Below, one piece after another: positions 1 through 64,000 of a stretch of DNA of 64,000 nt (positions are counted from its first letter, which is position 1; each line of letters starts with the position of its first letter). Under the pieces are notes generated by a model. That model was not told the origin of the DNA. It saw only the letters and a list, made by a program, of their open reading frames with translations, and ran no database searches. The position numbers and the translations under genes are program-made. Origin of the DNA: Thermogemmata fonticola (GTDB lineage Bacteria > Planctomycetota > Planctomycetia > Gemmatales > Gemmataceae); assembly GCF_013694095.1 (NCBI RefSeq), contig NZ_JACEFB010000002.1, forward strand, positions 558,001 to 622,000, written 5' to 3'.

Positions 1-2008
1 GGAAACTGGCGATCACGGCATAGGTCATTAGGGTCGAAAGGTCCTTTTTCCCTTTGCCCAGGATGGTGTCCATGCCGGAATGGACGAACAATCCCAATTC
101 CTGCCAGAGGGGCGCGGAGCGGTCCCGGTAGGCTTGGGGCAGGCTTTCCCAGTTGATCCACGGGGGATTACCGACGATGTAGTCGAACGGCTCCAGGAAG
201 AGGGGCATGAAGGCGTTTTTGATGACCCTGGCCCAGATGCCGTCAAGGCCGTCGCGGTGTAAGGTTTGCAAGCGTTCAAAGAGGTCTCGCAGGGTGGTTT
301 CGTGGGTCGAGTCCGCGTTCAGTTCCGGCAATTCGCGGCGGCAGCGTTGCAGGAAAGCGTCGGTGGTGAAGCCGCCGGTGATATACTCTTCGAGCAGGTC
401 GGTCAGTTTTTCGATTTTGGCGCGGCTATCCACAGCCAGGGGCAAGGGGAGGGGTCCGACGGCGGTTTCCAGGATGCGGCGGTTGTGTTCCCACAATCCC
501 TGGCCTAGGGTGGGGGTCAGGATGCTGTCGGCCAGGTAGATGGGCAGTTCGACTTCGCGGCGGCGGTAGGGGAGCAAGTCGGCGATGGCCAGGAGGAAGT
601 TGACACGTGCGGCCATGACGGCCAGGGGGTTGAGGTCCAGACCCGCCAGGTTGTGGAGGATGAACTCCAGGGTATCGGCTTCGGCTAGTCCCGCCTGGCG
701 GCAGTTGGCCTTGAGGGCGCGGGCCGCCAGCACGAGGAAGGTGCCGGAACCACAGGCCGGGTCGAGCAGGCGTTTGGGGGAGAGGGGGGAGACTGCTCCG
801 GATTTGGGCATTTGGAAGAGCGGTTCATCGAGTTGGGCCAGCAGGTGCTCGGCGAGCCAGTCCGGGGTGTAGAACTCGCCGAGGTCGTGGCGGATTTCGC
901 GGGGCAGGAGATAGTGGTAAAGCTTTTTGAGCAGGTCGCGGGCGGAGTGGGGGTCATCCTGAACGGTGACGGGGTTGTAATCCGCTAGGCGCTGAAGCAC
1001 TTGGCCCAGGGCGGCCTCCACGCTGGCATCCCAGGCATCGAGATACCAGGCGAAAAAATCCCCTTCCAGGAGGTTTTTGAGGCCCAGGGTGCGAAAGAAG
1101 CCGCCGCTTTCCAGGTTTCGCAATTCGCGGCGTAAGGCATCCCCTGCCAGAGAAGCGACGGTTGTCAACGGGGTGGCACCGAGGGCACCACCCGCATAAG
1201 CTTGCAGCACCAGTCGGGCGATGTTTTTGACGATGAAGGCGAAGTAGGTTTGCAGGGCGAAGAAGAAGCGCGGCATGTCGGTCTGTTCCGGCTTTAGTCC
1301 CATGCCCTGGAGGAAGTCGCGTAACTCCGCTTTGTGCTGCAACTGTCCGGCGGCGGCCTCGTAACCGGCCGTCTCGCCGAAAAAGAGCTGCCACTGCTCA
1401 AACAGGCGGGCGGTCAAATCGTCGGCGTGGTCGCTGAGGGCGTGGTACAGAGCGCGGGTCACCTCCTGACTAAGGGGATTGTGATTGCCGAAATCCTCGA
1501 CCAGGTTTTCCGGAATCAGGGCGCGGCCAGAGGACAGGGAGAACAGGGAGCGCAGGAAGCGTTCACACGAGGCCGGGTTGACGGGCAGCGGTTCCTCCAC
1601 GATCCAGTGGCCCTGATGATAACGGACGAAGATGAAGAAGCTGCCGTCAAAGGCCACTCCGAGCAGGCGATCACGCTCGTGGCGTTCCGTTTGGGCTAAA
1701 CCGGCGATGTAATTTTTGACCTGTTCGACGGCGTGGGCGGTCGGCCCGTGGGTCAAGTCCCTGCGCAGTGAGCCAGGCGGCTCGTATTCGATAACCAGGC
1801 GGTTATAGACTGCATCGGCGCGGCCGGTGGCCAGCGTGTATTGCTCGCGGAAGAACAGGTCCACGCCCAGTTCCCTTGCCAGGCGTTCGATCTCATTGTT
1901 CATCTGCCGCTCAAACTCTGCCTCGTTGTGGGCACTCCGGGTGGCGCGGAGCGTGTCCTGAGCAAAAGCCGGCGCTAATTCCCGAATTCTCTGATAAGTT
2001 TGCAGCAT
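1..2008 (-). CDS. Eco57I-like N6-adenine DNA methyltransferase / restriction enzyme, 3' end cut off by window
   Basis: About 669 residues are visible and the C-terminus lies beyond position 1. The N-terminal part has GRADAVYNRLVIEYEPPG near residues 62-80, a stretch resembling the nuclease-like N-terminal domain of class IIG restriction enzymes, although the usual ExK reads EYE. A helical middle part follows. The methyltransferase core has the SAM-binding motif LDPACGSGTFL near residue 410 and the catalytic NPPW motif near residue 612, as in N6-adenine methylases. The likely role is combined DNA modification and cleavage, or modification alone. The start chosen is ATG at 2008 (MLQTYQRIREL); an in-frame ATG at 2092 (MPPCVLWQS) directly follows a TAG and is the outer limit. 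No separate specificity or helicase gene lies on its 5' side. Confident for the methylase; the nuclease activity is inferred. Confidence 0.85.
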   Translation of the reverse strand, partial: MLQTYQRIRELAPAFAQDTLRATRSAHNEAEFERQMNNEIERLARELGVDLFFREQYTLATGRADAVYNRLVIEYEPPGSLRRDLTHGPTAHAVEQVKNYIAGLAQTERHERDRLLGVAFDGSFFIFVRYHQGHWIVEEPLPVNPASCERFLRSLFSLSSGRALIPENLVEDFGNHNPLSQEVTRALYHALSDHADDLTARLFEQWQLFFGETAGYEAAAGQLQHKAELRDFLQGMGLKPEQTDMPRFFFALQTYFAFIVKNIARLVLQAYAGGALGATPLTTVASLAGDALRRELRNLESGGFFRTLGLKNLLEGDFFAWYLDAWDASVEAALGQVLQRLADYNPVTVQDDPHSARDLLKKLYHYLLPREIRHDLGEFYTPDWLAEHLLAQLDEPLFQMPKSGAVSPLSPKRLLDPACGSGTFLVLAARALKANCRQAGLAEADTLEFILHNLAGLDLNPLAVMAARVNFLLAIADLLPYRRREVELPIYLADSILTPTLGQGLWEHNRRILETAVGPLPLPLAVDSRAKIEKLTDLLEEYITGGFTTDAFLQRCRRELPELNADSTHETTLRDLFERLQTLHRDGLDGIWARVIKNAFMPLFLEPFDYIVGNPPWINWESLPQAYRDRSAPLWQELGLFVHSGMDTILGKGKKDLSTLMTYAVIASF

Positions 2009-2175
2009 CGGGGCTGATCCCAAGGTGGCAAGGATTGGCTTTACTGTGTTGTAACAGCGTAGAACAGACTGCCAGAGCACGCAAGGGGGCATCTACGGAG
2101 CATACCCGCATCCTTCACCCTCGAAGCGTGAGGCTCCCACAGCGCGGGGAGACAGGAGCGAGGAACGGACCGCCG

Positions 2176-3480
2176 CTAAGACAGCGAGAATGCAGCACGG
2201 GGGGAATGAGGGAACGGTCCAGGAGCAGTGGCGCAGGGGGACGTCCGCTGCTTCCCCTCGCTCAGGCAGCGGCTGAGGCGGTTCAGGGCTTCCTGCCAGT
2301 GCCCCGGATGCTGGAGCAGGCCGAGGCGGACCATGTTCCGTCCGCTTGGTCCGCAGAGTTCCCCCGGTAGAACCCGCAGCCGATACTTCCGCTCCAAAAC
2401 CTCGGCCCATTGTCGGCCATCGAGGCCCAACGCCGCGGTCGAAATCCACAGAAAGCCGCCCTGGCCACTATCCCCCGTTTCCAGCCCCCAACGCTGGAAG
2501 AGGTCCCCCGCCTGCTGCCGCTGCTTCTGCCAGCGCTGGAACAGGGCCGGTCGTTCGTGCTGCGGTCGGCTTTCCTCCAGGCAAGCAGCGGCTAGCCATT
2601 GACAGGGCGTTGGCACCACGGCAGCGTGGAGATGCTGAAGCGCCTGGCAGGCACGTAAAACCACGCGGGGGCCGATCAGCCACCCGACCCGCCAGCCCCG
2701 CACGTTGTGCGACCAGCTCAACGAATCGGCGAGGAGCAGGTGCGGTCTGATGCCGGGGATCGCTTCCCACCGCGCCGCCTCTCCCCGCGGATGCAGTTCG
2801 GCAAAGGCCTGATCCACGTACAGCAACACATCATGGGCCGCCGCCAGCCAGGCGATGTACTCGCGATCTTCGGGATGAAAGACCGCCCCCGTCGGGTTCA
2901 CCGGGTCCGCCAAAAGCAGCATGCGCGCCCGCCGGATGGCTCGCTCCAGCACGGCACGGGGAAAGCGGCACCACCCGTCCTCCACCCAGGTGGGCACCCA
3001 CGCGAGGCGTGCCCGTCGGCTCTGTGCTCCCCAGGCCAAAAGCGGCGAACAGGGGTCGAAGAGAACCACCCGATCGCCAGGATCAAGGCACGCCTCCAGC
3101 GCCAGGCTCAAAGCGCCGCTTCCGCCGGGAGTGATCAGCACATTCTGAGGGGAAATCTCCGCAGCGGGGACGTAGCGGGCGGCCACCACAGCGCGCAACT
3201 CTCCGCATCCGCCAGCGGGAGGCAGAGCATTGCTGCTGTGGCTCGGCGGCAGAAAACTCACGTTCCGAATCGCCCCGTGCCGCAAATCGATCACCCCGCC
3301 CCCGTGAGCCTCTTCCCCCCACGGCAGCGGTGCGGACAGGACTTCTCCCGGCAGCGAGAGCATCGCGCGGGCCAGGCGGTTTACGGTTTCGCTCTCCGCG
3401 GCATTCCTCCAGAGCCAAGCCGTGGGGGAACGACTCCTCCCCCGCCACCGCCGCCACCAGTCCGTTGCCCACCGGATCAT
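2176..3480 (-). CDS. Class I/II aminotransferase-fold protein lacking the PLP-binding lysine
   Basis: 434 residues with the fold-type I aminotransferase pattern: a small-domain start (IDLRHGAIRNVSFLPP), GGSGALSLALEA where PLP phosphate is normally bound, DPVNPTG, LYVDQAFAEL for the ring-contacting Asp, and NMVRLGL for the substrate-carboxylate Arg. The Schiff-base motif, normally SxSK-x5-GWRxG, reads SLSWSHNVRGWRVGW, so Trp256 stands where the catalytic Lys should be. The rest of the motif is intact, so a frameshift is unlikely. Such a protein could not form the usual internal aldimine; it may bind a ligand or play a regulatory role. ATG at 3480 was chosen because GGAGG lies 7 bases upstream; ATG at 3525 is also possible. 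The C-terminus has a short Ser/Pro-rich tail. Family fairly sure; function unknown. Confidence 0.8.
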   Translation of the reverse strand: MIRWATDWWRRWRGRSRSPTAWLWRNAAESETVNRLARAMLSLPGEVLSAPLPWGEEAHGGGVIDLRHGAIRNVSFLPPSHSSNALPPAGGCGELRAVVAARYVPAAEISPQNVLITPGGSGALSLALEACLDPGDRVVLFDPCSPLLAWGAQSRRARLAWVPTWVEDGWCRFPRAVLERAIRRARMLLLADPVNPTGAVFHPEDREYIAWLAAAHDVLLYVDQAFAELHPRGEAARWEAIPGIRPHLLLADSLSWSHNVRGWRVGWLIGPRVVLRACQALQHLHAAVVPTPCQWLAAACLEESRPQHERPALFQRWQKQRQQAGDLFQRWGLETGDSGQGGFLWISTAALGLDGRQWAEVLERKYRLRVLPGELCGPSGRNMVRLGLLQHPGHWQEALNRLSRCLSEGKQRTSPCATAPGPFPHSPRAAFSLS

Positions 3481-3751
3481 CCTTCCGCCTCCGGCTCCAG
3501 CCAGCCCTGTCCATCCGGCCCGCATTCTGAGCGATTCCCTCCCCTGCTGTAAAGGGGACCTTGCCCGTGGGAGGAGCCGGGGACGGGAAGCAGGCGGCTG
3601 TTCGCCTTCACGCAGGCATCGTCTGGCCTTTCCCCACGGTTACACTTTTCAGACAGGACGGTGGAAAGAACCGGGGCGCACCGCCGTCAGTGCTCCCCGG
3701 CTCCTGTTCCCTTCGAGCGGAAGAAGGACGGAATGTGCTGTCCGAATGATG

Positions 3752-4711
3752 TCACCAATCGTTACCCAGCACTTCCCGGCCGGAAAAGGTGGAGGCCGCC
3801 CGATAGGTGTTGAGACTCATCGAATCCAACACAAAGCGGACGGAGCCATCGGCCAGGGCGAAGTTCGCCCCGCCGGGATGCATGCTGCGGAAGGAGTACA
3901 CGTTCGGCCAAAAGCTGGGGGACACATTGACGCCCGCCGGCCGGATGAGCAGGGTGCCGAGGTTCAGGGGGATGGCACACACCCCATTGGCGCCGTTGGC
4001 ATACGCCCAGGCATTGTGATCATTCATGATGCCCACATCTTCCCCAATCATCAAAGTGTTGCTGGTGCCATCCGTGATGTACTCCATGCGGAAGCGGCGG
4101 CGGTTATCCTCCCGGCAGAAGATGCCATTGCCGCAATTGGCGCCGACCAATCCATCCCCGCCGGACCAGCCGGTGTTGTTGGTGTAAGCACTGGCGCTCC
4201 CCCCGTGGGTGTAGTGCGAACCGGAGACCCCCTTGTAGCTCGTCGAGGCCATGACGAATCCCCCCCAGTTGGCCACGTTGGTGCGGGTATCAGGTGTCGG
4301 ATCGCTCGGACAGCGGAAGGTGGGAACCACCGTCCGGAACAACTGCTGGCCCGTCGCACTATTCATCGGGGCTTCCGGATTGTTGGCCAACCCGCCGGCA
4401 CGATAAAGATTGTCTTGCTCAATGAACGGCAGGAGCCGGGCCAGAAAGCTCCACTGCCGCTCACTCTGGACGCAGCACCCGCGCCCCGTGAGCGGATCGC
4501 CGTTGTAAGGGAATCGTCCGTTCGCATCGTGGTAGCTGTGCACCGCCAGCGCGATCTGCTTGAGATTGTTACTGCACTTCGAACGGGCCGCCGCCTCGCG
4601 CACCTTCTGCACCGCGGGCAAAAGCAGGCCAATGAGGATGGCAATGATGGCGATCACGACGAGCAGTTCGATCAGCGTGAACGCCTCCCGCTGCGACATC
4701 GACCGTTTCAT
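3752..4711 (-). CDS. DUF1559 prepilin-like protein
   Basis: 319 residues. The N-terminus has a type IV prepilin/type II pseudopilin cleavage and methylation signal ([19 protein letters not shown]) followed by a hydrophobic helix and [23 protein letters not shown], the hallmark of the large DUF1559 family expanded in planctomycetes. The C-terminal part contains [13 protein letters not shown] and [11 protein letters not shown], also family signatures (H-X9-DG type). It is probably processed by a prepilin peptidase and placed in the inner membrane or a pilus-like fibre; the surface role is not established. The start ATG is preceded by GGAGGTGGTCTC. It is divergent from the zinc-ribbon gene across a 495-base gap. 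A second family member is at 9158-10147. Confidence 0.92.
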
Positions 4712-5206
4712 GAGACCACCTCCACGCGTGAATGAAAATCGACATGCGGTGAGGCTGATAAACCCGATAACACCTTGAGACCTCACCACCAACCCCACAC
4801 TAAATCGGCGAAAAGATGAATGCAAGATGAAAATCGAAAAAAATGTTTGACGATCATCTCTGGGTATTCATCGGGAAGCGACGACTGGGCACTGACCCTC
4901 AAGAGCCACTCTCCCGGATGGCTGGCAACAGGCGGCGAATGACGAGCAGGGGAACAGGAGGACAAAAGGGCCGGGGTAAAGGGTGGAGTTGCTGTGCCGT
5001 GAGCGGCGAGCGGGGAGGGGTCAGAAACCAATCGGGATTTCCCGGTCATGAGGGAGACAGAGACGGTTTCCGACCGCATTGTTCCCGTGGAGTTCGGATT
5101 TCCTCCGCGTCTTGCTCTCGGCGTATTTTTTTGGTAATGTGACAGTCATAATCATCCCCGCCCTTCCAGAATATCAGTTCGCCCCTATCCCCAGGAGGGC
5201 CCTATC
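4712..5206. other. Intergenic region between divergent genes
   Basis: This 495-base gap separates the start of the DUF1559 gene (minus) from the start of the zinc-ribbon protein (plus), so promoters for both must lie here. The part next to the pilin gene is AT-richer, with an A-run near 4840-4850. Hexamers resembling -35/-10 boxes occur, for example TTGCTC and TAATGT with 17-base spacing near 5112-5141, but the match is weak and I do not call a promoter. No small gene or RNA was recognised. Confidence 0.5.
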
Positions 5207-6010
5207 GTGCCCATTTCTCAAACGTGCCCGCAATGCCGTGTGCGTTTGCGCGTCCCCGACGAGAAGGTGGGCCAGGCGATTCGCTGTCCGAAATGCGGGC
5301 ACAGCTTCCCAGTGACTCTGCTCGCGGAACCACGAGGCCATCAGGACGGAACCGGTGACAATCCGGTGGCACGCACCGAGCAGAAGCCGACCGAGCAAGG
5401 GCCGGGGTGGGAAGTCATCGACCGGGCGTCGTCTCCGCCCCTGGTGGCTCAGGTGGTTGAAGATGAAGATGAATCGGTCCCCCTGCCGACGAAACCGCGG
5501 AAGTCCCGCAAGGCTGCAAAAAAGGCCGATTCCCTGGAGACCGTCAAAGTCGTCGGCGGGGTGATAGCCGCCATCTTGGGCGTCATCGGGGGAGTATATT
5601 TGCTTCTGGTTTTTTTGGGTTTTGCGGGCACCGCCTCGTCCGCCTACGGGGAGTTATGCGACATTTTTGAAACGGCTGCGACCGCGCTGGAAGACGCCCG
5701 GCAACCTCAAAAGCGGTCCGCCGCCGCCCAAAAACTCTCCGAACAAGCCAAACGGCTGCAAGCCTGGACGGACAAATACAAGGACGCAAAAGCGGAAGAG
5801 GCCGCCATCAAAGCGGCGCTCCGCCGCTATGAGGAACGCATGGAAAAAGCCCTCGTACGCGTCGGTATCGCCGAACAACAATTGCAAGATGACCCGGAAG
5901 CGATGAAGGACCCCAACGTGTCCCAAGCTGTGCGCGCCTGGCGAGTGGCCCTTCTGGGCTTGGCAAGTCAGACCGACCCCCTTCACAAATTCAAGCCCTC
6001 CCGCCGCTGA
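5207..6010 (+). CDS. MJ0042-type zinc-ribbon membrane protein
   Basis: 267 residues starting with GTG, preceded by AGGAGGG. The first 35 residues form a zinc ribbon of the MJ0042 type (CPQC ... IRCPKCGHSF). A charged, Pro/Lys-rich linker follows, then one transmembrane helix near residues 110-135 (VVGGVIAAILGVIGGVYLLLVFLGF). The remaining 120 or so residues are charged and helical and probably form a coiled coil (ALEDARQPQKRSAAAQKLSEQ). The likely topology is a cytoplasmic zinc ribbon with an extracytoplasmic helical domain. MJ0042 ribbons followed by a membrane segment are common in planctomycetes and of unknown function. The gene stands alone, divergent from the prepilin gene and convergent with the LRR gene. 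Confidence 0.75.
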   Translation: MPISQTCPQCRVRLRVPDEKVGQAIRCPKCGHSFPVTLLAEPRGHQDGTGDNPVARTEQKPTEQGPGWEVIDRASSPPLVAQVVEDEDESVPLPTKPRKSRKAAKKADSLETVKVVGGVIAAILGVIGGVYLLLVFLGFAGTASSAYGELCDIFETAATALEDARQPQKRSAAAQKLSEQAKRLQAWTDKYKDAKAEEAAIKAALRRYEERMEKALVRVGIAEQQLQDDPEAMKDPNVSQAVRAWRVALLGLASQTDPLHKFKPSRR

Positions 6011-6128
6011 ATGACGAGCCACGAGGACGGCATAGCCCGACTCTGCCCTTGCGCCCCGCCCTCGCGCCGCGGACGACTCCCACTTCCAGCCGCCGCGGCC
6101 TCACACATCGCCCGGTGACAAGCCCTGG

Positions 6129-7643
6129 TCACGGAATGATGCGGCACTTCGGCAGCGCCTTTTGCAACTCCTGCTTTCCCGCCCTGGTGACCCTGGTGTC
6201 AAAAAGGATCAACATTTGCAGATTCTTCAGCGCTGCCAGCTCCTTCAGCCCGGCGTCGGTGATGCGGGTGCCGCGCAGCTCCAGCTGTTGCAGATGTTTG
6301 AGTCCGGCTAGCTCCCGGAGTCCGGCATCGGTGATACGGGTGTGCGCCAAGTTCAGCGATTGCAGGCTGGCGATCGGTATCAGCTCCTTCAGCCCGGCGT
6401 CGGTGATGCGGGTGCCACGCAGCTCCAGCCGTTGCAGGCGGGGCAAACCGGCGAGCACCTTCAAGCCTTCATTGGTGATGGCGGTGTCTTCCAGGAAAAG
6501 GGCTTGCAACTTCTTCAGCCGGGCTAACTCCCGGAGTCCGGCATCGGTGATGCGGGTGCGGTCGAGGTGCAGGGTTTGCAGCTCCGTGAGTCCGGCCAGT
6601 TCCTTCAGCCCCGCGTTGGTGATGTAGGTTTGGCTCAAATCCAGCGTCTGAAGATGGGGGAAGCCGGCCACGACTTTCAAGCCGGAGTCGGTGATCCAGG
6701 TATACCTCAGGCCGAGCATCTGTAGCTTCTTCAGTCCGGCCAGCTCTTTCAGCCCCCGATTGGTGGTCCAGGTTCCGCTCAGGTTCAGAACGTGCAGGTC
6801 GGGGAAGCCGGCCACTACTTGCAGCCCGGAGTCCGTGATTCGGGTATTGACCAGGTCCAGCACGCGCAGTTTGGTCAGCCCGGCCAACTCCCGAAGCCCC
6901 GCATTCGTGATCTGCGTAAAGTTCAGATTCAACGCTTGCAAGTTCTTGAAACCGGCTAGCACTTTCATCCCCGCATCAGTGATCCGGCTTTGGCTCAGAT
7001 TCAGCGAGCGCAGGTCCTTGAGACCGGCCAAGGCGGCCACCCCCGCATCCGTGATCGAATTACCGTACAGGCCGAGCACTTGCAGCTTTTTCAGCCCGGC
7101 GAGTCCCTTCAGCCCCGCATCGGTGATCGCAGAGTGGCTCAGCTCCAAGGCGTGCAGGTTCGTCAGTCCTGCCAACTCCTGGAGTTCAGCATCGCTCAGG
7201 CCGGAGAAACTTAGGTCGAGGACGTGCAGACTCCTCAAGGCGGCCACGTTTTTCAACGCCGCTTTGGTGATCGGGCTGAAGCGGAGGTCCAGGCCAAAGG
7301 GCACGCCGGGATCGGGCAGTGGCGGCAGCGGCTCATCGTGGCTATAGGCCAGGGCTGGCAAATCGCCCGGCTGGCCTTGCTCCAGAGGCACAAATTCCCA
7401 CTCCAGGGTGAGCGGGGTTTGCCGCATCCAGCCGATCTGGGCGCCGGCTTCTCGCCACTTGTGGGCCACTGCGGCGGGCAGAGGCGTGGGCGGGTTTGCC
7501 GTTTTTGGCGGCTCCGATGGTGCTTTGGGAGATTGATCCGTCTCGTGTGGCGGCTGCGGTTGGGCTTCTGCCGGCGGGGTTTCGAGGAGTCCCAGGAACA
7601 GGGGGATCGAGGCGAGCAGGGGGAAATGACAGCGTGGCGTCAT
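6129..7643 (-). CDS. Exported leucine-rich repeat protein (ITDAGLKEL type)
   Basis: 504 residues. An N-terminal signal sequence (FPLLASIPLFLGLLETPPAEA) is followed by a Pro-rich linker and about 14 tandem 24-residue leucine-rich repeats with consensus ITDAGLKELAGLKNLQ.L.L..T. The repeats run almost to the C-terminus (KALPKCRIIP), so this is essentially one long solenoid and probably a protein-binding surface in the periplasm or outside the cell. At the DNA level the 72-base repeats are highly similar, which suggests recent expansion or gene conversion. The start ATG is preceded by GGAGAGCGGACC. LRR proteins with this repeat are abundant in Gemmata-type genomes; the partner is unknown. Confidence 0.88.
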   Translation of the reverse strand: MTPRCHFPLLASIPLFLGLLETPPAEAQPQPPHETDQSPKAPSEPPKTANPPTPLPAAVAHKWREAGAQIGWMRQTPLTLEWEFVPLEQGQPGDLPALAYSHDEPLPPLPDPGVPFGLDLRFSPITKAALKNVAALRSLHVLDLSFSGLSDAELQELAGLTNLHALELSHSAITDAGLKGLAGLKKLQVLGLYGNSITDAGVAALAGLKDLRSLNLSQSRITDAGMKVLAGFKNLQALNLNFTQITNAGLRELAGLTKLRVLDLVNTRITDSGLQVVAGFPDLHVLNLSGTWTTNRGLKELAGLKKLQMLGLRYTWITDSGLKVVAGFPHLQTLDLSQTYITNAGLKELAGLTELQTLHLDRTRITDAGLRELARLKKLQALFLEDTAITNEGLKVLAGLPRLQRLELRGTRITDAGLKELIPIASLQSLNLAHTRITDAGLRELAGLKHLQQLELRGTRITDAGLKELAALKNLQMLILFDTRVTRAGKQELQKALPKCRIIP

Positions 7644-7789
7644 GGTCCGCTCTCCGCGCAGGTACGTTTGAGAAAAATATATCAAATGGCCCAGGCACTT
7701 GAGTTGGCGTAGCCAGAAAAACGTTGGGGCGGTCAGGGGATGGTGGAGCGCTTGAGACTGGAGGTGGGCTGCTGAGTGAACAGCGGATG

Positions 7790-8299
7790 TCAGCGGGCGG
7801 CGGGGTTTTGGGCTTGGCGGTAGCAGTGGTCGAAGAGCAATTGCCATTCGAGGAGCTGGACGCGGCGGGCGAGCATTTCCGAGTCGGAGCCGGTGCCGCG
7901 GACCGCTTCGCAGAAGTCCACGAAGGCGTCCGGCGAGGTGAAGCGGTAGCCGAGGTGGGGCGCGAGCCGCTGGAGCTGTTCCAGCACCGGATGCGCACCG
8001 ACACGCCGCCACCAGTATTTGCTGTTCCAAGCGTCGGGTTCCCGGCGGTGCAGGATGGCATGCCAGAAGCTGCCTTCCGCAGTGGGCAGGCTTTGGCTGA
8101 TCTGGTGCGACTGCTCGAGGAAGTCGAAGTAAAGCCACAGGCCCGCCAGGCAGGGAGCGGGGAGCTGCAAGCGAGCGAGGGAGGGTTGGCGGGAGAGCAC
8201 CGGCTGGCCCGGCCCCAACTCCGGCAGGCGCTCCTCGCGCAAAAGCTCGGCCACTTCCGGACCGTAACGGTTGGGATCGAACGGGAACGGCCAGTCCAT
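7790..8299 (-). CDS. Conserved-looking hypothetical protein
   Basis: 169 residues starting MDWPFPFDPNRYGPEVAELL. It is soluble, rich in Trp, Arg and Leu, predicted helical, and has no signal peptide or membrane segment. I recognise no domain. The ATG at 8299 has GGAGGGG about 9 bases upstream; an in-frame start at 8326 would add MHAWRGRPA. It lies upstream of the LRR gene on the same strand with a 146-base gap, so cotranscription is possible but not shown. Codon usage and a steady open frame on this strand support it being real. Confidence 0.6.
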   Translation of the reverse strand: MDWPFPFDPNRYGPEVAELLREERLPELGPGQPVLSRQPSLARLQLPAPCLAGLWLYFDFLEQSHQISQSLPTAEGSFWHAILHRREPDAWNSKYWWRRVGAHPVLEQLQRLAPHLGYRFTSPDAFVDFCEAVRGTGSDSEMLARRVQLLEWQLLFDHCYRQAQNPAAR

Positions 8300-8427
8300 C
8301 GCGGGGCGACCCCTCCAGGCATGCACCGCTCCCCCGGCATCAGGCCGGCCTCCGTCAGGCCGGGATCAATCCGTCAACCGACGCGGAACCAGAAAGCCGG
8401 CGGGGAACAGCGAGCGACTCGTCGGAT

Positions 8428-8874
8428 TCACGGACGCAGGCGGATTTCTATCGTTTTACCCGCCTCGATGACTTCCGTCAGCCCGGAGCTTTTCGGATCG
8501 GCATAGCGCGGGGGCACGTCCACGAACTGGAGCACTTCCTTCCCCTTGCTCTGTTGCAGGTGGAGCTGCTGCTGGCCGCGGAGCATCTGGGTGTTGACGC
8601 CGATGTACACCTTGCCGGTGGGGGCGTTGGGCAGGGTGAATTCGCCGCCGGGGCCGAGCTGGGCGGACGCGCTGCGTCCATCGTCAGTCACAAAGGTAAT
8701 CAGACCGGCCTCCACGGGTTTGTCCCCCAACAGCACCTTGCCCGTGACGCTGACTCCCGCGCTGGAGGAGCCGCCGCCACATCCGGTCAGGGAAAGTGCA
8801 CAGGACGCCGCCGCTAACAGGAATGCCGCAACGCGCCGACGGTGGGAAACGCAGAGCCGGTGTATGTCGATCAA
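8428..8874 (-). CDS. Small lipoprotein with carboxypeptidase-regulatory-like domain
   Basis: 148 residues. The N-terminus has a basic region (SHRRRVAAFLLAAASCALSLTGC) ending in a lipobox LTGC, so it should be a lipoprotein. The rest (VSVTGKVLLGDKPVEAGLITFVTDDGRSASAQLGPGGEF) matches the transthyretin-like/carboxypeptidase regulatory beta-sandwich often encoded directly after DUF1559 genes in planctomycetes. The start is TTG at 8874, chosen because GAAGGAGG lies 7 bases upstream and no ATG fits. It sits 283 bases downstream of the DUF1559 gene at 9158-10147 on the same strand, the usual pair order, suggesting they are expressed and used together on the surface. Confidence 0.8.
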   Translation of the reverse strand: MIDIHRLCVSHRRRVAAFLLAAASCALSLTGCGGGSSSAGVSVTGKVLLGDKPVEAGLITFVTDDGRSASAQLGPGGEFTLPNAPTGKVYIGVNTQMLRGQQQLHLQQSKGKEVLQFVDVPPRYADPKSSGLTEVIEAGKTIEIRLRP

Positions 8875-9157
8875 GGGAAAGCCTCCTTCGTCTTCAGGGT
8901 GGTGTGGCAGGGCTGTTTGCTCTTCGTGCTGTTCGCTTTTCACTTGCGGGACTCTCTCCCGCGACACTCTCTCCGTGACAAGCCAGCGCCAGGGGGGCCC
9001 GATGCGGGAGGGGGAGCACCCCCCTCTCCGTGTTCCGAGCAGCTCCGAGTGAATCGTCAATCTCCGGCAACATGACGGTCCGCTCTTCTTCCCAGCAGCG
9101 GGAGAGTGAGCCACGCTGGCCAGGTGAGAGTGGGAGCGGGAATCGCAAGGACCGTGC

Positions 9158-10147
9158 TCAGTTCCAATCGGGTCCGAGCAGGCCGCCATCGTTGGGCAGC
9201 ACCGCCAGGCTCCAGGTGGCGACGGAGATATTGGCGTTGACCATGCGGACGCTGCCGTCGCCGAGCAGGGCCAGGGTGCCGCTGGTGCTATGCCCCTGAG
9301 CCGGGAATTGCCAGAGGTTGCAGTCAGCAGGACGAGGGTTGACCTGGGGGACGGGGAAAAGGCGGTAATTGGGATCGGCGGGATTGCTGGTCCAGCCGAG
9401 GTTGATGCGGGCGAAGACAGGCCAGAACTTGTCATCCGCCGGATGGCCCCAACCGACGCCGCCATTTTGGCAGCGCATCCGCTTCTCGGCGACAAAGACA
9501 GTGTTGGAGGTACCATCGGTGATGCCGACGAGTTTCTTCGCGCCCGCGCCGTTGTTCCAGTCCCAAATGTTGTTGGGGTAGGCTTCGGGACGGCCGAAGA
9601 CCTGCCAATTGCAGGCATAGCTGGCCAGGGCCACGTCCACCGGGTTGGTCGTCCACATCCAGGATATCGGCGGGTTATTGAAGCCGCCGACCAGTACTCC
9701 TCCGCCCGGATCGGAAGAGTCATTCGGAGCTTGCAGGACTTTGAGAGGCACGCTCATGGCAGCCTGCGTAGCGTTGATCGCGCCCAAACCGCTGCCGGGC
9801 CAGTTGGTGATGGAAGCCTGAATCACCCCTTGCTCGAAGAAGGGGAGCAGGCAGAAGAAGAAAGTGCCGTCGCTATTCGTGTAGCCGCCCCGATACGGGG
9901 GATTGTTCCACCAGAAGGCCACCGCGGGCGGCAGGACGCCGTATTGGTCGTGGCCATTATGCACGGCCAGGCCGATCTGCTTGAGGTTATTCATCGAGGT
10001 GGCGCGAGCGGCGGCATCCCGTACCTTCTGCACCGCAGGCAAAAGCAGGCCGATCAGGATCGCAATGATCGCAATGACGACCAGCAGCTCGATGAGCGTA
10101 AACGCGGTTGAACCGCCCCGACGGCGGGGAGAGGAAAATGATGGCAT
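9158..10147 (-). CDS. DUF1559 prepilin-like protein
   Basis: 329 residues. The N-terminus carries the prepilin signal ([19 protein letters not shown]) and [30 protein letters not shown]. The C-terminal half has [17 protein letters not shown] and [17 protein letters not shown], the paired DUF1559 motifs. It is a paralogue of 3752-4711, but the central region is unrelated in length and sequence. The start ATG is preceded by GGGAGTGACACC. The lipoprotein at 8428-8874 follows on the same strand, a frequent arrangement. It is expected to be cleaved by a prepilin peptidase and exposed outside the inner membrane; whether it makes fibres is unknown. Confidence 0.92.
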
Positions 10148-10558
10148 GGTGTCACTCCCAGTTGCTAAACCTTGTGCCTCTTCACGCTGAGTTATTCGTA
10201 GAAACATCATTTCTTCAGGTCAATACCCGACGGAGCGGCGGGTCTTACAAAAAGCGGAAAAAGGCGAGGTGTACACCTTTTGGCATGGAGTGCTCAGCGG
10301 GCCGGGGGGACATTGTGCGAGGGCGGATCAGTAAACCGACGCCATGGGCGGAAGCAGCACTCGTTGTGCCAGAGTAGGTTCTGGAGACGGGAACGGCAGG
10401 AGGGAAAAGGGCGCTTCCTCACCGCCGAGGGACCGAAGGAGTTTCTGGCACAGGCTTTGCCGAATGTTGCTTGACCTCGGAGTGTGGTATGGTGGGTCCG
10501 GTGGGGTGACTGAGGGCAGTGAGTCTAACAGCACGTGCGCGGCTGGGGAGGGGACGTG
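10148..10558. other. Intergenic region between divergent genes
   Basis: 411 bases between the DUF1559 gene (minus) and PEP synthase (plus), so both promoters are expected here. The ribosome site GGAGGGG of PEP synthase ends the region. No small gene, repeat or RNA element was recognised. Open frames crossing it on the minus strand are antisense shadows of PEP synthase. Confidence 0.5.
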
Positions 10559-12985
10559 ATGGCAAGCCGCTGGATTCGCTGGTTTCGGGAGCTGAGTTTG
10601 TCCGATGTCGGGTTGGTGGGCGGAAAGAATGCCTCGCTGGGGGAGTTGTATCGGGAGTTGACGCCGGTGGGGGTGCGGGTGCCCAATGGCTTCGCGGTGA
10701 CCGCGGAGGCATACCGGCATTTCCTGCGGGTCCATCAGTTGGAAGAGGTCATCCAGCGGGAGCTGGCCGGTTTGGACACCCGCCATTTGGAGGAACTGGC
10801 GGAGCGCGGGCGGCGGATTCGTGAGGCGATCCTGAGCCGGCCGTTGCCGCCGGAGCTGGCCGGAGAGATCGTGGAAGCCTACCGGTCCTTGTGCCAGGAA
10901 GCCGGGGCGGAGATCGAGGTGGCGGTACGCTCCAGCGCGACGGCGGAGGACCTGCCCACAGCGAGCTTCGCGGGGCAGCAGGAGTCGTATCTGAACATCC
11001 GCGGGGAACGGGGCGTGCTGGAGGCGGTCCAGCGCTGCATGGCGTCGTTGTTCACCGACCGGGCGATTTCCTACCGCGTGGACCGGGGCTTCGAGCACAT
11101 GGCGGTGGCGCTGTCCGTGGGGGTGCAGCGGATGGTCCGCTCGGACCTGGCCTGCGCCGGCGTGCTGTTCACGCTGGACACCGAGAGCGGCTTTACTGAC
11201 GTGGTGCTCATCCACAGTGCCTGGGGCCTGGGCGAAAGCGTGGTCAAGGGACGGGTCGACCCGGACGAGTACATGGTGTTCAAGCCGACCCTGCGGGCTG
11301 GTTTCCGTCCGATCCTCAAGCGGAGCATCGGGGCCAAGCAAGAGCGGCTGATCTATCGCCGCGGCGGGGGGACCAAGGCGGTGCCGACCCCGCCGGAGGA
11401 GCGCGAACGCCTGACGCTCCAGGACGAGGAAGTGCTCACCCTGGCCCGCTGGGGATGCCTGATTGAGGAGCACTATTCCCGGCGGCAAGGGCACTGGGTG
11501 GGCATGGACCTGGAGTGGGCCAAGGATGGCCGCAGCGGCGAGCTATTCATCGTGCAGGCCCGCCCGGAGACGGTGCATACCCGCCGGCCACACTTGCAGC
11601 GGGAAGTCTACCATCTGGAACAGAAAGGACGCCTCCTGCTCCAGGGGCGCAGCGTCGGGGAAAAAATCGGGGCCGGAACGGTGCGGGTCATCCGCGATGT
11701 CCACGAATTGTCCCAGTTCCAACCCGGCGAGGTCCTCGTGGCAGATATGACCGACCCGGATTGGGAACCGACGATGAAGATGGCGGCGGCCATTGTCACC
11801 AATCGCGGGGGGCGGACCTGCCATGCGGCCATCGTCAGCCGGGAGATCGGCGTGCCGTGCGTCGTAGGGACTGGCACCGCCACGCAGCAGCTCCGCACCG
11901 GCCAGGAGGTGACCGTCTCCTGCGCGGAAGGGGAAGTGGGCAAGGTGTACGACGGCCGCCTGGCCTTCCGCAAAGAGATGCTCGACCTGCAAACCTTGCC
12001 GCAGCCCAAAACGCGCGTGCTGGTGAACATCGGCGACCCGGACCAGGCGCTGGCCCTCTCCTTCCTCCCCGTGCAAGGCGTCGGCCTGGCTCGCATCGAA
12101 TTCATCATTTCCAGCGCCATCCAGGTCCATCCGCTGGCTTTGACCCGCTTCGACCAATTGCCGCCGGGAAGCGAACGCGACCGCATCGACCAGCTCAGCC
12201 GCCACTATGACCCGGACAAGCCACGCTACTTTGTGGAAAAGCTCGCCGAAGGCGTGGGACGGATCGCCGCCGCTTTCTACCCCCGCGAAGTCATCGTCCG
12301 TCTGTCGGATTTCAAAAGCAACGAGTACGCCCACCTCCTCGGCGGCCACCATTTCGAACCGCAGGAGGAAAACCCCATGCTCGGCTTCCGCGGGGCCTCC
12401 CGCTACTACGATCCCCGCTATCGGGATGGCTTTCTGCTGGAATGCCAGGCCATGCGGCAGGTGCGGGACGAGATGGGCTTGAAAAACGTCCACCTCATGA
12501 TTCCCTTCTGCCGCACGCCGGAGGAAGGCCGCAAGGTGATCGAGGTCATGGCCCAAGCCGGCCTCGTCCGCGGCGCCGAGGGGCTGAAGGTGTACGTCAT
12601 GGGCGAAATCCCCACCAACGTGCTGCGGGCCGCCGAGTTCGCCGAGGTCTTCGACGGCTTCTCCATTGGCTCGAACGACCTGACGCAACTGACCCTGGGA
12701 CTGGACCGCGACTCGGAGCTGGTCGCCCACCTGTTCGACGAGCGCGATCCGGCGGTGCAGTGGCTGATCGCCGAGTTGATCCGCCAGGCCCATCAGCGGG
12801 GCCGACCCGTGGGCATCTGCGGCCAAGCGCCGAGCGACTATCCGGAGATGGTCCGCTTCCTGGTCGCCTCCGGCATCGACAGCATCTCGCTCAACCCCGA
12901 CGCCGTGCTCAAGACCCTGCCCGTCATCCTGGCGGCGGAGCAAGAGCAGGAGTCCATCGCCAAAGACGCTCAGGCAGCCGGGTAG
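10559..12985 (+). CDS. ppsA: Phosphoenolpyruvate synthase (pyruvate, water dikinase)
   Basis: 808 residues, the usual length. The N-terminal ATP-grasp domain begins GLVGGKNASLGELYREL and contains SSATAEDLPTASFAGQQESYLN. The central swivelling domain has the phospho-His motif GGRTCHAAIVSREIGVPCVVG with His422. The C-terminal TIM barrel has FDGFSIGSNDLTQLTLGLDRDS and GICGQAPSDYPE. It converts pyruvate, ATP and water to PEP, AMP and phosphate, the entry to gluconeogenesis. Enolase is 18 kb away at 29211. The start ATG follows GGAGGGGACGTG. It is monocistronic, with a divergent pilin gene upstream. Confidence 0.96.
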   Translation: MASRWIRWFRELSLSDVGLVGGKNASLGELYRELTPVGVRVPNGFAVTAEAYRHFLRVHQLEEVIQRELAGLDTRHLEELAERGRRIREAILSRPLPPELAGEIVEAYRSLCQEAGAEIEVAVRSSATAEDLPTASFAGQQESYLNIRGERGVLEAVQRCMASLFTDRAISYRVDRGFEHMAVALSVGVQRMVRSDLACAGVLFTLDTESGFTDVVLIHSAWGLGESVVKGRVDPDEYMVFKPTLRAGFRPILKRSIGAKQERLIYRRGGGTKAVPTPPEERERLTLQDEEVLTLARWGCLIEEHYSRRQGHWVGMDLEWAKDGRSGELFIVQARPETVHTRRPHLQREVYHLEQKGRLLLQGRSVGEKIGAGTVRVIRDVHELSQFQPGEVLVADMTDPDWEPTMKMAAAIVTNRGGRTCHAAIVSREIGVPCVVGTGTATQQLRTGQEVTVSCAEGEVGKVYDGRLAFRKEMLDLQTLPQPKTRVLVNIGDPDQALALSFLPVQGVGLARIEFIISSAIQVHPLALTRFDQLPPGSERDRIDQLSRHYDPDKPRYFVEKLAEGVGRIAAAFYPREVIVRLSDFKSNEYAHLLGGHHFEPQEENPMLGFRGASRYYDPRYRDGFLLECQAMRQVRDEMGLKNVHLMIPFCRTPEEGRKVIEVMAQAGLVRGAEGLKVYVMGEIPTNVLRAAEFAEVFDGFSIGSNDLTQLTLGLDRDSELVAHLFDERDPAVQWLIAELIRQAHQRGRPVGICGQAPSDYPEMVRFLVASGIDSISLNPDAVLKTLPVILAAEQEQESIAKDAQAAG

Positions 12986-13180
12986 AAGAAGGAATCTTGA
13001 CCCTCTCTGCCCCAGGCCAGGGGGAAACTTGACGCTTCTGGCTGGTCGTCGTGGCGGAAGCAGGGAAAAAACAACCTCTCCGGCGGCACTGAGCCGGCGC
13101 TTCGGGGGGAAAATCCAGGGATGAATCACCGCGTCGGGAAGGGAGCAAAGGACTCAAGCGGGGGGAGTGCCCCGGCGGGG

Positions 13181-13381
13181 TCACTTTTTCGCAGCTTGTT
13201 GGGCCTTGCGGATGGCACGCATGCGGGCGGCTTCCTTGCGGCGGCGCACTTCGCAGGGCTTCTCGTAATATTCGTGAGCTTTCAACTCCCGCTTCATGCC
13301 GCTGCGCTCGATCAGCTTTTTGAACCGCCGCAGAGCAGCACTGATCGGTTCTTTGTCATGCACGCGCATCTTCAGACCCAT
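13181..13381 (-). CDS. rpsU: 30S ribosomal protein bS21
   Basis: 66 residues, the normal length. The sequence MRVHDKEPISAALRRFKKLIERSGMKRELKAHEYYEKPCEVRRRKEAARMRAIRKAQ is the S21 pattern: a short N-terminal strand, then two very basic helices. S21 sits near the anti-Shine-Dalgarno region of 16S rRNA and helps translation initiation. The start ATG at 13381 has GGAAAGGAGGAGCG upstream; ATG four codons later is less well placed. It is a single-gene unit between PEP synthase and a TerB-like gene. Confidence 0.96.
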   Translation of the reverse strand: MGLKMRVHDKEPISAALRRFKKLIERSGMKRELKAHEYYEKPCEVRRRKEAARMRAIRKAQQAAKK

Positions 13382-13893
13382 ACACGCTCCTCCTTTCCTT
13401 CACGTGGACAGACTAGCATACCAAAGACCCAGAGAAACAGGGACACAGCAGCACCGTCCTTCCCTCTCTGCCACCGCAGCAGATGTACAAGGAAGGATTG
13501 TGCCGCTTCCTGCGCTTGTGCCTAGTTTTCGGCTCGGTCGCAGCATTTCTATTATATCGTCTCGCCGGAAGGGGGAACATGACGGCGAACCCTTTGACCG
13601 CATTCTCCCCCGCTAGTGCGGACCTCATACGAGGGGACCCAACGCTGGTGCGGACCCCAGGCGAGGGGACCCTATACGAGGGCGGGCCATCGTCTCAACC
13701 TGCCGCCGGTCCCTCGATCTCGATGCTGCCGGAAGCTATAGTCTAGTGTTTTCGCGTCCCGCGGCGAGTATTTCCTGCGTGGTGGGGGGCGCACTTGGAA
13801 GAGTCAGCACCGTTGCGCCGGCGGAAGAAAACCCTCCACCGGTCGGGAATGTGCCGCCCGTGAGAGGTTGCCGGAGAGGGGGCGAAGGGAGAA
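13382..13893. other. Intergenic region upstream of rpsU with short duplication
   Basis: 512 bases without a convincing gene. It should hold the rpsU promoter at its left end. The centre carries an imperfect direct repeat (13616-13680, listed separately). Open frames crossing the region have Pro/Arg/Ser-rich compositions typical of noise in high-GC DNA. Confidence 0.5.
13616..13680. repeat. Imperfect tandem duplication of a 32-base unit
   Basis: The word GTGCGGACC followed by CGAGGGGACCC occurs twice, beginning near 13616 and 13648, and a third partial CGAGGG follows near 13677. Both copies lie in the gap between rpsU and the TerB-like gene and code for nothing recognisable. Confidence 0.7.
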
Positions 13894-14328
13894 TTACGCC
13901 ATGCCCAATTCCCGCTTGAGCGAGCTGTACCAGTCGCTGAACCAGCCGCGCTTGACCTGGGTCTGCCCGGTATCCTCCATGACCGTGATGACCATGCGCT
14001 GGAGTTCGCGTTCGTTTTTGCGCCCTTTGACGGCATTTTTGGCGGTGTTGACGATCATGTCGAACTCTTTGCGATCGATGCGCCCATCGTCTCCCATAGC
14101 GGCCTGGAGCTGGTCCTTGATCTGCTGAATGAGGCGGCTTTCGAGGATGTAGTCGTTCTCATCGCAGACTTGGGCCAAGGCGGCGCGGGCGGAGTCGATG
14201 TTCACACCCATTTGGATCGCCGTTTGCAGGATTTCCTTCTCCTCGTTGCGGTCGATGTACTTGTCGTCGTAAGCCCGCAACTTAATTTCGTTGACGAAGC
14301 GGCGTTTGACTTCTTCCATCGAGGCCAT
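13894..14328 (-). CDS. TerB-like helical protein with two EF-hand-like loops
   Basis: 144 residues, soluble, all-helical by appearance. Two similar halves each contain an acidic loop followed by a helix: DDKYIDRNEEKEILQ near residues 21-35 and GDDGRIDRKEFDMIV near residues 78-92. The spacing of acidic residues resembles EF-hand calcium loops or the metal-binding helices of TerB/tellurite-resistance proteins. No ter operon partner is nearby, so function is open. The start ATG has GGAGTAACGACT upstream (plus strand read in reverse), an acceptable ribosome site. Metal binding is an inference from the loops. Confidence 0.65.
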   Translation of the reverse strand: MASMEEVKRRFVNEIKLRAYDDKYIDRNEEKEILQTAIQMGVNIDSARAALAQVCDENDYILESRLIQQIKDQLQAAMGDDGRIDRKEFDMIVNTAKNAVKGRKNERELQRMVITVMEDTGQTQVKRGWFSDWYSSLKRELGMA

Positions 14329-14772
14329 AGTCGTTACTCCTCTGTGGCAGTTGGGACGATGCCCAGAGCAATTACCCTCACCCTCGTGTCCCCGCGACCG
14401 AGGGAGGAAGCTCCTCTAGGTAGGTCATTCGCTCCCGGCGGCGAAACATTTACCTAACTCGATGATAAAGGCTCTGCGGGAGCTGTCAACAAAAGTTGCA
14501 GCATCTTTCTGAACGGGGGGAAGCCAAGACAGCCGAGGATGCGGAAGAATCCGACATCCAAGCCGTCGCATGCGGAAGGTATTGGCATCCACATCCTGTC
14601 GTATGCGGAAGGGTCCGACATCCAGGCCGCCGCATGCGGGAGGTTCCGGCATTCATCCCATCGGGTTGGAGAGAATCTGCGGTTTGGAGAAACTCTACGG
14701 GAAGCGACGGTTGTTCTGTCCGGAGGTTTTTCTGTCTTGGGGGCAGACTGGTTTTAGCCCTTTTGCTCGGTT
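14329..14772. other. Intergenic region with an iterated 31-33 base repeat
   Basis: 444 bases between the end of the SDR gene and the start of the TerB-like gene, both on the minus strand. The repeat array at 14539-14664 is described separately. The remainder contains no recognisable gene or RNA. Confidence 0.5.
14539..14664. repeat. Four tandem iterons, 31-33 base period
   Basis: Four consecutive units start with ATGCGGAAG or ATGCGGGAG at 14539, 14570, 14603 and 14634, giving spacings of 31, 33 and 31 bases, close to three helical turns. Units 1 and 3 are nearly identical across their length (shared core CCGACATCCA); units 2 and 4 are more diverged (GGCATCCACA, CCGGCATTCA). There is no distinct spacer, so it is not a CRISPR array. 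It could be a protein-binding iteron set or a plain tandem expansion. Confidence 0.8.
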
Positions 14773-15564
14773 TCAGCCCTTTTCATACGGCGAGATGGGA
14801 CGGAAGGCCATTTGCTGGGCATCCAGGCCGCCATCCACAACGACGATGGTGCCGGTGGCATAGGCGGCCTTGTCCGAGGCCAGAAAGACATACCACCAGG
14901 CGACATCCTCCACGGAGGCGATGCGGCGCAGGGGAATCTGTTCCATGACGGCGTGGCGTTCGCTGGGGGTGGATTTGAGGCCGAAATCGGTCAGCGGCGT
15001 CTCGACCAAGCCCGGCGCGACGGCGGCGGTGGTGATGCCGAAGGGAGCCAATTCGACCGCTAGTTGCCGACAGAGAGCATTGATGGCCCCCTTGCTGGCG
15101 TCGTAGAGGGTATGCTGGGGTTCGCTGCGGCTGGCGTTGAGCGAGGAGCTGAAGAGGATGCGCCCCGGACGCTTCTCCGCTTTGAGCCGGCGGACAAACT
15201 CGCGAGACAGGGCGATCGCCGACCAGACGTTCAGGCCGAAGATGAAGTCAAAATCCCGGCGGGTGAGCTGTTCCAGCGGCGGCTCTTTGTACGTGCCCAC
15301 GTTGTTGACCAAAACGTCCAGGCCGGCGAAGGCCTGCCAGGCTTCCGCCAGCAGGCGCTCCGGTTCCCCCTCCTGAAGCAGATCGGCCTGGATGTAGCGG
15401 GTGTGTTCGTAGTCGCTGAGGATGCGTTGGACTTCGGGGCAGTGGGGCAGGGGTTTTTCCGAAGTCAGGACGACCTTGGCTCCGCTAGCCGCAAAAGCGC
15501 GGGCCACCCCCAGGCCGATCCCTTGACTGCTCCCCGTGACTAACGCCGCTTTGCCGCTGAGCAT
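14773..15564 (-). CDS. Short-chain dehydrogenase/reductase
   Basis: 263 residues with classical SDR motifs: cofactor-binding TGSSQGIG near residue 10, NNVG near residue 90, and the catalytic Ser with YDASK about 13 residues further on, close to residue 155. The C-terminus has VVDGGLDAQQMAF, as in 3-oxoacyl reductase-like SDRs. It is predicted to be a cytosolic NAD(P)-dependent oxidoreductase; substrate unknown. The ATG at 15564 was chosen because GGGAGGTG lies 7 bases upstream and the SDR fold starts immediately after it; the frame stays open upstream through a GC-rich repeat, which I treat as non-coding. Confidence 0.88.
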   Translation of the reverse strand: MLSGKAALVTGSSQGIGLGVARAFAASGAKVVLTSEKPLPHCPEVQRILSDYEHTRYIQADLLQEGEPERLLAEAWQAFAGLDVLVNNVGTYKEPPLEQLTRRDFDFIFGLNVWSAIALSREFVRRLKAEKRPGRILFSSSLNASRSEPQHTLYDASKGAINALCRQLAVELAPFGITTAAVAPGLVETPLTDFGLKSTPSERHAVMEQIPLRRIASVEDVAWWYVFLASDKAAYATGTIVVVDGGLDAQQMAFRPISPYEKG

Positions 15565-15902
15565 GCCAACACCTCCCCCGAAGACCGCGGCGAAACCCCC
15601 ACTCTCGGCGGAAGCCCCCCCTGTCGGCGGCGGAAAAACTCGCCTTGCTGTGGAATCCCCGCTATCGGCGGCGGAAATCCCACCTTTGGCGGAAACTCCG
15701 TTGCTGGCGGCGGGAGAATATCGACCCGGATCGCCTCCCGGAATCGCCTTGCCAAACGGGAGTCCTGCGGTTGCGCCGCTTTTGGCCAATATAGTAAGCC
15801 CTAGGGTGCAGGCCGTCAGCACGGAATCCTCCCGAATGTCGGCACGGAAGCGCTTGGATGGGCAGTAGGGGGCAGTTCGGTACCAAGCAGAGGCGGAGAG
15901 AA
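15565..15902. other. Divergent intergenic region with degenerate GGCGGAA repeats
   Basis: 338 bases between the SDR gene (minus) and the SMP-30-like gene (plus). From about 15601 to 15720 the words TCGGCGG or TGGCGG followed by AA/GA recur five times at uneven spacing of roughly 20-40 bases, separated by CCCC-containing stretches. This low-complexity array keeps a minus-strand frame open but is probably not translated. Both promoters are expected nearer the gene starts. Confidence 0.55.
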
Positions 15903-16913
15903 ATGAGCACGGGCGGTGCGGTTCAGCGCTGGGTGGCGCAAGTTTGGCAGCGGCCGGCGAGTGAACAAGACGCGTTTTTGCCGGAGGGGCCGCGCTTCTT
16001 CCGCTGGCACGGGAGGGAGGCCGTCATCTGGGTCAACATCCAGACAGGCCGCGAGGCAGATCGGGGGCGGCTGATGGTGGCGGCGACGGAGGCGGAGGGA
16101 CCCGTGGAGGTGCTCAGCTTCGACTGCCCGGGCCGGCCCGGCTTCGTCCTGCCTACCGATCGGGACGGGGTGGTCCTGGTCGGTCTCGATCATTGTCTCT
16201 GCCTGTTCGACTTGGAGAAAAGGCTGTGGTCCTCCCCGTTGGTCCATCTGCCGCGGCCGCATCCCCGCACGACGATCAATGACGGCGAGGTGACACCGGA
16301 TGGCCGGGCCATCGTCTTCGGCACCAAGGACCTGCTCTTCCGGGAACCGCTGGGGTGCTTGTATCTGTACGACGTACCGCAGCGCCGCCTCCATGTTCTG
16401 GCCGAAGGACAAACCTGTTCCAACGGCAAGGTCATACGCCAGGAAGCGGAAGGCTGGATGCTCTACGACATCGACACCCCGACGCGCCAGGTGCGCCGCT
16501 ACCGGCTAGACATCGCCGGCGGCCGAGCGCAGTTCCTGGACGTGGCCCTCGATTTGCACGGGTGGGAAGAATTCCCCGATGGGATGTGTGCGGCGGATGA
16601 GCAGTCCGTGATCATCGCTTTCTATCATCCGGGGGACCGGGACGTAGGCCGGGCGGTGCGCTTCGACTTGGAGAGCCGAGAAGCGGTGGAGGAGTGGGAG
16701 GTGCCGTTTTCCCCACGGGTGACCTGCCCGCTGCTGCTGCCCCCGTCTTCACCGCCGGGCCGTGAGCGGGCACGGCTGATCCTCACGACGGCGGATGAGG
16801 GCATGCCCCCGGAGGTCCGCCAGCGTAATCCGAACGCCGGGTGCCTGTTCCAGGCGCCGACGAGTTTGCCCACCGCGCCGGAACCCGCCGTCGTGCGCCT
16901 GGGGGAGGGGTAG
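15903..16913 (+). CDS. SMP-30/gluconolactonase-like beta-propeller protein
   Basis: 336 residues resembling regucalcin/gluconolactonase: INDGEVTPDGRAIVFGTK with the metal-contacting Asn-Asp-Gly, QTCSNGKVI, LYDIDTPTRQVRRYRLD, EFPDGMCAADE and a final TTADEG...PNAGCLFQ. These are the blade signatures of the six-bladed SMP-30 propeller, a divalent-metal-dependent lactonase family acting on sugar lactones. It is cytosolic, with no signal peptide. ATG at 15903 was chosen because GGAGAG directly precedes it; the frame is open 15 codons further upstream. Substrate cannot be read from sequence. Confidence 0.75.
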   Translation: MSTGGAVQRWVAQVWQRPASEQDAFLPEGPRFFRWHGREAVIWVNIQTGREADRGRLMVAATEAEGPVEVLSFDCPGRPGFVLPTDRDGVVLVGLDHCLCLFDLEKRLWSSPLVHLPRPHPRTTINDGEVTPDGRAIVFGTKDLLFREPLGCLYLYDVPQRRLHVLAEGQTCSNGKVIRQEAEGWMLYDIDTPTRQVRRYRLDIAGGRAQFLDVALDLHGWEEFPDGMCAADEQSVIIAFYHPGDRDVGRAVRFDLESREAVEEWEVPFSPRVTCPLLLPPSSPPGRERARLILTTADEGMPPEVRQRNPNAGCLFQAPTSLPTAPEPAVVRLGEG

Positions 16914-16947
16914 GGGAGCAGGTCCGAACATCAGGAAGAAAGCAGGT

Positions 16948-16985
16948 GAACGACGAAAGGAACGAGCGAAAGGACCGAGCGAAGG
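16948..16985. repeat. Three tandem copies of a 12-13 base unit
   Basis: The word GAACGAGCGAAAG and close variants (first copy GAACGACGAAAG, third GACCGAGCGAAGG) occurs three times in a row just upstream of the gene at 17007. It lies in the leader of that gene, ending about 20 bases before the start codon. Confidence 0.8.
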
Positions 16986-17006
16986 GTTCTATCCAGTGGG
17001 GTGGTC

Positions 17007-17522
17007 ATGAGTGAGAGCAAAGGATGGTGGCAAGCCGGGGCCGTGGGGGGGCTTTGCGGGGCCGTGCTGGCGTTGGGGGTGAGTCGCTGGCTGCCTCCGG
17101 CAGTTCCGCCGCAGTCTCCGACACCGGCGCCCCAAGCCGCGGAGACCCTCGTGGATGAGGGAGCCAAGCAGTTTGTCGAACGCTGCCTGTCCCACATCAA
17201 AAATCACCGCCTGGAAGAGTTCGCCCAGGAGGCCAAGCAAAGCCGAGCGGTGGTCGCCGAGGAGGACTTGAAGAAGTTCCTGGAGCGGCTGCAACGGGAC
17301 CGGGAATTGTCCCTGCGGAGTTTTGGCCCGCCGTTGGGCGAATACGAATTGTTGCGGGTGACGGCGCCCAGTCCTTCGCTGGTCCGCTTCATCTATTTGG
17401 AACGGTTCGAGCGCGGGGCCGTCTGGTGGGTCTTCGTCCTCTACCGCACGCCGGAACGCTGGCAGATGGCCTGGGTGGATTGGGGGGCCAACCTCGCCAT
17501 CCTGTTTGCCGGTCTGTCCTGA
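17007..17522 (+). CDS. Small membrane-anchored protein of unknown function
   Basis: 171 residues. The N-terminus has one hydrophobic segment (WWQAGAVGGLCGAVLALGVSRWL), then a Pro-rich linker, then a compact domain (VDEGAKQFVERCLSHIKNHRLEEF ... WWVFVLYRTPERWQMAWVDW). The domain order helix-helix-sheet is reminiscent of NTF2-like/DUF4878-type proteins, but this is not firm. It is probably anchored in the inner membrane with the domain outside. ATG at 17007 follows GGGGTGG; a GTG two codons earlier (17001) is an alternative. It follows the SMP-30-like gene by 93 bases on the same strand. Confidence 0.6.
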   Translation: MSESKGWWQAGAVGGLCGAVLALGVSRWLPPAVPPQSPTPAPQAAETLVDEGAKQFVERCLSHIKNHRLEEFAQEAKQSRAVVAEEDLKKFLERLQRDRELSLRSFGPPLGEYELLRVTAPSPSLVRFIYLERFERGAVWWVFVLYRTPERWQMAWVDWGANLAILFAGLS

Positions 17523-17764
17523 GCGCGCCTCTCCCGGCATCCCGTGCTTTTCACCTCCCGATGGTGGATCTTCGGGGAACCATTCTTTGGGGAAGAAACG
17601 GCTGGCGGAGTTGGGGAAGCGGCTTTTTCCCAGAAAACAGGGGTGCTGCCACGGTTTGTGTCAGCTTTCTCCAGTCCGGTCCTGGCGGTGATCTCCGAAG
17701 GTGATCTAGAGGAAGTGCGACAGTCCGACAGTGCGGCAGTCGGAGACGTACTGACCATCCACCG

Positions 17765-18781
17765 TCACGAGGCGGTCCGTTGAGCGGAGAAGGCAGCGGG
17801 AATGGGGGCCGGCGCTTCGCGCGGGGGCCGTTGGGCGGTGGCCAGGAGGCATTCCGCCTTGCCGGCGACGTAGCAGAGCCAAGCGGCGACATCGGCGGCG
17901 GGCTTCCACTGGAGCAGGCGGAGGTACCAGCGCGGCCCGCACCGGGCGATCCGCCGCTGCGCACTGGAGCGGAGCCAATCGACGTGGACCACGCCGCGAA
18001 CGCTGTGGACCCAAAACTGCTCGGCGGTCAGCATCGCCGTCAGAGTTTCCGGGGTGAAGTGGGTCAAATGGCGGGGCAGGTCCAAGCCGAACCAATCTTG
18101 CTGGAACCAGCGGGCCGGCCAGGAGGCGAAGTTGGGCACGGCGACGATCAGGTAGCCGCCGGGAACGAGGAGTTCCCAAGCGCGGCGGAGAATGAGGCGC
18201 GGCTGGTGGACGTGTTCCAGGGCCTGCCACATCGTGATGACGTGGAATGATCGAGGGGCGAGCTGGGGGTGGGGCAGGGAGCCGAGCAGAGCGCGGAAGC
18301 CCCGTTGTTGCAAGGCATGGACCACCTGCGGGGCGATGTCCAATCCGACGGTCTCCCAACCGCAGGCCGCCATGCGCTGGAGGAACGCTCCGCTGCCGCA
18401 GCCGAAGTCCAGCAGCCGGCCGGGGGGTTGGCACGGCAGGCGCCCGCGGCGCTCCGGACAGGGCCGGCCAAACAGCCGCGAAAACCATAAGGGCTTGGGG
18501 CGGGGCGGGCGGCGGAACCGGACCGCATGCGGTGCGTAATCCTGGGGGTAGAAGCGGAACATACTCGCCGCATCAGGACGGGGATTGGTGTAGACCAGGC
18601 CGCACTGGCGGCAGCGCACCACCGCAAAACGCAAGCCCCGCTGGCCGCCCGGCAACGGGTCTGCCGCCTCCAGCACCAACTCCGCCTCCGCCTGTCCGCA
18701 GAGCAGGCAATCCGTCTCTTCCCAGCGGAAATCGTACTGCGAGGAATCCGCCGCGTATTCCACCGGACTGGGAACCACCAT
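17765..18781 (-). CDS. Class I SAM-dependent methyltransferase with N-terminal zinc-ribbon-like motif
   Basis: 338 residues. Near the N-terminus are CLLCG and CRQCG, spaced like a small zinc-binding motif, and LVYTNPRP, typical of a methyltransferase subfamily acting on sugars or surface polymers. The SAM-binding fold follows: LLDFGCGSGAFLQRM, VGLDIAP, WQALEHVHQP and GGYLIVAVPNF. The C-terminal helices (HLTHFTPETLTAMLTAEQF) match the same group. The likely role is methylation of a sugar nucleotide or cell-envelope component, inferred from family only. ATG at 18781 was taken as start; earlier GTG or TTG starts up to 18847 are possible. It lies downstream of phoH on the same strand. Confidence 0.78.
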   Translation of the reverse strand: MVVPSPVEYAADSSQYDFRWEETDCLLCGQAEAELVLEAADPLPGGQRGLRFAVVRCRQCGLVYTNPRPDAASMFRFYPQDYAPHAVRFRRPPRPKPLWFSRLFGRPCPERRGRLPCQPPGRLLDFGCGSGAFLQRMAACGWETVGLDIAPQVVHALQQRGFRALLGSLPHPQLAPRSFHVITMWQALEHVHQPRLILRRAWELLVPGGYLIVAVPNFASWPARWFQQDWFGLDLPRHLTHFTPETLTAMLTAEQFWVHSVRGVVHVDWLRSSAQRRIARCGPRWYLRLLQWKPAADVAAWLCYVAGKAECLLATAQRPPREAPAPIPAAFSAQRTAS

Positions 18782-19005
18782 CGGGTCGATCACGCCTCCG
18801 TGCCAGGTAGCGGCCCGCAGCCTAGCGGAGCGGCAGAGAGCCGTCAATGCCAGTCCCCGTGGAACGGAAGGCCCGGTGCGATTGCCAGACAGTCCCGGCT
18901 TGCCCCAAGAGAAGGCAATACAGCGGCTGAATGTGGCTTGCCGCCGCGGCTCGCGTGCAGAAATGGCGCAAAAGCGGGAGAAGTCCCCCCTGGCGCGGCG
19001 GGCTG

Positions 19006-19965
19006 TCAGGAGCGCTTCCCCTTGGCGGCTGGCTCTTCGTAGGCCTTGACGATGCGCGTGACCAGAGGATTGCGGATGATGTCCGATTCATCCAGGTACA
19101 CGATGGCCACGCCTTCGACATCGCGCAGGCGCTGGACGGCATCTTCCAGTCCGCTTTTGATGCTTCGGGGCAGGTCGGTCTGGGTCAGGTCGCCGGTGAC
19201 GACGATTTTGGAATTGATCCCCAGGCGGGTGAGGAACATTTTCATCTGCGCCGGCGTGGCATTTTGGCCTTCGTCGAGGATGATCACGGCATTGTTGAGG
19301 GTCCGCCCGCGCATGTAAGCCAAGGGGAGGATTTCGATGATGTCGTTGTCCATGTAGCGCTTGACGGTTTCCGCATCCATGATTTCGTTGAGGGCGTCAA
19401 AGAGCGGGCGCAGGTAGGGATTGACTTTGGCGACGAGATCGCCGGGGAGGAAGCCGAGGCGTTCGCCGGCCTCAACAGCGGGGCGGACGAGGACGATTTT
19501 GCGCACCTGTCCGCTGCGGAGCAAGCCGACGGCCCAGCCGACAGCCAGGTAGGTCTTTCCGGTGCCCGCCGGTCCGACGCAGAGCACGACATCATGGGTG
19601 CGCAGGGCTTGGACGTAGCGCCCTTGGCCATCGGTGCGTGCCCGCAGTCCTCGGCCCGATTCCATGAGGGTCAAGTGGCCGGCGGCTTCGCCGGAACCGC
19701 GGACCACATCCAGCACCGTCCGCACATCCTCCGCCTGCAAGCGTCCCCGCCGCCGCAGCAACTGCCGCAACTGCTGCACGGCCCGCTCCGCCTTCTCCAC
19801 CGCTTCCACCGGCCCCTCAATTTGCAACAAGTCCCCCCGCGCCACCAGCTTGACGCCCAGGGCATCCCGTATCGTCCGCAGGTAGCTGTCCCGCGGTCCA
19901 AACAGCAGCACCGCTTCCTCTCGGCTGTCGAGAGTGATCGGATGCGTGACGACATTTTCGCTCAT
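19006..19965 (-). CDS. PhoH-family ATPase
   Basis: 319 residues, the standard PhoH length. An N-terminal KH-like region (PITLDSREEAVLLFGPRDSYLRTI) precedes the P-loop ATPase with Walker A GPAGTGKTYLAVGWAV, KIVLVRPAVEAGERLGFLPGD, MRGRTLNNAVIILDEGQNATPAQMKMFLTRLG (Walker B) and VVTGDLTQTDLP. PhoH-like proteins are thought to be RNA-associated helicase-type ATPases, and in other bacteria sit beside ybeY; no ybeY is present here. The start ATG has GAGGTGAAGCGATC upstream. It is 142 bases downstream of cdsA on the same strand. Confidence 0.93.
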   Translation of the reverse strand: MSENVVTHPITLDSREEAVLLFGPRDSYLRTIRDALGVKLVARGDLLQIEGPVEAVEKAERAVQQLRQLLRRRGRLQAEDVRTVLDVVRGSGEAAGHLTLMESGRGLRARTDGQGRYVQALRTHDVVLCVGPAGTGKTYLAVGWAVGLLRSGQVRKIVLVRPAVEAGERLGFLPGDLVAKVNPYLRPLFDALNEIMDAETVKRYMDNDIIEILPLAYMRGRTLNNAVIILDEGQNATPAQMKMFLTRLGINSKIVVTGDLTQTDLPRSIKSGLEDAVQRLRDVEGVAIVYLDESDIIRNPLVTRIVKAYEEPAAKGKRS

Positions 19966-20107
19966 GATCGCTTCACCTCAGCAGGACCTCGTTCCAGGCC
20001 TATCGGCTGGCCTATCCCTCAGCCGTCCGGCTTCCCAGCTTCCCGGAGACGTTGAGGCTTCCCGAAGACCGACAACGCAACCCATCGCTTGAAAGCTAAA
20101 ATCCTCA

Positions 20108-21007
20108 TCATGGCCAGAGGAACCGTGACGGAGGGAATTGGGACCAGAGATAGACGACCGGCGCCGCAAAAAGGAGCGAGTCGATCACGTCCAGCAGTCC
20201 GCCGAAAGCGGGGAGCAGCGCGGCGGCGTCTTTCGCATGGCAGTCCCGTTTCCAGAGGGACTCCGCAAGGTCTCCTAGCATGCCGGCTCCGCCGACCAGG
20301 AGTCCGAAGAGGACGGCTTCGCCCAGCCCGGCGGGAAAAAGCAGCGGCTGCCACTGCCCCAGAAGGATCGCCGTAGCTGCTCCCCCGGCCAATCCCCCCG
20401 CTGCCCCCTCCCAGGTCTTTTTGGGGCTGAGGTAGGGCGCCATGGGGGTACGTCCCAGGAACGTGCCGGTGAAGTAAGCCGTGATGTCATTGACTTTCGG
20501 CACAGCGATCGCCGCCACGAGCCAGGCCAGCGCTGGAGGCCCCTCCCCGGACTGCGGTAGGAGGCGCAATTGGAGAAAGCAGGAGCCGAGCAGGCCAAGG
20601 TAGCTCAGGATCAGCGTGGTGGCCGCCAGGCGGGGGAGGGCTGCTCCGGCATGGGGGTAGCAGGCCATTTCCCGCAGGAAGGCCGCAAGGAAGGCCCAGC
20701 CGTAGGCGAAGAGCACCGCCGTCCAGGGGGAGGGTGGGCAGAGGGGGGAAGCGGGGAAGGCGGAGGCGGCGAACAGGTGCCACCAGTTGGCCGCCCAGCA
20801 CAGGCTCAGGCCCAGGCCGAGCAGACCCAGCGGCGGACGATGGGCCGGTTCGAGCAGTTGCTGGAGTTCGTAGGCTGCACGCCAGAAGACGGCCAGCACC
20901 GTGAGGCCCAGCAGCGGATACCACGGCGCCAGGAAGCCATCCAGGTAGAGCAAGGCGGCGGCCAGCAGGGCCAGGACGGAGCCGATGAGCAAGCGGGTTC
21001 GGATCAT
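20108..21007 (-). CDS. cdsA: Phosphatidate cytidylyltransferase
   Basis: 299 residues with about eight hydrophobic segments. The C-terminal signature reads SLWKRDCHAKDAAALLPAFGGLLDVIDSLLF, equivalent to the CdsA pattern S.KR...KD....PGHGG.LDR.DS, with Phe in place of the His and Val in place of the Arg. The Asp residues that bind metal are kept. It makes CDP-diacylglycerol from phosphatidate and CTP in the inner membrane. Its ATG overlaps the stop of uppS (ATGA), so the two are translationally coupled, a pairing widespread in bacteria. Confidence 0.9.
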   Translation of the reverse strand: MIRTRLLIGSVLALLAAALLYLDGFLAPWYPLLGLTVLAVFWRAAYELQQLLEPAHRPPLGLLGLGLSLCWAANWWHLFAASAFPASPLCPPSPWTAVLFAYGWAFLAAFLREMACYPHAGAALPRLAATTLILSYLGLLGSCFLQLRLLPQSGEGPPALAWLVAAIAVPKVNDITAYFTGTFLGRTPMAPYLSPKKTWEGAAGGLAGGAATAILLGQWQPLLFPAGLGEAVLFGLLVGGAGMLGDLAESLWKRDCHAKDAAALLPAFGGLLDVIDSLLFAAPVVYLWSQFPPSRFLWP

Positions 21008-21774
21008 GCGGAGTCGTCAGTTTCTTTCCCCAAGCCGCCGAAGCGCCGCTCGCGCCGAGCGTAGTCCCGCAGGGCTTCGTGGAACAGGGGGGCGTCGAAT
21101 TCCGGCCAGTAACGCGGCGTCACCCACAGTTCGGCATAGGAAATCTGCCACAGGAGGAAATTGCTGAGCCGCATCTCTCCGGCCGTGCGGATGAGCAAAT
21201 CGGGATCGGGCATTCCCGCCGTGTAGAGTTGGGAAGCGAACGCCGCTTCGTCGATCTGGGCGGGGGCCAGCCGTCCCTCCCGGACCGCTTCGGCCAGGGC
21301 GCGGGCAGCATCGAGAATCTCGGCCCGGCTGCCGTAGTTGATCGCCAGGCAGAGGGTCAGACCGCGGTTTTCCGACGTGGCGGCCACATTCTCCGCGATC
21401 GCCGCCTGCACTTCCGCCGGCAATCCCTCCCGCCGACCGATGACCGCCAAGCGGATGTTCTGCTCCATGATGCGGGGCCGCTGCTCGTGCAGATACTTCT
21501 GCAACAGGAGCATGAGGAAGTCGATCTCTTGGCGGGGCCGTTTCCAGTTTTCCAGACTCAGGCAGTAAAGGGTCAGATAGGGAATGGCCAGGCGGCAACA
21601 CTCCTCGACGACGCAAGCCACGGCCTTGGCACCTTCCAGATGCCCTGCTGTTCGTTCCTTGCCGTGGGCCCGCGCCCACCGCCCATTCCCATCCATGATG
21701 ATGGCCACGTGCTGGGGCAAGCGGGCCGGGTCGAGTCCCACTGTGGCGGCGTAGGCGGCAGGGTCGACAGTCAC
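21004..21774 (-). CDS. uppS: Undecaprenyl diphosphate synthase (isoprenyl transferase)
   Basis: 256 residues. Conserved blocks of cis-prenyltransferases are all visible: HVAIIMDGNGRWA with the Mg-binding Asp, GHLEGAKAV, YLTLYCLSLENWKRP, INYGSRAEI, and the C-terminal PDPDLLIRTAGEMRLSNFLLWQISYAELWVTPRYWPEF. It condenses isopentenyl diphosphate onto farnesyl diphosphate to make the lipid carrier for peptidoglycan and surface polysaccharide. The GTG start at 21774 has GGAGG 10 bases upstream. Its stop overlaps the cdsA start. Confidence 0.96.
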   Translation of the reverse strand: MTVDPAAYAATVGLDPARLPQHVAIIMDGNGRWARAHGKERTAGHLEGAKAVACVVEECCRLAIPYLTLYCLSLENWKRPRQEIDFLMLLLQKYLHEQRPRIMEQNIRLAVIGRREGLPAEVQAAIAENVAATSENRGLTLCLAINYGSRAEILDAARALAEAVREGRLAPAQIDEAAFASQLYTAGMPDPDLLIRTAGEMRLSNFLLWQISYAELWVTPRYWPEFDAPLFHEALRDYARRERRFGGLGKETDDSA

Positions 21775-21927
21775 GCGGCGGATGCCTCCGAGGTTCCGAT
21801 GCGTAGGGACGGATGCCAGGCGGCCCGTCTCAAGCCCCGCTGTACCCGCCGGCCCCCGACCCGCCAGGGAGGTGGTTCGGCCAGCGAGCGCGGCAGAGCC
21901 GGTTCCTTCACCACCATCTTACACGCC

Positions 21928-23232
21928 TCACGCCGCAAGACGGATGGTTTGCTCCCGATCCGGGCCGACGGAGATGATGGACACCGGCAGGCCAATGAGT
22001 TCCGCAATCCGATCGACGTAGCGGCGGGCGGCGGGGGGCAGGTCGGCCAGACGGCGCGCCGTGCTGATATCTTCCCCCCAGCCGGGCAACGTCTCATACA
22101 CCGGCCGGCAGCGCTGGAGTTCGTAGGCATCGCTGGGGAAATGGACAGTGCGTTCCCCGTCCCGCTCGTATTCCACGCAGATTTTGACCTCCGGCAGGCC
22201 GCTGAGCACATCCAACAGCATGATGGTGATCTCATCCGCGCCGGCCAGGGCCGCCGTGTAGCGCACCGCCACGGCATCGAACCAGCCGCACCGCCGGGGC
22301 CGGCCCGTCACCGTGCCGTATTCCTTCCCGACCCGCCGAATCCGTTCCCCGTATCCTTCCGGCCCGTCGTTCAGCTCCGTGGGAAATGGCCCTTGGCCCA
22401 CCCGCGTCGTGTACGCCTTGACCACGCCGATGATCCGCGTCACATGCCGGGTCGGCAGACCCGCCCCGCTCCAAATCCCCGCCGGTAAACTGCTCGAACT
22501 TGTGACATACGGATAGGTACCGTGGTCCACGTCCAGCAGGCTGCCTTGGGCCGCCTCAAACAGGATCCGCTTCCCCTGCCGCGCCGCCTCCTGGAGCAAG
22601 CGGCAGGTGTCGGTGACGTAGGGCTTGAGGCGTTCGGCATAGGCGAGATACTCCTGGGCCAGGGCTTCGGCATCGAAGGGCTGGAAACTCGTGGGGTGGC
22701 CATTGGCGATGGCGGCCAGCAGGCGATTTTTGAAAGGCACAATCCGCGCCAGTCGCTCCCGAAAATGCTCCGGATGGAACAGCTCGCCGACCCGGATGCC
22801 GCAGCGCCGCCCCACTTTGTCCTGATAGCACGGTCCGATGCCCCGCCCCGTGGTGCCAATTTGGCCTTCGCTGCCGCTTTCCGCCAGCCGGTCCTCTTCG
22901 ATGTGATACGGGAAAATGAGATGGGCATGATCGCTCAAAGCGAGCGTCCGGCTCAGATCGAAACCATGCCGCTGCAACTGTTCGACTTCCTCCAAAAAAC
23001 GCGGCGGATAGACCACCACGCCATTGCCGATGACCGAGATGACATTGGGGCGGATCACTCCAGTCGGCAGCAGGGACAATTTGAAGGTCCGCCCTCCCGC
23101 CACGACCGTATGGCCGGCGTTGGCCCCGCCGTTGTACCGCACTACATAATCGAATTGCTCGCCGAGCAGGTCTACGATTTTGCCCTTGGCCTCATCGCCC
23201 CATTGCAAACCGACCACGCACGTCGCCGTCAT
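21928..23232 (-). CDS. purA: Adenylosuccinate synthase
   Basis: 434 residues. The start VVGLQWGDEAKGKIVDLL is the GTP-binding GDEGKGK loop with Ala in place of one Gly. Further motifs are RYNGGANAGHTV with the catalytic His, GTTGRGIGPCYQDK, EAAQGSLLDVDHGTYPYVTSS, TRVGQGPFPTEL and GRPRRCGWFDAVAVR. It forms adenylosuccinate from IMP, aspartate and GTP, the committed step to AMP. The start at 23232 follows only a weak purine-rich stretch. The leader carries a terminator-like hairpin (23298-23317), so attenuation is likely. Confidence 0.96.
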   Translation of the reverse strand: MTATCVVGLQWGDEAKGKIVDLLGEQFDYVVRYNGGANAGHTVVAGGRTFKLSLLPTGVIRPNVISVIGNGVVVYPPRFLEEVEQLQRHGFDLSRTLALSDHAHLIFPYHIEEDRLAESGSEGQIGTTGRGIGPCYQDKVGRRCGIRVGELFHPEHFRERLARIVPFKNRLLAAIANGHPTSFQPFDAEALAQEYLAYAERLKPYVTDTCRLLQEAARQGKRILFEAAQGSLLDVDHGTYPYVTSSSSLPAGIWSGAGLPTRHVTRIIGVVKAYTTRVGQGPFPTELNDGPEGYGERIRRVGKEYGTVTGRPRRCGWFDAVAVRYTAALAGADEITIMLLDVLSGLPEVKICVEYERDGERTVHFPSDAYELQRCRPVYETLPGWGEDISTARRLADLPPAARRYVDRIAELIGLPVSIISVGPDREQTIRLAA

Positions 23233-23284
23233 ATCGCACCCAACACCTGCCGTCCTATCCCCGTGATCTCCCGGCATGCCTTTG

Positions 23285-23329
23285 CTAGCAGTAAAAAAGC
23301 CCGGCACGCACCGGGCTGCGTCCTTCCAT
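23285..23329 (-). CDS. Putative 14-residue leader peptide spanning the purA attenuator
   Basis: An ATG at 23329 opens a 14-codon frame (MEGRSPVRAGLFYC, stop TAG at 23285) that runs through the complete hairpin and U-tract described at 23293-23317. GGGGTGG lies 2-3 bases upstream. A ribosome translating it would cover the hairpin. The predicted transcription start is close to this ATG, so the ribosome site may be incomplete; the leader peptide is a hypothesis. Confidence 0.35.
   Translation of the reverse strand: MEGRSPVRAGLFYC
23293..23317 (-). terminator. Intrinsic terminator in the purA leader (probable attenuator)
   Basis: Read on the minus strand, a 7-base-pair GC stem AGCCCGG / CCGGGCT with a 6-base loop is followed by TTTTTT. 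It lies 61-85 bases upstream of the purA ATG and has no minus-strand gene before it (efp is on the plus strand), so it cannot simply end another operon. The most economical reading is regulated premature termination of purA. Confidence 0.75.
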
Positions 23330-23343
23330 GACCACCCCGATAC

Positions 23344-23372
23344 ACGCTAGCTGTCCACGGGGGAAGCGTCAA
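23344..23372 (-). promoter_or_regulatory. Probable sigma-70-type promoter of purA
   Basis: On the minus strand TTGACG (23372-23367) is followed after 17 bases by TAGCGT (23349-23344). The -35 is 5/6 to consensus, the -10 is poorer. A transcript would begin near 23337, upstream of the attenuator hairpin. Confidence 0.5.
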
Positions 23373-23547
23373 GGGTGTCCACGCCAAAGGAGCTTCAGCG
23401 GCACCGCCCGGAGCTGCCGCCGAGCTACCGCCCCCAACCTGCCGCCCTCCAAACGGGACTCGCCGAACTGATACAATGCCATCAATCGGACCATTCCCAA
23501 AACCACGGGCGGTTGCGGAGCGACCCCCGGCAACTGGAGGGCTTCCC

Positions 23548-24123
23548 ATGGCGTCTATCAAAATGATCGATGTGCGGCCTGGTATGGTCATTAGCATGAA
23601 TGACAACCTCTACTACGTCATCGACCGCAATCTCAACACACCGGGGAACTGGCGGGCCATCCTCTACTTGAAAGTCAAAAACCTGCACACCGGTTCCATC
23701 ACCGACGAACGTGTCCATCCCGATGATAAAGTGGACCAGGTCTATCTGGAAACCAAAGACTTTATCTATTCCTACAAGGATGGCGATGCCTATGTGTTCC
23801 TCGATGCCGAGACTTATGAACCAGTGACCCTGCAAGCGGACATGGTGGGGGACAAGATCAAGTATCTGCGGGAAAACGACCCGTGCAAGATCACGTTTTA
23901 CGACGGCAAGCCGCTGGCCCTGGAACTGCCCCAAACAGTGACGCTCAAAGTGGTGGAGACGGAGCCGGGAATCAAAGGGGCCACCGCCGCGGCCCAAAAC
24001 AAACCCGCCGTGCTGGAAACCGGCCTGAAAGTTATGGTGCCCCCCTTCATCGAAGTCGGCGAATTGATCGTGGTGCAAACCGAAGATGGCAAGTATCTCC
24101 GCCGGGCCAAGGACGCCAAGTAA
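23548..24123 (+). CDS. efp: Translation elongation factor P, Asn34 type
   Basis: 191 residues, standard length: an N-terminal KOW-like domain, then two OB-fold domains ending in GLKVMVPPFIEVGELIVVQTEDGKYLRRAK. EF-P binds ribosomes stalled at polyproline. The tip loop normally carries the modified residue at position 34 (PGKG in E. coli). Here it reads NTPGNWRA, so position 34 is Asn and is followed by Trp-Arg. That excludes the EpmA lysylation target and places the protein in a less studied EF-P group. The start ATG follows CTGGAGGGC. It is divergent from purA across a 315-base gap. Confidence 0.93.
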   Translation: MASIKMIDVRPGMVISMNDNLYYVIDRNLNTPGNWRAILYLKVKNLHTGSITDERVHPDDKVDQVYLETKDFIYSYKDGDAYVFLDAETYEPVTLQADMVGDKIKYLRENDPCKITFYDGKPLALELPQTVTLKVVETEPGIKGATAAAQNKPAVLETGLKVMVPPFIEVGELIVVQTEDGKYLRRAKDAK

Positions 24124-24349
24124 ACATTCACTTCCGCTGAGATGCTGTCTCAGAATCGTAGGGAATCTGGAACTGGGAATGCCTGGATTTCCCATTGTGG
24201 GGAATGTCGGGATTCCGCTAATGGGGAAGTGAATGGATTCACCCCTGAGGTTTGCTCTGGGATTGGCATTTGTTCCAGGCCAACTTTCGAGATGTAGATG
24301 TTTTTCATAGTATATCGTGAAAGACGTAAAAAAGGGATGCGGTGAGTGA
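24124..24349. other. AT-richer intergenic region with overlapping inverted repeats
   Basis: Between efp and the SAM hydrolase gene the GC content falls visibly. The segment 24160-24215 contains TGGGAA ... TTCCCA within an outer GGAATC ... GATTCC pair, giving a possible two-level hairpin downstream of efp. There is no U-run directly after it, so I do not call a terminator. Confidence 0.4.
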
Positions 24350-25150
24350 ATGGCTGAGCCATTGATCACTCTGACGACGGATTTCGGCTATTCCGCGCCC
24401 TACGTGTCTGTGATGAAGGGGGTGATCTACGCGTTGTGCCCCTCGGCGCGGGTGGTGGACCTGACGCATGCCATCGCCCCGCAGAACATCCGGCAGGCGG
24501 CGTATTTTCTGGCGACGGCAGTGCCCTACTTTCCCGCGGGAACGATCCATGTCTGCGTGGTGGACCCCGGCGTGGGGACGGAGCGGGCGGCCCTGTACAC
24601 CCAGGTGGACGGGCAGCACCTCTTCGGGCCGGATAATGGCCTGTTCACCCTCCTGTGGCGGCAGGCCCGCGAGCCGCCCCTCGTCCGCCGCTTGACCGAG
24701 GCTCGTTTCTGGCGCCCAGTGGTGTCCGCCACCTTCCACGGTCGGGATATTTTCGCCCCGGCCGCTGCTCATCTTGCACGCGGCGTACCGCCGGAGGAAT
24801 TGGGACCGCTCCATCCCCACCCCGTCCAACTGGCTGTCCAGCCCGCTGTCTGCACGAGCACCGCCTGTGAGGGGGAAATCCAAGCGGTGGATGACTTCGG
24901 CAACCTGATCACGAACATCCCGGCGGCGCAAGTGCCGCAGCTTCCCTCCCTCGTGACCATTGGGTCCCGTCCGCCGCTGCGCCTGCCGTGGGTACGCACC
25001 TACGGGGACGCGCCCCCAGGCACCCTGGTCTCCCTCTTTTCCAGCGATGGCTACTTCGAGATCGCCCTGGTGCAAGGAAATGCCGCCCGGCAGTTGCAGG
25101 TTTCCCCTGGCGAATGCGTCCGCCTGACCTGGCAACCCAGTAGCCTGTGA
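24350..25150 (+). CDS. SAM hydroxide adenosyltransferase (DUF62 / SAM hydrolase)
   Basis: 266 residues with the full set of family motifs: LITLTTDFGYSAPYVSVMKG, IHVCVVDPGVGTERAAL, FGPDNGLFTLLW, SATFHGRDIFAPAAAHLA and IQAVDDFGNLITNIP. The family uses water (via an Asp/His/Arg-held hydroxide) to split S-adenosylmethionine into adenosine and methionine, and is related to fluorinase and chlorinase. The DFG loop and the DxHxR-equivalent FHGRD are kept and there is no halogenase insertion, so hydrolase is the better call. It is cytosolic. It follows efp by 226 bases. Confidence 0.9.
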   Translation: MAEPLITLTTDFGYSAPYVSVMKGVIYALCPSARVVDLTHAIAPQNIRQAAYFLATAVPYFPAGTIHVCVVDPGVGTERAALYTQVDGQHLFGPDNGLFTLLWRQAREPPLVRRLTEARFWRPVVSATFHGRDIFAPAAAHLARGVPPEELGPLHPHPVQLAVQPAVCTSTACEGEIQAVDDFGNLITNIPAAQVPQLPSLVTIGSRPPLRLPWVRTYGDAPPGTLVSLFSSDGYFEIALVQGNAARQLQVSPGECVRLTWQPSSL

Positions 25151-25567
25151 CGTTCCCTGGAGGCCGCACCCGCCGTGACATTCCGCGGTTTTGGGGCGGT
25201 TCCCCGTCGCCAGGCGTCCTTGATGAGGTCCCCTTACCTCCGCCTGCCGCTCCGCCGGGTGTGGTCCGTCAGGCGGGAGAGGCCCTTCTGCGGGCGCTGC
25301 GGCACTTCGCACCGTTCGTGCATCCCTTCGAAGGGGGGACCTTCCGATTGTGCCTATCGCAGCGATGGAGCGGGGAATGATAGCGATTTGACCTCCGCCT
25401 CTGCGGTCAAGAGGTCTTGGCAAAGCCCAGGTTCTGGAGCAGGATGGAATGGAAGAGGGAGCCATTGGGATCGGGGAAAGGGAAGCGCCGGGAGGAGGGC
25501 CGGGCCAGTCCTCCGTGCGGGCAGCGATTTCCTTCCCCGGTGATGGGGGAAGCCCACGAGGAGCACC
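25151..25567. other. Intergenic region, no recognised content
   Basis: 417 bases between the SAM hydrolase gene and the 937-residue protein. The ribosome site GAGGAG of the latter ends it. Open frames across it are low-complexity and unsupported. A promoter for the large gene is expected but none stands out. Confidence 0.5.
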
Positions 25568-28381
25568 ATGAAGCGGGTTTGCACTCGCCCGACGCTGGCA
25601 GCAGGCGGCGGAAGGACACCGAGGTCCTGGGGCGTCTGGAGCCGTGGCGGGGCGATCGGCGGGATCGCGCTGGGTTTGCTGGCTCTTTTCGGAGTCGGGG
25701 GAGGAACCGGAAGCGGACGGACGGCGCAGGCCCAAGTGCGGGAACCAGCCCGGCCCGATAAAGTCACGGTGCTGATCCGCTATCAAATCCTGACTGAGCG
25801 CAATCAGCGGATTCTCCAGTATCGGGCCTTCAGCAAGTATCTCGAATCGCTGGGTTTCGTCGACGAGCGGGCGGATGAAGAGGAGCGCGCCAGCGATGCC
25901 TTGGACCCGGCGGCCTACCGCCTTCAAGGAGTGATGCCCTCCGCCAACATCCTGCGTGTGCTGGAATATCCGGCGGTGCAAAGCCTGCTCGTCGCGCCGC
26001 CCGGTTTTTCCTGGAGCGAAGAGCCGGACCAAGCTGTGCCCGTGCGGATTATCCTCCGGTCCGGTATGACGCCGCGCCAGCAGCGGCTGTTGCACCGGCA
26101 AGTGCTGGAGCGCTTGGCAGGGTTCGGCTTCCAGGAAGCATTGGGGTATGACACCCTCGGCTTCACGCAGATCAAGGGGCGTTTGCCGCGGAAGTTTCTG
26201 TTGGCTTTGTGGCGGGATTTCCGGGATCAGCCGACGGGGTGGTTCTGGAGTGCCACGCCGCGGGAGGAGCTGCCCTCGCCTTTGCGCGATGCATCTCCGA
26301 TCCGTTGGGTGGAGGTGCTGCCTGGAGGTGAAGCGGGACAACGGCTGGCCCCGGCGTTCCCCGAAGGGGTGGAAGCCCGCTGGTCGCCGGAACTGCGCGC
26401 CCGCCTGGCGGATGCTGCCGCTGCCAACAAGCCGCTGCGGGTGGAAGTCCTTTTCCCCGAAACGATGGAAGCCCAAACCCGGCAGCTCCAGAGCTTGCTC
26501 GACGCCAACTTCGGCGGTGCTCTCGCGGGCGGGGGCGGCTCCCCCTTACGCACCAATTTGGCCTCGGTGGAAGGAGTGGTCGGCAATGTCGTGACGATCC
26601 ACTTCGAGCGGGCGTCGGACGTCAAGCATTTTTCGACGCTTGTCCCTTACCTCCTGCTCCTGCGTCTGCCGCAGTCCGCCATCGCCACCTGCCGCATGGT
26701 GCCGCGCCTGGAGCGAGCGCTTCCCCTGGAAGAGATCGTGCGGCAGACCGGCGCCTCGGCTTTGCACCAGCGGGGTTATCGCGGCCAAGGGGTGCGTGTC
26801 GTCCTGCTCGTGACGGATTTGGAAGGCGTTGCTGCCGAGATCGGCAAGACCCTGCCGCGCTCGACCCGCTGGATCGACCTGACCAGCGAGTTGAACCCGG
26901 ACCTGCGCCCGCTGCCGGTGGCGAAAACGCCCGACGAGTGCACGGGCCTCAAACTGGCGCAGGCCCTCGCTGCGATAGCTCCCGAAGCGGAATTGGTGCT
27001 CCTCCGCATCGATCCGTCGGCATTGTTCCAGGTGGCGGAAGTGGCCCGCTGGTCGCGCGATCGGGATTACCTCAGCCCCGCTCTTGTCATCCGCGGGCGG
27101 GAGATGGAGCGGCAGATTCAGCTCGCCCTGGAGCGGAAACAGCGGGCCATTCAGAAGCGGCAAGAGGCGTTGCAAAAGCCGGGCGATGAGGAGGCCTTGC
27201 GTCAGTTGCTGCAACAAAGCCTGGCGGAGGTGCAAAGAGCGGAAGCAGCCCTGGCGGAAACCTACGCCCGCTACGACCGCTATCTCCGCTTGCGGCAAGA
27301 GCTGCAAAGCCTGGTTTATGGCGCGGCGGTGATCGTGAATCCGTGGGCTTGGGAGGCTGGCTACCCCCTGGATGGGTGCAGTCCGCTGAGCCGGCAGGTG
27401 GAAGGTTTGCTGCTGCGTCCCTCGCCGAGGATCATCTCTCCTACCCGTCCGGTCTCGACCCCGTCGCTGCCGCCGCCCGTCTGGGTCCAGGCCGCGAGTG
27501 TGACGCATCAGACGGTTTGGACCGGCCTGTTCCGCGATGAAGACGGCAACGGCCTCCTGGAGTTCGTACCGGCGGGCAGCCCCTTGCCCAGGGACCACTG
27601 GAGCCGGGAGCTGAACTTCCTCGCGTGGCAAACCGACGATGGTCAGGAACGGCTCGATCTACCGGCGGGATGCACCTTCCGCTGTACGCTCCAATGGCGG
27701 GAACCGCTGGAGGGGGAAACGGTAGGAGCGTTACGCCCCATCTATCCGGTCTCGCTGCGTCTCTGGAAGCAGTTGGATCCCAGCGGGCAGAAACAAGCCA
27801 GCGATGAGATGAGTGAAGCTGCCCGCAGCGTCGGCGGGCCTTACCCCATTTTCCTCGGCGGCGGCAGCGTCGTGTACGAGCAGATTCTGGAGTTTCGTCC
27901 GGCAGAAGCGGGCCGTTATGCCGTTGTGATCGATTTAGGTGTAGGCCGTTCCTCCCCCTTGGCCGCTTGGCAACGTCAGGTTGAGATTTACCCGCGCCTG
28001 CTCGTCGAGACCCTCTCTCCGGGCGGCGCAGCGGGGCGTGTGGTTCTCCAGTCCTTCCCCTCCGGTGGGGGAGGGGTGGGTCTGCCGGGGGACATCGCCG
28101 AGGCGGTCACCATCGGGGCGGATGTGCCGGGCCAGCTCCAGCAAGGCGGCCCCAGCATTGCCCTGCGGCGCAAGCCCGATTACCTGCTGCCTGAAGCAGT
28201 GGCGTGGGGCACTGCCGCCAGCCGGGGCACGGCAGTCGGCACAGCCATCGGCGGCGGGATGGCGGCTCTCCTCGTGCACGCCGGGGTCTCAGATATCCAG
28301 CCGTTCCGCAAGATCGGCTTGGCCGACGGGGCCAAACTCCACGTGCCGCCAGCCTGGCTCCAACGCCTTCCCCCGCGCTAG
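25568..28381 (+). CDS. Large exported subtilase-like pseudo-peptidase with coiled-coil insertion
   Basis: 937 residues. A signal/anchor segment (GGIALGLLALFGVGGG) near residue 35 is followed by about 350 residues of unknown fold. Around residue 405 a subtilisin-like core starts: YRGQGVRVVLLVTDLEG for the Asp strand, then ECTGLKLAQALAAIAPEAELVLLRID where HGT...AP.A.L.....D is expected. Residues 505-580 are a coiled coil (ERKQRAIQKRQEALQK). Near residue 885 the Ser helix appears as GTAVGTAIGGGMAALL, aligning with GTSMAAPHVAGAAAL, so Ser is replaced by Ala889. The His position is also lost. It is probably a non-catalytic secreted protein. Start ATG follows GAGGAG. Confidence 0.6.
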   Translation: MKRVCTRPTLAAGGGRTPRSWGVWSRGGAIGGIALGLLALFGVGGGTGSGRTAQAQVREPARPDKVTVLIRYQILTERNQRILQYRAFSKYLESLGFVDERADEEERASDALDPAAYRLQGVMPSANILRVLEYPAVQSLLVAPPGFSWSEEPDQAVPVRIILRSGMTPRQQRLLHRQVLERLAGFGFQEALGYDTLGFTQIKGRLPRKFLLALWRDFRDQPTGWFWSATPREELPSPLRDASPIRWVEVLPGGEAGQRLAPAFPEGVEARWSPELRARLADAAAANKPLRVEVLFPETMEAQTRQLQSLLDANFGGALAGGGGSPLRTNLASVEGVVGNVVTIHFERASDVKHFSTLVPYLLLLRLPQSAIATCRMVPRLERALPLEEIVRQTGASALHQRGYRGQGVRVVLLVTDLEGVAAEIGKTLPRSTRWIDLTSELNPDLRPLPVAKTPDECTGLKLAQALAAIAPEAELVLLRIDPSALFQVAEVARWSRDRDYLSPALVIRGREMERQIQLALERKQRAIQKRQEALQKPGDEEALRQLLQQSLAEVQRAEAALAETYARYDRYLRLRQELQSLVYGAAVIVNPWAWEAGYPLDGCSPLSRQVEGLLLRPSPRIISPTRPVSTPSLPPPVWVQAASVTHQTVWTGLFRDEDGNGLLEFVPAGSPLPRDHWSRELNFLAWQTDDGQERLDLPAGCTFRCTLQWREPLEGETVGALRPIYPVSLRLWKQLDPSGQKQASDEMSEAARSVGGPYPIFLGGGSVVYEQILEFRPAEAGRYAVVIDLGVGRSSPLAAWQRQVEIYPRLLVETLSPGGAAGRVVLQSFPSGGGGVGLPGDIAEAVTIGADVPGQLQQGGPSIALRRKPDYLLPEAVAWGTAASRGTAVGTAIGGGMAALLVHAGVSDIQPFRKIGLADGAKLHVPPAWLQRLPPR

Positions 28382-28419
28382 CTTTCCGGCCCTGGCCTGA
28401 CTGCGATCACTCTCTTTTC

Positions 28420-28476
28420 CTCTCGGCTCTTCCCTGGGAACACCCTGTCTCTCTCGGCTTTTCCCTGGGAACCCCC
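28420..28476. repeat. Two direct copies of a 26-base segment, 31-base period
   Basis: CTCTCGGCTCTTCCCTGGGA (28420 onward) recurs as CTCTCGGCTTTTCCCTGGGA at 28451, each followed by AACxCCC. It lies between the stop of the pseudo-peptidase and the end of the NTF2-like gene. Confidence 0.8.
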
Positions 28477-28609
28477 ACCGAAGGAGTACGGCAGCATCGG
28501 CAATCCAGCGATACCGCAGCGGAGGAACTCCACGGCTTGCGGACAGCCCATCTCCGGAATACTCGGAGGAAATAGTTAGAGGGGCAGCGTACCAGACCCG
28601 CCCCATGCA

Positions 28610-29203
28610 TCATGGAGGAAAGCCCGGAAGGCTCCGGCGTTCCTTCTGACGTTTGAGCGGGTCGAAGGATTGCAATTGGGAAAGTTTCCAGCTTCCATCG
28701 GGTTGGCGGGTGAAGGCGGCGCGAATGTAGAACGGCACCTGCTTCCCCTCCGCTTCTCCTTTGGCCAGAAAGCCAATTTCGACGGTGTTGGGATCGGGCC
28801 GGGTTGCATCTTCCCGTGCGAAGTCCCAGGCGGCGACGCGGACATCGAACTGCCGCAGGAGGTGCCAGAAGGCCGCTTGGCGGAGTTGCTCGCGGGTGAG
28901 GCGCACCGGCTGGGCATGTTCCCCCTGGTAAGCGATTGTGTCGGCGATGTGCTGAACACAGGCGTCGGGATTGCGTTGCTGCACGGCCTGGATGATGGCG
29001 TGCATGCGCTCGACGGCTTGCTCCCGCGGGCTTTGCCAGAAGTAATCTATTAGGGCCAGGAACAGCAGCACCACGCCGCTGCCCAGAGCGAGAAAAAACC
29101 AGGTGCGGTGCCGCCGTTGCAAGCCGATCAGCGCCGTCAGGATCGCCAGGGCAGCCCAGAGCCAATAGCGGCTATTCGGAGGGTCGCTGAGCCATTCCGG
29201 CAT
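28610..29203 (-). CDS. Small membrane protein with NTF2-like C-terminal domain
   Basis: 197 residues. Two hydrophobic helices near residues 11-29 (YWLWAALAILTALIGL) and 34-54 (WFFLALGSGVVLLFLALI) are followed by a soluble domain with ERMHAIIQAVQQRNPDACVQHI, VPFYIRAAFTRQPDGSWKLSQLQSF, resembling NTF2-like/DUF4440-type folds. The domain is likely cytoplasmic or periplasmic beside the membrane; function unknown. Its ATG lies 7 bases after the enolase stop, so it is probably translated from the enolase message. The frame is open upstream into eno, but a start there (29248) would overlap it by 38 bases. Confidence 0.65.
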   Translation of the reverse strand: MPEWLSDPPNSRYWLWAALAILTALIGLQRRHRTWFFLALGSGVVLLFLALIDYFWQSPREQAVERMHAIIQAVQQRNPDACVQHIADTIAYQGEHAQPVRLTREQLRQAAFWHLLRQFDVRVAAWDFAREDATRPDPNTVEIGFLAKGEAEGKQVPFYIRAAFTRQPDGSWKLSQLQSFDPLKRQKERRSLPGFPP

Positions 29204-29210
29204 GGGAGTG

Positions 29211-30614
<1,404 letters not shown>

Positions 30615-30772
30615 TCAGCCAAGGCCGTGGGGCCTTCCGCTGCTGGCCGGCATGGTACCGCTCAGTTGGCTTACTATCCCGACGGCGGCGGTCAAGACAC
30701 CGCCGGAACTGCCTTCCCCATGACAGCGGGTTTCCCGGTCGAGGCGTGCCTACTCTGCGGCGGGCAAGGGGG

Positions 30773-31648
30773 TTAGCGGCGGCGGGCAGGAGCATCCCGC
30801 AGGAAACTCCGCAACAGCGCTAGATTGACCGGGTCCATCGGCCGGCCCTGCTCATCCTCTTTGGGCGTTTCCAGAATCATGGGATGCTCGGCGAAGCGTG
30901 GGTCTTGCACCAGCAGGCGGAACGCTTCCGCGCCGATTTGCCCCTGGCCAATCGCTGCGTGGCGATCCACCCGGCTGCCCAGCGGTTTGACACTATCGTT
31001 GAGGTGGAAGACCTTGAGCCGGGGCAAACCCAGCACGTGGTCGAATTCGGCCAGGGTATGCTTCAACGCCGCGGCGGTACGTAAGTCGTAACCGGCAGCG
31101 AAGGCATGGCAGGTGTCCAGGCAAAAGGCCACGCGTTCCGGCTCGTGCAGCCGCTCCCGAATCTCCCGCAGATGCTCGAAGCGGTAGCCCAAGCTGCTCC
31201 CCTGTCCGGCGGTGTTCTCCAGCAGCAGTTGCAGGCGGAAGCCCCGGCAGCGCTCCAAAACCAGGTTCAGCCCCTCGGCGACGCGAGCAACTCCGAAGGC
31301 TTCCCCGCGGCCGGTGTGCGCACCAGGATGGAGCACCAGATAGTCCAGCCCCAACGCTTCCGCCCGCTCCATCTCCACGATCAGCGCCTCGACCGATTTG
31401 CGAAACAATTCCTCCTCCGCCGACGCCAGGTTGATCAAATACGAGTCATGCGCGGTCGGATAGCGCAGCCCGGATTGCTCCAACGCGTGCCGAAACTGGG
31501 CAATCTCCGCCGGTGTCAACGGCTTGGCACGCCATTGGTTCGAGCTTTTGGTAAACAGTTGCACCGTCTGGCATCCTAGGGCCGCCGCCGCCTCGATCGC
31601 CTTGTGGACTCCCCCCGCTATCGACAGATGCGCTCCGAGATACGGCAT
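30773..31648 (-). CDS. nfo: Deoxyribonuclease IV (AP endonuclease Nfo)
   Basis: 291 residues, TIM-barrel AP endonuclease. Motifs include LGAHLSIAGGVHKAIEAAAALGC, AHDSYLINLASAEEEL, LVLHPGAHTG, LLLENTAGQGSSLG, VAFCLDTCHAFAAGYDL, VFHLNDSVKPLGSRVDRHAAIGQG and MILETPK, which hold the zinc-binding His, Glu and Asp residues of the family. It cuts 5' of abasic sites and removes blocking 3' ends in base excision repair. The start ATG at 31648 follows GGGAG by 8 bases; GTG at 31657 is less likely. Confidence 0.96.
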   Translation of the reverse strand: MPYLGAHLSIAGGVHKAIEAAAALGCQTVQLFTKSSNQWRAKPLTPAEIAQFRHALEQSGLRYPTAHDSYLINLASAEEELFRKSVEALIVEMERAEALGLDYLVLHPGAHTGRGEAFGVARVAEGLNLVLERCRGFRLQLLLENTAGQGSSLGYRFEHLREIRERLHEPERVAFCLDTCHAFAAGYDLRTAAALKHTLAEFDHVLGLPRLKVFHLNDSVKPLGSRVDRHAAIGQGQIGAEAFRLLVQDPRFAEHPMILETPKEDEQGRPMDPVNLALLRSFLRDAPARRR

Positions 31649-32001
31649 GCGTTGCACTCCCTGGTCCGGCAGTCTCGCCTTGTTCTTCTGCAGCCGATGG
31701 TGTACCCAGGAATCTGCCCCACCCTGATCAGTTTAGAAATCGCTCTCTATCGCCAAGGGTTTCAAAAGGCTCCCGTCGTTCCCACGGCTGCGCGGTTTGC
31801 GGCAGGATAGTCCTCGATTCCTGGGCCGAATTGTCGCAGGAGCAACACTCTTACCGCACGTTCACGTTGGAAAAATGGATGCCGGGACGTTTTTTTCTTG
31901 CAATCCATATTTTCAAGTGTCTAATGGGGGTTGGTGTGTCAAGGAGAGCGTGTTAGGGAGAGCCTGTCCATTTCCTCAAACTTTCAGCATGGGAGGTGAT
32001 C
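31649..32001. other. Divergent intergenic region
   Basis: 353 bases between nfo (minus) and the Spy-like gene (plus). The right half is AT-richer and contains a good promoter-like pair (see 31898-31925). No other element was recognised. Confidence 0.5.
31898..31925 (+). promoter_or_regulatory. Probable promoter of the Spy-like gene
   Basis: TTGCAA (31898-31903) and TCTAAT (31920-31925) are separated by 16 bases. The -10 is 5/6 to TATAAT. The Spy-like ATG lies 77 bases downstream. Confidence 0.5.
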
Positions 32002-32370
32002 ATGCGGCGGTTTTTGCAACGGTGCCTGCTGTGTGCGGCGGCGGCGGGGTTGGGCAGCTTATTCCTCTTGGGAACCACCCCTGCTCAGGAGACGAAACAA
32101 GAGGCGAAAAAGGGGGCCGCGGCACCTCAAGTCAAAGGGGAGGATGTCAAACTCCGCGGACAACTGCCCCCCAATTGGGGAAAGATCGGCCTGAGCGAGG
32201 AACAAAAGCAGAAAATCTATCAGATTCAAAACAAGTACAATGCCGAGATCGCCCGCCTGGAAGCCCAGGTCAAGGAACTGCGGGCTAAGCGCGATCAGGA
32301 GATGCGCAGCGTCCTGACGGAGGAGCAGAAGAAGCGGCTCGAGGAAATCCTGCTCAAAAAGATCAAGTGA
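32002..32370 (+). CDS. Small exported Spy/CpxP-like helical protein
   Basis: 122 residues. An N-terminal signal peptide ([23 protein letters not shown]) is cleaved probably after TPAQ. The mature part is charged and helical, [38 protein letters not shown]...[15 protein letters not shown], with two LTEEQ.K boxes at either end, as in Spy/CpxP-type periplasmic chaperones and the related heavy-metal sensor family. It may bind unfolded envelope proteins, by analogy. The ATG at 32002 is preceded by GGGAGG at the right distance. Confidence 0.7.
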
Positions 32371-32825
32371 GCAGAATGCAGGCCGGTGCCGGGGCATTCG
32401 CCCATTCTGCGCGACTGTCCGGTCCTTCCCACGGCGTTGCTCCTTCCGGAGTGACGCCTCATTTTTTGGGCGATCCCGGAAGTCACCCCGCGTTTTTTTG
32501 GCCGATCCGGCAAAATCCGTCGAGACCGGCAGTCTGGATGTTTCTCTGGTCCTCTGGCCAAGCTCCAGGAGGAAAGTCCTGGTGCGAAAAGGCCGATGGA
32601 ATCCGACACAGATATCGGATGCTGGGAAAGCGGCAGCAGGAGCCATCCTGCCCGTCGGGAGCGGGGCGAGCGGACGGAGCGGTTTTCCCGCTGCCGGTTC
32701 GGGGGAGGGCAGAGAGGGAATTGAGCTTGTTTCCCGGCGACGGAGCGGCTAAGGTAGGCAATCTTCTCCGCTTAGGGGAAATTGGGAAATCTCAGGGTCC
32801 GAGCACACGGAAGGCGAGGGTGGCC
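32371..32825. other. Intergenic region upstream of lpxD
   Basis: 455 bases. The frame of lpxD stays open upstream through this region, but the translation lacks any LpxD similarity and is rich in Ser/Gly/Arg, so it is read as non-coding. No repeat or RNA structure was recognised. Confidence 0.5.
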
Positions 32826-33848
32826 GTGGCAGTGACGCTGCAAGAGGTAGCCGAGTGGATCGGTGGAGAAATGCATGGGGACGGGGCGCTGCTAATAGCG
32901 GGGGCGCGCCCGTTGCAGGAAGCCGAGCCAGGAGACATCACCTTCCTGGAACATGAAAAGCACCTGACCGCTTGGGCCAAATGCCGGGCCAGTGCGGCGA
33001 TCGTTCCTCTCTCGGTTGCGGTCAATGGACGGCCCGTCATCCGGGTAGCAGACCCCTTGGCGGCGTTCATCACCGTGGTCCAACGCTTGCGTCCAGAACG
33101 GACCGATCCCCTTCCGCCCCACATCCATCCGACGGCGTGGATCGATCCAAGTGCCGTTTTAGGTCCGGAAGCGCGCATCGGGCCGTTTGTGGTTATCGGG
33201 GCGGGGACCGTGATCGGGGCACGCTGCACCTTGCACGCGGGTGCCGTTCTGGGCCGAAACTGCCGCCTGGGCGATGATGTGACGCTCTATCCCCAGGCCG
33301 TGCTCTACGACGGCACCATCGTAGGGAACCGAGTCACCATCCATGCGCACGCTGTCATCGGGGCGGATGGCTTCGGCTATCGCACCCAGCAAGGGAAGCA
33401 CGTCAAGGTGCCGCAATTGGGGTGGGTGGAGATTGAGGACGACGTGGAGATTGGGGCCGGGAGCACCATCGATCGGGGGACGTTCGGCGCCACGCGGATC
33501 GGCCAGGGGACCAAGATCGACAACTTGGTGATGATCGGGCACAACTGCCGGATCGGGCGGCACAATTTGCTGTGCAGCCAGGTGGGGATTGCGGGATCGT
33601 GCACGACGGGGGATTACGTGGTCATGGCGGGGCAGGTGGGCGTCGCCGACCACTTGACCATTGGGGATCATGTGGTCATCGGGGCCAAGAGCGGGGTGCC
33701 GCGGGATGTGCCTTCGGGCAGCCAGGTGCTTGGTTCGCCGGCGCTGCCGCGGCAGGAGACGGCCCGGATCGTGGCGAGTCTGGAAAAGCTGCCGGAGCTG
33801 CGCAAGGACGTAGCCCGGATCAAAAAGGCATTGGGATGGGAGGACTGA
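32826..33848 (+). CDS. lpxD: UDP-3-O-acylglucosamine N-acyltransferase
   Basis: 340 residues. An N-terminal uridine-binding domain ([17 protein letters not shown] ... GDITFLEH) precedes a left-handed beta-helix of hexapeptide repeats ([35 protein letters not shown]). [13 protein letters not shown] and [12 protein letters not shown] mark the catalytic region, and the C-terminus is the helical extension used for acyl carrier protein binding. It adds the amide-linked acyl chain in lipid A synthesis. The start is one of three clustered GTG codons; 32826 was taken because GGAAGGCGAGG fits its spacing. lpxI follows 6 bases after the stop. Confidence 0.95.
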
Positions 33849-33854
33849 GCGGGG

Positions 33855-34808
33855 ATGGGGGGGCTACGCCTCGGCCTGCGGCTGGGTATGCGGCCAGCGC
33901 CGCCGCTCTCCGAGCCAGCGGATCGGCCGCTGGGATTGATCGCGTGTGCCGGGCGCTTGCCGGTCGTTTGCGCGCAAAAAGCGCGGCAGCAGGGGCGGGC
34001 CGTGGTCTGCATCGCCGCCGCCGGCATGGCCGATCCCGCCTTGCGGCACATCTGCACGGAGTTCCACTGGCTCCGACGCTCTTCCCTGGGCTTCATCCTG
34101 CGGACGTTCCGCCGGGCTGGAGTGCGCCACTGGACTATGGCCGGCAAGTTCCACAAACATCTCTTGTTCCACCCCTGGCGCTGGCTGTATTTTCTCCCAG
34201 ACTGGCGGTTCGTCCGCTTCTATTTCTTCCGCCGGCGGGCGGCCAACAACGACGATGCCCTGCTCTTGGGACTGATTGCAGAGCTGCGCGCGGCGGGCTT
34301 GGAATGTGTTTCCCCCTTGGATTGGTGCCCGGAGTTGCTCGTGCGTGAAGGTGTTCTGACTCGCCGCCGGCCAACGGCGGGGGAACTGAAGGATGTGGCC
34401 TACGGCTGGCATCTGGCCCGGGAGATGGGCCGGCTGGACGTGGGACAAAGCGTCATGGTCCGCGAACGGGCGGTGCTGGCCGTCGAAGCGATCGAGGGAA
34501 CGGACAAAGCCATCGAACGGGCCGGGGAACTCTGCGGGCGGCGCGGCTTCGTCGTGGTCAAACTGGCCAAGCCCCAGCAGGATCGCCGCTTCGATGTGCC
34601 CACTGTCGGCCCGCAAACGGTGCAAACCATGGTCCGGGCCGGCGCCCGCGTCCTGGCTATCGAAGCCGGCCAAACCATCCTCCTCGACGAAGAGGACACG
34701 ATCCGCCTGGCGGACCATCACGGCCTGACCATCCTCGCTTTGCGCCAGCCGCCGGATGTGGAAAGCTTGCCCAGCGAGGTCGGCGCCGATTTCGACGCGG
34801 CCCTCTGA
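33855..34808 (+). CDS. lpxI: UDP-2,3-diacylglucosamine pyrophosphatase, LpxI type
   Basis: 317 residues. The LpxI (DUF1009) family motifs are PLGLIACAGRLPVVCAQKARQQG, LDWCPELLVREGVLT, VGQSVMVRERAVLAVEAIEGTDKAIERAG and VVVKLAKPQQDRRFDVPTVGPQTVQTM. It hydrolyses UDP-2,3-diacylglucosamine to lipid X and UMP, the step after LpxD/LpxC. Planctomycetes that use LpxI rather than LpxH are known. It is directly downstream of lpxD and translated from GGAGG inside the end of lpxD. Confidence 0.9.
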   Translation: MGGLRLGLRLGMRPAPPLSEPADRPLGLIACAGRLPVVCAQKARQQGRAVVCIAAAGMADPALRHICTEFHWLRRSSLGFILRTFRRAGVRHWTMAGKFHKHLLFHPWRWLYFLPDWRFVRFYFFRRRAANNDDALLLGLIAELRAAGLECVSPLDWCPELLVREGVLTRRRPTAGELKDVAYGWHLAREMGRLDVGQSVMVRERAVLAVEAIEGTDKAIERAGELCGRRGFVVVKLAKPQQDRRFDVPTVGPQTVQTMVRAGARVLAIEAGQTILLDEEDTIRLADHHGLTILALRQPPDVESLPSEVGADFDAAL

Positions 34809-35048
34809 AGCCAGGGGCAACCTGGGTTCTCGTTTCTCCGTCAAGCCCGCGCTCTTGGGCCGCTTCCTTTGGCTGTTCCTGCGTCCCTTGCTTCCCCTGG
34901 CGTCAGGCCGTTGGCACTGGGCCTTTCCCCGCCGACCGGAACGCCTGGGCGGAGTTCAAAGCGCCCGTGGGCCAAGGTTTGTTTTCCTCCGGGGGAGGAG
35001 GCGGTATAAATGGAGTAGCAGGTTGCGGTTTGGGACGCGAAGGGGATT

Positions 35049-36575
35049 GTGTCTTTCCAGCGCGGGGTGGTGCCGGGGGTCATGGGGGAATTGTCGCTGT
35101 TATTACCGCAGTCGTTGCCGCCGCAAGCCCAGGCGGTCCTGTCCCATGCCGCCTTTGCGGTGTCCTACGATCTCTCCTTGATCCCCATACCGTTGCCGAG
35201 CCGGGCTGTCCTCCAGGATGGCTGCCTCAAGCTCCAGCACAATTTCCAGGAAAGCGGTCATGTGCTGGTGCCCTGGAAGGTGTCCGCCGCGGACTGCCGG
35301 GTGCTGGAGTCGGCCTCCTTGTGCAGCCGCCTCCATCCTTATCGCCTCTTGCTGGAACTGGCCCGCGGGGAGTTGCACCAACTGCGGCAGTACGTCGAGG
35401 ATTGGACGGCGATCGGCGTGCAGCTTCCGGATAGTTTTTCTGGTTCTTTGCGGAATACCACACGTCTGTTCGTTTCCGCCCTGGGTGCGGAGGAGCAGCA
35501 GCAAGATCAGCTTAGCGCCGCCGTCCTGGAGCAGTGCAGCCACCTGAGTGATGCGTTGGTCCGCGAGTTCACCCAGCAGATGCTGGAAACTCGACTGCAA
35601 AAAGCAGGGCAGCTCAGCACCCGCCTGGCGGCCCAGAGCGCGGAGCCGTGGGGAGCGACCCTGGCCGACTATCAGCGCAGTTGCAATGCGGCCCATGTGG
35701 CGATCCGCTGGCGGCAGGTGGAACCCGCCGAGGGGCGGTGGCGTTGGGAAATATGGGATGAGGCGCTCCACGAAGCTCTGGCGGCGGGCATGCCCATCAC
35801 CGCCGGGCCGCTCATCGACCTGTCCCTTGAGGCTTTGCCCGAATGGCTCCTGGTCCACCGGGACGATTGGCCGACGCTGGCCGCCTTGATGTGTGACTAC
35901 GTGGAATCCGCCATCCAGCGTTACCGCTCTTCCATCCGCCGCTGGGTCATCCTTGCCGGCTTCAATCTGTCGGATCCGCTGGGCTTGGATGAAGATCAGC
36001 GGCTCCGCTTGGCCCACCGCTTGCTCCGTGCTGCTCAGCAAGTGGACCCCGACCTGGAAATCAGCATCCGTCTCGCTCAGCCGTGGGGGGATTACCTGAG
36101 CATGCACCCCTCGGCCATCGCGCCGCTGGTGTTCGCCGATGATTTACTTCGCGGGGGAGCGCAACTCGCCACTTTGGACCTGGAAATTCGCTTCGGCCCT
36201 CTGCCCCGCGCCAGTTGGCCGCGCGATCTACTCGACACCTTCCGCCTCTTCGACCTCTACGGCATTTTGGGCATCCCCTTGTCCGTCACCTTGGCCGTGC
36301 CGGCAGCCCTGCCCTCCGACATGCCGTCTGAGACCCCCTCCGTTCATCTCTGTTCTTGGATCGGCTCCGAATGGGGACCGTCCCAACAGGCCGAGTGGGG
36401 AGCTGCCTTGACAGCCCTGGCCCTATCCCTGCCGACAGTTCAAGCCGTGACCTGGGAAAGCTGGCAGGGATCCCCTAGCTCTACCTTTCCCCCTCTGGGA
36501 CTGCTCGATGCCCACGGCCAGCCTCAGCCCCTCTGGCAGCATTGGTGCCAACTCCGCCGCCGCTACCTCCAATAG
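35049..36575 (+). CDS. GH10-like TIM-barrel protein with unusual active site
   Basis: 508 residues. The N-terminal 190 residues (VLSHAAFAVSYDLSLIPIPLPSR ... LVREFTQQ) form an unknown mixed domain. From about residue 215 the sequence looks like glycoside hydrolase family 10: CNAAHVAIRWRQVEPAEGRWRWEIWDEALHEALAAG, TAGPLIDLS...LPEWL, YVESAIQRYRSSIRRWVILAGFNLSDPL. The catalytic acid/base normally in W.V.NE appears absent (WVILAGFNLS), and the nucleophile region TLDLEIRFG is only partly like TELD. No signal peptide was seen. Start GTG at 35049 follows AGGGG. The fold is a moderate-confidence reading; enzyme activity is doubtful. Confidence 0.5.
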   Translation: MSFQRGVVPGVMGELSLLLPQSLPPQAQAVLSHAAFAVSYDLSLIPIPLPSRAVLQDGCLKLQHNFQESGHVLVPWKVSAADCRVLESASLCSRLHPYRLLLELARGELHQLRQYVEDWTAIGVQLPDSFSGSLRNTTRLFVSALGAEEQQQDQLSAAVLEQCSHLSDALVREFTQQMLETRLQKAGQLSTRLAAQSAEPWGATLADYQRSCNAAHVAIRWRQVEPAEGRWRWEIWDEALHEALAAGMPITAGPLIDLSLEALPEWLLVHRDDWPTLAALMCDYVESAIQRYRSSIRRWVILAGFNLSDPLGLDEDQRLRLAHRLLRAAQQVDPDLEISIRLAQPWGDYLSMHPSAIAPLVFADDLLRGGAQLATLDLEIRFGPLPRASWPRDLLDTFRLFDLYGILGIPLSVTLAVPAALPSDMPSETPSVHLCSWIGSEWGPSQQAEWGAALTALALSLPTVQAVTWESWQGSPSSTFPPLGLLDAHGQPQPLWQHWCQLRRRYLQ

Positions 36576-36897
36576 GACGGACAACCCGGCCCAAACTGCA
36601 AGGGGCAAGTTATAGCGAGGTCGCTGCCTTTTGGTTGCTCCCCCTCCAGTCCGGCTGCACCGTGAAAGGGCGCCACCTGAAGATTTCCCCCGCTGATCGG
36701 TGAGGTTCTGACGGAGAGGAGGTTAAGACGGCGATTGGGAACAAGACGAAAACGTGAATCCTTGGGGAACGGCGTAAACTGATGTGGCGTCCAAGCGTAT
36801 AGAATAGTAGGCTCGCAGGCAATCACCGGTTCTGCTACCGAGCAGTCTTGCGGACTCGTGGATTCCGATGGCATGAAGTGAGGGCAGACCCGCTTTT
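36576..36897. other. Intergenic region upstream of the kinase
   Basis: 322 bases between the GH10-like gene and the kinase, both on the plus strand. It is lower in GC than its surroundings near 36770-36830 (TATAGAAT near 36797), consistent with a promoter, but no matching -35 is convincing. No small gene recognised. Confidence 0.45.
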
Positions 36898-37851
36898 ATG
36901 ATCCGACCGGGCGATTCAACCGTGGGCGAGGGTTACGCGACCTTACCCTCTGTTGGGGGGTACCGCTTGTTGCGTCTCCTCGACCGGGGCGGAATGAGCG
37001 AGGTCTATTTGAGCTACGATGAGACCTGTCAGTGTCATGTCGCCGTCAAGCTCTTGGCGGAGCACTTGGCTCATGCCCCGCAGTATGTGGCCCGTTTTTA
37101 CCGGGAAGCGCGCCTGGCACGTCTCCTGTCGCATCCCCACCTGGTGCGCGGGCTGAACGCCGGTCATGATCCCCAGGTCCGCCGCCATTATCTGGTCCTG
37201 GAATATGTCGCCGGGCCGACCGCCTTCGCTCTCCTTCAGCGGGAACAGCGGCTGCCGCCCGGAATCGTCGTGCAGATCGGTATCGACATTGCCCAGGCGC
37301 TGGCCTATCTTCACGAGCGGCAATACATCCACCGGGATGTGAAACCGGACAACATCCTTCTGCATCCGCAGCAGGGAGCCAAACTTGCGGACCTCGGCGT
37401 CGCGCGTCGGCTCCACGAGGACACGGACCAAACCGGCCTTCACGAAGCCGTCGGCACCTCCCATTACATGTCCTACGAGCAGGGCCTGCACGCCGATTGG
37501 GTCGATGGCCGCAGCGATCTGCACGCCCTCGGTGCCACCCTCTATCACCTGCTGACCGGAGAGGTTCCCTTTGCCGGCAAAACGCATGAGGAAATCATGC
37601 AGGTCAAGCGGCAGGACGCCTTCCGGCCCCTGCGGCAAGTCTGGCCCCAAGCCCCGCGCGCCCTGGCGGAGATCATCGAATCGACCCTCTGGAGCGATCC
37701 CCGGCGCCGACCCGCCTCGGCCCGCGAGCTAGCCCAAGCCCTCCAAGCGACCGGGTTGGCCCAACCCATTGCAGCGACTCTGGCGTGGGACCTCGACGCT
37801 CCAGCAAGTGCGGATCAACCTACCCGCGCTGACCATCCTGTCACCCCTTGA
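36898..37851 (+). CDS. Soluble Ser/Thr protein kinase
   Basis: 317 residues, essentially a single Hanks-type kinase domain with no membrane segment or sensor tail. Features: LLDRGGMSEVYLSYD (glycine loop), HVAVKLL with the ATP-binding Lys near 52, HRDVKPDNILL catalytic loop, ADLGVAR (Leu in place of Phe of DFG), activation segment VGTSHYMSYEQ (SYEQ where APE is usual), DGRSDLHALGATLYHLLTGEVPF and RRPASARELAQAL. It is probably active: the Lys, HRD and Asp are all kept. Its target is unknown. The C-terminus is short and Ala/Pro/Asp-rich. A 59-base duplication begins at its stop codon. Confidence 0.93.
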   Translation: MIRPGDSTVGEGYATLPSVGGYRLLRLLDRGGMSEVYLSYDETCQCHVAVKLLAEHLAHAPQYVARFYREARLARLLSHPHLVRGLNAGHDPQVRRHYLVLEYVAGPTAFALLQREQRLPPGIVVQIGIDIAQALAYLHERQYIHRDVKPDNILLHPQQGAKLADLGVARRLHEDTDQTGLHEAVGTSHYMSYEQGLHADWVDGRSDLHALGATLYHLLTGEVPFAGKTHEEIMQVKRQDAFRPLRQVWPQAPRALAEIIESTLWSDPRRRPASARELAQALQATGLAQPIAATLAWDLDAPASADQPTRADHPVTP

Positions 37852-37953
37852 AGCGGTCCTGCTTCCGTTCCCCGACGAGGAAAAATCGTCCCCCAGCCGT
37901 CACCCCCCGAAGCGGTCCTGCTTCCGCTCCCCGACAAAGAAAAAACCGCTCCC
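37840..37953. repeat. Two tandem copies of a 59-60 base unit at the end of the kinase gene
   Basis: The segment beginning GTCACCCC ... AAGCGGTCCTGCTTCCG, then TCCCCGAC and an A-run before CCCC, occurs at about 37840-37893 and again at 37899-37953. The kinase stop codon TGA lies in copy 1; the equivalent position in copy 2 is CGA. Confidence 0.85.
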
Positions 37954-38044
37954 CCCTTCTCCTTGCCCAGATTTTGCGCATAATCATCGCTGATCACACC
38001 AACGGTTGGTGTGGCCCGCAACCCCTGACGTGTGAGGTGATGCC

Positions 38045-38629
38045 ATGCGCAAACTGATGGCTTGGACCGGAGGGAGCGCCGTTCTCTTGAGCGCGACCCT
38101 CATGATCCTGCTGGCTCAGGAACGCAAAGAGCCGGAAATTATCGTCCCCTATGTGCCGACCCATCCCAAAGTGGTCGAGGCTATGCTCAAGCTGGCCGAA
38201 GTCAAGCCCGGCGATACCGTCTTTGATCTGGGATGTGGCGATGGCCGCATCGTGATCGCCGCCGTCAAGGACTTCAAGGCCAAGCGCGGCTTGGGGATCG
38301 ACTTCAACCCCGAACGCCTCAAGGATTGCAAAAAGAGCATGCAGGAAGCCAAGCTGACCCCGGAGCAGGAAAAAGCCATCACCTTCAAGCAAGGGGACGT
38401 CCTCAAACTGACTCCGGAGGATTTCAAGGATGTCGATGTCGTGACGCTTTACCTGCTTCCGGAGGTGAATCTGCGCTTGCGTCCTGTGCTGCAAAAGGGC
38501 CTCAAGCCCGGCGCCCGGATCGTCTCGCACGACTTCGACATGGGCGATTGGAAGCCGGATAAGACCCAGGAAGTCGTCGCCGATCGCACCCACACGATCT
38601 ATCTCTGGGTGATCAAGGAGAATAAGTAG
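38045..38629 (+). CDS. Exported class I SAM-methyltransferase-fold protein
   Basis: 194 residues. The first 25 residues form a signal peptide (MRKLMAWTGGSAVLLSATLMILLAQ). The rest is a Rossmann methyltransferase: VPTHPKVVEAMLKLAEVKPGDTVFDLGCGDGRIVIAAV, GLGIDFNPE, FKQGDVL and VVTLYLLPEVNLRLRPVLQKGLKPGARIVSHDFDMGDW. The family is recognisable and occurs widely with or without a signal peptide. Since SAM is cytoplasmic, an exported version is odd; it may bind another ligand, or the N-terminus may be a membrane anchor with the domain inside. The ATG is 13 bases after GTGAGGTG. It stands alone after the kinase. Confidence 0.8.
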   Translation: MRKLMAWTGGSAVLLSATLMILLAQERKEPEIIVPYVPTHPKVVEAMLKLAEVKPGDTVFDLGCGDGRIVIAAVKDFKAKRGLGIDFNPERLKDCKKSMQEAKLTPEQEKAITFKQGDVLKLTPEDFKDVDVVTLYLLPEVNLRLRPVLQKGLKPGARIVSHDFDMGDWKPDKTQEVVADRTHTIYLWVIKENK

Positions 38630-39108
38630 GGTGTGAGGTCCGGTTGCGCCGATTGGCCCAACATGGGGTAATCAAAGAGAGCACGTCAACGGCTCGGCCC
38701 GGTGCGGCGGCTTGGCTCGGTGCGGCGGGTTCGCCCCACTGCCCGCCAGGGCCACTCTGCCAACCGAAGCCGGCAGGTACGGCACTCCCCCTCCTGCGAG
38801 CGGCCTGATCCTTTCCCCGGAAGGGTCAGGCCGTCCTCTTCCCGCCTGCTCTGTTCGATTCTACAAGCCGATTCGGAGACTGGGGTTTCCTGTCGGCGCG
38901 ATTCGCAACATCCGGCCGGGAGGCAACGCCTCCTGCCTCCATTTCCTGGGCTTCCCCCCAACCAGTGCCCCAAGGAGCGGGCGGTTCCCCTCATCGGCTC
39001 CGATCTGCCGCCGGAGGGCTGGTGCCGCCTTATCTTCCCACCCCTGCTGTCATGCTGGCGAGACGGTGCCGTCCTCAGCCAAGCCTTGCCTTCAGGCCGC
39101 GGCTGGAG
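38630..39108. other. Convergent intergenic region
   Basis: 479 bases between the exported methyltransferase (plus) and the end of the metalloprotease (minus). Near 38694-38731 the word CGGTGCGGCGG occurs twice 18 bases apart. Long open frames across it are Pro/Ser/Arg-rich noise. No clear terminator hairpin with a U-run was found for either gene. Confidence 0.5.
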
Positions 39109-41622
39109 TCAGCTCTTTTTCGCCGAGGGTTCGTCCAGGATTGCTTGGATCGTGGCCTGCAAGTCGGTCAGGTGGGCGAGCGTCAGGGGGTCTTTGACTT
39201 TGGCCTTGGCTGCGGCCAGGTCCTTGAGGAGCTGCTGTAAGGCGAGCCGTGCCACGGCCCGCAGTTCATTGACCCGCACCGGAGGAGGTCTTTGCCGACT
39301 CCGCGGGAACGGCGAGGTTTCGGATTCGTCTTCGGGCAATTGTTCCACCCGGCGGATCCGGTCGATTAGGATCTGCACATAGGTGCGTTGCAACTGGCGG
39401 CGGACAGGGTCGATTTTCGGCTCGGGACTCTGCAACTCTCGGAAGAGGCCTTTCTGCAAGTCCTGAAGCAGTTCGGCCGGTGTATAAGCCTTGTCACCGA
39501 GGAGCAGTTCGGCATCGAAGAGGCGGGTCATGCGCTCTTGGGAGAGCAGAGCGCGGAGCAGATCGCGCTGGTGGACCATGATCGTGTTGGCGGCGCCGGA
39601 GAACTTGATCTGATTGAGGATGCGCGGGTCGAGCAGGCGCTGGGGCGTGGTGAAGGCGTGCTCCAGGAGGAACTGGACAGCTTGTTTTTGCCGTTCCTTG
39701 CTGACGCGTGTAAACGTTTCCCCGCCGCGGCCGGCCAGAATGCGGTTTTCGATCACGCCGCCCACCTGCTTGGCCACGGCCAGGAACCACCGCTGCCGAT
39801 GCGAGAGGATTTCGTTGTAAGCCTCGGCCAGGAGGGAGTAATCCTCGCCTTTTTCCGTCGTCGCCTCGATCAGGTGGTTCAGCACTCGATCGAGATTTTT
39901 CAGCCCCAAAGCAGTCGCTTCGATGGGGTCGTTGCCGATGTTTTCCGTAAGGACGGTCGGATCGACCACCGCGATGTCATCTTCGCCGCCGAAGCGTAGC
40001 CAGGGATTGTCGATCTGGCGGGCGGCCCATTCATCGAGGGTGGGCTTTTCGTCTTCAGGAGTTTTGGCGCCGGGGATCGGTTTGTAACCCCACTCGATGG
40101 CGAAGTAGTCATACGGTCCGATGACGGGGATGAGATGCTGGACTTTGTCCTCCGGTTGGGCGACGTAGTTGTAACGGCCATAGGACATGATCGAGGCGAC
40201 GCTGCCGTATTTCTTGCAGAACTCCGGATCGCGGAGTTGTTTGATGCTGTAGGCTTGGCTGGCGCGGTGATTGTGGCGCAGGCCGAGGGTGTGGCCGACC
40301 TCATGAGCGCAGATGTAGCGGAGCAGTTCGCCGGTCAGTTCGTCGGGCAAGGGGAGCTTGCGGGCGCGGGGGTCCTGGGCGGAGCATTGCACGAAGTACC
40401 ACATTTGCGCCAGTTTGACGACATCGTGCCAGAAGATGATGTGCGCGGAGATGATCTCGCCGGAGCGGGGATCGTGGACGTGGGGCCCCATCGCATTTTT
40501 GACCGGTTCGGCCACCCAGCGGATGACGCTGTAACGGGCATCCTCCGGATCGAAGTACGGGTCCTCCGCGCGGGAAGGGGCCTCGCGGCAGATGATGGCG
40601 TTTTTGAAACCAGCTTTTTCAAAGGCCGGTTGCCAATCCTCCACCCCTTTTTTCAGATAGGGGCGCCATTTTTCCGGCACTTCCGGCGCGAGATAGAACA
40701 CGATCGGCTTGACCGGTTCGCTCACGGGGGCATTGGGGTCTTTTTTCTCCAAGCGGAAACGGGTGATGTATTCGCGTTTGACGGTCCATTGCCGCGGATG
40801 GGAGTAGTCCGTGAACTCTTCCGTGAAGTAGCCGACGCGGGGGTCGAAGAGCCGGCCCATCATCGGGGTTTCCGGCAAAATGACCAGGCTCTGGTGAACC
40901 AGGGCCGTGGTGGTGCGGGGACCTGCGAAGATCCCTCCGCCCGGTCCGCCGGTGACGCCGCGGAAAGTGACCATCGAGCGGAACTCGATGTTGGTGGGGA
41001 AGGCTTTGATTTCTGTGAGGTAGGAGCGGCTGGTGTCGATGGTGGCGTTGCTGCCGCCGGAGGCCGGGGTGATCGAAAGTTCGGGGAAGCCCTGGACCAT
41101 CGCTTCCGAGACGTTGATCACCGCGGAGCGGTCTTTGCCTTCCGCTTCGATGGGGAAGGAGGCGATGATGGTGTCGGTTCCCGCGGCTTCAACGGCCCGC
41201 TGGATGGCGCTATCGCCGCGGGAGCGTTTGGCAAAGCCGAGCCGCCACAGGTAAATCCGGTTGCCGCGGCGCTCGAACTTGATGACGGCTTCCCCGATGG
41301 CTGCCCCGCCCCAACTGTTCCCGCCCGGTCCGCGGGCCACCTCGGCGTACCACAAAAACAGCCGTCCGAGTGCTTCCTGAGGAATCTCGAAGTAAACTTT
41401 GTCCTCGTGCCGATGGACGGCGAAGACGCCCGGCTGCGTCTGGAACTCCTTGGTGATGACGTCGTCATATTTCTTCAGCTCACCGGCTTTGGCAGCGGGG
41501 CCGGTCTTGCCGGGCGTTTTGGGAAAATCCCCTTTCTTGCTGGGTATCTGAGACAAGGCGGGGACGCTCAGGAGCAACACACCCGCCGCTATCGCCGTCC
41601 ACGAAATCATCCGGGCGCGCAT
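39109..41622 (-). CDS. Exported zinc metalloprotease (DUF5117/metzincin-like)
   Basis: 837 residues. A signal peptide (MISWTAIAAGVLLLSVPALS) is followed by a domain with KKYDDVITKEFQTQPGVFAVHRHEDKVYFEIP, matching the DUF5118/5117 N-terminal regions of a family of large bacterial metalloproteases. The zinc site is HEVGHTLGLRHNH near residue 440, a metzincin HExxHxxGxxH, and a Met-turn candidate SIMSYGRYNYV lies about 35-40 residues later. The rest is a helical C-terminal domain. It should act in the periplasm or outside. ATG at 41622 follows GCGAGG; the frame also has a TTG at 41637. It is convergent with the methyltransferase gene. Confidence 0.9.
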   Translation of the reverse strand: MRARMISWTAIAAGVLLLSVPALSQIPSKKGDFPKTPGKTGPAAKAGELKKYDDVITKEFQTQPGVFAVHRHEDKVYFEIPQEALGRLFLWYAEVARGPGGNSWGGAAIGEAVIKFERRGNRIYLWRLGFAKRSRGDSAIQRAVEAAGTDTIIASFPIEAEGKDRSAVINVSEAMVQGFPELSITPASGGSNATIDTSRSYLTEIKAFPTNIEFRSMVTFRGVTGGPGGGIFAGPRTTTALVHQSLVILPETPMMGRLFDPRVGYFTEEFTDYSHPRQWTVKREYITRFRLEKKDPNAPVSEPVKPIVFYLAPEVPEKWRPYLKKGVEDWQPAFEKAGFKNAIICREAPSRAEDPYFDPEDARYSVIRWVAEPVKNAMGPHVHDPRSGEIISAHIIFWHDVVKLAQMWYFVQCSAQDPRARKLPLPDELTGELLRYICAHEVGHTLGLRHNHRASQAYSIKQLRDPEFCKKYGSVASIMSYGRYNYVAQPEDKVQHLIPVIGPYDYFAIEWGYKPIPGAKTPEDEKPTLDEWAARQIDNPWLRFGGEDDIAVVDPTVLTENIGNDPIEATALGLKNLDRVLNHLIEATTEKGEDYSLLAEAYNEILSHRQRWFLAVAKQVGGVIENRILAGRGGETFTRVSKERQKQAVQFLLEHAFTTPQRLLDPRILNQIKFSGAANTIMVHQRDLLRALLSQERMTRLFDAELLLGDKAYTPAELLQDLQKGLFRELQSPEPKIDPVRRQLQRTYVQILIDRIRRVEQLPEDESETSPFPRSRQRPPPVRVNELRAVARLALQQLLKDLAAAKAKVKDPLTLAHLTDLQATIQAILDEPSAKKS

Positions 41623-41900
41623 GGCAGAACCTCGCAATGTGGGAATGTGGGAATGATGTTTACGATATTTGTAGTTAATTTAGCGATTCGGAAAGCTGCG
41701 GGGCGTACAGAAACTGGCGAAATCGGCGGGGAAGGCGATACGATCCCTACAGGTTGCAGAACGAGCAGGGTAGGAGGGGAAAGCGGAGCGGTCAATTCTG
41801 GCGAAAGGCTCAGCCGATATTTACCGTGGGCTGGTGCCGTGGACGGGGGTGGATGCCCGACCCCCCAGCATGGTCCGGCTGGTAGAAGGAATGAATCACC

Positions 41901-43001
41901 ATGATCTTCCCCGAAGTGGCAGCGGGTTGGCTGTGGTGGGTTTCCGCAGCGAATCTGGTTTTGGGCGCGTGTGGGGGCGAGGCACCGGGGGATGGGGGGC
42001 ATCTCGTTCCCGCGTCACTTGCCGCGCCTGTCAGCAGCGGAATCCGCGAGGAGAAGGAGCGGCTGCCCTTGTGGTTGCCGGAGCGCTTGCGCTACAAGGA
42101 GGCCCGCCTGGCTCTGCCGGGCCGTCCCGCTCCGGTGCCGAGCGGCTCGTATCTGTGGCAACCGAGTTACGAGCTGGATTTCCGCTTGCGCGGCCCCACG
42201 CGTCCGTATGTTCCCCAGCCCGGTGACATTGTGCTGTCCACCGATGGCTCGCTCTTCTGGCTGACCATGCACAACCTGGCGGGCACCAGCCACCCGACCC
42301 ATTCGATGATCGTCTTCGCCTTTCCCGATGGCCGTCCGGGAATCCTGGAGGCCGGACCCCATGACACGTTGAAAGTCCGCACCCTGGAAGCCTTGCCCCA
42401 TCTCTGGAGCTATGAGAAGGAAGGGCGGGTGTGGGTCCGGCAACGGACGAAGCCGCTGACCCCGGAGCAGTCCGCCCGCTTGACCCAATTCGCCCTGGCT
42501 GTGGATGGCCGGGATTTCGCCCTGATCCGCCTGGGAGGCCAATTGACGCCCCTGCGCAGCCGCGGACCCTTGCGGACCTACTGGATGGGCAAGCCCCAGG
42601 GACTGGCCAAGAAGGATTACTTCTGTAGCGAGCTGGTCGTGGAAGCCTGTGTCTATGCCGGACTCATCGATCCGGAGATAGCTCGGCCAGCGGCGACCTA
42701 TCCGCGGGATCTGTTCCTGGATCGCTCCATCAACCTGTATTTGAATCGGCATTTCAAATTGGCCCCAGATTGGGCACCGCCGGCGCGTTGGACAAGTTGG
42801 ACGCCCCAGGAATATCAGCCGCTCCACGAATCCGCCCGGCAGCCGGGAACACCTCAACCTGCTCCCTCCGCCGGTTCCGTCCCCGCTGCGGCGGCCCTAA
42901 CGCCTCGTCCATCGCCATCTCAGGACCATTCGCCGACACTGCCAGCCGCTCCGGCTTCCCTTCCCGCCCCTCCCACAGCCATCCCGCGTCAGCGGCCCTG
43001 A
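41901..43001 (+). CDS. YiiX-like permuted NlpC/P60 amidase/peptidase
   Basis: 366 residues. A hydrophobic N-terminus ends in LVLGACGG, which fits a lipobox, though the n-region lacks basic residues. The core has PQPGDIVLSTDGSLFW, THSMIVFAFPDGRPGILEAGPHDTLKVRTL with a candidate catalytic His, and KKDYFCSELVVEACVYAGL with a candidate Cys, the permuted papain-like order of YiiX/YaeF. The C-terminal 70 residues are Pro/Ala/Ser-rich, probably disordered or wall-spanning. It may cleave or amidate an envelope amide bond; target unknown. ATG at 41901 was taken as the longest plausible start. Confidence 0.75.
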   Translation: MIFPEVAAGWLWWVSAANLVLGACGGEAPGDGGHLVPASLAAPVSSGIREEKERLPLWLPERLRYKEARLALPGRPAPVPSGSYLWQPSYELDFRLRGPTRPYVPQPGDIVLSTDGSLFWLTMHNLAGTSHPTHSMIVFAFPDGRPGILEAGPHDTLKVRTLEALPHLWSYEKEGRVWVRQRTKPLTPEQSARLTQFALAVDGRDFALIRLGGQLTPLRSRGPLRTYWMGKPQGLAKKDYFCSELVVEACVYAGLIDPEIARPAATYPRDLFLDRSINLYLNRHFKLAPDWAPPARWTSWTPQEYQPLHESARQPGTPQPAPSAGSVPAAAALTPRPSPSQDHSPTLPAAPASLPAPPTAIPRQRP

Positions 43002-43031
43002 TTTTAGGCGATCGCTCATGAGGACGAGGTC

Positions 43032-43114
43032 GTGTTTTTCCAACGCACGGGCTTTGGGTTTCCAGGGAGAAAAGTGTTTCCAAGGCACGGTCTCCGGGTT
43101 TCTGGGGGAGAAAG
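43032..43114. repeat. Two tandem copies of a ~41-base unit
   Basis: The segment GTGTTTTTCCAACGCACGGG through GGGAGAAAA (43032-43073) is repeated with changes at 43074-43114 (GTGTTTCCAAGGCACGG...GGGGGAGAAA). It lies in the 189-base gap between the converging YiiX-like and phosphodiesterase-like genes. Confidence 0.85.
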
Positions 43115-43190
43115 CATTGGTGGGGGTGCCTAAGGGGAAGGGGGTTGCGTGCGATCTGGGGAGGGAATGGGAAGCTGGCGGCGGAAAGCG

Positions 43191-44570
43191 TCAGTCGCTG
43201 TCCAGGGCGCGGAGGATGAGGTCGCGCACCGCTGTCATGGGGACGGAGGCGCCGGGGCAGGGTCCGTGGCCGATGAGCAAAGGGCGATCCTGGGGATCAC
43301 TCGCCGGTAAGCCGTGGCTGCCGCGGACGATAGAGGCCTCGAGGGGGATGACATCGAATTTGACACGGAAGCCGAGTTTTTTGGCCAAGAGTTTGCGGGC
43401 GGCGGTTAGTTTGGGCCAGCGCAGTTTCGGGTCGAAGAACAGCTCGCAGGGATCGAAGCCGGGCTTATGGTGGATGGCCACACAGCGGGCGTAATCGGGA
43501 GCCAGGGAATCGTCAAACCAGAAGGGATAGGCGAACCAGGCGCGGGGTTGAGCCAGCAGGATGATCTCGCCGCTGCGGGGGTGGTCCAGGTGGAGGTCGG
43601 CGCGCTCGTGCCGGCAGAGGACCCTGGCGACGCCGGAGAGGGACGCGAGGAGATCCCGGACGCGCGGCACGTCTTCGGGTTCACGGACATAGACGTGGGC
43701 CAGTTGATGATCCACCACGGCGAAAGCCCGCGAAGCATACAGATCGAGCTGTTCGCCGAACGGGCCAGGGCGGACTTCCAACAGTCCGGCGCTACGCAGG
43801 ACGCGGTTCGGATAGATCGGCTGTTGGACATCGACGTGTCCATATTCGCTCACGACCCAGACCTGAGCGCCGAGCTGGCGGGCGGCCTCCAGCAGCGGGG
43901 CGCAGGCTTGATCCAGTTCGCGGACGCAGCGTTCCAGGTCGCATCCGGCAGGGCCAAAGCGCTGGGGGTCATAGTCGAGATGGGGAAGGTACACGAGCGT
44001 GAGGGTGGGGCGGTAATGCTGGAGGACCGCCGCTGCTGCTAAAGCGATCCACTGGGTGCTTTGCAGTCCGGCGAGCGGACCCCAGAACTGGGCGAAGGGG
44101 AAGGGGCCGAGTTGGCGTTCCAGCTCTTCGGGCAGTCCCTTGGGCGTGCCGGTGATGCCGAAGACTTTGTCGCCGTCGATGCCGTAGTGGGGTTTGGGTG
44201 TCACCGAGATGTCAACGGCTGCTCCTTGATTGAACCACCAGAATAGCTTGGCGGCGGTGAAGGGCCGGCCCCGCTGCTGGGCCTGGCGCCGGGCGGCCAC
44301 ATAGAGTGGTTCCGCCTGGATGAGGCGGTTGCACTGCTGCCAGAAGCGGACCTCGTGGGTGTCTCGGTAGAGCCAGCCATTGGCCACCACGCCGTGGACC
44401 TGAGGCAGAGTGCCGGTGAGCAAGGTGGCTTGGGCGGTGCAGGTCACCGCGGGGAGCACTTCCGGCATGTGGGCGGTCCAGCCGCTGCGGGCCAACTCTT
44501 GCAAGCGCGGTGCGTGGGGCAGCAGGCGGGGCGTCATCCCCACGGCGTTGATCAACACCACAGGAGGCAT
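43191..44570 (-). CDS. Alkaline-phosphatase-superfamily protein, EboF-like nucleotide pyrophosphatase
   Basis: 459 residues. It has the nucleotide pyrophosphatase/phosphodiesterase outline: VVLINAVGMTPRLL, LPAVTCTAQATLLTGTLPQVHGVVANGW with the nucleophile Thr, LTLVYLPHLDYDPQRFGP, VWVVSEYGHVDV, VVDHQLAHVYV and GSHGLP. Several metal ligands differ from the ENPP consensus (Asn for the first Asp, SEYG for SDHG, Gln for the GH His). I recall the same variants in a family linked to ebo (eustigmatophyte/bacterial operon) clusters, so they may be the family norm. The start follows AGGGTGATGTTCT. It is the last gene of the hpt-glycosyltransferase-glgC run on the minus strand. Confidence 0.75.
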   Translation of the reverse strand: MPPVVLINAVGMTPRLLPHAPRLQELARSGWTAHMPEVLPAVTCTAQATLLTGTLPQVHGVVANGWLYRDTHEVRFWQQCNRLIQAEPLYVAARRQAQQRGRPFTAAKLFWWFNQGAAVDISVTPKPHYGIDGDKVFGITGTPKGLPEELERQLGPFPFAQFWGPLAGLQSTQWIALAAAAVLQHYRPTLTLVYLPHLDYDPQRFGPAGCDLERCVRELDQACAPLLEAARQLGAQVWVVSEYGHVDVQQPIYPNRVLRSAGLLEVRPGPFGEQLDLYASRAFAVVDHQLAHVYVREPEDVPRVRDLLASLSGVARVLCRHERADLHLDHPRSGEIILLAQPRAWFAYPFWFDDSLAPDYARCVAIHHKPGFDPCELFFDPKLRWPKLTAARKLLAKKLGFRVKFDVIPLEASIVRGSHGLPASDPQDRPLLIGHGPCPGASVPMTAVRDLILRALDSD

Positions 44571-44693
44571 AGAACATCACCCTGTTTTTCGAGGCTGTTC
44601 AGGTTGGTGCATGCCGCCGACGGTATATTCTCGGCGCGGGCCAGGTGGCGGTTACTGGTACTTCGCAGGGAGGTTCTGGCACTTTGGGGGGTC

Positions 44694-45959
44694 TCACAAC
44701 GGGGGCAGGGCATTCGGCGCTTGGAACGTCTCCGCTGGTTCCGCTTTGGGAACGACCACGATTCCGCCTTCGGTCACCGTGAAACCGCGGCGGCGGTCAA
44801 ACTCCAGGTCGTAGCCGATGACGGTGTAAGGGGGCAGTTTGACATCTTTGTCGATGATGGCCCGGCGGACGCGGCAATAGCGTCCGACATCGACGCCGTC
44901 CAAGAGGATGGAATCCTCCACGATGGCGTAGCTATTGATGCGGACGCGCGGGGAGAGGATGCTGTGCCGCACGTGGCCGCCCGAGACGATACAGCCGGCG
45001 CAAACCATGCTGTCCAGGGCTTCTCCGCGGCGGGCCTGGCCGGCGGGACCCTCGCCGCTGAAGACAAATTTCGGCGGGGGAAGCTGCGGCTGATAAGTCC
45101 GGATCGGCCAGGACATATCGTACAGGTTCAGGACCGGATCGACGGCGATGAGGTCCATGTTGGCCTGATAGTAGGCATCGAGAGTGCCGACATCGCGCCA
45201 GTAGGGGACGGCCTTGCGGTTTTCATCACGGAAGCGATAGGCGAAGACGCGCTGGCCCGCCTCGATCATGGCGGGGATGACATCACGCCCAAAGTCATGC
45301 TGGCTTCCCGGCCGGGCAGCGTCTTCACAAAGCAGCTCGAACATCAGCCGGGTGTTGAAGACATAAATGCCCATCGAAGCGAGGGCATGGTGGGGATCGC
45401 CGGGCATGGGCGGAGCTTGCGGCGGCTTCTCGATGAAGGACACCACCCGGTCATTCTCCCCGACTTCCATGATGCCAAAGTGGCGCACCTCGCTCAGCGG
45501 AACCGGGATGCAACCGATGGTGACATCCGCTTTGCGCTGGATGTGGGCTTCGATCATGTGCCCGTAATTCATCTTGTAGATGTGGTCCCCGGCCAGAATC
45601 AGGGTGTAATCGGCCTCTTCGCGTTCGATGGAGTAGATGTTCTGATAGACGGCGTCGGCGGTGCCTTTGTACCAGGTTTCATCGATGCGTTGCTGCGGCG
45701 GGAGAACCTCAATGAATTCGCCCAGCTCGCGGCTCAGGAAGCCCCAACCTGACCGGATATGCCGGTCCAGACTGCGAGACTTGAACTGAGTGACGACGAG
45801 GATCTGGCGCAAGCCGCTGTTGATGCAGTTGGAGAGGGTAAAGTCGATGATGCGATACAGGCCGCCGAAGGGCACGGCAGGTTTGGCCCGGTCGCGGGTG
45901 AGCGGTTCCAGGCGCGTGCCCTTACCGCCCGCCAGGATGACAGTCAAAACTCCACGCAT
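44694..45959 (-). CDS. glgC: Glucose-1-phosphate adenylyltransferase
   Basis: 421 residues. N-terminal nucleotidyltransferase: [72 protein letters not shown], and [18 protein letters not shown]. The C-terminal left-handed beta-helix has [30 protein letters not shown]. It makes ADP-glucose for glycogen synthesis, controlled allosterically in most bacteria. The start ATG follows GAGGAGGCCT. A glycosyltransferase gene lies upstream with a 35-base gap. Confidence 0.96.
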
Positions 45960-45994
45960 AGGCCTCCTCGGACTCGCAGCGCACGGATATGGAC

Positions 45995-47188
45995 TCACCG
46001 GTGGGCAGACAGGGTCGGACGAGAACTCCCGCTGAGATCCTCTGCCGCTACCTTCATCCTCTGCAAGTCGTTATATAGTCCTTGCAGGTGGGTTTGCATG
46101 CGTTGCCGGGTGTAATGGGAAGCCCGCTGCCGCATGGCTTCCCCCTGGGCCGCGAGCAGGAGGGGGTCGTCGATCAGGCGGCGGACCCGCGCGGCCAGCT
46201 CGGCGGTCTTCCCTTCCGCGGCCAGGCCAACGGCCAAATCGCCGCCCAGCATCTCGGCCAGCTCCGGCGTCTGCCATCCCGTGACCACAGCCCCCTGAGC
46301 CATCGCAGCGGCTGCCACGGCCGGGGAACGATGCGGCGAGGTGATCAGGACCGCTTTCCCTGCACTGGGCCAGCCCCCGACTTGTTCGACGGGCAGAACA
46401 TGGACCCGCAAGTCATCGAAGGCGAGTTGCCGGGCGAAAGCGGCCAGGCGGTGGCATTGCGCTTCAGAAGCGGCCACGACCAGCAGGTGCAGATGCGGAC
46501 GGTTGTACCGCAGAATGTCGTGGATGACGATGGCCTGTCGTGCACCGGCATCGTCGTCGCTGGTGCAGAAATGCAGGAGCAATTGGGCAGAGGGAGGCAG
46601 GCGAAGCGGGGAAGCCTCCGGGGCCAAGCAGGGCGGGAAGGGTTCCGCCACCGGAGCAATCCAGCTCAGGCGGTCCGAAAGGACCCCCAGCCGCAGGTAG
46701 GGACCCGCCGCCGCACGGGCGGGCAGGAGCACACAATCCGCCCGGCGCACAGCCCGCGCCAAAAGCCAAGCCCGTAGGCCAAGCCCGACTGGCAGCGCCT
46801 CGAGAGCGACCACCGCGAAGCTCTTGCGCTGGCCGGAAGCGCGCGCCGCCAGAGCCAGTCCTACCGCCTCCGCGCCCTGGCAGAGCACGAGCGGTACATC
46901 CCGCTGCTGCAACCACCGGCCCAGTTGGCGCAGTCCGCGCCAATCCCAGAAGCCCCGCACCCGTCGCCGCACCACTTCCCCCCCCGCCTGTTGCACCCAC
47001 ACTTGCGCGAGGGTTTCTCCCACGCCGCATAGCACCACCGCCACGTCATGACCCAGCGCCTGCCAGGCCCGAAGAATCTGCCCCGTACCCCAGAACCAAT
47101 CGCTGACCGTCCACTGCGATGTCAGCACTGCGACCACAGGCCGGACGCCGGACTGGCCTATTCCGTGGCTGCTCGGATGATCTGGCAT
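45995..47188 (-). CDS. Group 1-type glycosyltransferase (GT-B)
   Basis: 397 residues. The N-terminal half [35 protein letters not shown] and the C-terminal [65 protein letters not shown] with LYNDL give a GT-B fold. The C-terminal E-x7-E signature is only loosely kept. Donor and acceptor are unknown; with glgC next door, a role in glycogen or surface glycan metabolism is possible but not shown. The ATG at 47188 was chosen because GGAGG lies 9 bases upstream, rather than the longer frame to 47269 that would overlap hpt. Confidence 0.72.
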
Positions 47189-47265
47189 CGTCTCAACCTC
47201 CTGGCTCAATCCTGCGCGGTGATGGCGGCCTTTCCTGCTGCATCCGACGCGGTGATGCTGGCTTT

Positions 47266-47811
47266 TCAACTCGCCGGGGCAACGTATCCACCTTTCTCCG
47301 TCGCTTCGTCCAACGCCGCGATGTAAGGCAGATGGCGGTACTCATCGTCATGATCCAGACCATAACCGACCACAAAGCGGTTGGGAATGGTGAAGGCGAC
47401 GAAATCCGGCTCAAAGGGCACTTCCTGCCGTCCCAATTTGCGCAGCAGGACCCCGACTTTCACGGACTCCGCCCCACGGTCCAAAAGGTGTGCGACGACC
47501 CGCGTCAAGGTTTTTCCTGTATCCAAAATGTCGTCCAACAGGAGAACGTGGCGGGCGGTCAAATCCGGCAGGGATTCATCCCGGATTTCCAGCTTCCCTG
47601 GCCGTGTGGCACTGCCCCGATAGCTCGACGCCGTCAGGAAACCCACGCGCAAAGGCAAGCGGATGCGTCGGATCAGGTCCGCCACGAACATGAGCGACCC
47701 GTTGAGTATGCCCACCACGGTGACAGGGGTGTCCCGGTAGCAGCGGGTGATCTCCTCGGCTAGTTCATCGAGCCGTGCTGCGATAGCTTCGGCAGGAATC
47801 AGAATTTCCAT
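47266..47811 (-). CDS. hpt: Hypoxanthine phosphoribosyltransferase
   Basis: 181 residues, normal length. The PRPP-binding motif VLLLDDILDTGKTL is present, with ILNGSLMFVADLIRRI near residue 35, a flexible loop with TASSYRGS, and FVVGYGLDHDDEYRHLPYIAAL, which binds the purine. It salvages hypoxanthine to IMP, the substrate of the purA product. It is the most upstream gene of the minus-strand run leading to glgC. Confidence 0.95.
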   Translation of the reverse strand: MEILIPAEAIAARLDELAEEITRCYRDTPVTVVGILNGSLMFVADLIRRIRLPLRVGFLTASSYRGSATRPGKLEIRDESLPDLTARHVLLLDDILDTGKTLTRVVAHLLDRGAESVKVGVLLRKLGRQEVPFEPDFVAFTIPNRFVVGYGLDHDDEYRHLPYIAALDEATEKGGYVAPAS

Positions 47812-48143
47812 GCCGGACTCTCCTGGGCTGGGGGGCCGCCTCAGAGGCCGCCATATGGGAGGAGCGCCGGAAAAAATACCTCGTCACCGGAGCACAGGCG
47901 CGGCGTGTTTGCCATCCTGACATTCGGTATGTTCGCCGCCTGGTATTAGTGAGCTGTTGTATGACCGCGCGAAGGGGAATAACAGAGGAGCCTACTGGCT
48001 CGCCGGCAGGGAATCGGGTCACGAGCAGCCGGAGGGAAAGCAAGGGGGTGCTCGCTGCTTGCGTGACGCTGCCGAGCAGTTCGATTGGGTAGGACCGACG
48101 CAGTTAGGACCGACGCAGTTCAGCCCCAGTCAAATGGCCCTGG
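47812..48143. other. Intergenic region downstream of aat
   Basis: 332 bases between the aat stop and the hpt start, both minus strand. Two copies of TAGGACCGACGCAGT lie in tandem at 48090-48119 close to the aat stop. The rest should contain the hpt promoter; no strong candidate was identified. Confidence 0.5.
48090..48119. repeat. Exact 15-base tandem duplication
   Basis: TAGGACCGACGCAGT occurs twice without spacing, 25 bases beyond the aat stop codon. Confidence 0.85.
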
Positions 48144-48824
48144 TCAGACGAAGCAAACATCCCGGAGCCGGACGGCATACCGCAGACGTTGCAGGTAGGT
48201 GCGGCGAGGAATGTTGAAGGCCCCGAGGCGCTCGGTATGGGGAGTGGTCATTTGCACATCCAGCAGGACGAAACGCCGCTCCTTGAGGCGGCGCACGAGA
48301 GCGGCCAAGGCGGCCTTGGAACCGTCGGTGATCCGGTAAAACATCGACTCGGCTGCGAACAAGCCCCCCAAAGCGACGCCGTAGACCCCGCCGGCGAGCG
48401 TATCGCCCACCCAGCTTTCCACACTATGGGCGAAGCCCAGGCGGTGGAGTTCCTCGTAGGCGGCGATCATCTCCGGCGTGATCCAGGTACCCCCCTCGCG
48501 GTTCTCGCCGCAAGCGCGAATGACTTGCCCGAAGCATTGATTGATCGTGATGCGGAACTTGCCGGAGCGCAGGGTACGGGCCAGGCGGCGGGAAACATGC
48601 AACCCGCCGTAAGGTTCGGGACCCTCCAGCTCGATGATGGCCCGCGGGTCAGGCGACCACCACAGGATGGGGTCATCTTCGCCATACCAGGGGAAGACGC
48701 CCTCGGCATAGGCGCGGAGCAAGGTGCGCGGACTGAGGTCGCCGCCAACGCCGACAAAACCGTCGGCATCCGCCAGCTCGGGAGGAATCCAAGGAACATC
48801 CCGTTGCGGGAGCGGAGAATTCAT
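48144..48824 (-). CDS. aat: Leucyl/phenylalanyl-tRNA-protein transferase
   Basis: 226 residues. Motifs are WIPPELADADGFVGVGGDLSPRTLLRAYAEGVFPWYGEDDPILWWSPDPRAII, GTWITPEMIAAYEELHRLGFAHSVESW, GGVYGVALGGLFAAESMFYR and FVLLDVQMTTPHTERLGAFNIPR. It attaches Leu or Phe to proteins with N-terminal Arg or Lys, feeding the ClpS/ClpAP N-degron pathway. Its ATG overlaps the stop of the upstream exported protein by ATGA. Confidence 0.96.
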   Translation of the reverse strand: MNSPLPQRDVPWIPPELADADGFVGVGGDLSPRTLLRAYAEGVFPWYGEDDPILWWSPDPRAIIELEGPEPYGGLHVSRRLARTLRSGKFRITINQCFGQVIRACGENREGGTWITPEMIAAYEELHRLGFAHSVESWVGDTLAGGVYGVALGGLFAAESMFYRITDGSKAALAALVRRLKERRFVLLDVQMTTPHTERLGAFNIPRRTYLQRLRYAVRLRDVCFV

Positions 48825-49531
48825 GGTCCCAGTTTCTCCAGCAAAAGGCGGGCCTGTCGGGCAGCCGCGGTCGTGGGATATTTCTTGATAACCACTTCCA
48901 AATAAATCTTGGCAGCCGCCGGTTTGTTTTCCGCCAGCAGTTTTTGAGCCATCGCCAGCCGCTCTTGCGCCTGCTGCTCCTCTTCCGCCGTGGCCGGGGG
49001 TAACTCCTTGCCTCGTTCCCCCTGGGTCGTCAGGCGGACCCAGCCGTCATGTTTATGATCGGGCAGGGACAGGACCACGTAGCCCAGGTTCTGCTGGCTC
49101 GCTTTGCTCCCCGCGGTGAGCACCTGGTCCAGAGCCTGAAGGAGGGATTGCTCCGCCAGGTCCACCTGGATGCGGACCTGAGCCGGAAAGCCCGGAGCAT
49201 AGGTCCACAACACCGGCTCGCCGGTTTGCTCCTCAGCAAGCTGGGCGAACTCTTTGAGGATGTCGCCGAGCCGGGCGTCCTGGAAGCTGCCGCGGATTTT
49301 CACGCGGGCCAATCGCAGACGTGTACTCGCCGCCGCCGGGGTCTCTTGGGCTGGCGATGATGGGGCCGCCGGGCGGTTTTCCCCCGTTCCCCCAGGCGTC
49401 TGAGCCACGGCCTCTCCAGGTCCAAAACTGGTTCCGACTATTGGAAAAGCTACTATTCCCAAGCCGACGAGGAAGAGCCGCCAGACGGCACTCCTGCGAT
49501 ACATCACGCCCTGGGCGCTGCGATGGTGCAT
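48821..49531 (-). CDS. Exported protein with STN-like domain and C-terminal tetratricopeptide
   Basis: 236 residues. A signal peptide (MYRRSAVWRLFLVGLGIVAFPIVG) is followed by a Pro-rich spacer, a domain LARVKIRGSFQDARLGDILKEFAQLAEEQTGEPVLWTY ... SLLQALDQVLTAG resembling the secretin/TonB short N-terminal (STN) fold, and a C-terminal helical pair (AQERLAMAQKLLAENKPAAAKIYLEVVIKKYPTTAAARQARLLLEKL), a tetratricopeptide-type motif like that of BamD/YbgF. It probably acts in the periplasm. It is translationally coupled to aat, for no obvious functional reason. ATG at 49531 follows GGGAGAG. Confidence 0.65.
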   Translation of the reverse strand: MHHRSAQGVMYRRSAVWRLFLVGLGIVAFPIVGTSFGPGEAVAQTPGGTGENRPAAPSSPAQETPAAASTRLRLARVKIRGSFQDARLGDILKEFAQLAEEQTGEPVLWTYAPGFPAQVRIQVDLAEQSLLQALDQVLTAGSKASQQNLGYVVLSLPDHKHDGWVRLTTQGERGKELPPATAEEEQQAQERLAMAQKLLAENKPAAAKIYLEVVIKKYPTTAAARQARLLLEKLGP

Positions 49532-49817
49532 GCTCACTCTCCCTGGTGCAGGTCCGAAGCTGATCCCGGTGCAGGTCCGTCGGTGCCGAGTATGGTGCCG
49601 CAGTCCCTTGCTGTGGAGGTCCGTTTTCTTCCATCTTAGCAGGCGGAAAGCCTCCAGGGGGCCAGGGCAGGACGGAGAGCGGCAGAAGGGGCGGGCGGGC
49701 GGTTGGTGATACGGCGGTGGAATCGTACAATAGTCTTCTCATGTAACGTCGGGTTGGAATCGAGAGGCAAGCGGCCAGCGGAGTGCTGGCAAAAGCCCTG
49801 GCACAAGGAGCTTGAGG

Positions 49818-52583
49818 TTGGCGGACGCGGTCAATCCTCCGACAGTTTCGGATGGGCCAGCGGCAGCGGGTGGCGAACCGCCGATCCCGGAGCTGGACAT
49901 CATCGATGAGTTGCAGACCAGCTACCTGACGTATGCCCAGTCCGTGATTGTCAGCCGGGCGTTGCCGGATGTACGGGACGGTTTGAAGCCGGTCCAGCGC
50001 CGGATTCTGGTCGCCATGCGCGACCTGGGTTTAGGTCCGACAGCGGCGACGAGCAAATGCGCCGGCATCATCGGCGAGACAATGAAGCGGTATCACCCGC
50101 ACGGGGATGCCTCGATCTATGACACCCTGGTCCGCATGACCCAGGAATGGGTGATGCGCTACCCGCTGATTGAGGGACAGGGAAACTTCGGCTCGATCGC
50201 CGGTTTGCCGCCTGCCGCCCACCGCTACACCGAGGCCCGCCTCAGCCCCGTGGCCGCCGAGATGCTCGATGATCTGGATCGTGACACGGTGGACTTCATC
50301 GACAACTACGACGGCAAATATCAGGAGCCGCTCGTCCTGCCGGGCCGGTTTCCCAACCTGCTGGTGAACGGCGCCGATGGCATCGCCGTCGGAATGGCGA
50401 CCCATATCCCGCCCCACAATCTGCGAGAAGTGTGCGCCGCCCTCATCCGCCTGCTCGATGACCCGGATGTCTCACTCCAGGAACTGCTGGAGATCATCCC
50501 CGGCCCGGATTTCCCCACCGGCGGCATCATCATGGGCCGGCAGGGCATCCTCGATGGTTACGCTCGCGGCTACGGGCGGCTGACTCTCCGCGCACGAGCC
50601 GAGATCATCGAGGAAGGCAAAGGCAAAACCCCCGCGATCGTCATCCGGGAGGTCCCCTTCCAGGTGACCCGCAATGCATTGGCCGAAGAGATCGGCGAGC
50701 TGGTCAAAGATGAGCGCATCACCGGCATCCGCGGCATCCGGGATGAATCCAGCAAGCGAGGCGGCGAACCCGTCCGCTTGATCATCGAACTCAGCCCCAA
50801 GGCGGACCCCCATTTGGTCCTCAATCAACTTTACCAGTACAGCAAGCTCCAAAAGACCGTCAGTGTCATCATGCTGGCCCTGGTGGATGGCCAGCCGCGC
50901 ATCCTCGGCCTCAAGGAGATGATGCAGCGCTTCCTGGAGCATCGCATCCTGGTGATCCGCCGCCGGACGGAGTTTCTGCTGCGGGAAGCCAAGCGCCGCG
51001 GCCACGTGCTGGAAGGACAGTTGATCGCCATCGCCGACATCGAAGCGGTCATTCGCATCTGCCGCACCTCCCCCGATCGGCAGGAAGCCAAGCGTCGGCT
51101 CATGGAGCTGGCCGTTCCCGCCGCGCTCATGGAGCGAGCCATCGGTGCCGAAGCCTTCGCCGCCTTGCAGCGAGAATTGGGAGTCCTGTCACAGTACCAG
51201 ATGACCGAGCAGCAGGCCGAAGCGGTGGTCCGCTTGCAACTCGGACAACTGGCGGCCCTGGAAAGTGACGAAATCCTCCAGGAATACCTGCAACTGCGGC
51301 AGCAGATCCGGGAGTACGAAACCCTTCTGGCAGACCCGGCCAACATCCGCGCCGTGATTCGCGAGGAATTGCAGCGTCTGGCCGATAAGTACGGCGATGA
51401 CCGCCGCACGGAAATCGCGGACGCTGAAGCGGAATTGGACCTGGAAGACCTTATCGAAGATGAACAGAACGTCGTGAGCATCACTCACGAGGGCTTCATC
51501 AAGCGTATGCCGTTGCACGAATACCGGGTCCAGGGCCGCGGCGGCAAGGGCGTCCAGGGCGGCTTACGGGAAAACGATTTCGTCGAGCATTTCTTCGTTG
51601 CTTCCACCAAAGCCTACCTGCTCTGCTTCACCACGACGGGGCGGTGTTACTGGCTCAAGGTGTACCGCATTCCCCAGGCCTCTCGCACTTCTCCGGGACG
51701 GGCCATGGCCAACGTGCTCGCCCTGCCGCCGGAAGAAAAGATCACCAGCATTGTCCCCGTGCGAGAGTTCGCCGAAGGGTTTTGTCTGATGATGGCCACG
51801 CGGCGGGGGACGGTCAAAAAAACCGACCTCATGGAATACAGTCGGCCGCGCAGCGGCGGCATCATCGGCATCACGCTCGATGCGGGGGATGAGCTGATCG
51901 ATGTCTGCCTGACGCGAGCGGGGGATGAAGTCGTGCTTTCGACCCGCCAGGGCATGGCCATCCGCTTCAGCGAGGCGGATGTGCGCCCGATGGGCCGGGC
52001 CGCACGCGGAGTCCGCGGCATCCGCCTGAGCCGAGACGATTGCGTCGTCGGCATGGTCGTCGCCGATCCCGAAGGCCAGTTGCTCACCGTCACCGAGAAA
52101 GGTTACGGCAAGCGCACCCCCTTCGGACCAAATAGCCCGGATGGCCTCAGCGCCGCGTCGGCCCCGGAGGAAGAGGACTCGGAAGCCCCCGCCCTCCATG
52201 GCGCCGCCGAAGAGCCGGAAGACGCCGAAGCGGCGGAAACGGCCAGCCAGGCCGAGGACAGCGCGGACACCGCCGCAGACAGCGATTCCACCAACATGCG
52301 TTACCGCTTGCAACGCCGGGGAGGTAAAGGGATCAAAGATGTCCGGGTGACCGCCAAAAACGGCCCGGTCGTCGGTATTGCCAGTGTCCGCGATGGCGAT
52401 GAAATCATGCTCATCAGCAAGGAGGGCATGGTGGTTCGCTGTCGGGTCAATGACATCCGCATCGTGGGCCGCAATACCCAGGGCGTCCGCCTGATCCATC
52501 TGAAAGAAGGCGACCAGGTCGTCTCCTTGGCTAAAGTCGCACGGGAAGAGATCGCCGAAGTGCCGGCGGATATTCCCCGCTGA
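49818..52583 (+). CDS. gyrA: DNA gyrase/topoisomerase IV subunit A
   Basis: 921 residues. The breakage-reunion part has [48 protein letters not shown], and the catalytic Tyr137 in [11 protein letters not shown]. The C-terminal beta-pinwheel has QGRGGKG in blade 1 and QRRGGKG near the last blade, the GyrA-box pattern, which favours gyrase over ParC. An acidic insertion of about 45 residues ([20 protein letters not shown]...) interrupts the pinwheel. Position 98, equivalent to Ser83 in E. coli GyrA, is Ala; Asp102 (Asp87) is kept. The TTG at 49818 is preferred over TTG at 49812 because AAGGAG lies 7 bases upstream of it. gyrB is not in the window. Confidence 0.88.
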
Positions 52584-52682
52584 CGGGGGCGGCGGCATGC
52601 GGCCGGACGCTCGAACTCCTTTGGGAGTGAGGGACCAACCATAAGTAACTCCGCCAGGCTGCTCGATTCGGGAGCGGAAGTG

Positions 52683-53696
52683 ATGCGTGTCCTACTGACC
52701 GGAGGCTATGGCTTCATCGGGGCTTGGATCATTCGCAACTTGCTGGAGCAGGGCCACGCGGTTTACGTCTTCGATCTCAAAGAGGACCCGCGCCGCCTCC
52801 TCCAGATTCTGCCCGCCTCCGAGGCATCCCGCGCGGTCTTTGTGCCCGGCAACGTGACGGACTGGCCCGCCCTCCGCCGCGCCATCGAGGAGCATGGCAT
52901 CACGCACATCATCCACTTAGCCGGTTTGCAAGTGCCGGCCTGCCGGGCGGACCCTCTTTTGGGCGCCCAAGTGAATGTCCTCGGCACCCTGGCGGTCTTG
53001 GAAGCGGCTCGATTGTCCCGCGGCCAGGTCCAGCGCGTCGTCTATGCCAGCAGTGCCGCCGTCTATGGTCCGCCGGATGGTTATCCTCCTGGCCCGCTCT
53101 CGGAAGAGGTGATCCTGCGGCCCAGCACCCACTACGGCGTCTTCAAAGCCTGTAACGAAGGCAATGCCCGCATCTACTTCCTCGATCACGGACTCGTCAG
53201 CATCGGCCTGCGTCCCTGGACCGTCTATGGCGTGGGCCGAGACCTGGGCATGACTAGCGAACCGACCAAGGCCATCAAAGCCGCTTTGCTCGGCCGGCCC
53301 TGGCACATCACCTTCGGCGGCTGGACCGACTTCCAGTACGTCGATGATGTGGCGAAAACTTTTATCCTCTGCCTGGAGCGTCCCTACCACGGGGCGAAAA
53401 GTTACAACTTGCGCGGCACCGTCACCACGCTGGCTGAGTTCCACCGGACGCTCTGCCAAGTGCTCCCCGAAGCTGAGCGGCTGGTCACCTTCGGTTCCAC
53501 CCAGATTCCTATTGCTTATGATCTGAGCGATGATGCCCTCCAGCGCGATTTGGGGCCGATGCCCAAAACTCCCCTTCGCCGCGGCATCGAAGAGACCGTC
53601 GCCATCTTCCGCCAATTGCACCAGCAAGGACGCCTGGACACCTCGGACCTGGAGGCGGTCCGCTCCGGCTCTGATGCTGTCGCCGCTGAGCCGTGA
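52683..53696 (+). CDS. NAD-dependent epimerase/dehydratase (extended SDR)
   Basis: 337 residues, extended short-chain dehydrogenase. GGYGFIGAW at residue 8 binds NAD, HLAGLQVPACRADP, the active site YASSAAVYGPP with Ser and HYGVFKACNE (YxxxK), and GLRPWTVYGVGRD and FQYVDDVAKTFILCLE are typical. It likely acts on a nucleotide sugar; substrate not readable. ATG at 52683 is preceded by GGGAGCGGAAGTG. It lies downstream of gyrA by 99 bases. Confidence 0.9.
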   Translation: MRVLLTGGYGFIGAWIIRNLLEQGHAVYVFDLKEDPRRLLQILPASEASRAVFVPGNVTDWPALRRAIEEHGITHIIHLAGLQVPACRADPLLGAQVNVLGTLAVLEAARLSRGQVQRVVYASSAAVYGPPDGYPPGPLSEEVILRPSTHYGVFKACNEGNARIYFLDHGLVSIGLRPWTVYGVGRDLGMTSEPTKAIKAALLGRPWHITFGGWTDFQYVDDVAKTFILCLERPYHGAKSYNLRGTVTTLAEFHRTLCQVLPEAERLVTFGSTQIPIAYDLSDDALQRDLGPMPKTPLRRGIEETVAIFRQLHQQGRLDTSDLEAVRSGSDAVAAEP

Positions 53697-53997
53697 TCCT
53701 CCCGTCCCTCCCCCTTGCGCAGATCATCTCCGCTCGCTCGTCCCCGCGCATTCTCGGCTTGGGCGGCCATGCCCCGTTTGCCATCCGCTTTGTAATTCCC
53801 GGCGGACCGTTTTGTACGGAATCCCTCAAGTGGCAAAAGTTGCAAGCTCGCCGGGAACCTTTCCCCGCTGGCTCCCCACGGAATCTCCCCGAAAAAAGCG
53901 TTTTTCGCCGGATCGTTTCTCCTCCGCGGGTTTTGGCATGCCGCCTGCACAACTCTTTTCCGCCAGTGACGGCATTCCCCATCCAGGAGGCTTGCTG
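53697..53997. other. Intergenic region, no recognised content
   Basis: 301 bases between the epimerase and the small gene at 53998. It has no repeat, RNA motif or clear promoter. A strong ribosome site (CCAGGAGG) ends it and belongs to the small gene. Confidence 0.45.
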
Positions 53998-54276
53998 ATG
54001 ATCTCGACACGTACCCCCGCGCCCATTCCTCTGACCCTCTGTGGAACAGAGACGGGAAAGACCCTTGACGGCTCTGGCAAAACATCCACCCGCCCCGCCA
54101 CAACCCTGGAGCGCCAACGCTCGGCGGCGGAAATCCGGCAAATGCTCCGGGACATTGCCTGGGTTCTGCACTGGACACAGCGGGTCAAGCGCGAGCTGGC
54201 CGCCGAGTGCATGCCCTGCACTTCCGAGGCGATCCCTGCCGACAAAGACGGGATGCCCGCCGACTTGCCGGCTTGA
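53998..54276 (+). CDS. Small hypothetical protein, 92 residues
   Basis: The frame MISTRTPAPIPLTL ... ends at TGA 54276. It is soluble with a central helix (ERQRSAAEIRQMLRDIAWVLHWTQRVKREL), two Cys (MPCTS) and no membrane segment. The support is an excellent ribosome site CCAGGAGG 7 bases before the ATG and codon positions like the neighbouring genes. No family recognised; it might be a small binding or regulatory protein. The frame is open upstream, so a longer form is not excluded. Confidence 0.55.
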   Translation: MISTRTPAPIPLTLCGTETGKTLDGSGKTSTRPATTLERQRSAAEIRQMLRDIAWVLHWTQRVKRELAAECMPCTSEAIPADKDGMPADLPA

Positions 54277-54476
54277 CCTTGCCCCTTGGGAAGGGACCCC
54301 CTGATGGAATTGCCCCAGGAAGTTTCCCGGCGGATGTGTCCCTTCGGCGAACGGCCCTCGGTCCCCGCGGCTTCGCTGTCAGAAAGGTGACATTCCTGGA
54401 ATCGCCCAGCCGGTCATGCTCGTCGAACGACAGCCGACGGAGGGGAAGGAAAACCGCGAAATGTGGAAAACAGAGT

Positions 54477-55307
54477 CTACTTCAACTCGCGGATCTCGAT
54501 CTTGCGGAACTCTGTGGGATGGCTCTCCGCCTGGATGGCGATGTATCCTTCACTCAGGAGCACCTCGCCGTTGCGTTCGCGGAGCAGGCGGGCCGCATCG
54601 GGGTCCTTCGGGTCCAATTGGGGCTTTTCGTACTCCAGCACCAGCTCGCCTTCGACATAATGCCGCACTTTCTCGCTGCCGAGCACTTCAATTTCCGCCG
54701 TGACCCAAACATCGCCGTGGTAAGTCTTAGAGCGGGAGTTGGTGCAGTGCGGCGTGAAGAGCTTGCCGTTGAGGACGATGTGGGTGCCCGGCGTGCAGAC
54801 GTTGTTCGTCGGGCGATTCCCCTGGCCCAAACCGCCGAGAAGTTGTGCCTCGATGGAGACGGGAAAGTCCTGATCCTTCCGCATGCTTTTGGGGTCCTGG
54901 CAGTGGAACATGATGCCATTGTTGCGCACCGCCCAACTTGGCCCGCCCGGACATTGCTGCCCGACAAAGCGATACTCCACCCGCAAGCGATAGCGCGAAA
55001 ACTTTTCCTTCACGTAGAACAGATGCCCGAAGGTGTTGTCAAATGAGCGGTACTTGTCGTAGCAGACTTTGAGCACGCCATCTTCGACCCGGAAGGTGTC
55101 CCGATAGTTTTCCCCCAAAGGATGGCCCTTGAATTTCGGCACCCAGCCATCGAGGTCCTTGCCATTGAACAACGCCCGCCACGGCGTGGCTGGTTGTGTG
55201 CTTTCCTGGGCAGGAAGCGATAACAACCCGATCGATAAGAGGCTTCCTAAACTTGCTATGCCCAAAAGGGACATCCACGCATTGCTCCACTGGGCTGATC
55301 GCACCAT
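54477..55307 (-). CDS. DUF1080 (3-keto-disaccharide hydrolase-like) exported protein
   Basis: 276 residues. A signal sequence (WMSLLGIASLGSLLSIGLLSLPAQ) is followed by the DUF1080 concanavalin-like domain: PWRALFNGKDLDGWVPKFKGHPLGENYRDTFRVEDGVLKV, FSRYRLRVEYRFVGQQ, NNGIMFHCQDP, and the C-terminal YIAIQAESHPTEFRKIEIREL. DUF1080 proteins are very abundant in planctomycetes and one subgroup cleaves 3-keto-glycosides. The ATG follows GGAGGAGCACAATC. It is divergent from the AhpD-like gene. Confidence 0.9.
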   Translation of the reverse strand: MVRSAQWSNAWMSLLGIASLGSLLSIGLLSLPAQESTQPATPWRALFNGKDLDGWVPKFKGHPLGENYRDTFRVEDGVLKVCYDKYRSFDNTFGHLFYVKEKFSRYRLRVEYRFVGQQCPGGPSWAVRNNGIMFHCQDPKSMRKDQDFPVSIEAQLLGGLGQGNRPTNNVCTPGTHIVLNGKLFTPHCTNSRSKTYHGDVWVTAEIEVLGSEKVRHYVEGELVLEYEKPQLDPKDPDAARLLRERNGEVLLSEGYIAIQAESHPTEFRKIEIRELK

Positions 55308-55509
55308 GATTGTGCTCCTCCGAAACTGGATCTGCACGATTTTGTTGCCGAGCTTGCCAGGGACCACCCCTTGTTCCGGGGGAACCAGATGCTTCCCCGT
55401 TCCGAATTGCCATTGTTTTAGAACTTCCCAGGGAAACTGATCCAGGTAGAAAAAAGGTAAACTTGGGGAAGAGCCGGGAGCGGATGCGACTAGCGTAACG
55501 GAGGCGGGG

Positions 55510-55947
55510 ATGGCACAAGTCCAGGGGCGGGTGGCGACGGTGCGGCCGGTGGACGAGGCCGAGGCCAGCGGCAAAGTTGCGGAGATTTTCGCCGACATCA
55601 AGCGGACCAAAGGGCTGGAACGGGTACCCAACTTCTGGCGTGTGCTGGCGACCCATCCCGATCAGTTGGAGATGGTCTGGAGCCGGTTGAAAGCGCTGAT
55701 GCATCCGGAAGCGGTGGGGCGGGACTCGCCGCTGGATGCCCGGACGCGCGAGATCATCGCTCTGGCGGTCAGTGCGGCCAATGGCTGTAGCTATTGCATC
55801 AATTCCCACACGGCAGCCCTGCGCAAACTCGGCGTCGATGACCGCACCCTCGGAGAAATCCTGGCGATCGTCTCGCTCTTCTGCACCACCAACGTGCTGG
55901 CGGATGCCTATCAGGTCCAGCCGGATGTCCTGCCGCCGGTGGAATAG
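55510..55947 (+). CDS. AhpD-like / carboxymuconolactone decarboxylase family protein
   Basis: 145 residues, all helical. The motif ANGCSYCINSHTAALRKLGV is the CxxC-x3-H site of AhpD-like peroxidase-associated proteins, and ARTREIIALAVSAANG precedes it as usual. It is likely an alkylhydroperoxidase-type disulfide protein in the cytosol. The ATG follows GGAGGCGGGG. No ahpC gene is nearby. Confidence 0.88.
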   Translation: MAQVQGRVATVRPVDEAEASGKVAEIFADIKRTKGLERVPNFWRVLATHPDQLEMVWSRLKALMHPEAVGRDSPLDARTREIIALAVSAANGCSYCINSHTAALRKLGVDDRTLGEILAIVSLFCTTNVLADAYQVQPDVLPPVE

Positions 55948-56060
55948 CGGGGTGCGCGGGCTGGCCGGCGTTCGCTTGGCTGGCGTGTCTTCCAATCCTA
56001 CGGTTTATCCGGTCCTAACGGTCCTGGCTCCGTCCGGTGACAGTCTTCTGTCCGTTCTCC

Positions 56061-59000
56061 TCACGGGTGGCGAGGCGGGCGGGTGTTCCAGCGCCGGTGG
56101 TATTCGCTCTGCTGGGCCGGCGGCGGGAAGCGGAGAGGATCATAGGGATAATGGGGCATGGCACGATAGGGAAGCGGTTCGATCTGACCGCCGGTGAGCG
56201 TGGTGGGGGCGGTGTCCTTGGAGTAACCCCGAGCACGGAGAATGAAGGAACGCTGCCACTGCGGGGGCAAGGGGGGAAGGGAAGCGGCGTCGAAGGCCAG
56301 GGTGACAACATCCCCTGGTCCGGCCAAGACGAAGAGGTCATCCACGGCTTGCAGCAGCTCGGTGACTTCGCCTGTGCGGGTCAGCCGCCCTTGCCAGCGG
56401 GAGATGGGAATGGTTTCCAACTGATCGGGATCGTAGCGTTGCGGGGAACCATCGCCGGCGCTCCATTCGCGGAAGAAACCGCGATGTTCGAGCACTGCTT
56501 TCTGCACGGGCAAGGTGTAAATCCGCGGTATTTTGTCCCTCTCCGGGGGGTCCATTTCCGGTGCCAAGAGAATATGGTCCCAGGAGATTTGCAGGTTGGT
56601 CCGAATGCGGAGGGGACCGGCGGCTGGATCGAACGACGGGGGGAGAGGCACCGTCATGACGCGTGGCAAACCGGCGGGGATGCCGAGGTTGCAGACGCGC
56701 CGCCAGGAGCCGCCAGCCTCGCGCTGTTCCAGCACCGGCCAGAGGATGGGAACGCCGGCTTGCGTGGCGGCCCAAATGGACTCTGGGTAGGCATAGTCGG
56801 TCCAGCCGGCCAGGAGGAGGTGCCAGCGCCGGGATTGGGGGTGGGGCTGTGGCGGGGCGAAGGTGCAATCGATCCCATGTTCCTCCGCGAATCCCAGCCA
56901 AGCCCGGCGGGCGAAGCCGTCCACATACCGGCCATCCCGCTGTTGGAGCAGGGCGGTGACATCCCGCTGGCGGTGATCGACGGCGCGCTGCACGCTCAGA
57001 CACTCGGACTGCCGGAAAAAGAGCGGGCGCTGACTGGGAAGCGGCGGCGCGAGGGCGAAGCGCTCATCAGGATAAACGAGCCAATCCGGCGGATGATCGA
57101 TCACGACGAGTTGGACCGAGTCCAAGTAAGCGACCTCATCGAGCGGCTCGGCGATCTGGAGCAGGTAGCGCCCCTGATGGGGGCGGAGCATGGGGGGTTC
57201 GAGTTTGAGAGATTCTTCGGGCCGCGGAGGCCGGACTGTGCCATCGGGATTAAGTTCCGCCAGGGCGCCGGCTCCGAGGATGTCCGTCACGAATTCGAAG
57301 CGTTCCCCATTCCAGGCGAACAGGACTGGGCAGGAGGTCGATTTGCGATTGATCTCCGTGAGAGTGTGGGCGCCGGCGGCGAGTTGCAATTCCGATTGGG
57401 GCACAAAGTCGGGCCAGCGGATTTGCACGGCTTCGGCGGCAGGGACGGGACCGAGGCCGACGATCAGCGGGCCGTAGGATTGCCCCAAGGCCGCTGCCTG
57501 CGGCGTGTGTTCCATCAGGATGCGCCGCCCCCCGGCATAAACGCGGAGCCGGGCGCCGATTCCTTGGGCGTTGCTCCGTTGCTTTTTCCCTTTGTCCCAT
57601 TTGCCGCTGAGAGTCAGGACCAAGGCATGATGGGCGTCCCCCCGGTGGCGGAAGAGTGTCAGCCCGCTGTCCGGCGACCAGAGCACCAGGTCGGGCCGCT
57701 GCCGGTTGTCCACATCCGCGAGGCTCATTGCTTGGGGGCGGAGCGCCTCTGCCTTGGGGCCGAAGGGAGACAGCAGGCGGGTCCATTTCCCGTTCCCTTC
57801 ATTGCGGAGCCAGAGAGGGAGGCGCTCCTGGCTCAGGCCGACGAGGTCCGGCAGACCGTCGAGGTCCAAATCAACGACCTGAGCTTGCCGCAGCGGCGGG
57901 GCATTGAGAGAGTGGGGCTGGAAGCGTCCGAGCAAAGCCCTGGCCGGCGTGTCGCGCGTGCTCAGCCAAAGGCGAGCCGGCTGGCCATGAGCGAGCAGAC
58001 AAAAATCGGTTTGCTCATCGTCGTTAGCATCCAGCACGGCGGCGAGCGAGCCTTTCACTTCGGCGAACGCCTGGGACGTCTGGAAGCGGAGCAAGCGGTC
58101 ATTGAGCAACACCACGGATTCCTGCTGGTCGCGCCAGACGGCGATGTCGATGTCCTGATCGCCATCGAGATCAGTGAGCAGCAGTCCGGTGATAGCGCCG
58201 CGGACTTGGAGGGGTTCCTGTTCGGCGAGCCGGAAGGCCGGCGTGAGGGGCGGAAAGGGTTGGCCGCGCTCAGCGGGCCGGGCTTCCCCCACATTCAGGA
58301 AGACGGCGAGGCGGCCCGCCTCGGACGAGTCCGTCGGTTGCCCCTGGAGCTGTTGGAGGGCGGCTGCCGGGGTCGCGGCATACTGGCAGGCCAGCAAATC
58401 CAGGTCGCCATCTTGATCGAGGTCCAGCCAGTAAGCCGTCAGGAAAACACCTGACAGCTTGTCCAGTCCAGCGGCGCGGGTGACATCTTCAAATCCTTTG
58501 CCCTCTTGATTGCGGAGCAGCCGAAGGCCTTGAGCGGTAGCGAGCAGGAGGTCCGGCCAGCCATCATTGTCGAAGTCGGCACAAGCGCCGCCGAGACTGG
58601 CGGGTTGGCCTGCCAGGGGTGCTAGGGAGCTGACATCCCGGAATACGCCGTTGCCTTCGTTGTGCAGAAGCAGATCACCGACGGCGCCGTTCCGCTGCAC
58701 AGCGGCGAGGAGGAACAGATCGGGGCGGCCATCGCGGTCGTAGTCGCACCAGATCATGGCGGCGCCGAAGCGCTCACGCAGAGTTTGCAGGAGCGGGTCC
58801 AGCATTTCGGCAGCAGCCCAGCGGACGGAGGGGTCGAGCTGCACCGTAGCGGCTTGCTCCTGGAACACCGGCAAGGCGGGGGGGCGGCGGGGCAGGGGAG
58901 GAGGCAGACCGATCGCGGTGGCATACTTCCCCATCTCGGTGTAAGACACGGCGGCGATGTCCTCAACCTCGGCCTGCCGCAGGGATTCAAACTCGCGGAG

Positions 59001-59672
59001 CAGCCGTTCCTGAGCGGCCCGGTCCGCGGCGATGCTGGCATGCTGGGTCAGACTATGCCGGGCAGCGTTGAGATACGGGTTGATTTGCAGGGCCTTTTCA
59101 AAACACTGGCGGGCCTCGGCAGACTCGAACTCATCGGCGGTGCACCGTCCGCGGAAATACCAGGCATGGGCATCCTGGGGATCGATCTCCGTAACAGCCC
59201 GGAAGTGGGCATAGGCTTGCTCGCGTTCCCCCCGGTCGAAATGCCAGATACCCAAGCAGAAGTGAGCGTAAGGATTGGGGGGATCACGCGCCAGGACATC
59301 ATGGAAAACCTCCGCGGCCCGACGCAGCTTCTCCGCCTTGGATTGGGGGTCGGCATCGCGGCTATTGAGCAGGGCGATCCCCAGGTTGATCCGGGCAGCC
59401 AGCCAATCGGGCGCCCGCTGGACTGCTTCCTCAAAGGCCTCGATGGCCTGGTCCGCGGCAGGCCGGCCTTGATACTGCTCGTCGAACCACTCCAAAAGCG
59501 CCAGGCCACGAGCATTGGCCTGTGCCGCGGCGAGGAGGTCGGCCTCCGATGTTACCGGATTCCCTGACCGATAACGCCAGAGCAGATAGCCGCTGGCGGC
59601 GAGCACCACCAGCAGGATACCGCCGATCCAAAACCCCGTGGACGGTTTGCCGGAGGGAGAGAAAAACTTCAT
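56061..59672 (-). CDS. TPR-CRTAC1 (ASPIC/UnbV) large exported protein
   Basis: 1,203 residues. A single transmembrane/signal segment (FWIGGILLVVLAASGYLLW) is followed by tetratricopeptide repeats (residues 60-200: IEAFEEAVQRAPDWLAARINLGIALL, AYAHFRAVTEIDPQDAHAWYFRG). From about 310 to 690 come FG-GAP/VCBS blades with Ca-binding loops DYDRDGRPDLFLL, DFDNDGWPDLLLA, DLDQDGDLDLLA and DLDGDQDIDIAV. An ASPIC/UnbV domain (GIGARLRVYAGGRRILMEHTPQAAALGQSYGPLIVGLG) follows near residue 730. The final 400 residues (CPVLFAWNGERFEFVTDILGAGAL) are a separate unknown domain. It is the third gene of the cytochrome/CRTAC1 unit. Confidence 0.88.
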   Translation of the reverse strand: MKFFSPSGKPSTGFWIGGILLVVLAASGYLLWRYRSGNPVTSEADLLAAAQANARGLALLEWFDEQYQGRPAADQAIEAFEEAVQRAPDWLAARINLGIALLNSRDADPQSKAEKLRRAAEVFHDVLARDPPNPYAHFCLGIWHFDRGEREQAYAHFRAVTEIDPQDAHAWYFRGRCTADEFESAEARQCFEKALQINPYLNAARHSLTQHASIAADRAAQERLLREFESLRQAEVEDIAAVSYTEMGKYATAIGLPPPLPRRPPALPVFQEQAATVQLDPSVRWAAAEMLDPLLQTLRERFGAAMIWCDYDRDGRPDLFLLAAVQRNGAVGDLLLHNEGNGVFRDVSSLAPLAGQPASLGGACADFDNDGWPDLLLATAQGLRLLRNQEGKGFEDVTRAAGLDKLSGVFLTAYWLDLDQDGDLDLLACQYAATPAAALQQLQGQPTDSSEAGRLAVFLNVGEARPAERGQPFPPLTPAFRLAEQEPLQVRGAITGLLLTDLDGDQDIDIAVWRDQQESVVLLNDRLLRFQTSQAFAEVKGSLAAVLDANDDEQTDFCLLAHGQPARLWLSTRDTPARALLGRFQPHSLNAPPLRQAQVVDLDLDGLPDLVGLSQERLPLWLRNEGNGKWTRLLSPFGPKAEALRPQAMSLADVDNRQRPDLVLWSPDSGLTLFRHRGDAHHALVLTLSGKWDKGKKQRSNAQGIGARLRVYAGGRRILMEHTPQAAALGQSYGPLIVGLGPVPAAEAVQIRWPDFVPQSELQLAAGAHTLTEINRKSTSCPVLFAWNGERFEFVTDILGAGALAELNPDGTVRPPRPEESLKLEPPMLRPHQGRYLLQIAEPLDEVAYLDSVQLVVIDHPPDWLVYPDERFALAPPLPSQRPLFFRQSECLSVQRAVDHRQRDVTALLQQRDGRYVDGFARRAWLGFAEEHGIDCTFAPPQPHPQSRRWHLLLAGWTDYAYPESIWAATQAGVPILWPVLEQREAGGSWRRVCNLGIPAGLPRVMTVPLPPSFDPAAGPLRIRTNLQISWDHILLAPEMDPPERDKIPRIYTLPVQKAVLEHRGFFREWSAGDGSPQRYDPDQLETIPISRWQGRLTRTGEVTELLQAVDDLFVLAGPGDVVTLAFDAASLPPLPPQWQRSFILRARGYSKDTAPTTLTGGQIEPLPYRAMPHYPYDPLRFPPPAQQSEYHRRWNTRPPRHP

Positions 59673-59744
59673 AACTTGGCCCTGCCTGGATTGCTGGCGC
59701 TGAGGCAACGAAACGGACCTGGAGGAATCAAGCCGCCCGCCTAG

Positions 59745-61679
59745 TTATGGTAGTCCCAGCTCGCAGAGGATTTCCGCTTGGCTTTGCCCCTGGCGGAGGC
59801 GGTAGGCCGTGTTGACTTTCAGGTGCTGCCAGACTTGAGGCGGCGCACCGGGTGAGGCCGGCCAGCGGACCGTCACTTTTTCGACCTGATCGGCGGCCAA
59901 CTGGCCCAGGCCGATCGTCACGGGCAGTTCGCACTGGCTGAGGTAACTCCGGCCTCCCTCTACTTCCCGCTGATACACCTGGCCGCCCGCTTCGACTGTA
60001 ATGACAGCTCCGATGGCACTGCGGTTGCTCGTGACTCCGTCCCCTTCGAGGGTCAGGCGGAGCCAGCGGTGCCCCAGTTTCTGTTCATTGCGGAGCAGGC
60101 GGACCGGGCCGTTATTGGCGACCAGCAGGACATCGAGATCGCCATCGCCGTCGTAATCGAGGTAGGCACAGCCGCGGCCTACCAGGGGCTGAAACAGCTC
60201 GCTTCCCGCTGCGGCTGCCGTGACCGGTTCCCAAAGGCGTTGCGAGTCTCCCGTGTTCCAGAAGAGCAGCACCGGCTGAGCGTAGGACTGCTGGGCTTGC
60301 ACCTTGCTGATTTCCGGTTCCAGATGGCCGTTGCACACGAGGAGGTCCAAGCGGCCGTCCAGATCGTAATCCCAGAAGAAGATGCCGAATTTGAGCCAAA
60401 AGCGGCTGGGACCAGCGAGGCCGACGGCGAGGGCGGAATCGATAAAGCGCGGCCGCTGGCGGTCCGCCACGGTGAGGAAGGTGATCGGCTCGTTGGCGAA
60501 GTTGGCAATGACTGCGCCGCGGCGTCCGGGAAGGTATTCGCCCCAGTCGATGCCCATCGCCCCGCGAGCACGGGCTTCGGCGTAGGCGGCGCCGGCCTCT
60601 TGTCCCTTTTCCACGTAGCGGCGGCCTCCCTGGCCATCGGCGACGTTGTGGAAGAAGAAGTTCCGCACGGTGTCGTTGGCCACCAGCAGATCCGGCCAGC
60701 CGTCCTCGTCCGGGTCGCACACGACTACGCCCAGGGCCTTGGCCACCGAACGCCGTCGGGCTGTCGCATCGGTACCCTCGCGCTCGTACACCGTCACACC
60801 GGCTGCCTCGCTGACATCTTCAAACCTCTTCCCGCCGTGATTGCGGTACAGGGCACACTGGGAACCTTCAAACTGCTGAGGCTGCAAATAGGCGCGTCCG
60901 ATTCCCGTTAGCGTCGAATCGATGGCCAAATCAATGGCAGGGGACCAGGTGACATAGCGGCAGAGGAATAGGTCCAGCCAGCCGTCCCGATCGTAATCCA
61001 CGAAGGTGGCGCTGGTGGCAAACTCGATGGGTTCGGCGTGTTTGTCAAAGCTGCCCGCCGTGGCGCTCGAAGGCCAACCGCCGGACGGCGGCAGACCCAT
61101 CCGGGTGGCGACCTCTTCAAAGCGCCGCTGCCCTCCATTTCCCGCCACATTGTGAAACAGATGACATCCACCGACGCCAGTGACAAACAGATCTATGTAG
61201 CCGTCATTGTCAAAGTCACCAGCACAAGCTCCCAGGCCATAGAATTGAAAGGTCTGCAACCCTGCGGCCTGCGTGACGTCCGTGAACCGGCCATTTCCGG
61301 TGTTGCGGTACAGTTTGAGGCAGGGTTGCGGGGAGCCGTTCGGCCAGTCCTGCCCCGGCCAGGGGCAGCCGTTGATCAGCAAGATATCCTGCCAGCCGTC
61401 GTTGTCGTAATCCAGCACGCACACGCCCGGCCCCATTGTTTCGGGCAAAAGTTTCAAGCCATAGGCGCCATTGAAGTGCTGGAATTGGATGTTGGCTTCC
61501 GCGGTGGCATCCCGGAAGGGCACGGCGGGCACGGGAATGGCCGGCCGCTCCCGCACCGCTTCGATGACGGGGGGAGCCTGGTCGGCACTGCGGCGCGGCC
61601 ACCAGCGCCAGGCAGCTACTCCTCCTGCTGCCAGCACGATGACAGCAATGAACAAGACAATTTTGTGTTGATAAGTCAT
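59745..61679 (-). CDS. CRTAC1 (ASPIC/UnbV) exported beta-propeller protein
   Basis: 644 residues. An N-terminal anchor/signal (IVLFIAVIVLAAGGVAAW) precedes FG-GAP/VCBS repeats with calcium loops: VCVLDYDNDGWQDILLI, AGDFDNDGYIDLFVT, FVDYDRDGWLDLFLCRYV, CDPDEDGWPDLLVA and LDYDGDGDLDVLLV. The C-terminal ASPIC/UnbV part is NRSAIGAVITVEAGGQVYQREVEGGRSYLSQ...ITIGLG-like (VTIGLGQLAADQVEKVTVRWP). It is probably a secreted or periplasmic Ca-binding propeller. The ATG has a near-ideal AAGGAGATATCT before it. It lies 93 bases downstream of the cytochrome and 72 bases upstream of the TPR-CRTAC1 gene. Confidence 0.92.
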   Translation of the reverse strand: MTYQHKIVLFIAVIVLAAGGVAAWRWWPRRSADQAPPVIEAVRERPAIPVPAVPFRDATAEANIQFQHFNGAYGLKLLPETMGPGVCVLDYDNDGWQDILLINGCPWPGQDWPNGSPQPCLKLYRNTGNGRFTDVTQAAGLQTFQFYGLGACAGDFDNDGYIDLFVTGVGGCHLFHNVAGNGGQRRFEEVATRMGLPPSGGWPSSATAGSFDKHAEPIEFATSATFVDYDRDGWLDLFLCRYVTWSPAIDLAIDSTLTGIGRAYLQPQQFEGSQCALYRNHGGKRFEDVSEAAGVTVYEREGTDATARRRSVAKALGVVVCDPDEDGWPDLLVANDTVRNFFFHNVADGQGGRRYVEKGQEAGAAYAEARARGAMGIDWGEYLPGRRGAVIANFANEPITFLTVADRQRPRFIDSALAVGLAGPSRFWLKFGIFFWDYDLDGRLDLLVCNGHLEPEISKVQAQQSYAQPVLLFWNTGDSQRLWEPVTAAAAGSELFQPLVGRGCAYLDYDGDGDLDVLLVANNGPVRLLRNEQKLGHRWLRLTLEGDGVTSNRSAIGAVITVEAGGQVYQREVEGGRSYLSQCELPVTIGLGQLAADQVEKVTVRWPASPGAPPQVWQHLKVNTAYRLRQGQSQAEILCELGLP

Positions 61680-61772
61680 AGATATCTCCTTGGATCATGC
61701 ACATTCATTTTCAAGCAAAATTAATCCTCAATATATGCGGGCAAATCTGCTGCGTTTCAGAGCGCTGCCGGC

Positions 61773-64000
61773 TCAGGGCAATTGATGAGCTGTGGGATAG
61801 ATGACGATGGCCTCGGCCGCGGCGTTGGCTGCCGGATTCTTCTCCCGGTACTTCCGCGTGGTAGCGGCACGCGCCAGCTCATCCGGTTTGTACATGCCGT
61901 GGGCAATGCGGTGCAGCTCGCTGAGCACTGCCGCCAGGGAGGTCTGCACGCCTGGGTCTTTTTCTGCATGGTAGGCCGTCCGCAGCCGTTCCAGCGCCAA
62001 GCGGAGCGTGGGGAGCCGAGGAGCACGCGGGTCGGGAGGCCGCTGGCCCCAAGCGATCACGGCTCCCTGAAGCTGGGCCAGCCGTTGGCGACGATCGGAA
62101 CCATTCGGGCTACCCGACAGAGCCTGGTTCAGCAAAGCCTCGATGTCTGAAGATTGCGCCTCCGCCACGTGGGCCGGAGAGGGGGCGCCGGCGCCCAAAC
62201 GATCGTAACACTGATAGAGGCCATAGTGAGCATCGAGGTCTTCGGAATCGACAACCAGAGCGCGTTCAAAGGCCTGGACGGCTCGCAACAGGTACTGCCG
62301 CTCGGCTTCGGACCCCGACGCTTCGAGCGTGCTCCGCTTGAAGAGCGTTCGCCCCAGTTCATCGAGAACGACGACATCGCGGGTGAAATCGAACTTGATG
62401 CGGCCATCCTCGTGTCGCGGCCGATGGGCGGGATCCACGATCCGTTCCAACAGTGCCGCCGCGGCGTCGAGGTCCTCCCGGCTGGTCGCTTGTTGCGCGG
62501 TGATGACGCCTTGCAGCCAGGCCAGGAGCCACCAGGGCGGCGGAGGCTGACACTGCCGCGCCGCATTGAGCGACCGCGCCGCTTCCTCCAACCGGCCCTG
62601 CTCGATATACACCCGCGCCAGATTGACATACCCGTGCCAGTGAGCCTCGGCCTGGTCCCATTCGGTCAGCTTCCGGAAGGCTGCTTCTGCCTGGCGGAGG
62701 TTCCCCCGTTTGGGATTCAACGGCATCCCTTCCAGCAGGCAGCCAATGCCGTAGTCGTTCCAGCGCTGCCAGGCCGGCTGAATGGGCGATTCCTGGGCCG
62801 GCACTTCCTCCGCCACACCCGCCACAGGAAGCACCACGCGATCGGAGCACAGATCGACGATCGGCAGCTTGGGAATAGGCCGGCCCAAGTCCTTGTGGAC
62901 ATACTCCATGTACTTGTAGTCAAATTTGCGGTAGCGCAGCCTGACGCGCAGCTCCACCGGCGCTGTCACATCCGGCGGCACTTGGAGGCGGTAGTGGACC
63001 ACTTGGCCGGCGCCGGGCGGAATCTGCTTGTCATAGAGGGGTGTGAAGATGTCTTGCGGATTGCGCCGGTCGATGCGGTTCCCATGGCGGTCGAGCATGT
63101 GCACGTTGCAGTAATGGGCCCACGGGTCCACCTCTCCCCTCTCATCCGGGCCAGACAAAGCACCATTGCGGCCAATGATTCGACTGCCGCTGCGCGCCTC
63201 AAAATCCACCCAGACTTCGTTGGAATCCGCTGTCCCCTGCGTGAAGGGATGGCCGATATTGAGCGTGCGGATCACCACCTCGACAACGTAGTGCTTACCC
63301 GGTTGCAGTTTCGGCAGAGTCGGGCGGATGACTGCTAAGGAATCGTCGTCCATTTGACCATTCCCTGTCATGTGCTTGATGCCGAAGATGTCGATACGGA
63401 GTTTGTCGTCGCGCAGAAAAGCCGCGTGCTTGTCGATGGCCTCTTGCCACCGGTCGGAGTAGGGAGCGTAGCGCGGCTCATGCTTGAGCAATTCAAACAG
63501 GCCGGTGTTGGCCGCAGGGAAGAAATGGCTGTGCCGCTTGCGAACGCCGCTGCCGTCGAAATCCTTGGCGGCGAAGTCCGCGCTTGGTTCCAAAGGCATA
63601 TGGCAGGCGGCGCAGTTCTCCTTGCGGCCGGTGGGGGGGTAGTAGAAACTGCGCGCTCCGTGGCCAACGCTACTCAATAGAAACGTGTCGTAATGATTCT
63701 GCCCACGGAGAAAATCTTTATAGTGGTTCAACTCCACAGGTAAATGGACTTTGTGACACAAAGAGCAGAACTCGGCTGTCTTATGGAATGGCTTGAGGAA
63801 TGTCTTTTTATGCAACTCTGGCTTTGCTTTGATTAATTGATTGTTGATCCATTGTAGTGCACTATTCTCGCTAAATGCAAACGGATAATGCTTCGCCTCT
63901 TCAATGGTATAAGCTGCATTACCAATTGTGGCATTGATATGTGTGATGGAATGACAGACGACGCATGTAATCCCGGCATGGGCGGTGGGATCGTTGAAGA
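61773..64000 (-). CDS. Multihaem cytochrome c with C-terminal TPR region, 5' end outside window
   Basis: About 742 residues visible; the start lies past 64000. Haem-binding CxxCH motifs are CVVCH, CSLCH and CAACH, with many surrounding His (HAG, KVH, GHG, HSHFF, KHMTGNG) as possible axial ligands. A beta-rich middle part (LQPGKHYVVEVVIRTLNIGHPFTQGTADSNEVWVDFE) is followed by a C-terminal tetratricopeptide region (HWHGYVNLARVYIEQGRLEEAARSLNAARQC, AFERALVVDSEDLDAHYGLYQCYDRL). It is probably periplasmic. GC content falls sharply at about 63,665 within the gene. It is the first visible gene of the cytochrome/CRTAC1 unit. Confidence 0.9.
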   Translation of the reverse strand, partial: FNDPTAHAGITCVVCHSITHINATIGNAAYTIEEAKHYPFAFSENSALQWINNQLIKAKPELHKKTFLKPFHKTAEFCSLCHKVHLPVELNHYKDFLRGQNHYDTFLLSSVGHGARSFYYPPTGRKENCAACHMPLEPSADFAAKDFDGSGVRKRHSHFFPAANTGLFELLKHEPRYAPYSDRWQEAIDKHAAFLRDDKLRIDIFGIKHMTGNGQMDDDSLAVIRPTLPKLQPGKHYVVEVVIRTLNIGHPFTQGTADSNEVWVDFEARSGSRIIGRNGALSGPDERGEVDPWAHYCNVHMLDRHGNRIDRRNPQDIFTPLYDKQIPPGAGQVVHYRLQVPPDVTAPVELRVRLRYRKFDYKYMEYVHKDLGRPIPKLPIVDLCSDRVVLPVAGVAEEVPAQESPIQPAWQRWNDYGIGCLLEGMPLNPKRGNLRQAEAAFRKLTEWDQAEAHWHGYVNLARVYIEQGRLEEAARSLNAARQCQPPPPWWLLAWLQGVITAQQATSREDLDAAAALLERIVDPAHRPRHEDGRIKFDFTRDVVVLDELGRTLFKRSTLEASGSEAERQYLLRAVQAFERALVVDSEDLDAHYGLYQCYDRLGAGAPSPAHVAEAQSSDIEALLNQALSGSPNGSDRRQRLAQLQGAVIAWGQRPPDPRAPRLPTLRLALERLRTAYHAEKDPGVQTSLAAVLSELHRIAHGMYKPDELARAATTRKYREKNPAANAAAEAIVIYPTAHQLP

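Follow-up and report, generated by a model that had tools for sequence, protein, structure and literature searches.

The pairing of a multihaem cytochrome gene with a gene for a CRTAC1-family protein is kept in many Planctomycetota and Verrucomicrobiota, indicating that the pair is probably an electron-transfer machine of the cell envelope that has not been described before. We analysed a window of 64,000 nt from Thermogemmata fonticola, which carries such a pair together with a third gene encoding a TPR-CRTAC1 protein. Our preferred reading, to which we assign a probability of about 0.6, is that this locus encodes a quinone-linked b/c cytochrome of the cytoplasmic membrane with dedicated periplasmic partner subunits. 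The conserved pair provides a direct, testable hypothesis on the role of bacterial CRTAC1 proteins. Our search of the full-text literature, which covered few subscription journals and is thus a weak negative, returned no description of the pair.

Layout of the locus

Three consecutive genes on the minus strand encode the cytochrome, CRTAC1 and TPR-CRTAC1, in this order, and the ORFs lie where a sequence-only reading of the window had put them. The cytochrome gene, assigned from its ORF, Pfam matches, AlphaFold model and invariant His and Cys residues, fills 61773..64000 and runs 946 bases past the window edge (61773-64946 in window coordinates, 1,057 aa). It is followed by the gene for the 644-aa CRTAC1 protein (59745..61679), supported by its ORF, Pfam and PDB matches, gene order and clade, and by the TPR-CRTAC1 gene (56061..59672), which encodes 1,203 aa from its ATG or 1,215 aa from a TTG at 59708. 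The gaps of 93 and 72 bases reported earlier are both right, the second one when counted to the ATG of the 1,203-aa product. Fitting ribosome sites had been claimed for both downstream starts; this holds for CRTAC1, where AAGGAGATATCT (61680..61691, minus strand), ahead of the ATG, contains a strong site, but not for the ATG of TPR-CRTAC1, whose site is weak. The cytochrome start is preceded by a strong site as well (CCGGAGGTTAGCC-ATG).

The closest convincing genes on either side are encoded on the plus strand (on one side an AhpD-like gene at 55510-55947, on the other a uracil-DNA-glycosylase-like gene past the window edge), suggesting that the transcription unit probably comprises only the cytochrome, CRTAC1 and TPR-CRTAC1 genes. 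A promoter and terminator scan gave no signal above shuffles and was uninformative, and an Rfam search of 50000-64000 plus locus L007 returned no match. All three proteins start with hydrophobic segments, which makes anchoring in the cytoplasmic membrane, with the bulk of the chain on the periplasmic side, probable for each. At 54477-55947 we also observed overlapping ORFs for a 3-keto-disaccharide hydrolase-domain protein (minus strand) and an AhpD/carboxymuconolactone-decarboxylase-like protein (plus strand); the true start of the hydrolase-domain gene is probably later than that of the longest ORF.

Conservation of the gene pair and its partners

A scan of genome contigs revealed at least 520 loci with cytochrome relatives. 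The sources searched assign them no function, and little is understood of the envelope and respiration of the groups that carry them. The 80 relatives that were kept include the isolates Zavarzinella formosa, Singulisphaera acidiphila and Rhodopirellula europaea, and the reach into Acidobacteriota and Verrucomicrobiota is based on genome-contig matches. The cytochrome is present in 48 of 102 genomes of the home order, and 115 of 392 genomes in a sample of the phylum gave a match.

Two outcomes had been named beforehand as speaking against a joint system, a gene order that is not conserved in other genomes and a cytochrome that always occurs without CRTAC1. Neither occurred: of the 106 loci from Planctomycetota and Verrucomicrobiota that could be assessed, 99 have CRTAC1 as the next gene downstream on the same strand, after a median gap of 84 bases. 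This is a count of related genomes taken mostly from best-scoring matches, so that the loci are not independent. These 106 loci remained after removal of duplicates and have enough sequence downstream; they include MAG contigs, for which mis-binning is possible. Clustering of recurring ORF families served as a built-in control and showed that, besides the cytochrome, CRTAC1 and ORFs inside both, no family occurs in more than 15 of 100 loci. Seven loci have no CRTAC1 directly downstream. An HMM search of six of them found no hidden copy there, and the seventh, L066, carries CRTAC1 upstream and a close copy on another contig. L066 and L054 own a CRTAC1 of the same clade elsewhere, and the other five have none downstream.

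The pairing extends to a diverged cytochrome subfamily of about 700 aa and 24-30% identity, which has no TPRs and keeps the b-type His residues and five c-haem sites of the main family, as well as the counterparts of His261, His379, His474 and His566. CRTAC1 is the next gene downstream in all 15 loci retrieved for this subfamily, and at L202 a TPR-CRTAC1 gene lies just upstream. As these loci were chosen by the cytochrome match alone, they represent a fresh test of the pairing, and as a TPR-less subfamily is still paired, the TPRs of the cytochrome are dispensable for it. In most members of this subfamily (L198-L212) the first haem site reads CX4CH instead of CxxCH, so simple motif counts miss one haem.

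The CRTAC1 protein of the window matches FG-GAP_3 (1.2e-28) and UnbV_ASPIC (6.7e-14), and its best PDB match is the solved CRTAC1 structure 9etn (4.3e-15). An N-terminal hydrophobic membrane anchor, an FG-GAP propeller with six Dx[DN]xDG loops and an ASPIC/UnbV C-terminus bear out the anchored propeller with calcium loops recognised in the sequence-only reading. It thus has the domains of CRTAC1/ASPIC-UnbV FG-GAP proteins such as human CRTAC1 (9etn), with six calcium-loop motifs, but unlike the human protein it comes from a bacterium, carries a membrane anchor and is linked genetically to a haem protein.

A tree of 87 CRTAC1 proteins places each of the 50 sampled cytochrome-adjacent copies in a single group of 64 rows (SH-aLRT 97), separate from 23 paralogues; cytochrome adjacency, mapped as a label, requires 6 changes on the tree versus 28 in shuffles. 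The other 14 rows of the group are mainly a Gemmataceae duplicate. This duplicate branch is found directly upstream of the cytochrome in four genomes (L041, L042, L043 and L066) and alone in five cytochrome-less genomes (L060, L061, L062, L064 and L071). Within the home order, seven or more genomes that yielded no cytochrome carry a CRTAC1 of the clade, indicating that CRTAC1 can work without it. The trees of cytochrome and CRTAC1 are congruent (Mantel r 0.81, against 0.21 at most in 1000 permutations), and both contain an identical 13-row clade with all Verrucomicrobiota. This agreement shows joint inheritance rather than contact, and plain vertical descent would also predict it. The home genome has six ASPIC matches in total, and another of its CRTAC1 genes (L075:5297-8988, on G000:C1) directly follows a CBB3-type cytochrome c gene with two CxxCH motifs.

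The 1,203-residue TPR-CRTAC1 protein carries a membrane anchor, TPRs, an FG-GAP propeller with four Dx[DN]xDG loops and an ASPIC domain; as in the CRTAC1 protein, FG-GAP and UnbV_ASPIC score above the Pfam cut-off. The extra C-terminal domain noted earlier is also present and spans about 425 residues (56064..57341, minus strand). Alignment, AlphaFold (pLDDT 88.4), Foldseek and VIA describe it as beta-rich with a galactose-binding/CBM32/F5-8C-like jelly roll. Foldseek found no match for the whole domain, only for the jelly-roll part, and the jelly-roll matches reach Z 9.3, where chance matches reach 7-8. The predicted fold suggests that the jelly roll may bind sugars or envelope polymers.

Within the home order, close orthologues of TPR-CRTAC1 (about 500 bits or more) are found in 40 of the 48 cytochrome-bearing genomes, whereas the 54 genomes without it have none (Fisher 1e-20 by genome and 6e-9 by genus, kinship uncorrected). 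In the mixed genera g3, g6, g7, g25 and g37 its presence tracks that of the cytochrome. The gene is located on another contig in several genomes, yet present, and three genomes have it in divergent orientation to the cytochrome gene instead of behind it. Beyond the family, about a dozen loci encode a relative of the C-terminal domain near the pair. Based on the conserved order and the confined TPR-CRTAC1 orthologue, a functional redox unit is well supported.

Two further observations concern TPR-containing proteins. Distant TPR-CRTAC1 proteins of about 30% identity are encoded in cytochrome-less Gemmataceae (L059, L060, L061, L063 and L065). At L065 (G006:C14:1117001-1135000), the most clearly read of these loci, the neighbours are CRTAC1, a tryptophan-halogenase-like FAD oxidoreductase, a radical SAM protein, an asparagine-synthase-like protein and an RnfD/NqrB-like membrane protein, and this gene group is possibly a separate biosynthetic or redox cluster. 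In G044, a 678-aa protein with seven CxxCH motifs and TPRs is encoded near the module (L050:399-2435, plus strand).

Domains and haem sites of the cytochrome

A multihaem c-type cytochrome fused to TPRs had been read from the window, and Pfam confirms both parts (Cytochrome_C554 above cut-off and TPRs). The description was incomplete, as only three of the five CxxCH motifs and nothing of the N-terminal membrane domain are encoded in the window. The AlphaFold model, built from 84 relatives, has a mean pLDDT of 91.4 and, like the other predicted folds, was made without haem. It shows five predicted TM helices (residues 34-66, 75-106, 112-135, 149-174 and 181-202), which make up the membrane region (34-202), followed by a penta-haem c module with a beta-sandwich (about 205-706) and a TPR solenoid (about 721-1043; 61818..62786, minus strand), the latter seen both as Pfam TPRs and as helical repeats in the model. 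With basic loops taken as inside, the c module is predicted to face the periplasm.

Four His residues of the membrane region (84, 102, 158 and 172), all five CxxCH motifs and four further His residues (261, 379, 474 and 566) are invariant in an alignment of 84 sequences, drawn from Planctomycetota and Verrucomicrobiota plus a single MAG labelled Thermoanaerobaculia. The first two c-haem motifs lie beyond the window edge; the other three, on the minus strand, are CVVCH (residues 328-332, 63951..63965), CSLCH (394-398, 63753..63767), which is followed by the invariant Lys399, and CAACH (445-449, 63600..63614). Judged by motif rather than by chemistry, the protein would thus bind five covalent c haems. 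His84 and His102 are located in helix 75-106 and His158 and His172 in helix 149-174, and they appear to be placed as for two b haems. These two helices, the second and the fourth, run in the same direction, so that in the model His84 and His158 could hold one b haem at the periplasmic side and His102 and His172 another at the cytoplasmic side. A bc1-type cytochrome b was excluded, as there is no PF00033 match in the whole genome.

In a VIA comparison of the model, the penta-haem c552 of Thermochromatium tepidum (5ze8) ranked first (Z 20.0, rmsd 3.8, 339 of 385 residues, 20% identity, model residues 236-706), and the other rows were TPR proteins with Z 14.4 or less. 5ze8 is also the only PDB sequence match of the cytochrome. 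A profile restricted to the c module recovers it with E 1.5e-7 and, weakly, a multihaem selenoprotein cytochrome. TPR matches filled the output of Foldseek run with the whole model, and the c module was seen only with VIA.

The cytochrome therefore matches c552 and the ExtKL/Gsu2801 family in its number of c haems and in the fold of its c module and beta domain, but unlike them it is fused to a di-haem b membrane domain, at the level of prediction, and to TPRs, and is paired with CRTAC1. The NCBIfam model for ExtKL, NF040886, does not match the window cytochrome at E 0.01 and matches 14 of 26 relatives weakly (best 8.7e-8). CbcL of Geobacter sulfurreducens, an inner-membrane b/c quinone oxidoreductase, likewise combines a di-haem b membrane part and a periplasmic multihaem c part in a single chain (PMC9129911), a likeness that on our side is one of sequence and model. 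In contrast to CbcL, with its six helices and nine c haems, the window cytochrome has five predicted helices and five c-haem sites, and the c fold and the partners differ. A b bundle joined to a penta-haem module and TPRs would represent a new layout for membrane quinone-linked cytochromes.

Proposed function and competing explanations

Taking these features together, we infer haem b occupancy, quinone use, physical contact between the subunits and a direction of electron flow as follows. The membrane bundle of the cytochrome would hold two b haems, and electrons would be exchanged among the quinone pool, these b haems and the c552/ExtKL-like periplasmic module with its five c haems. The anchored CRTAC1 propeller may dock on the cytochrome as a constant subunit, where it would most likely shape or position the electron-exit or substrate site. 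Scaffolding or binding to the envelope could be the task of the cytochrome's TPRs and, in Gemmataceae, also of the TPR-CRTAC1 protein, whose C-terminal domain is lectin-like. The sequence-only reading had suggested one electron-transfer or extracellular complex; the linkage supports a redox unit, within which a physical complex would be the conjectural part. The membrane domain, predicted topology and N-terminal anchors point to the inner membrane and periplasm, so that an extracellular location appears less likely.

A bolder form of this model is an unrecognised respiratory complex of Planctomycetota and Verrucomicrobiota, a seven-haem b/c quinone oxidoreductase with the CRTAC1 calcium propeller as an obligatory subunit. 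We regard it as tentative, with odds somewhat short of even; if true, bacterial CRTAC1 proteins, a widespread family, would for the first time have a defined role, namely that of partners to electron-transfer proteins.

A serious rival, although an unlikely one, is a membrane-bound enzyme that reduces or oxidises a small molecule (nitrite, hydroxylamine, NO or a sulfur compound), in which one c haem with an open or non-His distal site would be catalytic and CRTAC1 would contribute to the catalytic cleft or channel, like the propellers of hydrazine synthase. What makes it serious is that only four invariant non-motif His residues of the periplasmic part face five c haems, as counted at the sequence level in the 84 sequences, and that His418, next to the invariant Lys399 and Gln416, is replaced by Gln in the diverged subfamily; another ligand may, however, stand in for the missing conserved His. 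The nearest precedent for the gene pair also bears on this reading: in hydrazine-synthase-like clusters of planctomycetes and others, a CRTAC1 gene lies between the genes for subunits, one of which has c554 domains in clade I (PMC12758564). Both systems thus have a CRTAC1 gene beside multihaem c proteins, and the pair described here may bear on why CRTAC1 genes also adjoin hydrazine-synthase-like enzymes. Unlike those proteins, the window cytochrome is a different protein with a predicted b-type membrane domain. None of the three locus proteins has a Pfam match to the alpha or beta-gamma subunits of hydrazine synthase and no further neighbour recurs, and in profile searches the cytochrome did not match any known nitrogen- or sulfur-cycle enzyme family.

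Less probable still is that an extracellular electron-transfer chain or a cytochrome filament begins with this cytochrome at the inner membrane and passes electrons through the envelope. Its overall layout resembles that of CbcL (PMC9129911), and its c module that of the penta-haem family comprising c552 and the Geobacter proteins ExtKL and Gsu2801; this family has been connected with extracellular transfer and grouped with archaeal cytochrome nanowires (PMC11976967). However, neighbour clustering found no porin or outer-membrane cytochrome gene recurring beside the cytochrome, and a filament subunit is unlikely given its membrane and TPR domains. The gene is, moreover, found in many planctomycetes known as aerobic heterotrophs.

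That cytochrome and CRTAC1 are neighbours merely by shared regulation or history, with separate jobs in the envelope, would fit the numerous CRTAC1 genes of the home genome and the same-clade members without a cytochrome, but is very improbable, since the linkage persists in the diverged subfamily, one CRTAC1 clade is used in the main family and no other neighbour is retained.

Returning to the quinone-linked b/c cytochrome with periplasmic partners, the home genome also harbors two NrfD/COX1 clusters of the kind known from alternative complex III plus oxidase. The cytochrome module is therefore not the sole route of quinol oxidation, and the cytochrome-CRTAC1 module is an addition to aerobic respiration rather than its basis.
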